A stretch of DNA of 50,827 nucleotides from contig JANWVM010000014.1 in assembly GCA_025056115.1 (NCBI GenBank), positions 1 to 50,827 on the forward strand. Direction: 5' to 3'. A program made the position numbers and the translations under genes. This DNA is from Gloeomargarita sp. SKYG116. Its GTDB lineage: Bacteria; Cyanobacteriota; Cyanobacteriia; Gloeomargaritales; Gloeomargaritaceae. Positions 1 to 50,827 of the stretch are shown one piece after another. Under the pieces are notes generated by a model. The model saw only the letters and a list, made by a program, of their open reading frames with translations. It was not told where the DNA came from and ran no database searches. Each line of letters starts with the position of its first letter. The first letter of the stretch is position 1.

Positions 1-338
1 GCCGAAACATAACGCTGGAGTTCTTCTAGGCAAACGACAGCGCGGGCATCGTTGTAGAGCAAAACAGGCGCAACGGGTTCCCCTTGTTCATCGGCAAGTA
101 GTACCGTCCCCGATGTCCCAGCAATGGCGATGTGATGGATACAGGGTTTCAAAGCTGGGGGAATCGTTTGGAGTACCTGTTCGAGTGCCGCCCGCCATTG
201 GTACGGGTCTGCCGGGTCACGCAGGGGTATCCGGTCGGCATGGTGAATCTGCCCTTGGGCGTCAATCACCATCGCCTTGAGCGCCGATGTGCCGCAATCA
301 ATTCCCAGGCTGAGCGTCCCACACCCCTGTTCAACCAT
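1..338 (-). CDS. FGGY-family carbohydrate kinase, N-terminal part
   Basis: Only the first 112 or so residues are present; the gene runs off the left edge. Translation of the reverse strand gives MVEQGCGTLSLGIDCGTSALKA, in which LGIDCGTS is the phosphate-1 loop of the FGGY/actin-fold sugar kinases. Further on, IAIAGTSGTVLL and PVLLYNDARA match the conserved strands that follow in xylulokinase-like proteins. The family phosphorylates pentoses or related sugars in the cytoplasm; cyanobacterial members are usually annotated xylulose kinase-like, but the substrate cannot be decided from this fragment. The start at 338 is the ATG that leaves the normal short lead before the phosphate loop. It is divergent from the calcium ATPase gene with 44 bp between them. 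Confidence 0.8.
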   Translation of the reverse strand, partial: MVEQGCGTLSLGIDCGTSALKAMVIDAQGQIHHADRIPLRDPADPYQWRAALEQVLQTIPPALKPCIHHIAIAGTSGTVLLADEQGEPVAPVLLYNDARAVVCLEELQRYVS

Positions 339-382
339 CCGGCCACCCCCTAGGATGGAAACTAAGTACCCACGACAAGGAC

Positions 383-3193
383 ATGGCCGTTCCTACCAAT
401 TGCACTGCACCCGACTGGCATACCCTCTCCATTCCTGACACCTTAACCTACCTGAAAACTAGCCCCGACGGTCTGGCGCCAGCGGAAGCCCAGCAACGAC
501 TCGCCCAATACGGGCCGAATGAACTAGAAGAAACCCACGCCCGTAGCCGCTGGGACATTCTCCTAGACCAGTTCAAAAATGTCATGCTATTGCTCCTGAT
601 TGCGGTGGCAATCTTGTCAGGAGTGCTGGATGTTCTGGAATCTTTACAATCGCAGGAATTTATCTTTCCCAAAGATACCGTTGCCATTCTAGCGATTGTG
701 GTCTTGAACGGCCTGCTGGGCTATATCCAGGAGAGCAAGGCGGAACAGGCTCTACTGGCTTTGAAAAAAATGTCGGCGTCGCGGGTGCGGGTGGTGCGGG
801 CCGGCCAAATCCAAGAGGTAGATGCCACGGAGCTAGTACCGGGCGATGTGGTGCTGGTGGAAGCGGGCAATAAAATCCCGGCAGACGGGCGCTGGCTGGT
901 GACCGCCAATCTCCAGGTGCGGGAGGCAATGCTAACCGGTGAAGCCATGCCGGTAACCAAACAGGCTGACGTGGTACTTCCCCCCAACACAGAAGTGGGT
1001 GACCGGGTGAATCTCGGGTTTATGGGCACGGAGGTGGTGCATGGCCGGGGGACGCTGGTGGTGACTCAGACTGGCATGCGCACAGAACTGGGGAAAATTG
1101 CGTCGGCGCTGCAAACCGTCGAGGTGGAACCCACCCCTTTGCAACGACGCATGGACCAACTGGGTAAGGTACTCGTCACAGGCGCCCTGGCGTTAGTCGC
1201 GTTGGTGGTCGCCGCCGGTACCCTGTACAACCCCCGCATGTTCGTCACCTTGATTGAAGTCTCCCTGAGTATGGCGGTGGCGGTGGTGCCCGAAGGCTTG
1301 CCGGCGGTGGTGACGATTACGTTAGCCCTGGGGACGCGGCGGATGATGCGGCGCCATGCCCTGATCCGGCGGTTACCAGCGGTGGAAACCCTGGGGTCGG
1401 TCACGGTGGTGTGCTCGGACAAGACCGGCACCTTGACCCAGAACAAGATGATGGTTCAAACCCTGGCCCTGCCTGACTTGGGGTATATCCACGTCACCGG
1501 TAACGGCTATGCCCCTGAAGGTGAGTTTTTCTATCCCGACCACACGCCTTTTCATCCCCAGGCGCATCCCGAGGTGATGTCGTTGTTGTTGACGGGCCTG
1601 TTGTGCAACGATGCCACCTGGAAGCAGGAACAGGGGGAATGGACGATCCTAGGCGACCCCACCGAAGGGGCGTTGCTCCCTCTAGCCGCCAAAGCCGGTT
1701 TGACCAAGGAGCGCTATGGCTTGTCAAGGGTGGCAGAATTTCCCTTCTCGCCGGAGCGCAAGCGCATGAGCGTGGTGGTGGACACGGATGACCAACCCCT
1801 GTTTGCGTTTGTGCAGGGGGAGTTTCTGCTGCTGTGCAAGGGGTCGCCAGAACTGACTTTGGCGTGTTGTGACCGGGTGCAGTGGGGTCAGGAGGTGTAT
1901 CCGCTCACACCGGAGCAGCAACACCTGATCCTGGAGCAGAACAACACTTTGGCCAGCCAGGGGTTGCGGGTGCTGGGGTTGGCTTACCGCCCTCTGGATG
2001 CCCTGCCCGCCGCACCGGATGCCGCTGACCTAGAGCAAGGCCTGATTTGGTTGGGGTTGGTGGGCCTGATGGACCCGCCCCGTCCCGAGGCCAAAGCTGC
2101 CGTTGACCGCTGCCATACCGCCGGTATTCGGGTAGTGATGATCACCGGCGACCACCAATTGACCGCCTGCACCATTGCCAAGGAACTGGGCATCTGGCGG
2201 CCAGGGGATGAACTGCTCACTGGGCGCGACTTGGAGGCTTTGACCCTGGAAGCCCTGGTGGAGCATGTGGAGCGGGTGACAGTCTATGCGCGGGTGTCGC
2301 CGGAGCACAAGCTCAAGATTGTACAGGCGTTCCAGAAAAAGGGGCATATCGTTTCGATGACGGGGGATGGGGTCAACGATGCGCCCGCCCTTAAACAGGC
2401 CGATATTGGGGTCGCCATGGGTCTCACCGGCACCGACGTCAGCAAAGAAGCCAGCGACATGATTCTGCTGGATGACAATTTCGCCACCATTGTTGCGGCG
2501 GTGGAGGAGGGGCGGGTGGTCTATGGCAATATCCGCCGCTTTATCCGCTATATCCTGGGCAGCAACATTGGCGAGGTGATCACAATTGCCATGGCGCCGC
2601 TGCTGGGGTTAGGGGGGTCGCCCCTGACGCCCTTGCAAATCCTCTGGATGAATCTGGCCACCGATGGGATTCCCGCTTTGGCGCTGGCAGTGGAACCGGG
2701 GCGGGCAGTGGTGATGCAGCAACCCCCCAAGGACCCGCAAGAGAGTATTTTCGCCCGTGGGCTGGGGTCCTACATGGTGCGGGTGGGGCTGGTCTTTTCC
2801 ACTGTGACTATTGCCCTGATGGTCTGGGCCTTTGATTACACCCAAACCCACACGGCCCCTGGTCTCGACCCACGCCGCTGGCAGACGATGGTGTTCACCA
2901 CGCTCTGCTTATCGCAGATGGGCCACGCGCTCGCGGTGCGTTCCGACAGCCGGCTGCTGGTAGAACTCAATCCCCGCAGTAATCCTTGGATTTGGGGGGC
3001 GGTGAGTTTGATGACTCTGGCGCAGGTGCTGATTGTCTATCTGCCGCCGCTGCGACATTTTTTCAGCGTGTTTTACCTGCCGCCCCAAGAGATGTTGGTT
3101 TGTGTGGCATTTAGCACCTTGGTCTTTGTGTGGGTAGAGCTGGAAAAATTGGTGATCCGCTGGCTGTGGCCGGGCCACGACCGGGAGGGCTAG
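383..3193 (+). CDS. pacL: Cation-transporting P-type ATPase, PacL/SERCA-like (type II)
   Basis: A 936-residue P-type ATPase, close to the usual length of cyanobacterial PacL. Order of domains: N-terminal cation ATPase segment, TM1-2 (about 60-115), actuator domain with LTGEA (about residue 184), TM3-4 with the PEGLP ion-site motif at 303-307, the phosphorylation motif DKTGTLT with the aspartate at residue 346, the nucleotide-binding domain, the hinge TGDGVNDAPALKQ starting at residue 660, then six C-terminal helices. PEGLP and the absence of N-terminal metal-binding CxxC motifs point to type II (calcium or related cations), not the copper/zinc P1B group. It would pump cations out of the cytoplasm at the expense of ATP. 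Ion choice is inferred from the family. It appears monocistronic, with a response regulator following 73 bp later. Confidence 0.9.
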   Translation: MAVPTNCTAPDWHTLSIPDTLTYLKTSPDGLAPAEAQQRLAQYGPNELEETHARSRWDILLDQFKNVMLLLLIAVAILSGVLDVLESLQSQEFIFPKDTVAILAIVVLNGLLGYIQESKAEQALLALKKMSASRVRVVRAGQIQEVDATELVPGDVVLVEAGNKIPADGRWLVTANLQVREAMLTGEAMPVTKQADVVLPPNTEVGDRVNLGFMGTEVVHGRGTLVVTQTGMRTELGKIASALQTVEVEPTPLQRRMDQLGKVLVTGALALVALVVAAGTLYNPRMFVTLIEVSLSMAVAVVPEGLPAVVTITLALGTRRMMRRHALIRRLPAVETLGSVTVVCSDKTGTLTQNKMMVQTLALPDLGYIHVTGNGYAPEGEFFYPDHTPFHPQAHPEVMSLLLTGLLCNDATWKQEQGEWTILGDPTEGALLPLAAKAGLTKERYGLSRVAEFPFSPERKRMSVVVDTDDQPLFAFVQGEFLLLCKGSPELTLACCDRVQWGQEVYPLTPEQQHLILEQNNTLASQGLRVLGLAYRPLDALPAAPDAADLEQGLIWLGLVGLMDPPRPEAKAAVDRCHTAGIRVVMITGDHQLTACTIAKELGIWRPGDELLTGRDLEALTLEALVEHVERVTVYARVSPEHKLKIVQAFQKKGHIVSMTGDGVNDAPALKQADIGVAMGLTGTDVSKEASDMILLDDNFATIVAAVEEGRVVYGNIRRFIRYILGSNIGEVITIAMAPLLGLGGSPLTPLQILWMNLATDGIPALALAVEPGRAVVMQQPPKDPQESIFARGLGSYMVRVGLVFSTVTIALMVWAFDYTQTHTAPGLDPRRWQTMVFTTLCLSQMGHALAVRSDSRLLVELNPRSNPWIWGAVSLMTLAQVLIVYLPPLRHFFSVFYLPPQEMLVCVAFSTLVFVWVELEKLVIRWLWPGHDREG

Positions 3194-3266
3194 GTCTAGG
3201 TGACTTCCTGAGCCGGCTATGCGACGATAGACTCTAGGAGTAGCCAGTCCATTTTCAACTTTGCTT

Positions 3267-4271
3267 ATGACGGCAACCTCGCTCCACGACCCCGTCCAGA
3301 TTTTGGTGATTGACGACAGTATGGTCGTGCGGGAGTTAATTTCCCAGTACCTGGAGGAGGGGGGGTATATCTTGGAGACGGCATCCAACGGGGAAGAAGC
3401 CTGGGCAGCCATTTGTGAATCTCCCCCCGATTTGATCATCAGTGATTGGTCAATGCCGGGCATTTCGGGTATTGAACTCTGCCGTCGGGTCAAATCGGAC
3501 CCCCAGTTGCAACACATTTATTTCCTCATGCTCACGGCGCGGGAGGATGCTGCCGACCGGGTGCTGGGTCTGGATACAGGCGCCGACGAATTTATCACCA
3601 AACCGATTAATGCCGAAGAATTGCGGGCCAGGATTCGGGCGGCGTTGCGGGTGCGCCAGTTAACTCGTTCCCTAATGGAGGCCAACCAACGGCTCAAGGA
3701 CCAGTACAATCTTTTGGCGTCCATGTCCTTAATTGATGAAGAAACTGGCGTCCTTAACGAACGGGCCTTGATGTCGGCATTACCGGGGTTGCTGCGGCAG
3801 GTGGGGGAACGACCACCCGATGCGCCAGTGGACGAAAACTATGTGCTCTACTACCGCTACGGCAGTCTTTGGTTGATAGCGGTGGATGATTGGTCAACGT
3901 GGGAAGCCCAGTACCGGCCAGAGGTGCGTCGCCAAGTGCTGACAGTGGTGGCGCGGCGGTTGCAAAGCCGGGCGTTGCCAGGGAGTTTGGTTTATCGGAT
4001 GGGACCAGCGCAATTCGCCTGTGTGACGCTGGGGTTATCGCCGAAACGGGCCTACGACTTCGGCCATGTTCTGCGGCAAGCCATTAGCGAACATCCGGTG
4101 AGCCTGACAACCGAATTGTCGCTGCCGGTCACAGTGAGTCTGGGGGGAGTGATGCTCACGCCGGAGTCAGTAACTAATGCGGATGATGCCCTAGCCCAAG
4201 CCCACGTCGCTCTCACCAAGGCCCAAAGCCAGGGAACCAACCAGCTCTTGCTCTTCGGCTATGAATCATGA
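3267..4271 (+). CDS. Response regulator with receiver domain and degenerate GGDEF domain
   Basis: With the ATG at 3267 the protein has 334 residues (a TTG two codons upstream is possible but less likely). Residues about 11-125 form a complete receiver domain: acidic pair D16-D17, phosphoacceptor D60 in ISDWSMPG, T90 and K112 in TKP. After a linker, residues about 155-330 resemble the diguanylate cyclase fold (LGGV near the end, ALTKAQSQGTNQ as in the C-terminal part of GGDEF domains), but the GGDEF active-site signature is missing; the equivalent stretch reads RMGPAQFACV. It is therefore probably not a cyclase; a phosphorylation-gated binding or scaffold protein is more likely. No partner histidine kinase lies nearby. 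The last 13 bp overlap the end of the opposing fructosamine-kinase-like gene. Confidence 0.82.
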   Translation: MTATSLHDPVQILVIDDSMVVRELISQYLEEGGYILETASNGEEAWAAICESPPDLIISDWSMPGISGIELCRRVKSDPQLQHIYFLMLTAREDAADRVLGLDTGADEFITKPINAEELRARIRAALRVRQLTRSLMEANQRLKDQYNLLASMSLIDEETGVLNERALMSALPGLLRQVGERPPDAPVDENYVLYYRYGSLWLIAVDDWSTWEAQYRPEVRRQVLTVVARRLQSRALPGSLVYRMGPAQFACVTLGLSPKRAYDFGHVLRQAISEHPVSLTTELSLPVTVSLGGVMLTPESVTNADDALAQAHVALTKAQSQGTNQLLLFGYES

Positions 4272-5143
4272 AAGGGCAAACGCCGGATTTGGTCCATCAT
4301 CGCCAGCGCTTGGTCGTAATAACTGCCGCCGAACAGGTTGAAATGATTGAGGATGTGGTAGAGGTTATAAATGACCTTGCGCTGGGCATATCCTGTGTCT
4401 AACGGCCACGTGGATTGATAGCCTTGGTAAAAGTCGGCTGGAAATCCCCCAAATAGTTCACTCATGGCAATATCCACTTCCCGGTGCCCGTAGTAAACGG
4501 CAGGGTCAAAAGTGACCGGGTCACCAGCCGTCGTAAAGGCCGCATTACCCGACCATAAATCTCCATGCACCAGCACCGGTTCAACCGGGATTCCCGATAG
4601 CAATGCTTGCACCCGTTCCAGCAATTCGGCCACCTGGGGAAATCGCCCACCCCGCCGCTGCGCCAGTTGAAATTGATACCCCAGCCGCCGGGTGCAGAAA
4701 AATTCCGCCCAGTGGTCATGCCAGTCATTTTTTTGGGGCGTCGCGCCAATGTAGTTATCCCGTTCCCACCCATAGCGTTGCCCTACACATTGCCGGTGCA
4801 GTTGCGCCAGCGCTTGCCCCATACGGTACCAATTGCCCCGGCGCTGGAGAGGCAGATATTCCAAGACCAGGAAGGCTTTTCCATCAGCTTCTCCCCACCC
4901 AATCACCTGGGGAATTTTCAGAGTTGGTGTGGCCCCCAGCGCCTGTAATCCCTGAGCTTCCGCGATGAACATGTCCAAAGCCGCGGCGTGGTTAACCTTG
5001 ACAAAGTATTGCCGTTGTCCATCCCCCAGCACCTGATTGTCGTGGATACAACCGCCACCAGCACTGCCCCGGGGTGTCCCTGCAAAGGGTTGACCCGTCG
5101 CCTCAGTAATCGTTTGATTGACGACCTGCCAAAAAGAAGTCAT
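4259..5143 (-). CDS. Fructosamine kinase family protein
   Basis: 294 residues, full length for the fructosamine/ketosamine-3-kinase family, an aminoglycoside-phosphotransferase-like fold. Visible marks are the ATP-site lysine in FVKV (about K49), the catalytic loop HGDLWSGN at 193-200 and the metal-binding aspartate in DPAVYYGHREVD at 213. Family members phosphorylate the sugar of glycated (Maillard) amines so that the adduct falls off, a protein repair reaction in the cytoplasm. The start codon overlaps the stop of thiE (ATGA, 5140-5143), so the two are translated from one message. No functional link to thiamine is obvious. Confidence 0.88.
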   Translation of the reverse strand: MTSFWQVVNQTITEATGQPFAGTPRGSAGGGCIHDNQVLGDGQRQYFVKVNHAAALDMFIAEAQGLQALGATPTLKIPQVIGWGEADGKAFLVLEYLPLQRRGNWYRMGQALAQLHRQCVGQRYGWERDNYIGATPQKNDWHDHWAEFFCTRRLGYQFQLAQRRGGRFPQVAELLERVQALLSGIPVEPVLVHGDLWSGNAAFTTAGDPVTFDPAVYYGHREVDIAMSELFGGFPADFYQGYQSTWPLDTGYAQRKVIYNLYHILNHFNLFGGSYYDQALAMMDQIRRLPFHDS

Positions 5144-6159
5144 GCGGGCTGGAGTTTTTGCAGAAATTGCTGAGTGACGTCGCCGGGGTTGGCAGCCGTC
5201 ATGATGGCGCGGACAACAGCGACCCGTTGCGCCCCTGCCGCCAGCACGTCCCCGCAGTTGTCCAGGTCAATGCCGCCAATCGCAAACCAGGGTTTTGTCC
5301 AGGTACGGGCAGCATAGGCCACATAATCCCAACCCGCTGGCGGTTTACCGGCTTTGGTCGGAGTGGCATATACCGGCCCCACCCCGATGTAGTCGGCGCC
5401 CCCATCAATGGCCCGTTGCAGTTCGCTGGGGTTGGTGGTGGAACACCCCAGGAGTCGTTCTGGCCCGAGTAACCGCCGCGCCACTGGCAAGGGCAAATCC
5501 TGCTGGCCGAGATGCACCCCATCCGCCCCGACCGCCAGGGCAATATCCACCCGGTCGTTGACAATAAACAGCGCCCCGTAGCGATGGCAGAGTTCGCATA
5601 GTTGCTTGGCGATGTCGTAGCGTTGGCCGTCGGGGGCATCCTTGTCCCGGTACTGGACGAGCGACAATCCTGCCTGGAGGGCCGATTCGACTATCTCCAG
5701 CAATTGCGGCCCCGGCATGGTAATCAGATACAAGTAGGCCTGCTCCAGTTGGCGCCGCCGTTCTTGGCCCATCGCCGCTGTTTCCAGTTCATAGACCCGA
5801 TAACGCAGTTGCTTCATCGCCTGGGCCATTCCTCCATCCACCAACTTGGCGTATTCCTCCAGCACCCGCAGAGCTTCCTGCACGCGACCAAAGTTGGCTT
5901 GCAACAGAGCCTGGACATCGGTTTTGGTGACTTCCTGGGGATGGGTCATCCCTGTGCCCACATCGTTGACCGTATCGCGGGCGGCGCGAAATTCGGGGCG
6001 ATGCCAGCGGGCTAATTCCTGCCGGTAGTCTTTGCACAATTCGGCCCAGTGGGATGCGTTCAACCCCAGCCGGTACCACTCTTCGATGACGCGCAGCCCC
6101 TCTCGTGCCCGGTCGAGATTGGCATCCAAAATGCGGTAAATCCTGGCCGTTGTCTCCAC
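5140..6159 (-). CDS. thiE: Thiamine phosphate synthase with cyanobacterial N-terminal extension
   Basis: 339 residues, which is longer than the roughly 210 of a plain ThiE. The C-terminal part (about 135 onward) is a TIM-barrel ThiE: VQYRDKDAP (pyrophosphate/pyrimidine site), FIVNDRVDIALAVGADGVHLGQQDLP, GCSTTNPSEL and DYIGVGPVYATPTK. The first 120 or so residues form the helical domain that cyanobacterial ThiE proteins carry (RIYRILDANLDRAREGLRVIEEW). The enzyme joins hydroxymethylpyrimidine diphosphate and thiazole phosphate to give thiamine phosphate. It lies 3 bp after the SAM hydrolase-like gene and overlaps the kinase downstream, indicating one reverse-strand operon. I saw no TPP riboswitch in front of it. 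Confidence 0.93.
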   Translation of the reverse strand: METTARIYRILDANLDRAREGLRVIEEWYRLGLNASHWAELCKDYRQELARWHRPEFRAARDTVNDVGTGMTHPQEVTKTDVQALLQANFGRVQEALRVLEEYAKLVDGGMAQAMKQLRYRVYELETAAMGQERRRQLEQAYLYLITMPGPQLLEIVESALQAGLSLVQYRDKDAPDGQRYDIAKQLCELCHRYGALFIVNDRVDIALAVGADGVHLGQQDLPLPVARRLLGPERLLGCSTTNPSELQRAIDGGADYIGVGPVYATPTKAGKPPAGWDYVAYAARTWTKPWFAIGGIDLDNCGDVLAAGAQRVAVVRAIMTAANPGDVTQQFLQKLQPA

Positions 6160-6162
6160 GTC

Positions 6163-6942
6163 TCAGGGGCTAAGAACGAGCGCCACTGCATCCCCGATTT
6201 TAGCATTGAAAAACTGGGCGGCATTTCCCTGGTGACAGGCGACTTCCACATATCCATGACTGCCAATCAGCGCCACTGGCGTTCCCACTGGGACATCGCT
6301 GTAACATCGCCCCCAGGGAATGACGTGGCCGGCTAACGCAACCTGGAGTCGGCAATCGGGAGAAATGACATTCGCCGGCAGGGTGGTAATCAAATTGCCG
6401 AAATGGTCAATGTACTGAATCGTTCCCTGCCAGCCGTGGGCTGTTGGCTGAGGGGGAGGGGGCGACCAATGGGCCAAGGTCGTTATGTCAGTCGCTTCCC
6501 CTAGCTCCCGCAACGGTACGCCTGCTGCTAAATAGGCCGCTGCCGGGGCAAAAATGTCTCGCCCGTGAAAGGTCTGGCTAGGGCTGGGGGTGCGCCAGTA
6601 ACGGGAATGGGTCAGCGCAACAACCGCATCAGCCTGCGGGAACCAAGGGGTAAACAGCCCGTTGTCTGGGCCAACGCCGTACCCCCAGGGGGTGTGGAGG
6701 GCAATGGGCCGGCGTGTTCCCCCAACCCCAGGGTCCACCACTGCGACATAAATGGTGCCAGGTGGGAAGTAGGGATACGCCTGTTGCAGGAGAAATTGGG
6801 CTGCTGACCATTGATAGGCAGGAACGCCGTGACCAATATCCACAATCTGCGCCTGGGGAGCAATGCTGAGAATAACCCCCTTGAGGACGCCTACATAGTG
6901 GTCCTGAGCGCCGAAATCGGTCAGTAGCGCGATAACCGCCAT
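6163..6942 (-). CDS. SAM hydroxide adenosyltransferase / DUF62 family protein
   Basis: 259 residues from the ATG at 6942; an upstream in-frame start at 6984 would add 14 residues that do not look like the family. The N-terminus MAVIALLTDFGAQDHYVG and the motif VDPGVGGTRRPI are the signature of the DUF62 family, which includes fluorinase/chlorinase and the far more common enzymes that split S-adenosylmethionine with water to adenosine and methionine. PDNGLFTP and FHGRDIFAPAAA are further family blocks. A hydrolase role is the likely one here because no halogenase-specific context is seen. It is the first gene of the reverse-strand run that continues with thiE and is divergent from psbI with 92 bp between start codons. 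Confidence 0.87.
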   Translation of the reverse strand: MAVIALLTDFGAQDHYVGVLKGVILSIAPQAQIVDIGHGVPAYQWSAAQFLLQQAYPYFPPGTIYVAVVDPGVGGTRRPIALHTPWGYGVGPDNGLFTPWFPQADAVVALTHSRYWRTPSPSQTFHGRDIFAPAAAYLAAGVPLRELGEATDITTLAHWSPPPPQPTAHGWQGTIQYIDHFGNLITTLPANVISPDCRLQVALAGHVIPWGRCYSDVPVGTPVALIGSHGYVEVACHQGNAAQFFNAKIGDAVALVLSP

Positions 6943-7034
6943 GTTAACCAGTTTCCCCCACTCTCGATTTTGGCAGAGAGGCACCAGCGCGGGTGTTAAG
7001 ATACGAATGTTTATGATTCATGCTAGGGACTGCC

Positions 7035-7151
7035 ATGGTGACGTTGAAATACACTGTTTACGCTGTTATTGCCTTTTTTGTCCTGTTATTTGTCTTTGGT
7101 TTCCTCTCCGGCGACCCCTCGCGTAACCCCAAACGGCGCGATTTAGAATAG
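7035..7151 (+). CDS. psbI: Photosystem II reaction centre protein I
   Basis: A 38-codon gene. The product begins [18 protein letters not shown] and ends [12 protein letters not shown]. This is the single-helix PsbI protein of the photosystem II core, beside D1 and CP43: a transmembrane helix at about 6-25 followed by the conserved polar tail with [12 protein letters not shown]. The length of 38 matches the family. The start is the ATG four bases after TAGGGACTG. A TATGAT hexamer at 7012-7017 could be a -10 box, leaving a very short leader, but I see no good -35. The next gene, a DUF3769 protein, starts 62 bp later on the same strand. Confidence 0.96.
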
Positions 7152-7213
7152 CGCTTTTAGGAGCATTGGCGAGCAGCCTGCGTCTTTAGTGGTGTGAGGT
7201 TCCATCAACAACC

Positions 7214-9100
7214 ATGCCCTATTTCGCTCCCCTAGCGCCGGGAGTGTCGCCTGAGGTAGCTGTCTTGCAGGATGTACGTCCGGCATCCGTGCAGGATATT
7301 AACTATACAAATCTGCCCCAGTGGGAACGCATTGCCCAGGCGATTGACCCCAAGCAGCGTGTTGAGGTGGATGCGGACCAGCAAACGTTTAATGAGCAGA
7401 CTCAGGTCTTTACAGCGACGGGGAATGCGGTGCTCCGGTTTCGGGGGGCGGTGCTGCAGGCAGACGAAATTGAAGTGAACTTGATTACCCGCAAGGCGGT
7501 GGCCACGGGCAGGGAAGTGGTGCTGACGCGCGGCGAGGAGGTATTGCGGGGAAAACGCCTAGAGTACGACCTCGACACCGAAAGCGGGGTGTTTTACCAG
7601 GTGCGGGGTGGGATACGGGTCCAACCGTTGGCTCAACCCTCCCCAGACCGGCCTACCCTAAGCGACCCCTTAGTGCCGCCTTTAGTTGTGCCCACACCCA
7701 CGGCAGTCGAACGTCCTGGTCGCGGACTGCGTCGTTTCACGGCGGATGAACTGACGTTTGATGTTAAGGGAAATGGTACGGCAACGAACCTGCGGGTGAC
7801 GAACGACCCGTTTGACCCGCCGGAGTTGGAATTGCAAGCTCGCCGCGCTACATTAACTCGCCTGCCGACGGGAGATAGCGAAGTGCGAGCCGAAGGTGGA
7901 CGGTTGGTATTTGACCAGCGGGTAGCGATTCCCCTGCTACGAGACCGGGTGATTATTTCCCGACGCCGGCGCGACCCCACCCCAATTGAAATCGGCTATG
8001 ACCGGCAGGATTTGGGCGGGCTGTACATTGGCCGACCGTTCGAGGTGGTGGACACGCCGGAGATTGCCTTTCGAATCACGCCTATCCTGCTTGTCCAGCG
8101 AACCTTTGAATCGGGGTTTGCCCCCTTTGGCAATAACTTTGCTTTGCGTACCCAGTTGGCAGCAGATGTGGCTCGCGATACGACGGTTAAAATTGATGCT
8201 CTGCTCAGCCGCTTTGATTTTCGGGATGCCAACGAACGCATACGGGCCAGGTTGCGATTAGAACATCGCTGGCTGCCTCGCCACAGCCTTATTGCCGATG
8301 CGGTTTATCGAGAGCGGGTTTTTAATGGCTCTCTGGGGTTTGAAACCGTGCGCTTCGGGGCAGGCGTGGCGTTGGCCTCGAATGAACCCATTCCTTTAGA
8401 CCCAGCTCGCACCACCCAATTGCAGTACCTCTTGAGTGCGCGGGTGATCACAGCAGGCAGTGATGATACGGATCAGCCAAACGGCGAGCGCACCCTAGGG
8501 CGCTACCAGGCAGCAGTGAACGTCAATCGTAGCATTCTCCTGTGGCAAGGAAAACCGTTGCCGGCGACGGCCACCGAGGGTTTACGGTTTAGCCCCACCC
8601 CTGTCGTTCCCTACGTGAGTCTGGATGTGGGTGTGGTAAGCATTAATAATTTCTACAGTAATGGCCGCACGCAACTGGTTCTTGGGGGCGATGTGGGGTT
8701 GAGAACGCAATTCGGCCAGTTTGCCAAAAACTGGTTCGACTACACAGCCTTCAGCATTACCTATTCACCCCGATTTCGCCTGACCGACAAATCTCCTTTC
8801 TTCTTTGACCGGCAAGAAGACCAGCAAATTTTGCGGTTTTCCCTGACTCAGCAAATCTATGGCCCGCTACGCGCTAGCGCCAACATTACCCTGCGATTGG
8901 ATGGAGGTAACCCGCGGGTGATTGACGCCACCTATGGGTTGGAATACAGCCGTCGCACCTATGGGATTTCCCTCTTTTTCAACCCAGAGCGGGCCAGCGG
9001 CGGGATTTTATTGCGGATCAGCGACTTCAACTGGGTCGGGGAGCCGGAACCATTTCTCGACCGGGATCGGTTGTTGCCTCCCGGCGACATACCACAATAA
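7214..9100 (+). CDS. DUF3769 domain protein, LptA/LptD-like outer-membrane protein
   Basis: 628 residues. The N-terminal part (about 50-130) has the OstA/LptA look: VEVDADQQTFNEQTQVFTA, then GNAVLRFRGAVLQADEIEVN, the usual wording of periplasmic LPS-transport jelly-roll domains. The long C-terminal part is rich in alternating strands with aromatic residues (RFSLTQQIYGPLRASANITLRL and similar), as in a beta-barrel. This arrangement is the cyanobacterial DUF3769 family, thought to relate to LPS assembly at the outer membrane. Oddly, no cleavable signal peptide is visible after the ATG at 7214, and an in-frame TAG at 7187 prevents a longer reading unless a non-ATG start is used. It lies directly behind psbI. 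Confidence 0.78.
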   Translation: MPYFAPLAPGVSPEVAVLQDVRPASVQDINYTNLPQWERIAQAIDPKQRVEVDADQQTFNEQTQVFTATGNAVLRFRGAVLQADEIEVNLITRKAVATGREVVLTRGEEVLRGKRLEYDLDTESGVFYQVRGGIRVQPLAQPSPDRPTLSDPLVPPLVVPTPTAVERPGRGLRRFTADELTFDVKGNGTATNLRVTNDPFDPPELELQARRATLTRLPTGDSEVRAEGGRLVFDQRVAIPLLRDRVIISRRRRDPTPIEIGYDRQDLGGLYIGRPFEVVDTPEIAFRITPILLVQRTFESGFAPFGNNFALRTQLAADVARDTTVKIDALLSRFDFRDANERIRARLRLEHRWLPRHSLIADAVYRERVFNGSLGFETVRFGAGVALASNEPIPLDPARTTQLQYLLSARVITAGSDDTDQPNGERTLGRYQAAVNVNRSILLWQGKPLPATATEGLRFSPTPVVPYVSLDVGVVSINNFYSNGRTQLVLGGDVGLRTQFGQFAKNWFDYTAFSITYSPRFRLTDKSPFFFDRQEDQQILRFSLTQQIYGPLRASANITLRLDGGNPRVIDATYGLEYSRRTYGISLFFNPERASGGILLRISDFNWVGEPEPFLDRDRLLPPGDIPQ

Positions 9101-9125
9101 CTAGCTTTTTGGCAGGATCGAGAGC

Positions 9126-10214
9126 ATGGGGAATACGTTTGGACATTTGTTTCGCGTTACCACATTTGGGGAATCCCACGGGGGCGCTGTTGGTGTGGTG
9201 GTCGATGGTTGCCCGCCTCGGTTGCCGTTGGATGTTCACGATATTCAAAAAGAACTTGACCGCCGCCGTCCCGGTCAGAGCGCCATCACCACACCCCGTC
9301 AGGAAGCCGACCGCTGTGAAATTCTGTCGGGCGTGTTTGAGGGACAAACGCTGGGCACCCCCATCCTCATCCTGGTGAAAAATCAAGACGCCCGCAGCCA
9401 GGATTACCAGGACATGGCTACCACCTTTCGCCCATCCCACGCAGACGCTACCTATCAGGCCAAGTACGGGATTCGCAACTGGCAAGGGGGTGGCCGAGCA
9501 TCGGCGCGGGAAACGATTGGCCGGGTGGCAGCGGGGGCGATTGCTAAAAAAATCCTCCAGCAGGTGGCGGGGACGGAAATCATTGCCTACGTCGAGCGCG
9601 TCAAAGACCTGCAAGCCCAAGTGGACCCGGAACGGGTCACGCACGCTGATGTGGAAAGTAATATCCTGCGTTGTCCTGACCCGGACATCACCCCTAAAGC
9701 CATTGAACTGATCGAAGCAATGCGGCGCGAGGGCAATTCGGTGGGGGGCGTCATTGGCTGTGTGGCGCGTTCAGTGCCGGTGGGATTGGGGTCGCCGGTG
9801 TTTGACAAGCTGGAAGCCGATTTGGCCAAAGCGGTCATGTCCTTACCTGCTAGCAAGGGATTTGAGATTGGCTCGGGGTTCGCCGGTACGTTACTGACAG
9901 GACGCGAGCACAATGACGAGTTCTACTGCGACGACCAGGGCCGGCTTCGTACCCGCACCAATCGCTCCGGCGGCATCCAGGGCGGTATTAGCAACGGGGA
10001 GTCGATCGTGTTACGGGTGGCGTTCAAACCGACAGCGACGATTCTCCAGCCCCAGCGCACGGTCAATCAAGCAGGGGAGGAAGTCGTACTGAACCCCCGG
10101 GGGCGACATGACCCTTGTGTCCTCCCACGGGCTGTGCCAATGGTGGAAGCGATGGTGGCGCTGGTGTTGTGTGACCATTTGTTACGACACCAGGCCCAAT
10201 GCCGGCTGTGGTGA
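9126..10214 (+). CDS. aroC: Chorismate synthase
   Basis: 362 residues, the normal size. Family signatures: [19 protein letters not shown] at the N-terminus, [14 protein letters not shown] (about 93-106), the RASARET block, and [12 protein letters not shown] near residue 282. The enzyme removes phosphate from EPSP to form chorismate, the last step of the shikimate pathway, and needs reduced FMN. It follows the DUF3769 gene by 25 bp on the same strand. Its TGA directly abuts the stop codon of the convergent CBS-like gene with no bases between. Confidence 0.97.
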
Positions 10215-10673
10215 TTAGCTAGGTAACAGCTTTTTGAGAATAGAGGCCTCCGCCAGCAGGACTAACAGGAAATCAATCAGGCGCAGTTGCCCATCTGGCA
10301 ATTCCATCACCACTGGTTCAAATACAAGACTGCGGGGCCGTTGTAGCGCCTGTAATGCAGCGTCAACAATGCGGGTAGAACTGGGCAGTTGCAGTTTTTC
10401 GGCTTTCAAGACTTCCACCAGCAGTTGGATAGGCCGTTTGGGATAGATTTCGGAGCTATAGACCTGTTGCATGTGGGACTCAAAGCGCTGGCGACCAATC
10501 GCGCCAATCACCTGGCCATTGTCCACAATCATGATGCCGGGGATGTCGGGATGGTCTTTCATGTAGGCCATCACGTCCCGCGTCAAGGTAGAAGCTGGCA
10601 CCTGGTAGTCATAGGACGGTAAAACGTCCAAAGTCGCATCGGGCTGGAGATGACTGAAATCCGGATAAGACAT
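10215..10673 (-). CDS. CBS-domain-like small protein
   Basis: 152 residues if the ATG at 10673 (MSYPDFSHLQPDATL) is used; an in-frame upstream start at 10724 adds 17 residues that look unrelated. The stretch TLTRDVMAYMKDHPDIPGIMIVDNGQVIGAIGRQRF has the pattern of a CBS motif (a helix, then hydrophobic strands around VDNGQVIG). A second, weaker copy may follow (SSTRIVDAALQALQRPRSLVFEPVVMELPDGQLRLID). Such domains bind adenine nucleotides or act as dimerisation sensors, often fused to signalling modules; here no effector domain is attached. A similar module precedes some bacterial histidine kinases and cyclases, so it may be a stand-alone sensor. I cannot assign a partner. Confidence 0.6.
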   Translation of the reverse strand: MSYPDFSHLQPDATLDVLPSYDYQVPASTLTRDVMAYMKDHPDIPGIMIVDNGQVIGAIGRQRFESHMQQVYSSEIYPKRPIQLLVEVLKAEKLQLPSSTRIVDAALQALQRPRSLVFEPVVMELPDGQLRLIDFLLVLLAEASILKKLLPS

Positions 10674-10759
10674 AAAAACCTCAACAACACAGCAATCGGG
10701 GTAAATCCCCCCCAGCTTTAACATAGCCAGTTCGTGGCCGTGCCATCGTTAAGGTCGGA

Positions 10760-11464
10760 TTAAGGTTTGGCCTGGATTGCCCAGCGCCCCTGGCGAATCA
10801 TGCCCCGCAATAGAGCCAGTTCCTCTGCCGATGGCGCGGCCCGGTGCAACAGGTGCCGAATTTTTGCCATGCGTCGCGCCCGCGTGTGGGGGTACAAGTA
10901 ACCGATTTCCAGCAGCCAATTTTCTAAGTCGGCCAGGTAGTCTTCTAGGGCATCCACAGGCGCTGGTGGTTGGGGAGGAGGTGGAGCCACGTGCGTCTGG
11001 CTAAATTGATAGATTTCGTACAGGCAAATCCCCACGGCCTGGGCCAGGTTCAACGAAGGGTAGTCGGGGTGAGTGGGAATGGTCACCTGCCGGTGGGCCA
11101 GTTGCAGTTCTGCCCAGGTCAACCCCCGGTCCTCAGGGCCAAAAACGAGGGCTACCGGCGCCATGTCGTGGAGAAACCAGGGCAGGACGGCCTTCAAGGG
11201 TTCGCCGGGAGGCGTGCGTCCCAAGGTGGCAATCACTCGCACACAGCCCGCCAAGGCAGTGGTTAAATCTGGGGCCATGCAGGCGGTGGTGAGGATGTCA
11301 GCGGCATGAACGGCCAGGCGCCGCGCCTCGTCTCCTTGCCAATCACACCGGGGTTGTACCAGCACCAGCTCCCGACAGGCAAAGTTTTTCATCACCCGGG
11401 CGATGGCCCCCACGTTGAGTGCGCCGGCGGGTTCAACGAGAACGATGCGAACGGCTGGGTGCAT
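10760..11464 (-). CDS. trmJ: tRNA (cytidine/uridine-2'-O-)-methyltransferase, TrmJ-like
   Basis: 234 residues. The three SPOUT-fold motifs are clear: VRIVLVEPAGALNVGAIARVMKNF (motif 1, about 5-28), VALVFGPEDRGLT (motif 2, about 112-124) and PSLNLAQAVGICLYEI (motif 3, about 139-154), which build the knotted SAM site. The N-terminal start and the C-terminal helical tail match the TrmJ subgroup, which methylates the ribose of nucleotide 32 in several tRNAs. TrmJ rather than TrmL/TrmH is a family-level judgement. The start is about 57 bp from the start of the divergent CIA30 gene. Confidence 0.85.
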   Translation of the reverse strand: MHPAVRIVLVEPAGALNVGAIARVMKNFACRELVLVQPRCDWQGDEARRLAVHAADILTTACMAPDLTTALAGCVRVIATLGRTPPGEPLKAVLPWFLHDMAPVALVFGPEDRGLTWAELQLAHRQVTIPTHPDYPSLNLAQAVGICLYEIYQFSQTHVAPPPPQPPAPVDALEDYLADLENWLLEIGYLYPHTRARRMAKIRHLLHRAAPSAEELALLRGMIRQGRWAIQAKP

Positions 11465-11520
11465 GGCTCAATCCTAGGACAAATCTTGTTAGGCTATGGG
11501 TGTCCGTCTGGAGGTCCGGC

Positions 11521-12177
11521 ATGTTTCTACCCGATTTCGGTCGGTGGTGGCAAACGGCGACGTACTTTGAGGCGGTGCCCATCGTCAACTGTGTACAGCG
11601 CTTGCTGGGGATGCATCCACCGCCAGCCACCGTCACTCCCCAGGGGGAAATCATTTTTGACATGACACGACCGGAGAGTGTGTCGGTCTGGGGCGCCCTG
11701 GATGACGTGGTGATGGGGGGACGTAGCCAGAGCGGTTTGGTGCCCGACCCCGCAGGCGCTCGCTTTGAAGGGGTGGTGACCACAGAAAACAATGGTGGGT
11801 TTGCTTCCGTCCGCACCCGCAATCTCCAACCCCCTTTGGACTTACGAGGCCACAGTGGTCTGGTCCTGCGGGTGCGGGGAGACGGTAAACGTTACAAATT
11901 TTTGGTGCGGGATGACGCGAACTGGGATAGCTTGGCCTACAGCGCTCAGTTCGACACGCAACCAGCTACCTGGATCACGGTGAAATTGCCCTTTTCTGAC
12001 TTGGTGCCGGTGTTTCGCGCTAAGACTGTCCCCAATGCCCCGCCACTAGACCTGAGCCGCATTGTGTCATTGCAAATCATGCTCAGCAAATTCGCCTACG
12101 ACGGCCAGCGCAACCCCACCTTTGCACCGGGGCCATTCCGGTTGCAAATCGCGAGCATTGGCACCTACCGCGAGTGA
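11521..12177 (+). CDS. CIA30 family protein (NADH dehydrogenase assembly-factor-like)
   Basis: 218 residues from the ATG at 11521; an in-frame reading further upstream exists but overlaps the divergent trmJ start and looks unlike protein. Blocks typical of the CIA30 fold (a carbohydrate-binding-module-like beta sandwich) are present: WGALDDVVMGGRSQS (about 57-71), NNGGFASVRTRN, LVLRVRGDGKRYKFLVRDD and WITVKLPFSDLVPVFRAK. The mitochondrial relative helps assemble complex I; in cyanobacteria the role is not settled. No signal peptide is seen; the first 30 residues contain a mild hydrophobic/aromatic stretch (FGRWWQTATYF). Followed 42 bp later by cobH. Confidence 0.85.
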   Translation: MFLPDFGRWWQTATYFEAVPIVNCVQRLLGMHPPPATVTPQGEIIFDMTRPESVSVWGALDDVVMGGRSQSGLVPDPAGARFEGVVTTENNGGFASVRTRNLQPPLDLRGHSGLVLRVRGDGKRYKFLVRDDANWDSLAYSAQFDTQPATWITVKLPFSDLVPVFRAKTVPNAPPLDLSRIVSLQIMLSKFAYDGQRNPTFAPGPFRLQIASIGTYRE

Positions 12178-12219
12178 CGGTCCCCGATTAGACTGAGGGT
12201 AGGGCGGGAGCGCAGGCGC

Positions 12220-12858
12220 ATGGACCTAGACCCGATTACAGCGGCTAGCTTTGCGACCATTGACCGGGAAATTGGCCCGCACCCTTGGGGTTGGTGTTAT
12301 CCCGAATATGTCATTATCCGCCGCGTCATCCATGCCACGGGAGATTTTAGCTTCAAGCATCTGATCCATTTCAGTCCCCACGCGATTGAGTTGGGTATCC
12401 GCGCCCTGCGCCGAGGTGCACCGGTGGTTACCGACGTGGGGCTAGTGGCCCAGGCTATCAAAGCCCACCTGACTACCCATCTGCCCAATCCCCTGATGAA
12501 TGCCTTGGAGCTGGCGACGACCCCTGCTGATGGTGAAACTCGCGCTGCCACAGGCATGGAACAGGCCCTGCGTCAATACCCCCAGGCAGTCGTCGTCATT
12601 GGCAACGCCCCCACTGCTTTGATCAAACTCTGCCAATTACTCCCTGACCTGCCCGCGCCGCCTGCCCTGGTTGTGGGTGCGCCGGTGGGATTTGTGCGGG
12701 TGCTGGAAGCCAAGGCGATGTTGAATCAAACCACCTTGCCGCGCATTTGGGTCGCCGGACGCCGGGGCGGGTCGCCAGTTGCTGCTGCTATCACCAATGC
12801 CCTGATTGATTTGGCCGTTTCAGAACCGCCCCACCAGGCTACGCGCCGTGCGGATTAG
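12220..12858 (+). CDS. cobH: Precorrin-8X methylmutase
   Basis: 212 residues, the usual CobH/CbiC size. The conserved histidine that migrates the methyl group lies in the region RRVIHATGDFSFKHLIHFS (about 31-49); TDVGLVAQAI, VVVIGNAPTALIKLC and GAPVGFVRVLEAKA are further family blocks. The enzyme moves the C-11 methyl to C-12 to give hydrogenobyrinic or cobyrinic acid in B12 (pseudo-B12 in cyanobacteria) synthesis. No other cobalamin gene is next to it. Its last 39 bp overlap the end of the convergent receiver-protein gene. Confidence 0.94.
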   Translation: MDLDPITAASFATIDREIGPHPWGWCYPEYVIIRRVIHATGDFSFKHLIHFSPHAIELGIRALRRGAPVVTDVGLVAQAIKAHLTTHLPNPLMNALELATTPADGETRAATGMEQALRQYPQAVVVIGNAPTALIKLCQLLPDLPAPPALVVGAPVGFVRVLEAKAMLNQTTLPRIWVAGRRGGSPVAAAITNALIDLAVSEPPHQATRRAD

Positions 12859-13188
12859 TTCCTCTTTGTTCACCGGTTTGGTCAGATAGGCCGATGCGCC
12901 CTGTTTCATTCCCCAAAACTTGTCAATATCGCCCTGCTTGCTCGAGCAAATGATGATGGGTACATTGGCCGTCTCCGGTTGCTTCTTGAGCTGGCGGCAG
13001 AGTTCAAACCCACTTTCCCCCGGCAGAACGACATCCAGAAGGATCAAGTCGGGTTTTTGCTTGGCTAAGTACTGACGGGCTTCTTCGGCGCTGGCAACCC
13101 GTTGCACCAGAAACCCTTCCCCCTGGAGATAACCCGCTAGAAGCGCTGCTTCGGTCTGGACGTCTTCCACCAGCAGGACAGTGGGCAT
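12820..13188 (-). CDS. Single-domain response regulator, CheY/PilG-like
   Basis: 122 residues forming one receiver domain and nothing else. Acidic residues E8-D9, phosphoacceptor D52 in LILLDVVLPG, and K104 in the LTKP loop are present. The wording CSSKQGDIDKFWGMKQGASAYLTKPV resembles receivers found in cyanobacterial type IV pilus/phototaxis operons (PilG/PixG/PixH group), but no chemotaxis genes lie beside it, so the partner kinase is unknown. It probably acts by protein-protein contact after phosphorylation. Confidence 0.85.
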   Translation of the reverse strand: MPTVLLVEDVQTEAALLAGYLQGEGFLVQRVASAEEARQYLAKQKPDLILLDVVLPGESGFELCRQLKKQPETANVPIIICSSKQGDIDKFWGMKQGASAYLTKPVNKEELIRTARSLVGRF

Positions 13189-13238
13189 TGGTCTCCCTCA
13201 ATTCATTCCCCATCCTACCAAGGGGGGCCTACAGGAGT

Positions 13239-13769
13239 CTAGGAACGTCCAGCTCCCACCGGCGTTCTAGGCAAGACCTGGTCCAATTGTTCCAGTCGCC
13301 GGGCTTGCAGCCAGCGGGTCAATCCCATCCCTAGCCAGTGGTCCAGGGAAATCGGACCGGCTCCATTGACCAGAAACAGGAGGAAACAAGCCGCATACAA
13401 ACTCGACAGCTCGATGTAAGGAATGCTCAAGCCTGCCACCTTGATGTGATGGTAGATAGCCACCGCCATCGTGGCGAACAACCCTAGCGCCGCCAGCCGC
13501 GTCGCCGCCCCAGCGATTATCAATACTGAGCCAACAATTTCTGTCCAGGCTGCCACATAGGAGAAAAAGATCGGGAACGGCAACCCAATCACCTGGACAT
13601 AGGCCTCGGCAAACCCTGGAATATCCGCCAGCTTGTCAAAGCCGTTGTGAATCATCACCACGCCAGCGACCACCCGCAACACCGTCCAGGTCAATTGCTG
13701 GCCCCACGACCAATCGCCATTGGCACGCAAAAATTCCACCAGCCGCATCGCCCAACGCGCCATCACCAT
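13239..13769 (-). CDS. DoxX family membrane protein
   Basis: 176 residues with four hydrophobic segments. The DoxX pattern is visible in VVAGVVMIHNGFDKLADIPGFAEAYVQVIGLP, FFSYVAAWTEIVGSVLIIAGAATRLAALGLFATMAVAI and the last helix CFLLFLVNGAGPISLDHWL. The family comprises small four-helix membrane proteins, some subunits of quinone- or thiosulfate-linked systems and some involved in oxidative stress; this member cannot be placed further. The start could be 13769 or the ATG two codons later. About 50 bp separate its stop from the start of the downstream receiver gene on the same strand. Confidence 0.82.
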   Translation of the reverse strand: MVMARWAMRLVEFLRANGDWSWGQQLTWTVLRVVAGVVMIHNGFDKLADIPGFAEAYVQVIGLPFPIFFSYVAAWTEIVGSVLIIAGAATRLAALGLFATMAVAIYHHIKVAGLSIPYIELSSLYAACFLLFLVNGAGPISLDHWLGMGLTRWLQARRLEQLDQVLPRTPVGAGRS

Positions 13770-13830
13770 CGCCTCCTTGAATTCGGCTTAACGTAATACT
13801 AAGATTTATTGCCGATTGTAACACAACTTT

Positions 13831-14187
13831 TCAGGATTGGCGGGGTAGGGTCAGGTCGAAGGGAGGCAGGGCTGTCGAGGGGGGTTGTTGGAGGACCGTG
13901 AGCAGGGTTTGGGCCTGGTTGACCAGGGCGGTAAAGTCCCAGTTAGTTGGCAATTCTGGACAGCGGCGCAAGCGAGTCAAGCCTTCAGCTAGGAGCAGGG
14001 TTGCCCCCCGGTAGTTCCCATGACGGTAGTGATACCCGGCCACGGCAATTTGCAATAGTCCCTGGTACAAGGTACGTTGAGGTTCCGGCGCATCGTACCA
14101 CAGGGCTTCGAGCGTGTCATGGCAGGCGTAGTACTCCCCCTGATTAAATTGCTCGACCGCCTGGGCAAAGGCCGGGGGAACCTCCAT
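13831..14187 (-). CDS. DUF309 domain-containing protein
   Basis: About 118 residues from the ATG at 14187 (MEVPPAFAQAV); an in-frame ATG at 14214 would overlap the aspS stop by 23 bp. The sequence FNQGEYYACHDTLEALWYDAPEPQRTLYQGLLQIAVAGYHYRHGNYRGA is the DUF309 helical signature (the HxxxExxW and QGLLQ motifs). The family is common in cyanobacteria and Bacilli and has no settled function. It starts within a few bases of the end of aspS and is probably cotranscribed with it. Confidence 0.83.
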   Translation of the reverse strand: MEVPPAFAQAVEQFNQGEYYACHDTLEALWYDAPEPQRTLYQGLLQIAVAGYHYRHGNYRGATLLLAEGLTRLRRCPELPTNWDFTALVNQAQTLLTVLQQPPSTALPPFDLTLPRQS

Positions 14188-14191
14188 CGGG

Positions 14192-15976
14192 TTACTCGTC
14201 CTGGGGCAACTCAAACCGGATGTGCAGTTCTTGCAACTGTTCAGGTGTAACGGGCGCAGGGGCGTCGGTGAGCAAATCCCGGGCCTGTTGGGTTTTGGGA
14301 AACGCCATTACTTCCCGAATCGAGTCAGCGCCAGCCAGCAACATCACCCAGCGGTCCAGGCCGTAGGCAATGCCGCCATGGGGAGGTGCGCCGTACTCGA
14401 GAGCCTCTAGCAAGAAACCAAATTTTTCCTCGTACTCGGCGGGCGTTAACCCGATGAGCTGAAAGATTTTTTCTTGAATCGGGCGTTGATAATTGCGCAA
14501 GCTACCGCCACCAATTTCGGTGCCGTTCCACACCAGGTCGTAGGCCAAAGCACGCGCCCGCTCTAAATGCTCCACATCGTCGGGGTGGGGTGCCGTAAAC
14601 GGGTGATGCAATGCCTCATAGCGCTGTTCCTCCGGGTTCCACTCCACCAGCGGAAAATCCACCACCCACAGCAGGGCAATGGCCTCCGGGTCAATCAGGT
14701 GCAATTCTCGCCCGAGGTGTTGCCGCAGGTGGTCTAACGATTTATTCACCACGGCTGCTGGTCCCGCCCCGAACAGGAGTAAATCCCCCGGTCGCGCTTG
14801 CGTGCGTTCTAGCAATGCCTGTTTTTGGTGGTCCGTGAGATGGTCTTTGATGGCCCCAATCGTGTCCAGTTCATAGCCCTCGCGCACCCGGATGTAAGCC
14901 AAACCCTTGGCGCCGGCTTCCGTGACTAACCGGAACAGGTCCCCCCCTGGTTTGATCCGCACATTGGAAATAGTTTGGGCATGGTGGCCTGGCACGGGCA
15001 GGATTTTGACGCATCCCCCCGTTTGAACGGCTTCGCGAAACACCCGAAATCCGCAGTCGGCCAGCACATCGGAGACATCTACCAGTCGCAGGTCAAACCG
15101 GGTATCGGGGCGGTCGGTGCCGTACTGGGCCAACGCCTGCTGGTAAGTCAAGCGGGGAAAGGGGCGTGGCAGTTGGATGCCCTTGATTTTGTAGAGCACG
15201 TGACACACCAGCTCCTCGTTCAACCGGAGCATGTCCTCCAGCGACACGAAACTCAATTCCATGTCCAACTGAGTGAATTCCGGCTGGCGGTCGGCGCGCA
15301 AATCCTCATCCCGAAAGCAGCGGGCAATCTGGTAGTAGCGGTCGCAGCCGGAGACCATCAGCAATTGTTTGAACAATTGGGGCGATTGGGGCAGGGCGTA
15401 GCATTGACCAGGGTAAACGCGGGAGGGCACCAGGTAATCGCGCGCTCCTTCCGGGGTGGACCGAGTTAGCATCGGCGTTTCCACTTCCAGAAACCCCAGT
15501 TCGTCTTCGAGATAGCGGCGGATGCACTGGACAACCCGATGCCGCAGGCGCAAGTTCTGTTGCAACCGGTCACCGCGCAGGGCCAGGTAGCGATACTTCA
15601 GGCGCAGTTCTTCCCGCACCGGTTCATTGCCGCTCACCGCAAAGGGCAGGGCGCGCGTCACGGGATTCAGAATGACCAGCTCCGCGGCGTAGATTTCAAT
15701 AGCGCCGGTGGTAAGCCGGGGATTTTCTGAGCCAGGGGGGCGTTGGCTGACCGTGCCCTTGACCTGAACAACGGATTCCAGGCGCAGCTGCTGGGCCACT
15801 GGGTAAGAGTGGGGGGTCCGTTCCGGGTCGCTGACAATTTGCACTCGCCCGCTGTAGTCCCGCAGGTCAAAAAAGATAACCCCGCCATGGTCGCGGTAAT
15901 GTTCAACCCAACCACACAGTTGCACCGTCTGGCCAATTTCCGCAGGACTCAGTTGACCACACAGATGACTGCGCAT
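14192..15976 (-). CDS. aspS: Aspartyl-tRNA synthetase
   Basis: 594 residues, the bacterial type. The N-terminal OB-fold anticodon-binding domain ([31 protein letters not shown]) is followed by class II motif 1, motif 2 ([19 protein letters not shown]), the bacterial GAD insertion in the middle and class II motif 3 ([14 protein letters not shown]). It charges tRNA-Asp; whether it is discriminating or also charges tRNA-Asn depends on whether the genome has asparaginyl-tRNA synthetase. The start is divergent from the methyltransferase gene 88 bp away. Confidence 0.97.
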
Positions 15977-16064
15977 TGCCCACGCCCGAAATTGCTTTTT
16001 TATAGTAACCCCTTCCGGTCACCGGTTGGGCTAGAATCGGGCGGAAGGCTGTCACCCAACCCCT

Positions 16065-16871
16065 ATGGATGCTGCGCTTGACCGGATGTACCGCTACCGT
16101 TTGCCCTTTCTACAAAAAGAACTCGCCCATCTGCCAGAACACCTGACACTGGGGGATTTACGCGGCTTAGACCACTACCACTACTGCGGCACGACGGCCA
16201 TTGACCAAGCCATCCAACGGTTAGACATCACGGCCCAATCCCATGTACTGGACATTGGGGCAGGCGTCGGGGGCACAGCGCGTTACTTGGCCGAGCGGGT
16301 GGGTTGCCGGGTGACGGGATTGGAATTGCAGCCCTGCTTGTGCCAGATGGCCATCGAACTGACGGAGCGCACAGGGTTAAGTGAACGGGTGACATTTATC
16401 CAAGGCGACATCCTGCAGGGATTGTCAGGACAATACGACGCCTGGTTATCGCTCCTGGTTTTCTTGCACATTCCGGACCGGGAAACGTTATTCCAGCAAT
16501 GCGCGGCAGTTCTCAAACCGGGTGGTCGCTTTTACATCGAGGACTACGTTCAGCTACAGCCGTTGACCACCAGCGAGCGCGAAACGTTGGCCCACATGGT
16601 GGCTTGCCCCGACTTGCCCACGATTGAGCAGTATCAAGCTCATCTGCAGCAGGCTGGGTTTGGAGACATCGCCTGGGAAAATGTCACGCCTGCATGGCGC
16701 GAGTGGGTGCAACAGCGCTTCCTGGCATTTAGGGAGAAACAAGATGACTACCGCCAGAAACACGGTGACGAACTGGTGGAGAGTTATTTAAGTTTCTATC
16801 AAGCCGTAGCGGAGCTTTTTGCAGGCGGAAATGTAGGCGGTGTACGGATTTGGGGGCGACGCGACTTCTGA
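16065..16871 (+). CDS. Class I SAM-dependent methyltransferase
   Basis: 268 residues. The Rossmann SAM site is plain: motif I HVLDIGAGVGGTARYLA (about 63-79), acidic residue in VTGLELQP, motif II ERVTFIQGDILQ, and KPGGRFYIEDYV. The N-terminal LDHYHYCGTTAIDQAI and the C-terminal half match the small-molecule group that includes sarcosine/dimethylglycine and phosphoethanolamine methyltransferases, but nothing in the context names the substrate. Monocistronic, followed by a 167-bp gap that holds a decayed repeat. Confidence 0.75.
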   Translation: MDAALDRMYRYRLPFLQKELAHLPEHLTLGDLRGLDHYHYCGTTAIDQAIQRLDITAQSHVLDIGAGVGGTARYLAERVGCRVTGLELQPCLCQMAIELTERTGLSERVTFIQGDILQGLSGQYDAWLSLLVFLHIPDRETLFQQCAAVLKPGGRFYIEDYVQLQPLTTSERETLAHMVACPDLPTIEQYQAHLQQAGFGDIAWENVTPAWREWVQQRFLAFREKQDDYRQKHGDELVESYLSFYQAVAELFAGGNVGGVRIWGRRDF

Positions 16872-16904
16872 ACAAGTGGTGACTCAGTCCTCTAACACTT
16901 CATC

Positions 16905-16972
16905 ATCCCTCGGGTCGCAGGGGGCAGCCCCGTTACCAGTTTTCCCCAGGGAGTAGCTTGGCTATACCTGAC
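16905..16972 (-). repeat. Decayed copy of the 103-bp repeat B
   Basis: Reading the plus strand, a GGGTCGCAG segment followed by GGCAGCCCCG, then GTTTTCCCC and finally GTAGCTTGGCTATA follows the order of blocks in the intact repeat B at 45791-45893 (GAGTCCCGGAG, CACGGCCCCGCC, GTTTTCTC, GCAGCTTAGCTATA). The match is patchy and the far end is lost, so this is a tentative relic. It fills most of the gap between the methyltransferase gene and the membrane-protein gene. Confidence 0.4.
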
Positions 16973-17038
16973 CATCGCAGACCTTTGCGCTGCTGGACGA
17001 ATTACTTGATACATTAGGGCTGTGCTCCTAGTCGCAGC

Positions 17039-17926
17039 ATGGTCACGCCACCGCTCAACGTCGGCAATATTTTGACGCTGGCGCTCCAGATATACAGGCA
17101 GCGTTTTTGGCCGTATTTGTGGTTATCGTTGCAAGCGCATCTATGGTTGCTGGTGCCGGTCTATGGCTGGGCCAAGTGCAGTGGTTTGCTGGGAGCGATC
17201 GCTCGCCTGGTCGTGCAGCAGTTACGGGGGATTACAGAACCTCCCCAGGCGGCTGTGGCGATTGGCGAAAAGAAGATGTGGCACTTGTTTGGGGCGGGGA
17301 TGCTCTACAGCGTCACAGCGACGATACTGCTGGGGTTGCTTGCCCTGCCGATGCTGGTGTTGACCGTGCCCTTGGGAGAGATGTTGACACGCACACAGGC
17401 GTGGGCAAACCCCTGGATGACCTTAGGTTTCGTTCTATGGGTACTGCTGGTGGCGGCAGGCGGATTATTCCTATGGGCGTGGCTCATCTGTCATTTACTG
17501 CTGTATCCCTTGCCAGTGGTGATGGAAGACGAAGTGACTTATGACCGCAGTTTGGCGCGCAGTTGGCAACTCATCCAAGGGTCGGTGCTCCGGGTGCAAC
17601 TGGTGATGGTGTTAGGGATACTGCTACTCATGCCGTTGCAGATACCTGTGCAGATAGTTCTCAATGTTTTGCAAACGTTTTTGTTGGTGCTGGCCAGTAC
17701 CGTGGGCCTCATGGCTGGCATGGTGGTGTCCATGTTGACCGGTGGCGCTGAAGCAGTCGTAGGTGTTGTCATGGTGGCGCCGCTGGCCCTGGCGTTTGTC
17801 ATACCGCCGTTGTTGGCAGGTGCAGTTTTTGCTCCGTTTTGGCAAGCGGTCTTGGCAGTCATCTATCACGATGCCTGTTGTTGCCGCGAGGGTTGGGGGT
17901 TGGTTTTACCGGCGGTAGACGCATGA
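17039..17926 (+). CDS. Polytopic membrane protein, unknown function
   Basis: 295 residues with about six strongly hydrophobic stretches (about residues 24-45, 83-115, 120-160, 180-215, 220-265). The block VMEDEVTYDRSLARSWQLIQGSVLRV followed by a long hydrophobic region is the pattern seen in DUF975/YciC-like and related integral membrane proteins that bear the phrase 'alW RSW.L..G'. I cannot give it a function. Its stop overlaps the start of the RDD-family gene (ATGA at 17923-17926), so the two proteins are made together and may act together in the membrane. Confidence 0.65.
   Translation: MVTPPLNVGNILTLALQIYRQRFWPYLWLSLQAHLWLLVPVYGWAKCSGLLGAIARLVVQQLRGITEPPQAAVAIGEKKMWHLFGAGMLYSVTATILLGLLALPMLVLTVPLGEMLTRTQAWANPWMTLGFVLWVLLVAAGGLFLWAWLICHLLLYPLPVVMEDEVTYDRSLARSWQLIQGSVLRVQLVMVLGILLLMPLQIPVQIVLNVLQTFLLVLASTVGLMAGMVVSMLTGGAEAVVGVVMVAPLALAFVIPPLLAGAVFAPFWQAVLAVIYHDACCCREGWGLVLPAVDA
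17195..17202. other. HIP1 octamer GCGATCGC
   Basis: The palindrome GCGATCGC, abundant in many cyanobacterial genomes as highly iterated palindrome 1, occurs here inside the membrane-protein gene. It is the only copy I noticed in the window, so HIP1 does not appear to be enriched in this genome region. Confidence 0.7.
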
Positions 17927-18696
17927 ATGTTTGGCGCACGTTCCAAATTGTCACCCCAGAGTACACGGAATTGTCCTTTGTCTTAGCAGGGCCGGGAAAT
18001 CGCTTGTATGCACTGGTCGTGGATTATTTGTGCTTGGGTGTTGCTTTGTTGCTCGAAGCTGTGCTGGTTTACGCTATTTTGGTCAGCGAAATCCTCCAAA
18101 ATTTTGCCGATGCCCGCGGCAATTGGTTGGGAGCGCTGCTGTGGTTGGCTGCTATCAGTTTGTTGGTCGCTTTTGTGATTTACACAGGATATTTTGTGTG
18201 GTTTGAAACGCTCTGGCAGGGGCAAACTCCAGGGAAAAAGGTAGCCCACATTCGAGTGATTCGTGAGGATGGCCGGCCACCGGGACTGCAAGAAGCAACA
18301 CTGCGGGCCTTGTTGCGTCCTATGGATGAATGGTTCCTAATTGGAGCGTACCTGGTGATGTTTGGCCGCCGGGAAAAACGCCTGGGGGATTGGGTTGCCG
18401 GCACTGTGGTGATTCAAGAAACGCCAACACCCCAACCTGTGACGCTACCGCCAGCCGCTATGGACGTGGGACAGGCTTTGTCGCCCATCGCTCAGCAGTT
18501 ACTGCCCGATGAGTGGGTCGTCGTGCGAGGCTATGTCCAACGGTGCGCCCAATTGCGACCCCAAGCGCGGCGGGAATTAGCCCAGGCGTTGGCTAGGCAA
18601 TTGCAGACCCGTTTGGATGTGCTTGATGACGGTACAGACCCCGATGTGTTCTTGCACGCCCTGTACTGGGCTTATCAACAGGGGTCACGTCTTTAG
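17923..18696 (+). CDS. RDD family membrane protein
   Basis: 257 residues from the ATG at 17923; the longer in-frame reading from 17839 would lie wholly inside the preceding gene. The RDD signature is seen in GPGNRLYALVVDYLCLGVALLLE (first helix with R and D), the second helix around WLGALLWLAAISLLVAFVIYTGYFVWFETLWQGQTPGKKVAHIRVIREDG, and FGRREKRLGDWVAGTVV. After about residue 170 comes a soluble C-terminal tail of about 85 residues with DEWVVVRGYVQRCAQLRP. RDD proteins are small membrane proteins, some implicated in ion exchange; the tail is of unknown role. It is translationally coupled to the membrane gene upstream and overlaps the end of the convergent TRAP-type gene by 12 bp. Confidence 0.82.
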   Translation: MNVWRTFQIVTPEYTELSFVLAGPGNRLYALVVDYLCLGVALLLEAVLVYAILVSEILQNFADARGNWLGALLWLAAISLLVAFVIYTGYFVWFETLWQGQTPGKKVAHIRVIREDGRPPGLQEATLRALLRPMDEWFLIGAYLVMFGRREKRLGDWVAGTVVIQETPTPQPVTLPPAAMDVGQALSPIAQQLLPDEWVVVRGYVQRCAQLRPQARRELAQALARQLQTRLDVLDDGTDPDVFLHALYWAYQQGSRL

Positions 18697-19776
18697 GTCA
18701 GGACGGGAAAAGGCCATGATGATGGGCAGGGAGTCCACTTTGGCCCAACGGAGACCCTCACGGCGGAAGGCTTGCCAGGATTGATAGACGTTTCGGAAGG
18801 CGGGTTCGCGCTGGCTCAGGTCGGCTAACAAATCTTGAGTCACTTGCCACGCTGTTTGCAAAATGTCATCGCTGTAGCGGCGCAATTGAACTCCCTCAGC
18901 CGTGAGCTTTTGCAGGGCTTGCTGGTTGCGGGCCTCGTACTGGGAGAGCATATAGAGATTGGTCGCTTGGGCCGCCATCTCCAACGCCTTTTGATAGCTA
19001 GGGGGCAGTTGCTGCCAGGCAGTTAAATTCACCAGCAGTTCCAGCGAGGGGCCGGGTTCCCACCAACCAGGGTAGTAATAATAACGAGCTGCCCGCGGTA
19101 ACCCCAGGCGCATGTCGTCGTAGGGGCCAACCCACTCGGCAGCATCTAATGCCCCTCGCTCGAGCGCCAAGAACAACTCGCTGCCCGGCAATACCTGCAC
19201 GTTGACGCCCATCTGAGCCATGACTTTGCCGCCCAAGCCAGGCAACCGCATTTTTAACCCCTTGAGGTCTGGCAAGGAGTTCACTTCTCGCCGGAACCAG
19301 CCCCCCATCTGAGCGCCTGTGTTCCCTGCCGGAAAGGTGATCACCCCAAAATCCCGGTAGAGTGCTTGCATGGCGGCCAATCCCCCACCGGCGTACCACC
19401 AGGCGTTTTGCTGCTGAGCCGTTAATCCAAAGGGCAAACCGGTGCCGAAAACCAGGGCTGGGTTTTTCCCTAGATAGTAATAACTGGCGGTATGCCCAGC
19501 TTCGACGGTTCCCGAACGCACGGCATCCAGTACCTGCAACCCTGGCACGATCTCTCCTGCGGCAAAAGGCGTCAGGGTAAAGCGTCCATCCGTCAGTTGC
19601 TTGACCTGTTCGGCCAAATAGCGCACCCCGCCAAACAACGTGTCTAGGGATGTCGGCCAACTGGTGACTACCCGCCAGCGCACCCGGGGTTGGGTAATGA
19701 CGGTGGGCGCTGAAACTCGCTGACAAGCCGTAGCGGCCAGTGCTCCCAGTGCTGCTAAACCAACCCGCCTACGCAT
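18685..19776 (-). CDS. TRAP-type substrate-binding lipoprotein (DctP family)
   Basis: 363 residues. The N-terminus MRRRVGLAALGALAATACQ is a lipoprotein-type signal with Cys18 as the likely lipidated residue. The mature part is DctP-like: RWRVVTSWPTSLDTLFGGVRYLAEQVKQLTDGRF, AGNTGAQMGGWFRREV, LKGLKMRLPGLGGKVM and LDAAEWVGPYDDMRLG. The last block, with WVGPYDD and PGWWEPGP, is reminiscent of the alpha-keto-acid-binding TakP group. The two membrane subunits of a TRAP transporter are not next to it, so they would have to be encoded elsewhere. Divergent from another periplasmic binding protein 100 bp away. Confidence 0.82.
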   Translation of the reverse strand: MRRRVGLAALGALAATACQRVSAPTVITQPRVRWRVVTSWPTSLDTLFGGVRYLAEQVKQLTDGRFTLTPFAAGEIVPGLQVLDAVRSGTVEAGHTASYYYLGKNPALVFGTGLPFGLTAQQQNAWWYAGGGLAAMQALYRDFGVITFPAGNTGAQMGGWFRREVNSLPDLKGLKMRLPGLGGKVMAQMGVNVQVLPGSELFLALERGALDAAEWVGPYDDMRLGLPRAARYYYYPGWWEPGPSLELLVNLTAWQQLPPSYQKALEMAAQATNLYMLSQYEARNQQALQKLTAEGVQLRRYSDDILQTAWQVTQDLLADLSQREPAFRNVYQSWQAFRREGLRWAKVDSLPIIMAFSRPDLKT

Positions 19777-19876
19777 ATATCAACCGGTCTGTCAGCAAAA
19801 CCCATCATCCAGCCATCTTCCCTGTTTGTCAATAAATTATTAAAGAAGGGTTTAAGGGGTTTGCATCTGGCAAAAG
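19777..19876. promoter_or_regulatory. Short divergent intergenic region
   Basis: These 100 bp separate two divergent genes for periplasmic binding proteins and must hold both promoters. The middle is A+T rich (AATAAATTATTAAAG). I see no convincing -35/-10 pair or operator and mark it only as the place to look. Confidence 0.35.
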
Positions 19877-20893
19877 ATGGCGACTCGACGCTGGCTGTTG
19901 GCTGGGGGACTGGGATGGTTGGCTGGTTGCACGGCTGCCCGGCAACGGACTGGGTTAAATGTCCACCTGTTAAAAAACAGCCTGCCGCCAGTGTGGTTAC
20001 GTCGTTTCCAGCGCCGCCACACCCTCCATATCCGTAGCCATGACCAACTGCCCGACCTCTACCAACAACTAAGTCGCTCTCACCCGCCGGATGTGGTGGG
20101 CTTGGGACTGGCTTGGGTAAGCGAAGCGCGAGCGCAGCAGCGTTTATCCCCATTACCGACTCCCTTGCGTTGGTCAGAACTGCCGGCGGCTTGGCGTGCT
20201 ATCACCCAATCCCACGGGCAAGTTGATTGGCTACCCTACCGCTGGGGAACGACTGTGCTGGCCTACCGGCGGGATTTACTCCCCTGGCAACCCCGGGATT
20301 GGTCTGACTTGTGGCGACCGGAATTACGCCAGCGAGTGAGTACAGTAGCGAACTTTCGAGAATTACTCGGCATCACCTGCAAGAGCCTGGGTTTATCCAT
20401 CAACCCACCGCTGCCCTGGCCCGCGCAGGAATTGCAAGAACGGCTGGCGGCTTTGCACCGACAAGTCCGTCTCTATAGCGACCAGTACTACATCCAACCC
20501 CTGATCCTGGGTGATGTCTGGGTGGCAGTGGGGTGGTCGAGCGACCTGATACCCGTGAGCCGCCGGTATCCTCAAATCACCGTAGTGACGCCAACAAGCG
20601 GCAGCGCCATCTGGGCAGATGGTTGGGTCGTGCCAGCCGGGCAACCAATTTCCCAAGCTGTACGCGACTGGTTGCACTTTGCCTGGGAACAGGAGCAAGT
20701 AGAAGCCCTCACTACCCAGGGCATTGCCTTTTCCCCTCTGGCTCAACCGCTGGGCGCCCACGAATTCTGGCTGCCGATGGACGCGCCTACCCGACAGGCG
20801 TATCAATCCCTGCAGCAATGGTGGTTGGCACAGCCCCTAGCGGCCCGTCGCTACGACCAGTACACCGACCACTGGCCAACCCGCCTGCTGTAG
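19877..20893 (+). CDS. Extracellular solute-binding lipoprotein, family 1 (PotD-like)
   Basis: 338 residues. The N-terminus MATRRWLLAGGLGWLAGCTA has an RR pair, a hydrophobic core and a lipobox LAGC with Cys18. The mature protein has the spermidine/putrescine-binding-like order: HPPDVVGLGLAWVSEA, DWLPYRWGTTVLAYRRDLLP, WSDLWRPELRQRVS, DVWVAVGWSSDLIPV and IWADGWVVPAGQP. The RWGTTVLAYR and WADGWVVP blocks are characteristic of polyamine-type binding proteins. No ABC permease or ATPase gene is beside it. Its 3' end overlaps the convergent comF gene by 57 bp. Confidence 0.78.
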   Translation: MATRRWLLAGGLGWLAGCTAARQRTGLNVHLLKNSLPPVWLRRFQRRHTLHIRSHDQLPDLYQQLSRSHPPDVVGLGLAWVSEARAQQRLSPLPTPLRWSELPAAWRAITQSHGQVDWLPYRWGTTVLAYRRDLLPWQPRDWSDLWRPELRQRVSTVANFRELLGITCKSLGLSINPPLPWPAQELQERLAALHRQVRLYSDQYYIQPLILGDVWVAVGWSSDLIPVSRRYPQITVVTPTSGSAIWADGWVVPAGQPISQAVRDWLHFAWEQEQVEALTTQGIAFSPLAQPLGAHEFWLPMDAPTRQAYQSLQQWWLAQPLAARRYDQYTDHWPTRLL

Positions 20894-21481
20894 GGTGTGT
20901 TGCGCAGCCCGCGCTGTTGCCCCTGTTGTGTAGATGTCATCCACGAGCAGAATGGGTCGCCGCCGATAACCAACGTCTGGGTTCAGGGCAAACGCCGTTG
21001 CCAGGTTGGCTGCCCGTTCGCGAGCCGACAAGCAATGTTGCGCCTGGGTATCGGTTCGCCGCACTAGCAAATCGGGGTACAGCGGCAGACCGACATATCG
21101 GCACAAATGCCGGGCCAGCAATTCTGCCTGGTTATAACCCCGCCGTTTGAGCTTCGCTGGGTGCAGGGGAATCGGTGCCACTGCCGGTGTTTGGGTCAAA
21201 CCATGCCCCCCCGTCAACCACACATCCCCCAGGTAATGCCCTAGCGGTCGGGCCAGCTCCGGTCGCCCCTGGTATTTCAAGGCCCCCAGCGCTCGTTTCA
21301 AGGCATCCTGGTAGCGTCCCCAGGCCGCCAGCGGGAGTTCCCCTTGCCAAAACCGCCAGGGTCGCGCAAGCTGCGTCGCTGCCATCTGCCGCTGACAATC
21401 CCGACAAAACTCCCCTGTCGCCGGTCGCCTACACAACGGACAGGCACGGTAAAACACCGTCGTGACCAGGGTGCGCCACAT
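20837..21481 (-). CDS. comF: ComF family protein (phosphoribosyltransferase-like)
   Basis: 214 residues. N-terminal zinc-ribbon-like cysteines (CPLCRRP and CRDCQRQ) are followed by the phosphoribosyltransferase domain: LKRRGYNQAELLARHL and the PRPP-binding loop ILLVDDIYTTGATARAA (about 176-192). ComF proteins are needed for DNA uptake in naturally transformable bacteria, apparently in single-strand DNA handling. The context gives no other competence gene. The start at 21481 (MWRTLVTTVFYRACPLC) is the one that places the cysteines near the N-terminus as usual. Confidence 0.87.
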   Translation of the reverse strand: MWRTLVTTVFYRACPLCRRPATGEFCRDCQRQMAATQLARPWRFWQGELPLAAWGRYQDALKRALGALKYQGRPELARPLGHYLGDVWLTGGHGLTQTPAVAPIPLHPAKLKRRGYNQAELLARHLCRYVGLPLYPDLLVRRTDTQAQHCLSARERAANLATAFALNPDVGYRRRPILLVDDIYTTGATARAAQHTLQQAGWPVVGVLVVATGR

Positions 21482-21839
21482 AGCTCTAGCCTAACTGACC
21501 CACCCTGCACCATCGCGATACCCGTAAAAAAACCGTGAGCAAAAAGTCAACACCTTAACAAATCATTAAAAATTATGATAGCTTCGATAATTTGTATCAA
21601 TTGGTAGGACGGGAAACGGTCAAACTCCCTCGGGAAGCGCCCAAAGCTCTACAAATTTCTTCATAGAGAGTAATGAATAACTTTTTGTTATCAGGGCCAT
21701 AAAACCTTTGAAAGTTGCAGAGGGCAAGCGTCATGATAACGTGAAATTAAACCCGTCTTTATCCCAGTTCATCCCGTTGTGATGTAGGGAAAGGTCATTG
21801 GATGAGACGGCACGATGTGATGGAAAGGAGTTAGGAAAT
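21482..21839. promoter_or_regulatory. rbcL upstream region with long A+T-rich leader
   Basis: 358 bp without a gene between comF (divergent) and rbcL. It is markedly A+T rich from about 21530 to 21600 compared with the flanking genes. A small perfect inverted repeat, ATAAC-TTTTT-GTTAT, lies at 21677-21691. Immediately before rbcL, AAGGAG at 21825-21830 is nine bases from the ATG and serves as the ribosome-binding site. A binding site for a LysR-type CO2 regulator or NtcA is expected from known biology of this operon, but I could not pick one with confidence, nor a clear -10/-35 pair. Confidence 0.6.
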
Positions 21840-23261
21840 ATGGCCCCACGAACACAGACCCAAGCTGGCTTTCAGGCCGGGGTAAAGGACTATCGCCTCA
21901 CGTACTACACACCGGATTACACGCCCAAAGATACGGATTTGTTGGCTTGTTTTCGGGTAACACCACAGCCGGGAGTGCCGCCGGAAGAAGCGGCTGCTGC
22001 GGTGGCTGCTGAGTCTTCCACCGGGACCTGGACAACGGTATGGACGGATAACTTAACCGATTTGGAGCGGTACAAGGGCCGGTGCTATGACATCGAGCCG
22101 GTGCCGGGGGAAGAAAACCAGTACTTCTGTTTTGTAGCCTACCCGCTCGACCTGTTTGAAGAGGGGTCGGTCACCAACATGCTCACGTCCATTGTGGGGA
22201 ACGTGTTTGGGTTCAAAGCCCTGAAGGCCCTGCGATTGGAAGACATCCGGGTGCCGGTGGCCTACCTCAAAACGTTCCAAGGCCCACCCCACGGGATCGT
22301 CGTCGAGCGCGACAAATTGAACAAGTACGGTCGGCCGCTGCTGGGATGCACGATTAAGCCCAAGCTGGGGTTATCGGCGAAAAACTACGGGCGGGCGGTC
22401 TATGAGGCGCTGCGGGGCGGCTTGGACTTCACCAAGGATGATGAAAACATCAATTCCCAGCCGTTCATGCGCTGGCGCGACCGGTTCCTGTTCGTGCAGG
22501 AAGCCATTGCCAAGGCCCAGGCGGAAACCGGGGAAATCAAGGGGCACTACATGAACGTGACCGCCCCCACCTGCGAAGAGATGCTCAAGCGGGCGCAGTT
22601 TGCCGCCGATTTGAAGACCCCGATCATCATGCACGACTACCTGACAGCGGGCTTTACGGCCAATACCACCCTGGCCAAGTTCTGCCGGGACAACGGCCTG
22701 TTGTTGCACATCCACCGGGCGATGCACGCAGTGATTGACCGGCAAAAGATTCACGGGATTCACTTCCGGGTGTTGGCCAAGTGCCTGCGGATGTCCGGTG
22801 GCGACCACCTGCACGCGGGAACGGTGGTGGGCAAACTAGAGGGCGACCGCAACATCACCATGGGGTTTGTGGACCTGATGCGGGAAGACTACGTGGAGGA
22901 AGACCGGTCGCGGGGGATTTTCTTCACCCAGGACTGGGCTTCGATGCCGGGGGTGATGCCCGTGGCGTCCGGTGGGATTCACGTGTGGCACATGCCGGCG
23001 CTGCTGGAAATCTTCGGCGATGATGCGGTCTTGCAATTTGGCGGTGGGACGCTGGGTCACCCCTGGGGGAACGCGCCGGGGGCAACCGCCAACCGGGTGG
23101 CGCTGGAGGCCTGTGTGCAAGCCCGCAACGAGGGTCGAGACCTGGCCCGCGAGGGCAATCAAATCATCCGGGAAGCTGCCAAGTGGTCGCCTGAGTTGGC
23201 TGCGGCCTGCGAACTCTGGAAGGAAATCAAGTTCGAGTTCCAGGCAGTGGACACGCTGTAG
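21840..23261 (+). CDS. rbcL: Ribulose bisphosphate carboxylase large subunit, form IB
   Basis: 473 residues from the ATG at 21840, chosen because AAGGAG precedes it and the product starts [19 protein letters not shown] like other cyanobacterial large subunits; an in-frame ATG at 21798 would add 14 foreign residues. The carbamylated lysine is K199 in [12 protein letters not shown]; loop 6 lysine is K332 in [10 protein letters not shown]; the loop H-I-H-R ([11 protein letters not shown]) and [14 protein letters not shown] phosphate site are intact. It fixes CO2 on ribulose bisphosphate in the carboxysome. The companion rbcX and rbcS follow, as in beta-cyanobacteria with form IB rubisco. Confidence 0.98.
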
Positions 23262-23267
23262 GTTACA

Positions 23268-23321
23268 GGGGAACCGGCAGGCTTCAGGCATTTATGGCAG
23301 CATGGAGTTTACCGGTTTCCC
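23268..23321 (+). promoter_or_regulatory. Stem-loop between rbcL and rbcX
   Basis: GGGGAACCGG at 23268-23277 can pair with CCGGTTTCCC at 23312-23321 over ten base pairs, one of them G-T, leaving a 34-base loop. It begins seven bases after the rbcL stop and ends ten bases before the rbcX start. There is no U-tract after it, so it is more likely an mRNA-processing or stability element, or a translational control on rbcX, than a terminator. Confidence 0.6.
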
Positions 23322-23331
23322 ATAGACGGCG

Positions 23332-23709
23332 ATGGACTACCCTCACATTGCCCGCCAAACCAGTCAAGTCCTGAGCAGTTATCTCACCTATCAGGCGGTA
23401 CGGGTGGTGATGGCGCAACTATCCCAAACCGATCCCCCCCTCGCCATCTGGCTAAGCCGGTTTTCTTCGACCGAGAGAATCCAAGATGGGGAGCGGTACC
23501 TGCAAGAGTTACTGCGGGAACGGCAGGAGCTGGCCTTTCGGGTGATGACAGTGCGGGAGCACCTGGCAGACACCATCCTGGATAGCTTGCCAGAAATGGT
23601 GCGCACCAGCATTCGCCAGGCCAACATGCAACAGCGCAAACAGCACCTGGAACGCATCACCCAGATAGCGCCTGACTCTGCTGCCAACTGGCCCGAACTC
23701 GAATCTTGA
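23332..23709 (+). CDS. rbcX: Rubisco assembly chaperone RbcX
   Basis: 125 residues, all-helical, typical of the RbcX dimer. Recognisable stretches: QTSQVLSSYLTYQAVRVVMAQL near the N-terminus (helices that make the peptide-binding groove), the SSTERIQDGERYLQELL segment and REHLADTILDSLPEMV. RbcX binds the C-terminal tail of RbcL, the [12 protein letters not shown] end of the upstream gene, and helps build the RbcL8 core before RbcS displaces it. It lies between rbcL and rbcS, the standard cyanobacterial order. Confidence 0.95.
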   Translation: MDYPHIARQTSQVLSSYLTYQAVRVVMAQLSQTDPPLAIWLSRFSSTERIQDGERYLQELLRERQELAFRVMTVREHLADTILDSLPEMVRTSIRQANMQQRKQHLERITQIAPDSAANWPELES

Positions 23710-23743
23710 GTTGTAAATGTCGTTGACGAAGGAGACTGAGACC

Positions 23744-24073
23744 ATGAAAACCCTACCCAAACAACGGCGGTACGAAACCCTCTCTTACTTGCCGCCTCTG
23801 ACCGATGCCCAAATTGCCAAGCAAATTCAATACATCTTGGACAAGGGCTATATTCCGGCGGTCGAATTCAACGAAACGTCTGACCCAGGAGACCATTTCT
23901 GGACCCTGTGGAAGTTGCCGCTGTTTACTGCCACCACAGCCCAAGAAGTATTGAACGAAGTTCAGGCCTGCCGCTATGAATACCCCGATGCGTATATCCG
24001 AGTGGTAGCCTTCGATAACATCAAACAGTGCCAGATGATTAGTTTCATCGTGCACAAGCCCGCCAAAATCTAA
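23744..24073 (+). CDS. rbcS: Ribulose bisphosphate carboxylase small subunit
   Basis: 109 residues from the ATG at 23744, preceded by AAGGAG at 23729-23734. The product has the usual small-subunit order: [35 protein letters not shown] and [23 protein letters not shown]. It caps the RbcL octamer. The gene is the last of the rbc operon and is followed 19 bp later by a strong terminator. Confidence 0.97.
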
Positions 24074-24092
24074 CACAGTTCTGCTCACAAAG

Positions 24093-24126
24093 AACCACTG
24101 GGGTTAGTTAACTCCGGTGGTTTTTT
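24093..24126 (+). terminator. Rho-independent terminator of the rbc operon
   Basis: AACCACTGGGGTT pairs with AACTCCGGTGGTT across a four-base AGTT loop (24093-24122; 13 base pairs including two G-T pairs) and runs directly into TTTTTT. It is on the coding strand of rbcL-rbcX-rbcS. Confidence 0.92.
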
Positions 24127-24150
24127 ATGCCCAAAAGGTAAGCCCTCCAC

Positions 24151-24241
24151 TATAGCTAAGCACAGAATGTTTGACATGGGCAGCAACTGGAAGCCTTGAT
24201 GCTTCAAGGTTGACCGCTGCCTACGTGTGATTCTGCCCTAC
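24151..24241 (+). repeat. Copy of the 103-bp repeat A (MITE-like)
   Basis: Begins TATAGCTAAGCACAGAATG and continues with TTGACATGGGCAGCAAC, GGAAGCC, GATGCTTC and GGTTGA, which match, in the same order, the intact copies at 45690-45792 (reverse) and 46108-46209. The far end CCTACGTGTGATTCTGCCCTA corresponds to CCTAAATGTTTTCTGCTATA of the intact copies. It begins 24 bp after the rbc terminator and its last bases include the stop codon of the bacteriohemerythrin gene. Confidence 0.75.
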
Positions 24242-24672
24242 GATTGAGAGGACTGGGCTTGGCGAATCTCCTGGGCCAACATAGTGTCAATTTTGTAGAT
24301 GTGATCGACCAACCAATCACCCAGGGCCGCGTGAATCCGGCGAGCTTGTTCTTCACTGCCGCCGCTTTCAGTATATTCCCGATGCCATTCGTTGAGCATT
24401 GCCAGGAAACGGGCATGGGCTTTTTGGTTAGTTTCTGCCAAGGGGCATTGGTGCCGGAAGGCGCAGCTTTCCTCTTGACCAAAGTGCCATTCTGCGTAGC
24501 CCTTGAGAAAGGCGATGAGTTTTTTCACCGCAACGGCACCTTGATGGCTTTCAATCGCATCCGCCAAATCATTGATGGCCTCAATCAACTCCCGATGTTG
24601 ACTATCAATGAGTGGCAGGCCCACTTTAATCCGGTCATCCCACACATAACGTGTTAATGTTGGTGTCGTCAT
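24238..24672 (-). CDS. Bacteriohemerythrin
   Basis: 144 residues. The di-iron ligands of hemerythrin are in place: H26 in DSQHREL, H63 and E67 in WHFGQEE, H86 in KAHARF (with H74 in the usual nearby position), and the final HIYKID pair. Hemerythrins bind O2 reversibly; bacterial ones serve as oxygen sensors, stores or delivery proteins. It is the last gene of a reverse-strand row with a roadblock protein 28 bp upstream. Its stop codon (TAG) falls in the terminal bases of a MITE-like repeat, which may have set the exact C-terminus. Confidence 0.92.
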   Translation of the reverse strand: MTTPTLTRYVWDDRIKVGLPLIDSQHRELIEAINDLADAIESHQGAVAVKKLIAFLKGYAEWHFGQEESCAFRHQCPLAETNQKAHARFLAMLNEWHREYTESGGSEEQARRIHAALGDWLVDHIYKIDTMLAQEIRQAQSSQS

Positions 24673-24700
24673 AAGTTATTCTCCTCAAACATCAGTAAGC

Positions 24701-25102
24701 CTACGAGGACATCGCTAAAGTGTTGCTACTGCCGGTGAGAAATTCTTGCAGCTGACTGACTACGTTTTTAATTTCCAAATTGACAACCCCTAGCTTGGCC
24801 TGCCGGTCTGCTAGCACCAACAGCACTGCCTCTTCAGTGCAATTGGTGATAATGCTATAGCCCTGGGCCCCCTCGACCCAAACCCGCTCAATACTCCCCC
24901 GGTTCAATTCGCGGCCAATCCGTTCACTTAGCGACAGGAGCGCCGCTGCCATCGCCGACACCCGTTCTTCGTCCATCCCTGGCATCAAACAAGAGGCCAA
25001 GGCCAATCCATCAGGAGATACGACTGCTGCTGCTTGTACATTGGCCACTGAACCAACGAACTGCTGTAACGCTGCTGTCAATTTCGCTACATTGATAGAC
25101 AT
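24701..25102 (-). CDS. Roadblock/LC7 domain protein
   Basis: 133 residues, one roadblock/LC7 domain: LQQFVGSVANVQAAAVVSPDGLALAS, ERVSAMAAALLSLSERIG, and GYSIITNCTEEAVLLVLADRQAKLGVV are the strands and helix of the family. In bacteria such proteins (MglB, the conservon proteins) regulate small Ras-like GTPases, often as GTPase-activating partners. A small GTPase is encoded just upstream on the same strand, which supports a functional pair, although 231 A+T-rich bases lie between the two genes. Confidence 0.88.
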   Translation of the reverse strand: MSINVAKLTAALQQFVGSVANVQAAAVVSPDGLALASCLMPGMDEERVSAMAAALLSLSERIGRELNRGSIERVWVEGAQGYSIITNCTEEAVLLVLADRQAKLGVVNLEIKNVVSQLQEFLTGSSNTLAMSS

Positions 25103-25333
25103 AGCTTCTGCACTCCAAAACCTACATTTTGCTGGTACTTTTTATTATGGATACTCCATGATTAAATGGTGCCGTTTCTTTAGGATTTATTTATTTTAAA
25201 TTGGGCAATCTATTATACAGAAATACCCACTTCTTCCCCAGCTAATTATGGGAATATTAGAGGACTTATCCACCAAATGTAGAAATTGGGTCGAGAGATT
25301 CTGAACAGTTATCCTCGCATAGGATACAACCTC

Positions 25334-25870
25334 CTAAACAGTTGATGCTGCTTGTTGGGTATAACAACGCTGTACTAATGCTGCTAACGCTGCAACAACT
25401 GATTCTTTTCGGGTGGCATTCACCTCTAGGGTTAATGCGGGATGAACACCTGCTGCCAAAGCCACATAGCTTAAGGGCCAGGCTTCGGAAAGATCCAGAT
25501 GGGTCACACCTACGAGATAGGGCAATTTTACCCGCTGTTCCATAAAGGTCAAAATTCGCCGTGCTTTGCGAAAAGCGCTGGGCTGGTGACCAGGTATGAG
25601 CAAAATATAGGCATGAGCATAACGAATCAAAATGTCCCACATAAAATCAAATCGTTCTTGACCAGGTGTTCCATACACATGCAAGCTCATTTGCTGACCA
25701 AATGTGATGCGACCGAAATCCAATGCCACTGTGGTTTTGGGCTTGATCAAAGCTGTTTCATCGGTTGCATACCGATCCGTATCCACTGGCTGAATTTCAC
25801 TCACTGTGCGTACAAATGTACTTTTCCCTGACCCAATGGGACCCGTTACCACTATCCGCATAACCGCCAT
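25334..25870 (-). CDS. Small Ras-like GTPase (MglA/COG2229 type)
   Basis: 178 residues. P-loop GPIGSGKS at 10-17, a switch-II-like YGTPGQERF at 66-74 and THLD at 123-126 where canonical GTPases have NKxD or TKxD. This is the pattern of the prokaryotic COG2229 group that pairs with roadblock proteins. Such switches control polarity, motility or receptor output. The asparagine/threonine-lysine of the G4 motif is replaced (TH), which is usual for parts of this group but weakens guanine specificity predictions. Upstream lies a DUF4388 gene on the same strand, downstream the roadblock gene. Confidence 0.87.
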   Translation of the reverse strand: MAVMRIVVTGPIGSGKSTFVRTVSEIQPVDTDRYATDETALIKPKTTVALDFGRITFGQQMSLHVYGTPGQERFDFMWDILIRYAHAYILLIPGHQPSAFRKARRILTFMEQRVKLPYLVGVTHLDLSEAWPLSYVALAAGVHPALTLEVNATRKESVVAALAALVQRCYTQQAASTV

Positions 25871-26029
25871 ACGTGTTTGGCCTCCTTGCTGGGATATTTT
25901 TTTATAGTCTCACCCGCATAACCCATTGCAGGTAGCCAACTCAAAAAATCGCATCATACAAATAAGTCCAATCGGTATCTTTAGCTAGAGATCATGCGAA
26001 ACTTTTTGCCAATTCTTGTGACAATAATT

Positions 26030-26809
26030 TCAAGACAAATTTCGTTGCAGAAAGGTCAATAACTGCTGGAAAAATCCTTCATTTGGAGTAGATACTGGCG
26101 CTGCTAATGGTGTTAAATGGGCATGGGGCAACTCTGCAACAATACCTACTGTTAGTAAACGAAAAGCCAATTTTTGTACTGTCAATACAGGTACCCCCCA
26201 TTTCTGAGCGATTTCTGCCAGGCTCATCTGGCCATTGCTATATTCCCACAGTTGCCATTCTTGTCGATTTAGATGATAGCGAGGACGTCCACTAGCACTG
26301 ATGAGACCAGAGGTGGGATCGGGCAGTTTATCAAGGAGATGTCGCCAATCCCGCAGTGCCCGCAGACCGGCCAAGACAACTGCTAGGGGTTCGGCTTGCA
26401 GGCCAGTAAGAACCAGACGGGGTAGGTGCTTCTGAGGCTGAAAACTAAAAGACGCATCGGGCAACGCAAACAGGCGGCAGATAGGACGTACTACTTGCTG
26501 CGTAAACAACCAGCGGCTCTGTTGGTCATTCAGCACCCCCTGGGTGACTAACCATTGGCCGAAAGGCTGCTGGATGGCTTGTCGGCAGTACAAATAACGC
26601 AACCGCTCCAGAGTTTCTGGCCGCAGCCACCCCTGAACCACTAAACTCTGGTGCCAGTCCCAAACGCGCAGGGAAGCACCGACAATTTGCCCTTTAATAA
26701 ACCCCAACTGTATATCGTCCAACTGTAATAGACCTGTTTGCTGTCCTTCTCCCAAAAGACGCAGTAACTCAGCCAAAGAAAAATCGGCTAATCGTCCTTG
26801 AATATTCAT
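26030..26809 (-). CDS. DUF4388 (PATAN-like) domain protein
   Basis: 259 residues from the ATG at 26809; a longer in-frame reading to 26860 adds 17 residues unlike the family. The N-terminus MNIQGRLADFSLAELLRLLGEGQQTGLLQL is the DUF4388 start (the oGdL.df.l.ellqll...tG.L.l pattern), a domain found in phototaxis and gliding regulators. The rest contains two winged-helix-like segments (PFGQWLVTQGVLNDQQSRWL; MSLAEIAQKWGVPVLTVQKLAFRLL). Together with the GTPase and roadblock genes downstream it forms a signalling set, likely linked to surface motility or cell polarity; that role is inference. Confidence 0.78.
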   Translation of the reverse strand: MNIQGRLADFSLAELLRLLGEGQQTGLLQLDDIQLGFIKGQIVGASLRVWDWHQSLVVQGWLRPETLERLRYLYCRQAIQQPFGQWLVTQGVLNDQQSRWLFTQQVVRPICRLFALPDASFSFQPQKHLPRLVLTGLQAEPLAVVLAGLRALRDWRHLLDKLPDPTSGLISASGRPRYHLNRQEWQLWEYSNGQMSLAEIAQKWGVPVLTVQKLAFRLLTVGIVAELPHAHLTPLAAPVSTPNEGFFQQLLTFLQRNLS

Positions 26810-27215
26810 TATGGCCTCCACTGTAGGAAAGCTTGGAAAAACTAGTAGTAAACCCCTCATGTAGGAGCTATTTCACTCTAAAATATCGTTCCTTTATCCC
26901 CCACCGTAATCCTACGGAAAGGCCCCAAAATTTTGTAAAAATTTGGCTTCCGTAAAGATGAATTTACAAACCGAAACACACATCATGAGTAAATCTTTTG
27001 GCAGCCGAATATTCCTTGATAAATCCTCAGTATTTTCCTAGAAAAAAACCAAAAAACCGTATTTTTACTAATATGCTGTCCAGATTGCGGACCTGATGTC
27101 CCACACGAGAACCGCTGCGCATGGGGAATGCTAGAGTTCTCTGAGGGGGGTGTTACCACTGGCATGACACAAGAAATTTATTAAGATTTGATAAGACGAT
27201 GAGTGGCCCTCGACC
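26810..27215. promoter_or_regulatory. Divergent intergenic region with a large inverted repeat
   Basis: 406 bp between the DUF4388 gene and devB, which point away from each other. At 26914-26953 an imperfect hairpin can form: ACGGAA pairs with TTCCGT at the base, CCAAA with TTTGG higher up, and TTTT/AAAA around a GT tip, with small internal bulges. The region is A+T rich and I see no coding potential. The hairpin could be an operator or part of a 5' leader; there is nothing to decide which. Confidence 0.5.
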
Positions 27216-28298
27216 ATGCTGGACAGGTTTCAAGGCAAGGTTGCGACGGTGAAGGGCAGATGGTCATGGTGGATACTGGGAACTGGATTAGCCGCTGGTT
27301 TGGTGGTGCTGGGGCGCTGGGTGTATTTGCAGGTTATGAGCCAACCAGCATCGGAACCAAGGCCAGCAATGACACCAGCATCGCGTCCGATGGTGGCAGC
27401 GCTAGGGCGAATCCAGCCCGAGGGAGATGTCATTACGTTGTCAGCGCCAAGTTCGATTGAGGGAGCGCGGTTAGCGGAGTTGCGGGTCAAGGAGGGGGAG
27501 GTTGTACAAGCAGGGCAGGTATTGGCAACACTGGACACGACCCGCAAGCGCCAGGTGGAGGTGCAACTAGCGGCCAGTCAAGTAGCCATTGCCCAGGCGC
27601 GGTTGCAGCAGGTACTGGCGGGGGCCAAAACAGGGGATATTCAGGCCCAGCGAGCCGAAATTGCCCGGTTAGAGGCGGAATTACAACTGGCGCAAACCGA
27701 CTTGCGGCGGAACCAGCAGCTTTTTCAGGAGGGGGCAATTGCCGCAGCCGACTTGGACCGGTTTCGCCTGCGCGTGGAGACGTTGCAGAAGCAGTTGCAG
27801 CAGGCCAAAGCCGTGCTCAACAGCGTCCAGGAAGTGCGTCCTGTGGATGTGCAGTTAGCGAAAGCCCAACTCGCAGAAGCCCGACAACGGCTGGCCTTGG
27901 CCCAAGTGGAACTGGATTTGAGTCTGATTCGAGCGCCGGTTCCAGGACGGGTGTTGAAAATCCACGCGCGGGTCGGCGAAACCATTGGCAATGCGGGAAT
28001 TCTGGACTTGGGGCGCACTGACCGCATGTTGGTTGTCGCAGAAGTGTACGAGACGGATGTGCCCCGGGTGCGGGTCGGGCAACGGGCGGTGATTACGGCA
28101 GCAGCTTTACCGGCGCCAGTCCGCGGCACAGTGGTTGAGGTGGGCTGGAAAGTCGCCAAGAAAGATGTGTTGAACACTGACCCAGTGGCGGATGTGGACG
28201 CGCGGGTGGTGGAGGTGAAAATTGCCCTGGACCCGGCAGCAACGCCACACGTGCAACGACTGACCAATATGGTGGTCAACGTCCGGATTGAGTTGTAG
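27216..28298 (+). CDS. devB: ABC exporter membrane fusion protein, DevB family
   Basis: 360 residues. One transmembrane helix near the N-terminus (WILGTGLAAGLVVLGRWVYLQV, about 19-40), then a barrel-sandwich/lipoyl half (GRIQPEGDVITL, VKEGEVVQAGQVLATLD), a long alpha-helical hairpin at about 110-220 rich in Q, A, E, R (AQRAEIARLEAELQLAQTDL and following), and the second lipoyl half (IRAPVPGRVLKIHARVGETIG). It is the periplasmic adaptor of a DevBCA-type exporter that links the inner-membrane ABC unit to TolC; the best-studied relative exports heterocyst glycolipids, while unicellular strains use these for other lipids or stress export. Two bases separate it from devC. Confidence 0.92.
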   Translation: MLDRFQGKVATVKGRWSWWILGTGLAAGLVVLGRWVYLQVMSQPASEPRPAMTPASRPMVAALGRIQPEGDVITLSAPSSIEGARLAELRVKEGEVVQAGQVLATLDTTRKRQVEVQLAASQVAIAQARLQQVLAGAKTGDIQAQRAEIARLEAELQLAQTDLRRNQQLFQEGAIAAADLDRFRLRVETLQKQLQQAKAVLNSVQEVRPVDVQLAKAQLAEARQRLALAQVELDLSLIRAPVPGRVLKIHARVGETIGNAGILDLGRTDRMLVVAEVYETDVPRVRVGQRAVITAAALPAPVRGTVVEVGWKVAKKDVLNTDPVADVDARVVEVKIALDPAATPHVQRLTNMVVNVRIEL

Positions 28299-28300
28299 CG

Positions 28301-29539
28301 ATGGGGATTCCCTTAGCCTGGTTACAGTTATCACGAGAGCGCATCCGGTTGCTGGTGGCGCTGGCGGGGATTACCTTCGCCGACGTGTTGATGTTTGTGC
28401 AGTTGGGCTTTCAGGATGCGTTGTTTGAGGCGGCAGTGCTGGTGCATCGGCGATTGCGGGCCGATCTGGTGCTGGTCAATCCGCAATCCCAAGCATTTTT
28501 TGCCATGCAGCGGTTTCCCCGGCGGCGGTTGTATCAGGCCCTGAGCTTGCCGGAAGTGGAGAGTGTCGCTCCCCTGTACGTGGATTTGATGCCCTGGAAA
28601 AGCCCGGTTTGTCCGCCGACGCCGCAGGCCACCAGTTGTACTCGTTCTATCTTGGTGCTGGGCTTTGACCCGGCGGTATCGGTCTTGGATTTCCCGGAGG
28701 TGGAAGCCAATCTAGCGCAGATTCGTAAACCAGATGTGGTGTTGTTTGACCGGATTTCGCGAGAGGAATTTGGCACCGAATTTATCGTGAACGAATTTGA
28801 GGCCGGGCGTCCCGTGCAGGCGGAGGTCAATCGGCGGCGGGTGACGGTAGGCGGGTTATTTGAATTGGGCGCTTCTTTTTCAGCAGATGGGAATGTGATC
28901 ACCAGCGATTTGAATTTCCTGCGTATGTTTCCGGGGCGGCAGGCGTCGCAAATTGATGTGGGGTTGATTCGCCTCAAACCCGGCAGCGATGTGGAACAGG
29001 TGCGGGCGAAGTTGCGAGAACTGCTCAATACCCAACTCAAAATGCCAGGGCAATTCCTGTGCCAGGGAGCCAAGCCTTCCCCCCAATTTGCCAATGACGT
29101 TTGTATCTTGACGCATGATGAATTTGCCGAATTGGAACGGCATTACTGGGCGACGGGCACGGCGATTGGTTTCATTTTTGGGGTGGGGACGGCGATGGGC
29201 TTTGTGGTGGGGATTGTCGTCGTCTATCAAATTCTCTATACCGATGTATCGGATCACCTAGCCGAATACGCCACCTTGAAAGCGATGGGTTACACCGACC
29301 GCTACTTGTTGCTGGTGGTGTTTCAGGAGGCCATGATTTTAGCGGTCTTGGGTTTTATTCCCGGTTTTTTGGTGTCGGAGGGACTGTACTGGCTCACCCG
29401 AGTCGCGACTCGCTTGCCTATCGTCATGACCCTAAATCGCGCTGCGACGGTGCTGGTACTGACAGTGGTGATGTGTTTTGTCGCCGGGGCTATTGCGGTA
29501 CGCCGGTTACAAGCAGCCGACCCAGCAGATATTTTTTAG
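28301..29539 (+). CDS. devC: ABC exporter permease, DevC family
   Basis: 412 residues, FtsX/MacB-like permease. N-terminal helix (LLVALAGITFADVLMFVQLGFQDALFEA), a large periplasmic domain from about 50 to 280, then three C-terminal helices (IGFIFGVGTAMGFVVGIVVVYQIL; LLVVFQEAMILAVLGFIPGFLVSEGLYWL; AATVLVLTVVMCFVAGAIAVRRLQAADPADIF). The ending RRLQAADPADIF is typical of DevC. It normally works with DevB and the ATPase DevA. No devA follows here: the next gene encodes a 71-residue protein, then purS. Confidence 0.92.
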   Translation: MGIPLAWLQLSRERIRLLVALAGITFADVLMFVQLGFQDALFEAAVLVHRRLRADLVLVNPQSQAFFAMQRFPRRRLYQALSLPEVESVAPLYVDLMPWKSPVCPPTPQATSCTRSILVLGFDPAVSVLDFPEVEANLAQIRKPDVVLFDRISREEFGTEFIVNEFEAGRPVQAEVNRRRVTVGGLFELGASFSADGNVITSDLNFLRMFPGRQASQIDVGLIRLKPGSDVEQVRAKLRELLNTQLKMPGQFLCQGAKPSPQFANDVCILTHDEFAELERHYWATGTAIGFIFGVGTAMGFVVGIVVVYQILYTDVSDHLAEYATLKAMGYTDRYLLLVVFQEAMILAVLGFIPGFLVSEGLYWLTRVATRLPIVMTLNRAATVLVLTVVMCFVAGAIAVRRLQAADPADIF

Positions 29540-29675
29540 CCGTTCTGGGCAGCCCCAAAGCACGGCAAACCAACCGTGGGACTGGATTCTGCGACCCAAG
29601 GGAGGACATGGCGACAGAGTTCACCAGCTCCATAACCAGTACAATACATTACTGGTGGTTGTGAATCGTCACCCC

Positions 29676-29891
29676 ATGACCCCGGAAGCGCTGGCACAGT
29701 ACATGGAGGCCACAGGTCGCACCAATCAGCCCTGGTTGTTGACGCAATTGCGCCTACTCAAACTCCAGGAGGAACGCCCTCATCTACCGCCAGAGGTTTA
29801 CATCCAGCGTTTGCAAGACATTCACCAGGATTTGATGAATTTAGGAGAATGGTGGGTCGGTCGGGAAGCGGAGGTTTTTGGAGACCGATGA
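29676..29891 (+). CDS. Small hypothetical protein upstream of purS
   Basis: 71 residues from the ATG at 29676 (MTPEALAQYMEATGRTNQPWLL), predicted helical and rich in Q, E and L: LTQLRLLKLQEERPHLPPEVYIQRLQDIHQDLMNLGEWW. I do not recognise the family. A longer in-frame reading upstream exists but looks random. Its stop overlaps the purS start (ATGA, 29888-29891), so it is translationally coupled to purS-purQ. That coupling is the best reason to think it is real; a role in purine synthesis is only a guess. Confidence 0.65.
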   Translation: MTPEALAQYMEATGRTNQPWLLTQLRLLKLQEERPHLPPEVYIQRLQDIHQDLMNLGEWWVGREAEVFGDR

Positions 29892-30145
29892 CCACTTACC
29901 AGGCTGAAATTCAAATTATGCTCAAGCCGTCCGTACTTGACCCAGCAGGCACAGCCGTGACCAAAGCACTCCAACAACAGCATTATGACGGTGTACAGCA
30001 GGTGCGCATTGGCAAGTTTATTCAACTCACCCTCCTGGCCCCTGATTTGGCTCAAGCGCAAGCCCAGGTGGAACGCATCTGTCGCGAGGTTTTGACCAAT
30101 CCCGTCATCGAGACTTACCGGTTCACGGTGGAGGCCAAAGCGTGA
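29888..30145 (+). CDS. purS: Phosphoribosylformylglycinamidine synthase subunit PurS
   Basis: 85 residues, the usual PurS size: YQAEIQIMLKPSVLDPAGTAVTKALQ at the start and VRIGKFIQLTLLAPDLAQAQAQVERICREVLTNPVIE in the middle. PurS bridges PurQ and PurL in the FGAM synthase complex of the de novo purine pathway. Its stop overlaps the GTG start of purQ. purL is not in the window. Confidence 0.95.
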   Translation: MTTYQAEIQIMLKPSVLDPAGTAVTKALQQQHYDGVQQVRIGKFIQLTLLAPDLAQAQAQVERICREVLTNPVIETYRFTVEAKA

Positions 30146-30828
30146 AGTGCGGGATTGTGGTGTTTCCGGGGTCCAACTGTGACCGGGATATGGCTTGGGT
30201 CACTCACCATTTGCTCGGTCAACCGACGCGGTTTATCTGGCATGAGGAAACCGACCTTGGCGAGGTGGATTTGGTCATACTGCCGGGGGGGTTTAGTTAT
30301 GGGGATTACCTGCGTTGTGGCGCACTGGCGCGGTTTTCGCCCGTGATGCAGGCGGTTGTACGACACGCAAAGGCCGGTAAGTGGGTGCTGGGGGTGTGCA
30401 ACGGGTTTCAGATTCTGACAGAGGTGGGTTTGCTGCCAGGGACTTTGATGCGCAACCAGGATTTGCAGTTTATTTGTGACCGGGTGCCGGTGCGGGTTGA
30501 ACGAGTGGATTTGCCCTGGACGTGCCGTTACCAACGCGGGCAGGTACTGACGCTACCGATTGCGCACGGGGAAGGGTGTTATTACGCGGAACCGCAGGTA
30601 GTCCAGGAATTGGAACAGTCTGGTCAAGTGGTCTTCCGCTATCTGCCCCCCAATCCCAATGGGTCAGTTGGCGACATCGCGGGTATTTGCAATCGCCGGG
30701 GGAATGTCCTGGGAATGATGCCCCATCCAGAACGCGCCAGCGACGCTGATTTGGGGAATACCGACGGGCTAGGGCTGTTTACCAGTTTGTTGGCGTGGTA
30801 TGCTGAAACTGCCTGTCGGAGTTGTTGA
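30142..30828 (+). CDS. purQ: Phosphoribosylformylglycinamidine synthase subunit PurQ (glutaminase)
   Basis: 228 residues starting with GTG at 30142, within a GTGA overlap with purS. Class I glutamine amidotransferase: CGIVVFPGSNCDRDM at the N-terminus, LPGGFSYGDYLRCGALA, the nucleophile cysteine in VLGVCNGFQIL (about residue 89) and the histidine/glutamate of MMPHPERA near the end. It supplies ammonia for FGAM synthase. The neighbouring pentapeptide-repeat gene starts three bases after its stop. Confidence 0.96.
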   Translation: MKCGIVVFPGSNCDRDMAWVTHHLLGQPTRFIWHEETDLGEVDLVILPGGFSYGDYLRCGALARFSPVMQAVVRHAKAGKWVLGVCNGFQILTEVGLLPGTLMRNQDLQFICDRVPVRVERVDLPWTCRYQRGQVLTLPIAHGEGCYYAEPQVVQELEQSGQVVFRYLPPNPNGSVGDIAGICNRRGNVLGMMPHPERASDADLGNTDGLGLFTSLLAWYAETACRSC

Positions 30829-30831
30829 GCA

Positions 30832-31548
30832 ATGAACGCCGAGGAACTGTTGGAACGCTATCAAGCCGGAGAGCGAGAATTTGGCGGTCTGGATTTGCAA
30901 GGGGTAGATTTATACCGGGCGGGGTTGAACGGGGTGAATTTGAGTGAAGCCAATCTAGCAGGGGCCGATTTGAGCGGAGCGCGGTTGACCGGAGCGTACT
31001 TGGCGGGGGCCAATTTGTCCCAGGCGAAGCTCAAACAAGCGGTCTTGCGGGAGGCGGATTTAAGCGACTGCCAGTTGGTGGAGGCGAATTTGGCTCAGGC
31101 GAAATTGGTAGGGGCTGTGTTAGCAGGGGCAGACCTGACGCGAGCCGACCTCAGCGGGGCCAACCTTAGTCGCGCGGATTTGAGCGGGGCGTTGTTGCTC
31201 CAGGCCGACTTGACCAATGTGGATTTAAGCGGCGCGTACTTGTACCGGTTAGACGCACGGGCGGCGAATTTTTGGCAGGGAGATTTGTGCCGGGCGATTT
31301 TGCGGGAGGCCAATCTGGCGGGGGCGAGTTTGCGAGAAGTGGACTTATCGCGGGCGATTCTGCGGGCAGCGAATCTGGAAGGCGCGAATTTGAAAGGGGC
31401 GAGCTTGAATGGGGCGGTGCTCCAAGGGGCGAATTTACGGGAGGCGTACCTGCTGGAAGCAGATTGGCAACGGGCGATTTTAACCGATGTGAACTTAACG
31501 GGCGCCACCTTACCCCACGGCGTGGTGATGGATGCGGCAGTGAACTGA
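30832..31548 (+). CDS. Pentapeptide-repeat protein
   Basis: 238 residues consisting almost entirely of A(D/N)LXX pentapeptides from about residue 20 to 230 (ANLAGADLSGARLTGAYLAG and similar), which fold into a right-handed square beta-helix. There is no signal peptide or extra domain; the last repeats end in the common cap phrase TLPHGVVMD. Cyanobacteria have many such proteins; most have no known function. It starts three bases after purQ, so it probably shares that transcript. Confidence 0.9.
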   Translation: MNAEELLERYQAGEREFGGLDLQGVDLYRAGLNGVNLSEANLAGADLSGARLTGAYLAGANLSQAKLKQAVLREADLSDCQLVEANLAQAKLVGAVLAGADLTRADLSGANLSRADLSGALLLQADLTNVDLSGAYLYRLDARAANFWQGDLCRAILREANLAGASLREVDLSRAILRAANLEGANLKGASLNGAVLQGANLREAYLLEADWQRAILTDVNLTGATLPHGVVMDAAVN

Positions 31549-31665
31549 AATCGTGATACTATTTGGCCGGGTGATCCCATTGCCGAGGGAGAGTGATTTG
31601 GCTCATTGGGACGGTCTTGACCGATGCGTTAGGTTTAAGAGCGTACCCTAACCCAAATCAGACCT

Positions 31666-32769
31666 ATGCTAGAGCTTGTGGTGATGACGACCCCAGCTTT
31701 GACGGATTGGTTACAAGCGACCTTGGCGCCAGTGGACTGCACAGGTAAAGGCGTCCTAGAAGACGGTCAACTGCGGGTGCTGGTGGATGGCAGAACCGTG
31801 CCGCCTGTGACCCAAACCATGACCTGCTTGCGGGAAGGGCTGCCGCGGTTGAGCGGGATGGATATTCGTTCCTTGCTCGTCTTTGGCCGGGTGCAGGGCG
31901 AGGAGATTCCCCGCTGGGCAGAAACGTTGACGGTCACGCCGGCCATGCGGGGTGAATCTGTACAGGAACGCTTAGCTCGGTTGCGGGAAACCCTCCAGCG
32001 ACAGTCCCAACTCGGGCAACGGGTACGAGAACAGATAGGTACCCTCCGTCCCCAAACCATCCCGCCGCAGCGCCTGCAACCGGAGACGACGGCTGTGGCC
32101 GGGGCAGAGATACGCCAGCGACTCCAGCAAGGGGAACGGAATTTTAGCCAAGCCCATTTGAGCGGCGTGGACCTCAGCGGGATGAATCTGCGAGAGGTAT
32201 GTTTTCGGGGTGCGGACTTGTCCCAGGCGAACTTGCGAGGCTGTGACCTAACCGAAGCCGATTTATCCCAGGCGAATTTACGGGGCGCTAATCTGGCTGA
32301 AGCCCGGTTGGTGCGGGCCAATCTCAGCCGAGCGATCCTAAATAGCGAACCCCGCAGCGCCACCAATCTCCAACGCGCCGATGCCCGTTTGGCCCAAATG
32401 ACCGAAGCTACCCTGAGTCGCGTCATGGCCGCAGGCGCCAATTTTGCCGGTGCCAACCTCAGCCGAGTTGATTTGAGCCGGGCTGATTTATCGCAAGCCA
32501 ACTTCACCGAAGCCAATCTAGAACAGGCTGACCTTTCCCGCGCCAATCTCAGCGGTGCCTTTCTCGCCGATGCCAATCTATCGCAAGCGAATCTCACGGC
32601 TGCTGACTTGACCTGGAGCGACTTACTGCGCACCAACTTGGAACGAGCCGATTTGTCTGAAGCCAGCCTCAACCACGCCCGGATGCAAGGGACCTATCTC
32701 CAAGACACGGTTTTCAAGGGAACTATCATGCCCAATGGTGTGGTGACCTACACGGCCCCAACCGAGTAG
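31666..32769 (+). CDS. Pentapeptide-repeat protein with N-terminal extra domain
   Basis: 367 residues. The first 140 or so residues are not repetitive (LVVMTTPALTDWLQATLAPVDC, then RLARLRETLQRQSQLGQRVREQIG, a helical stretch); the last 220 are pentapeptide repeats (ADLSQANLRGCDLTEADLSQ and so on) ending with the same cap phrase IMPNGVVTYTAP as its neighbour. A short non-repeat break near residues 225-240 (LNSEPRSATNLQRADARLA) divides the helix. The N-terminal part could be a targeting or binding domain; I do not recognise it. It lies two bases before the PSII S4-domain gene. Confidence 0.87.
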   Translation: MLELVVMTTPALTDWLQATLAPVDCTGKGVLEDGQLRVLVDGRTVPPVTQTMTCLREGLPRLSGMDIRSLLVFGRVQGEEIPRWAETLTVTPAMRGESVQERLARLRETLQRQSQLGQRVREQIGTLRPQTIPPQRLQPETTAVAGAEIRQRLQQGERNFSQAHLSGVDLSGMNLREVCFRGADLSQANLRGCDLTEADLSQANLRGANLAEARLVRANLSRAILNSEPRSATNLQRADARLAQMTEATLSRVMAAGANFAGANLSRVDLSRADLSQANFTEANLEQADLSRANLSGAFLADANLSQANLTAADLTWSDLLRTNLERADLSEASLNHARMQGTYLQDTVFKGTIMPNGVVTYTAPTE

Positions 32770-32771
32770 AG

Positions 32772-33521
32772 ATGGCTGCTCCCGACCTCCAAGCTCGTCT
32801 GGAAGATTGGATAGACCGCGCCGAACGCACCTGGCAGGTCATTGTCAGTGACATGGTTGGCCCGCCAGAATTACAGGTCGTGGCAACCTACTGCCAGCGG
32901 CTCAGTACCGTGCATTGGGTGGCCTGGGGCGGTTACCCGCAAGCCGAACGGGTCAGGGTCGCCGTAGCGCCGGTGGACCTTCCTCTCTCGACCGCAGATA
33001 TTCCCCTAGCGCTGCTTGGCATCCAGGGCAATTTCCTGTTTGACCCAGCCAGCCACCGGGATTTTCTGGGGGCAATTTTGGGAACGGGCATCGTGCGAGA
33101 TAAAATTGGCGACATTCTCGTGCTAGGGGAACGCGGCGCCCAGGTGATTGTCGTCCCGGAGATGGCTGACTTTCTCTGCACTCACCTCACCCGCGTGCGC
33201 TCCGTACCCGTCACAGTCAGTCGCCTGGACTGGTCAGAACTGAAAGCGCCGGAACCCCGTACCAAACAATTGACTACCGTAGAAGCGTCCCTGCGTTTAG
33301 ATGCCCTCGCGTCGGCAGGGTTTGGGCTATCCCGCGCCAAGATGGTGGAGTGGATCAAGCAAGGCGAGGTGCGGGTGAACTGGCAAACTGTGACCCAACC
33401 TAGCCACTTGCTCAAAACCGGCGACGTGGTAGCGATGCGTGGCAAGGGCCGACTCGTGATTGGTGACATCAGCCTTACCAAAAAAGACCGTTACCGCGTT
33501 GAACTAACCCGCTTTACTTAA
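32772..33521 (+). CDS. Photosystem II S4-domain protein (YlmH-like)
   Basis: 249 residues. The C-terminal S4 RNA-binding domain is clear (VEASLRLDALASAGFGLSRAKMVEWIKQGEVRVNWQTVTQPSHLLKTGDVVAMRGKGRLVIGD, about 172-236). The N-terminal part (LQVVATYCQRLSTVHWVAWGGYPQAERVRVAVAP, GIQGNFLFDPASHRDFLGAILGTGIVRDKIGDILV) matches the YlmH-like family that cyanobacteria and plants keep and that is annotated as photosystem II S4 domain protein. It is thought to bind RNA; a direct photosystem II role is uncertain. Confidence 0.9.
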   Translation: MAAPDLQARLEDWIDRAERTWQVIVSDMVGPPELQVVATYCQRLSTVHWVAWGGYPQAERVRVAVAPVDLPLSTADIPLALLGIQGNFLFDPASHRDFLGAILGTGIVRDKIGDILVLGERGAQVIVVPEMADFLCTHLTRVRSVPVTVSRLDWSELKAPEPRTKQLTTVEASLRLDALASAGFGLSRAKMVEWIKQGEVRVNWQTVTQPSHLLKTGDVVAMRGKGRLVIGDISLTKKDRYRVELTRFT

Positions 33522-33589
33522 TCGCTCCGTAGCCAAGCCACTGTCGTTTATCGGGAGCAAAGACCGGGACAATGACGCGCTGCCGCTAA

Positions 33590-33672
33590 ACCACCTTGTC
33601 AGAGAAAGAACCCCGCGAGGCTACGCCCTGTAACCCAAGGGATGACAAGCATACATAACCCAGCTATTAGGA
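33590..33672 (-). repeat. Diverged copy of the 103-bp repeat B
   Basis: Contains in order TTGTCAGAGAAAGA, AACCCCG, GGCTACGCCC, ACCCAAGGGATGACAAGCATA and AGCTATT, which follow the reverse strand of the intact repeat B at 45791-45893 (TTGTCAGAAAGA, AACCC, GGGGCCGTGC, ACTCAAGGGCTGACAACCATA, GGCTATA). It sits between the PSII S4 gene and the terminator of the rubrerythrin-like gene. Confidence 0.6.
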
Positions 33673-33673
33673 G

Positions 33674-33700
33674 AAAAAACCCCCAGGTGTTCCCCAGGGG
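33674..33700 (-). terminator. Rho-independent terminator of the rubrerythrin-like gene
   Basis: On the reverse strand CCCC-T-GG pairs with CC-T-GGGG around a six-base loop and is followed by TTTTTT. It lies 35 bp past the stop codon of the reverse-strand gene at 33735. Confidence 0.65.
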
Positions 33701-33734
33701 CCAGTGAGGCAATCAGACGTCCGTTGACCCAGGA

Positions 33735-34283
33735 CTAGACATGGGCTGGCAACGACTCCAGCGCCCGCCGTACCCAAGTCGCGTGCCGCGTTTCGGAGCG
33801 AACAATCTCTTCAAACACCCGCGCGACTTCTTCTTTGCCTTGCTGGCGAGCCAATTGCGCAAACGCTGGATAGGTCTTTTCGCTCTCGATAGTTTCCACT
33901 TCCAGCGCCGTTTCCAATGCCCGCCGCAACCCCCGCGGGTCTTTCGCCACCACTTCCATCTGGGCTTGAATTTGGGCTACTAACCGTTTGGCTTCCTGGG
34001 TCTGGGGCGAATCCTTCACCTCCAGTTGCTGGTACAACTGCCGCACCAGTTGCGCATGCTCCCCCTCCTCACGGGCAATCGCATCGAACATCGCCCCAAT
34101 TTCGGGATGACCCGCCTGCCGGGCAATCTCTGCAAACGTGGGATACATGCACTCGTGCTCGTACATTTCCACTTCCACCGTCGAGGCTGCGTTCAAGTCC
34201 GTTTCATCGTGGTACACCGCCTCTTGGAAGAACCGGTCAATCCCCATAAAATCTTCTTGAAAATGGCTCAGACTCATGTCCAA
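33735..34283 (-). CDS. Rubrerythrin/ferritin-like protein without rubredoxin domain
   Basis: 182 residues (ATG at 34283; the ATG two codons on is also possible). A four-helix di-iron bundle with the repeated E...ExxH signature: TVEVEMYEHECMYPTFAEIARQAGHPEIGAMFDAIAREEGEHAQLV and then ALETALEVETIESEKTYPAFAQLARQQGKEEVARVFEEIVRSETRHATWVRRAL. It lacks the C-terminal rubredoxin part of classical rubrerythrin. Such proteins reduce peroxide or handle iron. The two halves repeat each other, as expected for the ferritin-like fold. It is divergent from nothing close and has its own terminator; repeats flank it on both sides. Confidence 0.85.
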   Translation of the reverse strand: MDMSLSHFQEDFMGIDRFFQEAVYHDETDLNAASTVEVEMYEHECMYPTFAEIARQAGHPEIGAMFDAIAREEGEHAQLVRQLYQQLEVKDSPQTQEAKRLVAQIQAQMEVVAKDPRGLRRALETALEVETIESEKTYPAFAQLARQQGKEEVARVFEEIVRSETRHATWVRRALESLPAHV

Positions 34284-34708
34284 CTCCTACATCACGATGG
34301 ATTACAGGTTGCCATCAGCATTATGACCTATGGCTGCACCAAAATCCGTTTCATTTTGTTGCAACTAATTCTGCAATTTTTTACAAAAACCTTGACAGAG
34401 ACTGACCCCAAAACTATGCAAAGTTTAATTTAGAAGTGTTGTCACTTTCACCCCCAACCCTTGTCCCTGGAGGAGAGGAGAGCTAGAGGACTACAACTAG
34501 GGGTGGGCGCCCTTGTGACCCCCTATAGATGTCTTAACACCACTGCGTAGCACTTATAAGCCAGTTGAACAGGTCAGAGGAATAAACCAGGAATGGGGCC
34601 GCGCCCTGCGCCATACATAAAGGACGACCAACCCTAAGCCCTATACGGCCACACCTGAGAACCAGCAAAAGTAAAATTGTCTAAAGATTTTTATCAAAAT
34701 TTTACTGG
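34284..34708. other. Gene-free stretch with a stem-loop behind polA
   Basis: 425 bp without coding potential between the rubrerythrin-like gene and the repeat at the end of polA. It contains G+C-rich patches that look like eroded pieces of repeat B (GGGGCCGCGCCCTG at about 34608; GGGCGCCCTTGTGACCC at about 34504). At 34670-34678 and 34698-34706, AGTAAAATT and AATTTTACT form a nine-base-pair perfect inverted repeat around a 19-base loop; read on the reverse strand it is followed by TTTTGC and could end transcripts coming from polA. Confidence 0.5.
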
Positions 34709-34811
34709 TGGCGCTAGGCTGCTTTAGTTTGTTCAGAAAGATGATGGAAGAAAACCCACAACGGGGCTACGCCCGGCGACCCAAGAGACGACAAGGAAAA
34801 TTTGGCGGTAA
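34709..34811 (-). repeat. Copy of the 103-bp repeat B at the 3' end of polA
   Basis: GCTAGGCTGCTTTAGTTTGTTCAGAAAGA, GAAGAAAACCCA, CGGGGCTACGCCC and CCAAGAGACGACAA occur in the same order as in the reverse strand of the intact copy at 45791-45893 (GCTAAGCTGCTTTAGTTTGTCAGAAAGA, GAGAAAACCCA, GCGGGGCCGTGC, CTCAAGGGCTGACAA). The left terminus is eroded and the right terminus, near the polA stop codon, is only loosely recognisable. Of the dispersed B copies this one is the clearest. Confidence 0.7.
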
Positions 34812-37625
34812 CTACTTCGCTTCCTGCCAATTTCGGCCCGCGTGGATGTCCACTTCTAGGGGCACCGATAAAGGCATAGCTTGCGCCATGATGTCTCGGA
34901 TTTGGGATTGGAGTTGAAGCCATTCGTCTGGGGGCATTTCAAATACTAATTCGTCGTGGACTTGTAACAGTAAATGCGCTTGGTAATGTTGCAGCAATTC
35001 ATGGATGCGAATCATGGCAATTTTGATAATGTCGGCGCTAGAGCCTTGAATGGGAGCGTTGGCAGCCGCTCGCAATAAACCGGCATCAACAGCATTGATA
35101 CGTTTTTGCACCATCGCCCAGTCGCTTTCGGTGAGCGTTTTTCCCCGCAACTGTTGCAGCAGGGGGCTGGTAAATCGAAAGTAGCGCCGTCGTCCGGTAA
35201 TGGTTTCTACATAGCCCTGGGTAATCGCTTGTTTTTCCGTATTGCGTAAGTAATCAAAGACAGCCGGATAGCGCTGGTTAAACCGTTCAATAAATTCTTT
35301 GGCTTCGGCGAAGGAAACGCCCGCTTCCCGCATGAAGCGCTGAGGTCCCATGCCATAAACGATGCCATAGTTAATGATTTTGGCCAGGCGCCGGTCTTCA
35401 GGGGTAATCTCGTCTTTTTCTAGGAGCAATTGCGCGGTCAAGCGGTGAATGTCCTCACCTCGTTGAAAGGCGGCAATCAACACCGGCTCCTGACTCAGAT
35501 GGGCCAAGATACGCAATTCAATTTGGGAGTAGTCAGCGCTGACGAGCAGCCAACCCGGTTGGGGAATAAAGGCGCGGCGAATTTGACGGCCAATTTCTGT
35601 GCGCACCGGAATATTTTGCAGGTTGGGGTTTGACGACGATAACCGTCCCGTTGCTGTGATGGTTTGGTTGAAATCGGTGTGGACCCGGCCCGTATCTTGG
35701 CGACAGAGTTGGGCGAGCGCATCCACGTAAGTGGATTTCAATTTCGCGAGCGTCCGGTGCTCCAGGATGCAATCAATCACTGGATGTTCATCGCGCAATT
35801 TTTCCAGCGTCGCCGCATCAGTGGCATAACCGGCCTGGGTTTTCTTCGCTTTTTTCTTGTTCAGTCCCAGGGTCTCGAACAAGAGCGTGCTTAACTGTTT
35901 GGGAGAGTTCAAGTTAAATTCTTGACCCACCAGCTCATGCGCCCGTTTTTCAACCGCTTGCAATTGCCGGTCGAACTCCTGGGAAAGCTGTTGCAAAACC
36001 TGTAAATCCAGGGCAATCCCCTGATATTCCATCGCTGCAAGCACCGGTTCCAACGGCAATTCAATTTCTCGAAACACACGATACAAACTGGGAATTTGTT
36101 TTAGCTCTTGTTCAAGAATGGGCGCCAGTCGAAAGGTGAGATACACATCCATGCCGCAATAGTTGGCCACGGTACTGATGGGTAAATCGGCCATCGTCTG
36201 GTTTTTGGCCACCACATCTTGATAGGACTGGGCATATAAACCTAGATATTTGGCTCCCAAATCGGCGAGTTTGTGGTTGCCTTCAGGGTCGAGAACGTAG
36301 CTAGCCAGCAGCGTGTCGAACACCACCCCCCGCAATTCAATCCCCTGGACTCGCAAGACATTACGGTCAAATTTGGTATTTTGAAAAACCTTGGGATGGA
36401 CTTCACTTTCAAGAATGGGTTTGAGATGGTGTAAGACCAGAGTTTTGTCGAGCTGTTCCCCCTGATGATGCCCAACCGGAATATAGGCCACTTGGTTCTC
36501 CGCCCAGCAACAGCCAATCCCCACCAGTTCCGCATCACGGGGGTCTAGGGCGGTGGTTTCGGTGTCCCAGGCGACAGGCGTTTGGGTGCATTGGTGGAGC
36601 GTCTGAACCAAGTTTTTTAACTCGGTTTCACTCCGAATAATTTGCACCTCAAAGGGGGGCGTCCAGGGCTGGTGTTGGTGTTGAGCTGTTTCTTCCGCCG
36701 AAAAAAAGTCCAATTCTTCTTGTTGAGTGCCCCCCAGTTGCCGGTAGAGTTGGTCAATTTGCCGCTGAAACGATTGCATTTCCAGCTCCTCCAGCAAGGG
36801 CATCACCTCTAAAATATCAAACCCCACCAGTTGACAGTCTTCCCAGGTAATATCTAGGGGGACGTCCTGGTGAATTGTCGCCATAAAACGTGAATGATAG
36901 GCTGCATCTTTGCCCTCTATCAGTTTTTGCTGCTGGGCTTTGGGAAGTTCGTCCAAATGGGCATACAAATCATCTAAATCGCGATATTTCTGTAATAAAC
37001 TCACTGCTGTTTTCGCCCCAATGCCTCGCACACCGGGAATGTTGTCGGAACTATCGCCACACAGGGCTTTGTAATCAATCACTTGCGCTGGTTGAATCCC
37101 TAACTTTTCCACCACGCGGTCAGGGTCGTATTCAATCGGCGGGCCGTTTTGCTGGGATAAATGCAACACATGAATCCGGTCGTTGACCAACTGGAATAAA
37201 TCCTGGTCGCCGGACAGAATTTTCACTTCAAACCCGTCCTGTTCAGCCCGTTTGGCGAGCGTGCCTAGCACGTCATCGGCTTCGTACCCAGGCGCCATCA
37301 CCACTGGAATCTGCAAGGCCCGCAACAAGCGCTGGAGATTTTCCACGTCGGGATGAAAATCGTCCGGGGTTTCAGCGCGGCCTTCCTTGTAGCGGGCATC
37401 GGCGACATGACGAAACGTGGGCGTCCCCAAATCAAACGCCACCGCTAGATGGGTAAAGGATTGCCGGTTCAAGACTTCTAACAGCGCCTTCAAAAACCCG
37501 TAGGTGACGCTGGTGGGAATGCCCGTGGTGGTGCGCAACCCCCCTTCCCGTCCCTTGGCAAACGCATAATACGACCGAAACGCCAGGGAATGGCCATCCA
37601 CCAGCAACAAACGGGGGGCATTCAT
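34812..37625 (-). CDS. polA: DNA polymerase I
   Basis: 937 residues. N-terminal 5'-3' exonuclease (LLLVDGHSLAFRSYYAF; DVLGTLAKRAEQDGFEVKILSGDQDLFQLV), a central 3'-5' exonuclease with all three motifs (DTETTALD, NTKFDRNVL, YCGMDVY), and the polymerase domain (motif A DYSQIELRILAHLS, motif B RLAKIINYGIVYG, motif C VHDELVFE). Proofreading therefore looks intact, unlike Taq. The O-helix residue that selects against dideoxynucleotides is Tyr (Y753) where E. coli and Taq have Phe. It is the last gene of a run with cphB and cphA and overlaps the cphA stop (ATGA, 37622-37625). Confidence 0.97.
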   Translation of the reverse strand: MNAPRLLLVDGHSLAFRSYYAFAKGREGGLRTTTGIPTSVTYGFLKALLEVLNRQSFTHLAVAFDLGTPTFRHVADARYKEGRAETPDDFHPDVENLQRLLRALQIPVVMAPGYEADDVLGTLAKRAEQDGFEVKILSGDQDLFQLVNDRIHVLHLSQQNGPPIEYDPDRVVEKLGIQPAQVIDYKALCGDSSDNIPGVRGIGAKTAVSLLQKYRDLDDLYAHLDELPKAQQQKLIEGKDAAYHSRFMATIHQDVPLDITWEDCQLVGFDILEVMPLLEELEMQSFQRQIDQLYRQLGGTQQEELDFFSAEETAQHQHQPWTPPFEVQIIRSETELKNLVQTLHQCTQTPVAWDTETTALDPRDAELVGIGCCWAENQVAYIPVGHHQGEQLDKTLVLHHLKPILESEVHPKVFQNTKFDRNVLRVQGIELRGVVFDTLLASYVLDPEGNHKLADLGAKYLGLYAQSYQDVVAKNQTMADLPISTVANYCGMDVYLTFRLAPILEQELKQIPSLYRVFREIELPLEPVLAAMEYQGIALDLQVLQQLSQEFDRQLQAVEKRAHELVGQEFNLNSPKQLSTLLFETLGLNKKKAKKTQAGYATDAATLEKLRDEHPVIDCILEHRTLAKLKSTYVDALAQLCRQDTGRVHTDFNQTITATGRLSSSNPNLQNIPVRTEIGRQIRRAFIPQPGWLLVSADYSQIELRILAHLSQEPVLIAAFQRGEDIHRLTAQLLLEKDEITPEDRRLAKIINYGIVYGMGPQRFMREAGVSFAEAKEFIERFNQRYPAVFDYLRNTEKQAITQGYVETITGRRRYFRFTSPLLQQLRGKTLTESDWAMVQKRINAVDAGLLRAAANAPIQGSSADIIKIAMIRIHELLQHYQAHLLLQVHDELVFEMPPDEWLQLQSQIRDIMAQAMPLSVPLEVDIHAGRNWQEAK

Positions 37626-40249
37626 GACGGGGCGGGCAACCCATTTTGTTGAATCAATTCTATCGCCCGCTTCACTTTCTCTGGAAATACCACTACCAAA
37701 CTCCCGGGCGTGGCTTTGCCCAAGGCGGTGCGAATGGCGGTGGTTTCATCCAGGATAATTTCCCAGCGACAGGTGGTCCCGGCTTGCATTAACCCCCGGC
37801 GGATCAATTCGGCAACTTCCCCCGGCGCCCGACCCCGCAAGTCGTCGTCTTCCTTAATAATCACCCAATCAAACACCCGCCCGGCAATTTCCCCCAACTG
37901 CATCAAGTCCTCATCCCGCCGGTCGCCTGGCCCACCAATGACGCCAATGCGCAGTCCCTCTTGCCACGACCGCACAAAATCCGCCACTGCGGCGTATCCA
38001 TGGGGGTTGTGGGCATAGTCCACCAAAGCGTGAAACGACCCCACCGGCATCAAGTTCATCCGCCCCGGCGTCTGGCTCGTGGAAGCGCTGAATGTCCGCA
38101 AGCCCTGGCGAATTTGCGCTAACGTCACCCCCTGGGCATAGGCCGCCAACACCGCCGCCAGCACATTGGCAATCATAAACGGCACCCGCCCACCCAAGGT
38201 CAAGGGCACATCCGCCGCCCGCAGAATCCGCAGCGTCCATTCCCCCTGGTAAAGCCACAACTCGCCCTGGTCATAGACCGCCGCCAAACCTCCCCGTCGC
38301 CGGTGGGCTTGAATGCGGGGATGGTCCGCCTGGAGCGAAAAGTAGGCCACTCGACCCTTGACCCGCTCGGCCATCGCCGCCACCCGCTCGTCCTCGGCGT
38401 TCAATACCGCTACACCGCCCGGGCGCACCACCTCCGCCACCACGCTTTTGACCTTGGCCATGTCGTCCAGGGTGTCAATGTCGTAGCTCCCCAGGTGGTC
38501 CGCCGCCACGTTCAACACCACGCCGACATCGCACTCGCGAAACGCTAGGCCTGAGCGCAAAATCCCGCCCCGCGCGCACTCCAGCACCGCAATCTCCACC
38601 AGCGGGTCGTTGAGAATCAAGCGAGCGCTCTGGGGTCCCGTGTTGTCCCCTGGCTCCACCAGGTAATCCCCCACATACGTCCCATCGGTGGTGGTAAATC
38701 CCACGACCTTTCCCGTCTGCTTGAACAAGTGAGCCGTCAGGCGCGTCGTGGTCGTTTTGCCGTTGGTACCGGTGATGGCAATGATGGGAATGCGACAGGG
38801 ACGCCCCGGCGGAAAGAGCGCATCCACCACTGGCGCCGCCACATTGCGGGCGAGTCCTTCGCTCGGGCGGTAGTGCATCCGAAACCCCGGCGCGGCGTTG
38901 ACTTCTACCACCACTCCGTCTGTCTGGCGCAGGGGCCGGGTAATGTCGGTCGTCACCACGTCAATCCCGGCGATATCGAGTCCGACTGCTGCCGCCGCCC
39001 GCACCGCCAGCCAGGCATTTTCCGGGTGAATGTCATCCGTCCGGTCCACCGCCGTACCCCCGGTGCTGAGATTGGCCGTGCGTTTCAAATAGGCGATTTC
39101 CCCCGGCGCTAATACCGTCTGGGCGTGGTATCCCTGCTGGGCCAGAATTTGCTCAGTGGTCTCATCCCAGTTGATGCGCGTTAAGACATTGTCATGGCCT
39201 TCTCCCCGCCGCGGGTCGCGATTGACCTGAGCCACCAACTCACGAATGGTATGCACCCCGTCTCCGACCACGTGGGCCGGCACCCGTTGCGCTACCGCCA
39301 CCACCTGGCCGTTAATCACCAAGATGCGATGGTCGTGGCCCTGGTGAAAGCGCTCGACGATCACCCGTCCCGCCCGCGACTCCGCCATGGCCAGGTCGTA
39401 GGCCGCCAGCGCCTCCTCAAAGGTGCGAATGTCCAGGGTGATCCCCCGCCCGTGATTGCCGTCTAAGGGTTTGAGCACCACCGGATACCCACCGACTTCG
39501 TGAATGGCATCCGCCAGCTCCCGCTCGCGCCGGATCACGGTTCCCTTGGGCACGGGAATCCCCGCTTCCTGGAGCATTTGCTTGGTGCCCTCTTTGTCAC
39601 CGGCCAGCTCCACCCCGAGAATGCTGGTGCAGTCCGTCTGGGTGGCCTGAATCCGCCGCTGGTAGCAGCCGTAACCGAATTGAATAATCCCCCGCGCCCG
39701 CTCTTGCCAGGGAATCCCTCGCGCTTCACACTCCCGCACAATCGCTTCGGTACTCGGTCCCAGCGCTGCTTCCGCCCGGATTTGTCGCAGTTCCCCCACA
39801 TCTTCAATCAGCTCTTCTAGGGGGTAGTCCTGCTCTTGGGCCAGGGTATGCACAATCCGCACCGCTGCTCGACCCGCAACCCGTCCCGCCTCCGGTTGTT
39901 CGTACTCAAACACCACCTGGGCTACCCCCGGCGTGCTCGTCCAGCGGGTGCGACTAAAGCTCACATTCATCCCGGCAATGTACTGCAGCTCCAGGGCCGT
40001 ATGTTCCACCACGTGGGCTAAGGATGTGCCGTGCTGCACCTCTTGCAAAAAACCACCCCAGCGATGGGCCACGCAGTAGTGTTCCGCCAGCCCAGGGAGC
40101 AAGCGCGTCAACCGCTCATAAAACCCGGGAATGTCCGTCGTGCGCACCTCCGCCCACCGGCCCAGGTCCAACCGCAACACGATGAGTTGGGTGCGTTCAA
40201 TGCTCCAGTAGTTAGGGCCGTTCAACGTCAGGATGCGCAGGATGTCCAC
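37622..40249 (-). CDS. cphA: Cyanophycin synthetase
   Basis: 875 residues if the GTG at 40249 is the start: it is preceded by GAGGAAAG on the coding strand and yields VDILRILTLNGPNYWSIERT, the normal CphA N-terminus (an in-frame ATG further up would overlap cphB). N-terminal domain, ATP-grasp domain (about 220-480: LAGDKEGTKQMLQEAGIPVPKG, YPVVLKPLDGNHGRGIT), and Mur-ligase-like C-terminal domain with P-loop GTNGKTTTTRL near 490-500. It makes multi-L-arginyl-poly-L-aspartate, the nitrogen reserve polymer. Ten bases separate it from cphB upstream, and it overlaps polA downstream. Confidence 0.96.
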   Translation of the reverse strand: MDILRILTLNGPNYWSIERTQLIVLRLDLGRWAEVRTTDIPGFYERLTRLLPGLAEHYCVAHRWGGFLQEVQHGTSLAHVVEHTALELQYIAGMNVSFSRTRWTSTPGVAQVVFEYEQPEAGRVAGRAAVRIVHTLAQEQDYPLEELIEDVGELRQIRAEAALGPSTEAIVRECEARGIPWQERARGIIQFGYGCYQRRIQATQTDCTSILGVELAGDKEGTKQMLQEAGIPVPKGTVIRRERELADAIHEVGGYPVVLKPLDGNHGRGITLDIRTFEEALAAYDLAMAESRAGRVIVERFHQGHDHRILVINGQVVAVAQRVPAHVVGDGVHTIRELVAQVNRDPRRGEGHDNVLTRINWDETTEQILAQQGYHAQTVLAPGEIAYLKRTANLSTGGTAVDRTDDIHPENAWLAVRAAAAVGLDIAGIDVVTTDITRPLRQTDGVVVEVNAAPGFRMHYRPSEGLARNVAAPVVDALFPPGRPCRIPIIAITGTNGKTTTTRLTAHLFKQTGKVVGFTTTDGTYVGDYLVEPGDNTGPQSARLILNDPLVEIAVLECARGGILRSGLAFRECDVGVVLNVAADHLGSYDIDTLDDMAKVKSVVAEVVRPGGVAVLNAEDERVAAMAERVKGRVAYFSLQADHPRIQAHRRRGGLAAVYDQGELWLYQGEWTLRILRAADVPLTLGGRVPFMIANVLAAVLAAYAQGVTLAQIRQGLRTFSASTSQTPGRMNLMPVGSFHALVDYAHNPHGYAAVADFVRSWQEGLRIGVIGGPGDRRDEDLMQLGEIAGRVFDWVIIKEDDDLRGRAPGEVAELIRRGLMQAGTTCRWEIILDETTAIRTALGKATPGSLVVVFPEKVKRAIELIQQNGLPAPS

Positions 40250-40259
40250 GGCTCTTTCC

Positions 40260-41081
40260 TCACACGGGACAGTGCTGGTAAACGGGGGGTAACACCTTGC
40301 GCCGCTGGTAGTCAAACCGGTCACCCCGCCGCAACAGATGCACCCGCAGGTTGTGAATGCTCACCGGTGTCCGGCTGTGGGGATAGGGTTCACAAAACGA
40401 CGACGCCTCGCCCGCATCCAGAATCATCACCGTTCCACGTCCGACCACCAGCAATTCACCCGACGGTTCAAACAGAGCGCACGTGTCCTCGTCCACACCC
40501 ACGCCTAGACATTCGGGGTGCATCACGACCGCACTGAACAGTCGTGCCACCCGATTGCGGTTGTGGAAATGCTGGTCCACGATCACGTCCGGTAAAAAGC
40601 CCAGTCCGTTGGCCATGTTGACCAGCGCCGGATGGGGCGATTCGCCGTTGCCGCCACCGGCAATCATGTGGTAACCCATGGCCGCTGCTCCTGCACTGGT
40701 ACCTGCCAGCGTTAAACGCCCCCGCTCCCGATAATAATGTAACGCCTCTAGCAATGCCGAATCCGCCAGCAGCGTCGCCAAGCGCAACTGGTCGCCCCCG
40801 GTCAAGAAAATGCCCGTGAAATCCTGCAAGCGTTCATGCCAGCGGGGGTCTTCGCTCTGTTCCCGCTCCCGCACATCCAGCACCTGCACCCAGCGAGACC
40901 CCATGTTTTCAAACAAGCGCTGGTACAAACTACCGATGACCGCCGGTTCCCCCGAAGCTGAAGGGATAATTCCAATCCGTGCGTGGTATCCCCCTGCTCG
41001 TTTCCAGAACGTTTGGAGAATTTCCAATTGATTTACCTTGTCCTCTGCACCACCAATGACCAACGTCGGGGCTTGATCCAT
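40260..41081 (-). CDS. cphB: Cyanophycinase
   Basis: 273 residues, the size of the intracellular enzyme. Serine-peptidase-like fold of the S51 family: LVIGGAEDKVN at the N-terminus, IFLTGGDQLRL, and the nucleophile serine in LAGTSAGAAAMGYHMI (about residue 132). It cuts cyanophycin to beta-aspartyl-arginine. First gene of the cphB-cphA-polA run; the start at 41081 is 54 bp from the next gene upstream on the same strand (M15 peptidase). Confidence 0.95.
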   Translation of the reverse strand: MDQAPTLVIGGAEDKVNQLEILQTFWKRAGGYHARIGIIPSASGEPAVIGSLYQRLFENMGSRWVQVLDVREREQSEDPRWHERLQDFTGIFLTGGDQLRLATLLADSALLEALHYYRERGRLTLAGTSAGAAAMGYHMIAGGGNGESPHPALVNMANGLGFLPDVIVDQHFHNRNRVARLFSAVVMHPECLGVGVDEDTCALFEPSGELLVVGRGTVMILDAGEASSFCEPYPHSRTPVSIHNLRVHLLRRGDRFDYQRRKVLPPVYQHCPV

Positions 41082-41135
41082 CGTGTTGTCGCTTGCTTAC
41101 CGAAACTTAATCTTCAGTTAATCATAGCGGTTCCC

Positions 41136-41816
41136 CTAAATGGTGTTCCAGGATGCAATTTCTTCATCGACACGCCCGTAGCAAGCCATGCCAACGCTGC
41201 TCAACCAGGCCCACAGTTGGTCGCCCCAGGAAAAGTGCCACCACTCCTCGGGATGTCGCACAAACCCCGCCTGCATCATCACCTGCTGCAACAACCGGCG
41301 GTGGCGCCCGTACAGACTGTCCGGCGGGTAGTAATCCGGGTGCGAACGGGGCGACAGTTCATCAATGGGTGACCCCATCGCCACCGGCTGGCCCTGCCCA
41401 TCAAGCAACGTCACATCCACAGCGGCACCAGTGCTATGGGGGGGTGGCGTCAACGGGTCCTCGCTAGGCACGGCCCATACCTGGTACACCTGCGCCCATA
41501 ACTTGGCGGCGGGCTGGTCGGGATACTGGCGGGCCAATTGCGCGTAGGTATAGTCCACCATAAACGCCTGCACCCGGTTAGGCCGGTAGCCATCGTAGAT
41601 TTGCAAGCGCCAGCCCGGTTGAAGTGTTTGTAAATAGTCTTGCGCTTGTAATAATTTCTCCACCACGCGCCGGCGCAACCAAAAAGGTGATGCGGCACCG
41701 TAGGGCGCTCCCAGGATGACGTAGGGATGGGGGTGAATGAGAGCCAGGCGTTCGGCGGGAATGGGAACCAAGGGTTCACCGCACTCTTGAATTGGCAAGT
41801 AACGATAGGGTTTCAC
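41136..41816 (-). CDS. M15 family D-alanyl-D-alanine dipeptidase-like protein (VanX type)
   Basis: 226 residues. Zinc ligands and catalytic residues of the M15D group: SxHxxGxAxD in HSTGAAVDVTLLD (about 145-157), the glutamate/tryptophan/histidine motif EEWWHFSWG (about 200), and LQIYDGYRPNRVQ. VanX-like enzymes split D-Ala-D-Ala; in bacteria without vancomycin resistance they recycle or tailor cell-wall peptides. No signal peptide is seen, so it acts in the cytoplasm. Its start overlaps the hydrolase gene upstream (ATGA, 41813-41816). Confidence 0.88.
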   Translation of the reverse strand: MKPYRYLPIQECGEPLVPIPAERLALIHPHPYVILGAPYGAASPFWLRRRVVEKLLQAQDYLQTLQPGWRLQIYDGYRPNRVQAFMVDYTYAQLARQYPDQPAAKLWAQVYQVWAVPSEDPLTPPPHSTGAAVDVTLLDGQGQPVAMGSPIDELSPRSHPDYYPPDSLYGRHRRLLQQVMMQAGFVRHPEEWWHFSWGDQLWAWLSSVGMACYGRVDEEIASWNTI

Positions 41817-42448
41817 AGCCCGAGAAACGTCACCATCTGTTGCCAGATCAGGTCCAGGCTCCGGTGCAAGGTGTGGTCGTCGTCCACCGGCACTAACGTC
41901 ACCCAGGCGCGGGTGCGGGCGTAATCTTCGCTCACTGCCAAGGGCACCACATCATCCTGGCGGCCATGCACGATTAGCGTGGGCACCGGGCGTTGCAAGT
42001 GGCTTTCATCATACGTCTGCAAATCCGGCAAAAACCCGTAGTGCAACGGCAATTCTTTACCTTCGCCGTAGTGATAAACGGGGATCGTCCCCTGGGTGCG
42101 CCATTGCTCCAACTGCTCGGGCGTCAATCGCTGGAGCCAGTACTCCGCCATGCGAAACGCCGGTGCCAGTAACACCAAATGACTCACCTGCGGGTGTTGT
42201 TCCGCCACAAAGACCGCCGTTAGCCCCCCAAAGCTAGAACCAATTAGCACCGTTGGTTCCGGGGTTAATACCTCCGCAACCCGCTGGATTTGGCGCGTCA
42301 AGGTCAGGTGGGTAAAATCCCCCTGGTTCAAATCGGGCACGGCAATCGGGATGCCGACCTGGGCCAGTTGTTTTTGCAGATACTGGGCTTTCCCGGAGCG
42401 AGGACTTGACCCAAAGCCGTGGATGTAGATAGCGCGGCTCGGTTTCAT
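41813..42448 (-). CDS. Alpha/beta hydrolase, YqiA-like esterase
   Basis: 211 residues. AIYIHGFGSSPRSGKAQYLQ at the N-terminus (oxyanion region), nucleophile elbow IGSSFGGLTA (about residue 73), an aspartate in VHGRQDDVVP and the final histidine in DDDHTLHRS form the catalytic triad order. Proteins of this shape are assigned to the YqiA/UPF0227 esterase group; natural substrates are unknown. Chained by ATGA overlaps to the acetyltransferase upstream and the M15 peptidase downstream, so three small enzymes are translated in one run. Confidence 0.85.
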   Translation of the reverse strand: MKPSRAIYIHGFGSSPRSGKAQYLQKQLAQVGIPIAVPDLNQGDFTHLTLTRQIQRVAEVLTPEPTVLIGSSFGGLTAVFVAEQHPQVSHLVLLAPAFRMAEYWLQRLTPEQLEQWRTQGTIPVYHYGEGKELPLHYGFLPDLQTYDESHLQRPVPTLIVHGRQDDVVPLAVSEDYARTRAWVTLVPVDDDHTLHRSLDLIWQQMVTFLGL

Positions 42449-42906
42449 GGTGCAGGCACCGTTTCCACCAGGCGTTCGAGGGTCGGCAATGTCACCGTCG
42501 GCTGGCGTTGGTACCGCACCATGGTGGTCGTCAAATTTTCCTCAAACCCCAGCCGTTCGTAGAACCCCTGCTGGCTACTGGTCATCAGATACACCCGTTC
42601 CACCGACCGGATACTCGGGTGGGCCAGCAGCGTTTCCACCAGTTGCCGACCTAAACCCCGGCCCCGGTACTCCGGATGAATCACCACATCCCACAACACC
42701 GCCCGGTACACCCAGTCCGATGTCGCCCGTGCAAACCCGATGAGTCGTTCCCCATCCCAAACCGTCACCACCGGTTCGCTGTGGTCCACCGCCGTCTGCA
42801 AGTCCTCCAGCGTTCGGTTCACCGCCCAAAACGCCCCGATATTTAGCAGATGTTGTAGTTGCACCAGGTCCACCTTTTGCCGGTCGGTGCTCACGATAAT
42901 GGTCAT
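42445..42906 (-). CDS. GNAT family N-acetyltransferase
   Basis: 153 residues. The acetyl-CoA loop is in DVVIHPEYRGRGLGRQLVETLL (about 74-95, Q/RxxGxG/A as RGRGLG), followed by YLMTSSQQGFYERLGFEE, the C-terminal strand pattern of GNAT proteins. The substrate cannot be read. It is the first of three overlapping genes on the reverse strand. Confidence 0.9.
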   Translation of the reverse strand: MTIIVSTDRQKVDLVQLQHLLNIGAFWAVNRTLEDLQTAVDHSEPVVTVWDGERLIGFARATSDWVYRAVLWDVVIHPEYRGRGLGRQLVETLLAHPSIRSVERVYLMTSSQQGFYERLGFEENLTTTMVRYQRQPTVTLPTLERLVETVPAP

Positions 42907-43028
42907 CGTTAGATCAATCTAGGGGCCAACCTGTATGAGCATAGCAAAAATTGCGGTCTTCTCACTCCGTTGGCGAGCGGCGACTGGTTACAACCTGATA
43001 CTTTTTGACCCCAACATTTAGGTTCATT

Positions 43029-44573
43029 TCAACTTTCCCCCTGGGGCAGCATGAACGGGGGAATCTCTAGCGTGGGGTCCAGCAGCAATGCCCGGCGAAT
43101 ATCCCCGATGGCTCCCCGTTTATCCCGCAGTTGGTAACGCAGCAAGCCGCGCCGGTAATAGGCCAGGGCAAAGTTGGGGTTCAAGCGCAACGCCTGGTTG
43201 TAGTCAGCAATGGCTCCCCGCCAGTCCCCTTTTTCCGCCTTGGTATTGCCCACCGCGTAGAAATCCGCCGCATCGTGCCGCGTGGGGTTCAATGCTGTGC
43301 CGTGGATGTAGGCAAAATTGGGGTTCAGTCGCAGCGCCTGGTTATAGTCCTGCACCGCTTCCCCATACTGGCCCATCCGTCGCCAGGCAATACTACGGTT
43401 GTAGTAGGCATCAACTAAATCCGGTTGCAACTCAATCGCCCGTGTGTAGTCGGCAATCGCGCCTTCCCGGTCGCCCAGTCGGTAGCGCGTCAATCCCCGC
43501 TGGTAGTAGATGTCAGCCCGCTGGGGCAAAAGTTGCAACGCCCGCTGATAATCCTCCAACGCGCCCCGGTTATCGCCCTGTTCAAACCGCAGCCACCCCC
43601 GCCGGAAATACGCCTCGCCGCACTGGGGGTCCATCCGCAGCGCTTGGTTGAGTTGGGTTAATGCCTCCTGGTGCCTGCCTTCGCGAATGCACGCCAGCGC
43701 CTTTTGCACATACTGGGCCGCGACGGTCGCCACCTGGGGACGCGGAGGAACGGTGGGTCGGGGTTCAGGTTGCACCCGGTTGAAGTCCTCCATTGCTCCC
43801 CGCCGGTCGCCCACCATAGCGCGCGCTTCCCCCCGGTGGTAATACACCTGCGTCAAACGGGGGTCCAGCAGCAACGCCCGGTCGTAGTCGGCAATCGCTC
43901 CCGGCAAATCCCCTACAGCTTGGCGCGCCAACCCTCGCTGGAAGTACGCCTCAGCGAAATCCGGTTTCACCCGCAAGCACTGGTTATAGGCTTCAATGGC
44001 CGCTGTCCAGTTGTTTAGCTCTGCCTGGGCCAACCCCTGCTGGTAGAACCGCTGGGCGCTATTGTGGGCCACCGCTTGCGCTGTCCCGTGGATGTGCGTG
44101 TAATTGGGGTTCAGTTTGAGCGCCCAAGTATGGTCGGCCACTGCGCCCTGGTAATCCCCTTCCCGGCGTCGCGCGATACTGCGGTTGTAATAGGCATCAG
44201 CAAAATTCGGTTGCAGTTCAATCGCCCGCGTGTAGTCCGCAATCGCTCCCCGGCGGTCCCCCGAGCGATAACGGCTCAAACCGCGGTGGTAATAGATGAT
44301 GGCTCCGTGGGGTTCGTACTGAAGTGCCTGGTTAAAATCAGCAATCGCCCCCTGGTAGTCATGGGTGTGAAACCGCACCAAACCCCGCTGGTAGTAGGCG
44401 GCGCTGTAGGCCGGTTGACACTGTAACGCCTGGTTGAAAAATCGAATCGCTCCTGAGTAATCCCCCGCCTCCACCTTTTTTAATCCCGCGTGGTAGAAGC
44501 TTTCCGCCTGTAATCGGAGCGTTTCTGATGCCCGTTGTTGGGATGGAGCAACTTGGGGATCAATATCGGGCAT
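43029..44573 (-). CDS. Tetratricopeptide-repeat protein
   Basis: 514 residues made of about a dozen TPR units, for example YHAGLKKVEAGDYSGAIRFFNQALQ, AAYYQRGLVRFHTHDYQGAI, AIIYYHRGLSRYRSGDRRGAI and so on to the end. Two internal halves are near copies of each other (the unit ending NPNYTHIHGTAQ and the unit ending NPNFAYIHGTAL), so it has grown by duplication. No signal peptide or other domain. It serves as a protein-binding scaffold; partners are unknown. It ends 1.7 kb before the defence-like operon and is next to the insertion element. Confidence 0.9.
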   Translation of the reverse strand: MPDIDPQVAPSQQRASETLRLQAESFYHAGLKKVEAGDYSGAIRFFNQALQCQPAYSAAYYQRGLVRFHTHDYQGAIADFNQALQYEPHGAIIYYHRGLSRYRSGDRRGAIADYTRAIELQPNFADAYYNRSIARRREGDYQGAVADHTWALKLNPNYTHIHGTAQAVAHNSAQRFYQQGLAQAELNNWTAAIEAYNQCLRVKPDFAEAYFQRGLARQAVGDLPGAIADYDRALLLDPRLTQVYYHRGEARAMVGDRRGAMEDFNRVQPEPRPTVPPRPQVATVAAQYVQKALACIREGRHQEALTQLNQALRMDPQCGEAYFRRGWLRFEQGDNRGALEDYQRALQLLPQRADIYYQRGLTRYRLGDREGAIADYTRAIELQPDLVDAYYNRSIAWRRMGQYGEAVQDYNQALRLNPNFAYIHGTALNPTRHDAADFYAVGNTKAEKGDWRGAIADYNQALRLNPNFALAYYRRGLLRYQLRDKRGAIGDIRRALLLDPTLEIPPFMLPQGES

Positions 44574-44687
44574 GAATGGATGACCTCAGTGGGAGCCTAA
44601 CTCCATCCTTATAGCTAGGTACAAGGTTTGCGAGTGATAGCAATCACAGTGAGACCCTTTTTTGGCAAAATTGGGTGTTTTTGCGTA

Positions 44688-45595
44688 CAGCTAAGCTTTT
44701 TAAGGTTGTCATATAATGAACGTGTTGCTAGGGAGTGAGAAAATGCCTAGACCGTATAACTATGATTTGCGCAAGAAGGCGGTAGAAGCCATCTTGAATG
44801 GTGCCACTATCATGGAAGTCAGTCAGTTCCTAAACGTCAGCTATCGAACGGTACAACGCTGGCTCAGACAATGGTCAGAAACAGGAGATGTCCACCCCAA
44901 GGAAGGCTATCAAAAAGGCCATAGTCATAAGCTGAAAGACCTAGAAGAATTCCAGCAGTTTGTGGACGCAAATCCTGGCTTGACTCAGCGGGAGATGGCC
45001 GCTCACTTTAGCGTGAGCCGTGCCACTATCTGGAAGGCCCTGCAAAAGATAGGATATACCCACAAAAAAAAACGTATTTCTATCAAGAGCGAGACCCCAG
45101 AGAGCGACAGGCTTACTGTGAGTTAATCGAGCAGATACCACTAGATCAGGTGCTCTATATAGACCAATCTGGCGTAGATTACCGGGATATTGATGAATAT
45201 GGTTGGGCGCCGAAAGGAGAGAGAGTTTAATCGTGGAGAACGAATTAGCATTATGGCGGCTTACCAATCAGGGCGTGTGATTGAACCATTTACTTGGATA
45301 GGCTATTATCCGGTGGTTAAGTGAGAGACTTTTACCAGCGATTGGTTCTGGGAAAGTTTTGGTACTGGATAATGCAAGTTTTCACCGGTCTGCAGCGGTC
45401 AGAAAGGTGGTGGAAGCGGCTGGATGTCGCTTGGTTTATTTACCAAGATATTCACCTGATTTGAATCCGATTGAGCAAGTATGGTCTTGGCTAAAACGGT
45501 GGGTTAACCATGCGTGGAGTTTAACCAAACGGAACCTACGTTCTCTCGTGGATGAAGCTATCCGTTTTATATGTCAACCTTTGTCAGCTTAGCTA
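44688..45595 (+). mobile_element. IS630-family insertion sequence with both inverted repeats
   Basis: About 908 bp between TA dinucleotides at 44686-44687 and 45596-45597, the TA duplication being the hallmark of IS630/Tc1/mariner elements. The left end begins CAGCTAAGC-TTTTT-AAGGTTG-T-CATATAA and the reverse complement of the right end begins TAGCTAAGC-TGACA-AAGGTTG-A-CATATAA, so about 22 of the first 29 positions agree. Inside is a transposase gene broken by frameshifts. A further solo end-like sequence TATAGCTAGGTACAAGG lies at 44610, suggesting an older insertion next to it. Confidence 0.88.
44743..45592 (+). pseudogene. IS630 transposase, frameshifted
   Basis: The first open frame from ATG 44743 encodes a helix-turn-helix N-terminus (MPRPYNYDLRKKAVEAILNG; VSYRTVQRWLRQWSETG; LTQREMAAHFSVSRATIWKALQKIGYTHKKK). 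The protein then continues one base back after a run of nine A (45064-45072) as ERQAYCELIEQIPLDQVLYIDQSGVDY, breaks again near 45228 at GERV, resumes as GERISIMAAYQSGRVIEPFTWIG, loses a few codons with another frame change near 45310, and ends LVLDNASFHRSAAV...YSPDLNPIEQVW. Aspartates and the glutamate of the DDE triad (YIDQSG, VLDNASFH, NPIEQVW) can all be seen. The A9 step could be a programmed -1 site, but the later breaks make the copy inactive. Confidence 0.85.
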
Positions 45596-45689
45596 TAGAA
45601 AATGGTTTGGTTTATGTCTATATCAGCAAAATTACTGAACTTGTATTGCCAACCGACGAAAACTTTGTGTATTGTCAGCACAACTGACC

Positions 45690-45792
45690 TATAGCAGAAA
45701 ACATTTAGGTTGTTGCCCTTGGGAAGCCATCAACATAGAAACATCTAGGGTTCCGGTTGCTGCCTGTGTCAAGCATTCTGTGCTTAGCTATA
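45690..45792 (-). repeat. Intact copy of the 103-bp repeat A (MITE-like)
   Basis: On the reverse strand it begins TATAGCTAAGCACAGAATG and its other end reads TATAGCAGAAAACATTTAGG inward on the plus strand. Its terminal TA at 45791-45792 is shared with the next element, as expected when one TA-targeting element inserts at the edge of another. It is too short to code for a transposase, and one end shares TATAGCTAAGC with the IS630 element 95 bp away. Confidence 0.82.
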
Positions 45793-45893
45793 TAGCCAAG
45801 CCATCTATGGTTGTCAGCCCTTGAGTCCCGGAGCACGGCCCCGCCTTTGGGTTTTCTCTCCTCTTTCTGACAAACTAAAGCAGCTTAGCTATA
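45791..45893 (-). repeat. Intact copy of the 103-bp repeat B (MITE-like)
   Basis: Plus strand begins TATAGCCAAGCC and ends GGCTTAGC-type sequence AGCAGCTTAGCTATA, giving partly matching terminal inverted repeats with TATA ends. The middle is G+C rich and can fold (CCCGG and GGCCCCG blocks). It abuts repeat A on the left, sharing TA, and the IS630 remnant on the right after a single G, so that AGCTTAGCTATA-G-TATAGCTAAGCT forms a 25-bp palindrome at 45882-45906. Confidence 0.82.
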
Positions 45894-45894
45894 G

Positions 45895-46105
45895 TATAGC
45901 TAAGCTTGTTATATCTAAAATCATAAAGCTTGACATAATTTACAGATGGTTTTATTGACCAGGGATTGCAGATTTTCGATTGGACTCACCTGTAACTTAC
46001 GCACCTTTTGCTTAATCCGATACCACACATGTTCAATCGAATTCAAATCTGGTGAATATCTAGTATTAGCTCACACCCAGCCGTTTCCACCACTTGCTTT
46101 AGCAC
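45895..46105 (-). pseudogene. Second IS630 transposase remnant, C-terminal part
   Basis: Starts with the terminal sequence TATAGCTAAGCTTG. Read on the reverse strand it encodes KQVVETAGCELI, then, after a small deletion with frame change, YSPDLNSIEHVWYRIKQKV and a tail ending ICKLCQAL with stop at 45921-45923. This matches the C-terminal end of the first transposase (KVVEAAGCRLVYLPRYSPDLNPIEQVW) but differs enough to be a separate relative. Only the last quarter of the gene and one end remain. Confidence 0.8.
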
Positions 46106-46107
46106 AC

Positions 46108-46209
46108 TATAGCTAAGCACACAATGTTTGGCATGAGCAATAAATGGGAACCTTAACGCTTTGGCCTTGCCTGCTTTCAAGTACGCCAACTTAAATGTTT
46201 TCTTCTATA
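46108..46209 (+). repeat. Copy of the 103-bp repeat A (MITE-like)
   Basis: Begins TATAGCTAAGCACACAATG and ends AAATGTTTTCTTCTATA, matching both ends of the reverse-strand copy at 45690-45792 and the start of the copy at 24151. Length 102 bp. It lies directly beyond the transposase remnant and truncates a piece of repeat B on its right. Confidence 0.8.
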
Positions 46210-46260
46210 TCCCCTGGGTCACAGGCTGCAGCCGCGTCCTTAGTTTTGCCATTCTCTCTC
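46210..46260 (+). repeat. Truncated piece of repeat B
   Basis: CCCCTGGGTCACAGGCTGCAGCCGCG followed by TTAGTTTTGCC and CTCTCTC follows the plus-strand order of repeat B (CTTGAGTCCCGGAGCACGGCCCCG, TTTGGGTTTTCTCTCC). It appears to have been cut on the left by repeat A. The remaining 59 bp to the NurA-like gene contain nothing I can name. Confidence 0.4.
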
Positions 46261-46319
46261 TATACTGAAGTGTCAATCTTTTGTGGGTGAGGATGGCAAT
46301 GGAAGCAAGCAGATGTCGA

Positions 46320-47654
46320 TTACTCTCGCGATTTGAAAGCGAAAAGTTCCAAGACCTTAACCGAAGGATATGTTGACAGTGATGCTATAGAGTTTGCCAG
46401 CTCTATCGGAATTAACGCATTTTCGTGCCTGCTACTGAGCATTGCTGGAAGTGTAGCTAGTATTCTATCAAAATTGATAATCTTAGACGAATCGGGACTT
46501 TGAATAAACTTATCCATTGGAATGCAAATAGGTATGCTCAATACCAGGCGACACCGTTCATTCATCACTATAAAGACTTTTGCTCCGTAGTTCGTGTCTT
46601 TTCCATAGGGGGCACCACTGGGAGGTCGGCTCTGAATCTGTTCACAAATATAAACGTGGTCAGGGATAAAAAAGTGATTGGATGGCGCGTTCTTACCTAG
46701 CAATAAATTTAAGTGATCAACAAAGATACCTGTTTTTTCTTGGCCCACTATACTGATAGGATATCCTTGCAAATAAGCATGCAACAAGAAATTTCTAATA
46801 GGGTTAACCAATTTTGAATATTGAGCGCGAATTTGCAATGGGCCATCTTTCAGAAACAAACAGCGTTTGAGCGTTTCACGCTTATTAGATTCCCAGAAAT
46901 GGCGGATGCCCGTGAACAACAGCAACGTCTCATGAATATTCATGTACGCCGTAGCGACACTTTCTGATGCGGCATTTTCACTCATTTCTAAATGAAAGCC
47001 GAGCATGTCGGTAATAAAAACTTTCTTACCACAAGTTTGACACACTCCTTCTTCTTGATCAAAACTTAGGGTCGCATTATGTGCTTCACCGTCAATTTCA
47101 CTATGCGGACATTGAAAATCAGGCAATGAAGAGCGGGGAGATTTAGACCACTTTTCATAGGCAAGCCATTTGAGAGTCTCCATTACTTCTCCTTGAAGAG
47201 AATCATCCTTGAGCGACTCAAAAATAATTTGGCGAGTTGCATCGTAAACGCTAAGTCCTCTCAAATAAACATGCCTTAGCGGGAAAGCTGTTGCATGATA
47301 GACAGCCGCTTTAGCCATCAGGTCTCGTAACGCCAAAGGATGTGGTTCGTCTTTGTCGATTCGATTTAGAGCGGCTTGGTCTACCATCATCAGGGCTGTC
47401 TTGATAAACGCAATCTTTTTGTACGGAGGACGTTCATCTGTTACAGGTTGCCATGAGCCGTCAACAGCAAAGACTACGTCAAGAGGCTCAGTGCAGGGAG
47501 GAAAGGATTCCCACGCAACATCCAACATATCCACCGCTTCAGGCTGCTCAAAGTTTTCAACAATTTGTTGAACCAATGGACTCCTGAGCACTTCTAAATG
47601 CCCCAGCTTACTAGCGCGCTCACCTGGCAGATTTCTTCCTGCTTGATATGGCAT
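46320..47654 (-). CDS. NurA-like nuclease with zinc-ribbon-like insertion
   Basis: 444 residues. The NurA fold (RNase H-like 5'-3' nuclease) is indicated by VVFAVDGSWQPV at 60-71 with the metal aspartate D65, by CLFLKDGPLQIRAQ with D270 in the second strand, and by the later strand IVGQEKTGIFVDHL. Between them sits a likely zinc site, C182 and H184 (CPH) with C205 and C208 (CQTCGK). NurA normally works with the HerA ATPase to degrade or resect DNA; here herA is directly upstream, nine bases away on the same strand. The sequence is much less G+C rich than the rest of the window (one hand-counted 60-base line, 47041-47100, has 25 G+C). Family assignment rests on motifs and partner; overall similarity to archaeal NurA is low. 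Confidence 0.72.
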   Translation of the reverse strand: MPYQAGRNLPGERASKLGHLEVLRSPLVQQIVENFEQPEAVDMLDVAWESFPPCTEPLDVVFAVDGSWQPVTDERPPYKKIAFIKTALMMVDQAALNRIDKDEPHPLALRDLMAKAAVYHATAFPLRHVYLRGLSVYDATRQIIFESLKDDSLQGEVMETLKWLAYEKWSKSPRSSLPDFQCPHSEIDGEAHNATLSFDQEEGVCQTCGKKVFITDMLGFHLEMSENAASESVATAYMNIHETLLLFTGIRHFWESNKRETLKRCLFLKDGPLQIRAQYSKLVNPIRNFLLHAYLQGYPISIVGQEKTGIFVDHLNLLLGKNAPSNHFFIPDHVYICEQIQSRPPSGAPYGKDTNYGAKVFIVMNERCRLVLSIPICIPMDKFIQSPDSSKIINFDRILATLPAMLSSRHENALIPIELANSIASLSTYPSVKVLELFAFKSRE

Positions 47655-47663
47655 AGTATTGAC

Positions 47664-49670
47664 TCACAATAGTGATGGTTGACTGGTATTTGGATCAAAT
47701 TTCAGCGCTTGTATCGGTACAACAAATCTGTGCGAACGGGTCAGCATTCGAATGTAGCCTGGCGTTTTCGCGCGCAATATGTCGTCCTTCATACTTTTAT
47801 AGGCTATGTTCATTTTTGCAAGTACATTTACTTCATCTTCCGATGACATATGAGCAACGAAGAAATTCTCAGTTTGAGCTAAAAGATCGCCACTTATTGT
47901 GGATGGGGATTGTGTTGAGTAAACAATACCTATGTGGTACTTTGCACCTTCCTTTGCAAAGCGACTATAGATGTCCTTTGGCTCCTTTTGACGAGGGAAA
48001 AGATTGTGAGCTTCTTCAAAATATAACTGGATGTATTTATTTCCCAGGTTGTTATTACTGAACTTATCAACTTGATGGCTGAAAACGGCTTTGGACAACA
48101 AATCAGAGAAGTATTCCAAAAGTACAGGATGAGCATTACCTAGGTCAAGTATTACAGTCTTGCCATCATCTAGGAACTGCAGAATCTCTTTTATGAAATC
48201 ACTTGCTTGAGGATCATGATAAATACGGTATGGTTGAATTATGGCTGGTCCACTTCGACCAGGAGATGGCTCAAGAAATTCCAGTAGCGCGATGTCATCT
48301 GGATCAAAAAGCGCATTGCCACTCTGGCTGGTCAAGCTTGAATGACTCGGATCGTTCCGTCGAAACCTGGCTATAGTCTCCATCTCACGCATAAGCTCGT
48401 CTAATGTGCAAGGCGGCTGTGGCACAGTCTGAACTCCAGCAGCAGAATATGCTGCACTTCGCAACCCTTGGCTGAAGCCAGGATTAAATCCACTTGCAGG
48501 TTGACCTGATGGGATTATGGATCTTAGCTTTCCTTCATCTGCTTGGAAGCCAGCCTTCTTTAGTACGGCCCAAAACATTTGTATTTTGCGATATGCTCGT
48601 GTTTTATCACCTATGTCATTTATTCTTCTGATTTCTTCCAGCGGATAGAACTCAACGCTCATAAAACTTTGGATGTAATTCGATGTGGCGCGATTGTCTT
48701 GCGTAATTAGACTTGTCAAAATTTTCTGTGCCGTATCGGGCTGTTCATAAAAATTCAGTTTCAGTGGTCGAGAAGGAGTTGTAGCTTTAGGGGTCAACGC
48801 ATAAACAACACAACGATTAGAGTTGGCGCTTCTTAGAGATTTGCTGCCGTCCTGCGGATTATCGTTTGCATATTCACCGTTGATGTCAAAAATTAACTGT
48901 CCCACATTACTGTCCTGCGCAGTAGCATCAAGAATACTCTGGGCAATAAGTTTCACAACGTTGGATTTACCTAGACGAGTTTTCCCAAACATCGCCGTTC
49001 GGGACCCAAGAAAATCCCTTGGAGATACGTAAACTGGGACTTGCAAAAGTGGTTTATCTGGTAAGGGTAGCCGACATTCTGTCAGTCGCAAAGTGCCTAT
49101 CTTGAATCTCTTATCTTGCGAGACAAGCGAATTTATCACTAAATCCAAGATAGCATCATCAGGCGCATAGACGCGATACTTGTGGGCACTGACAAAATTG
49201 TTCATGTCCGCTGAGAATTCCACTGCATCTTGTTTTTCGGGATGGGGGTAGAACATCCCAAGCACCTCGGTATTTAATGCTCCCCACTGTAGTTCAGACT
49301 GGGTGAAAATGTCGAGCTCGGGCATTGATTTTTTTTGCAACTCAAAGTAAGTCTGTTGAGTCTCTTTACTTAACGGTGTAGGAGCCGCATCTAAAACGCG
49401 CAGCAGTGTGAAGTGGGGAGTAACTATTCTTTCCTGTCTTGCAGGCGTCATTATTAGTAGTGAATTGCGCGGTATACCACCAACAGCAACTTTGTAGGGA
49501 TCGGAAGTGATTATTGTGACAGTTTCATAGTTTATATCAAGAACATAACCTACAAATCGCATCTCATCATATTTCTTAGCAGTCTCGTTCGCCTGTTCTC
49601 TGTCGAGAAAGTCTTTGAGAACTCGTAAAGGATGATGCTGTTGGGCTGCGCTCTCAAAAAAGTCTTTCAT
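47664..49670 (-). CDS. HerA-like hexameric DNA-translocating ATPase
   Basis: 668 residues. An N-terminal HAS-barrel-like region (about 36-110: FVGYVLDINYETVTIITSDPYKVAVG) precedes the HerA-FtsK core: Walker A GKTRLGKS at 229-236, LIFDINGEY at 259-267 (a HerA mark), Walker B IQLYFEEAHNLF at 547-558 with E552-E553, sensor-like STQSP at 585-589 and the FFVAHMSSEDEVNVL stretch that carries inter-subunit contacts. HerA rings pump double-stranded DNA into the nuclease NurA, or act with other effectors in phage defence. It overlaps the methyltransferase gene (ATGA, 49667-49670) and is followed after nine bases by the NurA-like gene. Confidence 0.9.
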   Translation of the reverse strand: MKDFFESAAQQHHPLRVLKDFLDREQANETAKKYDEMRFVGYVLDINYETVTIITSDPYKVAVGGIPRNSLLIMTPARQERIVTPHFTLLRVLDAAPTPLSKETQQTYFELQKKSMPELDIFTQSELQWGALNTEVLGMFYPHPEKQDAVEFSADMNNFVSAHKYRVYAPDDAILDLVINSLVSQDKRFKIGTLRLTECRLPLPDKPLLQVPVYVSPRDFLGSRTAMFGKTRLGKSNVVKLIAQSILDATAQDSNVGQLIFDINGEYANDNPQDGSKSLRSANSNRCVVYALTPKATTPSRPLKLNFYEQPDTAQKILTSLITQDNRATSNYIQSFMSVEFYPLEEIRRINDIGDKTRAYRKIQMFWAVLKKAGFQADEGKLRSIIPSGQPASGFNPGFSQGLRSAAYSAAGVQTVPQPPCTLDELMREMETIARFRRNDPSHSSLTSQSGNALFDPDDIALLEFLEPSPGRSGPAIIQPYRIYHDPQASDFIKEILQFLDDGKTVILDLGNAHPVLLEYFSDLLSKAVFSHQVDKFSNNNLGNKYIQLYFEEAHNLFPRQKEPKDIYSRFAKEGAKYHIGIVYSTQSPSTISGDLLAQTENFFVAHMSSEDEVNVLAKMNIAYKSMKDDILRAKTPGYIRMLTRSHRFVVPIQALKFDPNTSQPSLL

Positions 49671-50500
49671 AATCTTTCTCCACTCTTGATTCGGTAGGAT
49701 GTGATAAGTACTTCTCCAGAATCAGACGTGAGTGTGCCAGGCATCTTACCTGTTCCACGAGGGATTCTCAACGCATAGTTTCCCTTAAGCAAACATAAGA
49801 TATCTCTATGGGACGAAATGGTCATTGCCCACTTCACACCCCGTAGTTTTGCACATTGAAGAGAATTTGTAAGTCGTTCATAATCGCTGTATTTGAACTG
49901 TTGCCAAACGTAATGGTTGTTTATGTATTCTTTATAGCCTGGGCGATAAGGTGGGTCAAGGAAGATGAAGTCCCCTCTTTGCGTTTGATCAATAATAGGC
50001 TGAAAGTCTTCACATTTTAAAGATACCCTACGTAGTGCAGTTGCACAAAAAATGAGATCTTTTTCTGTGATTACCCATCGTCGTGCCTGTCCTCCATACC
50101 CTACGTTGAAACGTCCATCGCGATTGTGACGCCACATCCCTTTGAAGCATGTGCGATTAAGATACAAGGTTCTAGCAGCTCGCTCAATAAGTGTCTTGGG
50201 TTTATACTCATCTCGGATGTAATGATAATCAGATTTCGTATTCCCAAATTCGCAATAAACAGCCCAAACCTTTCGTGGAGCATACCTTATAGCTCGATAT
50301 AAGTCTATTAACTCTGGGTTCACATCCGAAAGTAGCGCCCTTATCGGTTGCAGATAGAAAAAAGTAGCTCCGCCTCCAACAAAAGGCTCTACATACATCC
50401 CATCAATCTCACTGGGGTCAGGAAGATAATCCTGTAGAAAAGTTAGTAAGCGACGCTTGCCACCAGGGTAACGCACCAGAAGTTTTTGGTTCACCGACAT
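49667..50500 (-). CDS. DNA adenine methyltransferase, D12 (Dam) class
   Basis: 277 residues from the ATG at 50500 (MSVNQKLLVRYPGGKRRLL); an in-frame ATG at 50560 would add 20 residues that look spurious. SAM-binding motif EPFVGGGATFF at 38-48 and catalytic DPPY at 182-185, plus NRTCFKGMWRHNRDGRFNVGYG, the target-recognition-side block typical of Dam/DpnM enzymes. It transfers methyl to N6 of adenine; the recognition site is not predictable here, though many relatives act on GATC. First gene of the operon with HerA and NurA, with 163 bp to the end of psaB upstream. Confidence 0.92.
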   Translation of the reverse strand: MSVNQKLLVRYPGGKRRLLTFLQDYLPDPSEIDGMYVEPFVGGGATFFYLQPIRALLSDVNPELIDLYRAIRYAPRKVWAVYCEFGNTKSDYHYIRDEYKPKTLIERAARTLYLNRTCFKGMWRHNRDGRFNVGYGGQARRWVITEKDLIFCATALRRVSLKCEDFQPIIDQTQRGDFIFLDPPYRPGYKEYINNHYVWQQFKYSDYERLTNSLQCAKLRGVKWAMTISSHRDILCLLKGNYALRIPRGTGKMPGTLTSDSGEVLITSYRIKSGERL

Positions 50501-50606
50501 CTCTAATTCCGTCAGTGGAATTTGCTGCAACCCAACGGTACCACTAATGTAGCACAGCACTCTTGCCAGTTGTACCTAAACCATGTCCAGCAGGTAATTT
50601 TTAAGA

Positions 50607-50636
50607 ATATCCCCCACCCAGGCGGGCAGGGGATAT
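50607..50636 (-). terminator. Stem-loop behind psaB, probable terminator
   Basis: ATATCCCC and GGGGATAT (50607-50614 with 50629-50636) form an eight-base-pair stem; CCC and GGG inside the loop can extend it. It lies 27 bp after the psaB stop on the reverse strand. The following bases (TCTTAAAAATT) are A+T rich but not a clean U-tract, so termination may be partial, allowing some read-through into the methyltransferase operon. Confidence 0.65.
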
Positions 50637-50663
50637 ATATATGCTTAAAGTGTTGGTGTTTGA

Positions 50664-50827
<164 letters not shown>

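Follow-up and report, generated by a model that had tools for sequence, protein, structure and literature searches.

Two families of short repeats, A and B, and their subfamilies A2, B2, B3, and C are very probably IS630/Tc1-mariner MITEs that would be moved in trans by resident insertion sequences, ISalpha or ISbeta, and that form chains by reusing the TA of earlier copies. This reading is based on the sequences of the elements, their ends, and their insertion sites. The elements came to light in a 50,827-nt stretch of DNA (the window), which is contig C55 of a genome comprising 2,365,809 bases in 258 contigs (G000). Below, the genome of the nearest relative is referred to as G001.

A chain of TA-flanked elements in the window

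Between 44500 and 46600, the window contains, in order, ISalpha, A, B, a scrap of an element end, an inverted piece of ISbeta, an inverted A2, and a B fragment. ISalpha, a degenerate IS630-family insertion sequence, lies on the plus strand and has TA on both flanks. The initial annotation located an IS630 element at 44688-45595; the element is there, but it spans 44686-45597 (912 bp with TAs) and has a left end mutated to TACAGC. As also proposed, its right end is identical to the ends of the small elements, here over 12 bases. A (45690-45792) and B (45791-45893), both on the plus strand, occupy the positions originally assigned to them, and they overlap by exactly the TA at 45791-45792. Each consists of 99 bp with a TA on each side. 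A has an ISbeta-like left end and is 98% identical to its consensus, and B has ISalpha-like ends and a palindromic core and is 95% identical to its consensus.

The adjoining region, 45895-46105, had been described as a transposase remnant. It does contain the inverted 3' part of an IS630 transposase gene, but this piece spans 45910-46097 and belongs to a different IS630 subfamily. It is a truncated ISbeta on the minus strand that includes the right end (ISbeta positions 942-748, 83% identity). The bases at 45895-45909 are a separate 15-bp scrap of an element end on the plus strand, TATAGCTAAGCTTGT. Between the ISbeta remnant and the B fragment lies a TA-flanked element at 46108-46209 on the minus strand, initially taken as a second copy of A; it is of the A type but represents the diverged subfamily A2 (83% identity to the A2 consensus and 69% to A) in the opposite orientation. 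The cut piece of B that was thought to follow is present at about 46208-46271 on the plus strand. It starts at a TA, lacks the left third and the right end, and its sequence (TATCCCCTGGGTC...) resembles by eye the inner part of B copies (e.g., C258:8591-8691), a similarity that is below threshold in consensus matching.

Beside the cluster, genes for a 444-aa protein, a HerA-type ATPase (DUF87), and a D12 adenine methyltransferase occupy 46320-50560, all on the minus strand. The 444-aa protein has no Pfam or PADLOC match. The region is possibly a HerA-nuclease defence or modification locus.

A and B are multicopy families with IS630-type ends

Searches of the 2.37-Mb genome (E≤1e-3) for other copies returned 16 matches for A and 29 for B; neither is thus a chance repeat. 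Including the TAs, 31 of 40 full-length MITEs here and 48 of 51 in G001 measure 103 or 104 bp. The unit of approximately 103 bp described initially is correct when both TAs are included, while the mobile part, TAGC...GCTA, is 99 bp and contains no transposase gene.

Comparison of the flanks of the copies confirmed that the ends begin with TATAGC and mostly read TATAGCTAAGC. All ends in these flanks fit a single ungapped 26-bp pattern, TATAGCTAAGC-N7-GNTTGTCA, which is common to A, B, C, ISalpha, and ISbeta. A profile was built from 44 ends and searched genome by genome. The genome has at least 135 matches to this profile; among the matches listed, facing ends are mostly 102-104 bp apart, and 850-942 bp apart for the IS copies. 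The B ends match those of ISalpha at 19-22 of 26 positions and those of ISbeta at 13-18 of 26. The left ends of A, A2, and C match the ISbeta left end at 20-22 of 26 positions, and these elements combine one ISbeta-like end with one mixed end. Because the A right end fits ISalpha and ISbeta alike, the pairing of A with ISbeta is not clean. A, A2, and C appear by eye to be subfamilies of a single old element, B being a second. We note that contigs C206, C210, C226, and C232 have an IS630 end within 50-80 bases of the contig start. Fragmentation of the assembly is therefore probably due in part to these repeats, making the copy numbers underestimates.

Insertion duplicates a TA

TA is present on both sides of 37 of 44 full-length elements here and of 50 of 55 in G001, counts that are biased upward because the consensus used includes the TAs. 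Three interrupted elements define the insertion more precisely: B splits a copy of A at C214:16717-16819, ISbeta is interrupted at positions 333-335 by a B-type copy (C122:35148-35250), and in G001, B splits ISalpha at 123-125. In each case, the TA is repeated. Moreover, the site of the A2 copy at C77:48321-48423, which is bordered by a TA at either end, is found precisely empty in G001, as GTGTC-TA-TTSAAAC. These three independent lines, namely, the TA flanks, the split elements, and the empty site, fix the element boundary, the TA duplication, and the 99-bp mobile part. The short elements duplicate their TA target, as IS630-family MITEs do.

The TA at ISbeta position 333 has been struck by the B-type element (C122:35148) and, in G001, by ISalpha (C53:357), which suggests that it is a hot spot. 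The founding IS630 reportedly favours CTAG as a target (Tenzen and Ohtsubo 1991, listed in PMC2170065). CTAG is over-represented among targets in G001, with 16 of 54 against a background of 7.7% (P 1.8e-6), but not in the genome studied here, with 4 of 42 (P 0.35).

ISalpha and ISbeta are candidate sources of transposase

The window copy of ISalpha has 31-nt imperfect terminal repeats (81%) and matches to HTH_Tnp_IS630/DDE_3 and NF033545; its orfA is intact, and its orfB is broken by frameshifts. Elsewhere in the genome, we identified IS630 copies that have the ends described above and in which neither reading frame is broken, namely, ISalpha at C77:32832-33776 and ISbeta at C181:46762-47703, which keep both ends, orfA, and orfB. 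In both, orfA (HTH) and orfB (DDE) are overlapping open frames with a one-frame offset at an A8 run. The orfB parts of ISalpha and ISbeta score 136 and 129 bits, respectively, against NF033545 (cutoff of 100) and also match DDE_3, and a DD34E was found in ISbeta. Based on the predicted HTH and DDE transposase, we assign both elements to the IS630 family. Because neither has a single intact transposase frame, activity needs frameshifting, and expression would involve a frameshift or slippage. Among the named genomes, transposase relatives are distant only (30-40% identity), and none is titled cyanobacterial; the nearest streptococcal IS630-type transposases have 35-37% protein identity.

Elements share terminal TAs and insert into one another

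The genome contains at least seven shared-TA junctions, of which six were identified by the end model (C33:91-92, C55:45791-45792, C77:21299-21300, C77:33775-33776, C192:5548-5549, and C247:18483-18484) and one is at C33:196-197. Thus, repeated insertion at the TAs of earlier copies, as proposed for the window, is real; the order in which A and B arrived there is not readable from the sequence. A adjoins B twice, in the window and at C77:21201-21402, while other junctions join B-C, C-B, ISalpha-C, and B2-B3. Because partners and orientations differ among the junctions, they represent separate events. Nesting is heavier in G001. At C4:12200-13400 in that genome, B2 and B lie inside ISalpha, followed by A2, more B, and ISbeta pieces, and on its contig C53, B lies within ISalpha within ISbeta. 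At six loci of G001 (L198, L201, L202, L203, L204, and L226), MITEs interrupt IS630 transposase genes, several levels deep; presumably, these are the genes that move the MITEs.

The two A-B junctions could also be explained if A-B were a composite element that was moved or duplicated as one piece, so that the junction was inherited. We rejected this explanation as extremely improbable because the junction orientations differ (A right end to B left end at one site, A left end to B left end at the other), the flanks differ, and the same ends also join other partners. A role for the repeats as RNA structure, terminator, or regulatory site, for which they would be kept as functional sequences rather than as parasites, is in line with the conservation of the B core palindrome across the genus and with the minus strand of B folding modestly better than shuffles (z -2.2). 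We nevertheless regard it as very unlikely, given that A folds no better than shuffles (z -0.5 and +0.2), that an Rfam scan of 44400-46700 gave no match at E≤1, and that the elements insert into other elements and differ in presence or absence from G001.

It is harder to decide whether the chains reflect target choice. Any TA might be used, with genic insertions purged by selection and a few tolerant non-coding patches filling up, an explanation that we consider quite possible, if short of probable. Internal nested insertions are about as numerous here as shared-TA junctions, and for the clustered pneumococcal repeats, Croucher et al. leave target choice versus tolerance open (PMC3049150). However, in a null model in which the allowed fraction was assumed to range from the whole genome down to 10%, random TA use predicts 0.04-1.1 shared-TA junctions compared to the at least seven seen; the highest value, for 10% of the genome and 100 insertions, corresponds to P about 1.5e-4. 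The elements may thus prefer such targets, beyond simply being tolerated outside coding sequence. The base before the TA is A at the shared sites, while C or T is preferred elsewhere. Because the context of the shared TAs is not the preferred one, a simple target preference explains end-to-end insertion incompletely, and part of the pattern may come from non-coding DNA tolerating insertions.

Distribution and the palindromic core of B

Among 39 genomes, own included, full B copies are confined to the genome studied here and G001. The B core gave shorter matches in G002, G004, G005, and G006, with one weak match in G024. Among seven relatives searched, A occurs only in G001. The end profile has matches in G001, G002, G004, and G005 and none in G003, G006, and G007 among the matches listed, the copy counts being lower bounds each obtained from the best 150 candidates per genome. 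G005 has at least dozens of ends with equal scores, and a MITE of approximately 106 bp with the same end pattern is present in the stretches examined in that genome, three in a row at one place. The patchy matches in relatives support an invasion that was genus-level and uneven.

The core of B, GGTCGCAGGGCRYNGCCCC, is a palindrome of approximately 20 bp with a 7-bp stem that lies at 45823-45845 in the window, where the copy varies. Six of the seven genomes of the genus, own included, contain it (30 occurrences in G000, 9 in G001, 39 in G002, 60 in G004, 61 in G005, and 4 in G006), and it is absent from G003; 32 other genomes have a single match, and the reversed control had no occurrence in the genomes counted. 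Some copies of the core belong to IS630-type MITEs and others to repeats whose ends differ, and in G004 it also forms part of tandem arrays with a period of approximately 80-125 bp. Loci carrying it outside the window include C1:632011-632363, 760574-760777, and 2623783-2624170 in G004, L175, L273, and L274 in G002, and L245 and L269-L272 in G005. At L175 of G002, a sister species, at positions 1375-1480 approximately, a second kind of short repeat, with ends TATAGCAGTCCTA...TAGGACTGCTATA, also carries the core. A literature search on the core motif found no relevant paper.

B may be a chimera in which IS630 ends surround a genus-specific palindromic cassette, or else ends already in place may attract the transposase; we offer this only tentatively and consider it rather unlikely. 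If B were such a chimera, one conserved cassette would be carried interchangeably by MITEs that belong to different transposase families, or the cassette would be mobile in itself, like a REP sequence. If the transposase were drawn to ends, old copies would be landing sites for new ones.

Discussion

In our model, two transposase-binding ends of approximately 26 bp flank approximately 50 bp of non-coding DNA to give a MITE of 99 bp in total. A resident ISalpha or ISbeta would supply the transposase in trans, its HTH orfA and DDE orfB being joined by slippage at the A8 run. This transposase would excise the MITE and join it to a TA, which is duplicated, so that each insertion is edged by TATA. 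Later copies have repeatedly inserted at the TA beside a previous copy, or at one within it, to give end-to-end and nested chains such as that at 45690-46271. The suggestion in the initial annotation that both small elements are moved by an IS630 transposase is supported: the conditions named there as refuting it do not hold, since other copies are plentiful and have the ends and the TA duplication. There may, however, be two transposases, as the ends of B group with ISalpha while A, A2, and C have one ISbeta-like and one mixed end. Mobilisation in trans is what these common ends would imply.

The closest described case is RUP of pneumococcus, an IS630-Spn1 derivative of about 107 bp with ends like those of a resident IS630 and target duplication, which often forms clusters and lies inserted within other repeats (PMC3049150, PMC10969869). 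Compared by description, A and B resemble RUP in their size of approximately 100 bp, resident IS630-type ends, target duplication, and clusters; they probably differ in sequence, and they differ in host, in having several subfamilies, ends near two IS630 lineages, and exact TA sharing, and in the GC-rich core of B. The host studied here is putatively a cyanobacterium. Among cyanobacterial elements, again by description, Nezha is a MITE attributed to ISNpu3-like elements for which mobilisation in trans by an IS has been proposed, as cited from Zhou 2008 in PMC3049150, and the ISSoc2-derived MITEs of thermophilic Synechococcus are likewise short non-autonomous derivatives, located in intergenic regions or in genes of unknown function (PMC10969869). 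ISY100 (ISTcSa), an IS630/Tc1-mariner element, duplicates TA and requires only its transposase for excision and insertion; it works with 30 bp of each end, and 24-bp ends are thought sufficient (PMC2170065), which makes 99-bp elements with 26-bp ends plausible substrates. ISalpha and ISbeta resemble ISY100 in the TA target and the HTH and DDE transposase but differ in that their transposase is divided between two frames at the A8 run.

A and B are clearly a further, well-documented instance of an established type of genomic parasite and not a new type. Less ordinary are the insertion of the elements at each other's end TAs and, least ordinary of all, the core of B, which recurs in most genomes of the genus examined, in unrelated repeats and tandem arrays. 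The bacterium and its sister genome carry two IS630 lineages, with both frames open, alongside matching, mutually inserting MITEs of approximately 100 bp. Their sequences reveal the order of nesting, self-targeting, and how MITEs attack the transposase genes of their parents. With a MITE length constant at 99 bp and TAs shared exactly, target choice by an IS630 transposase is directly testable in vitro.
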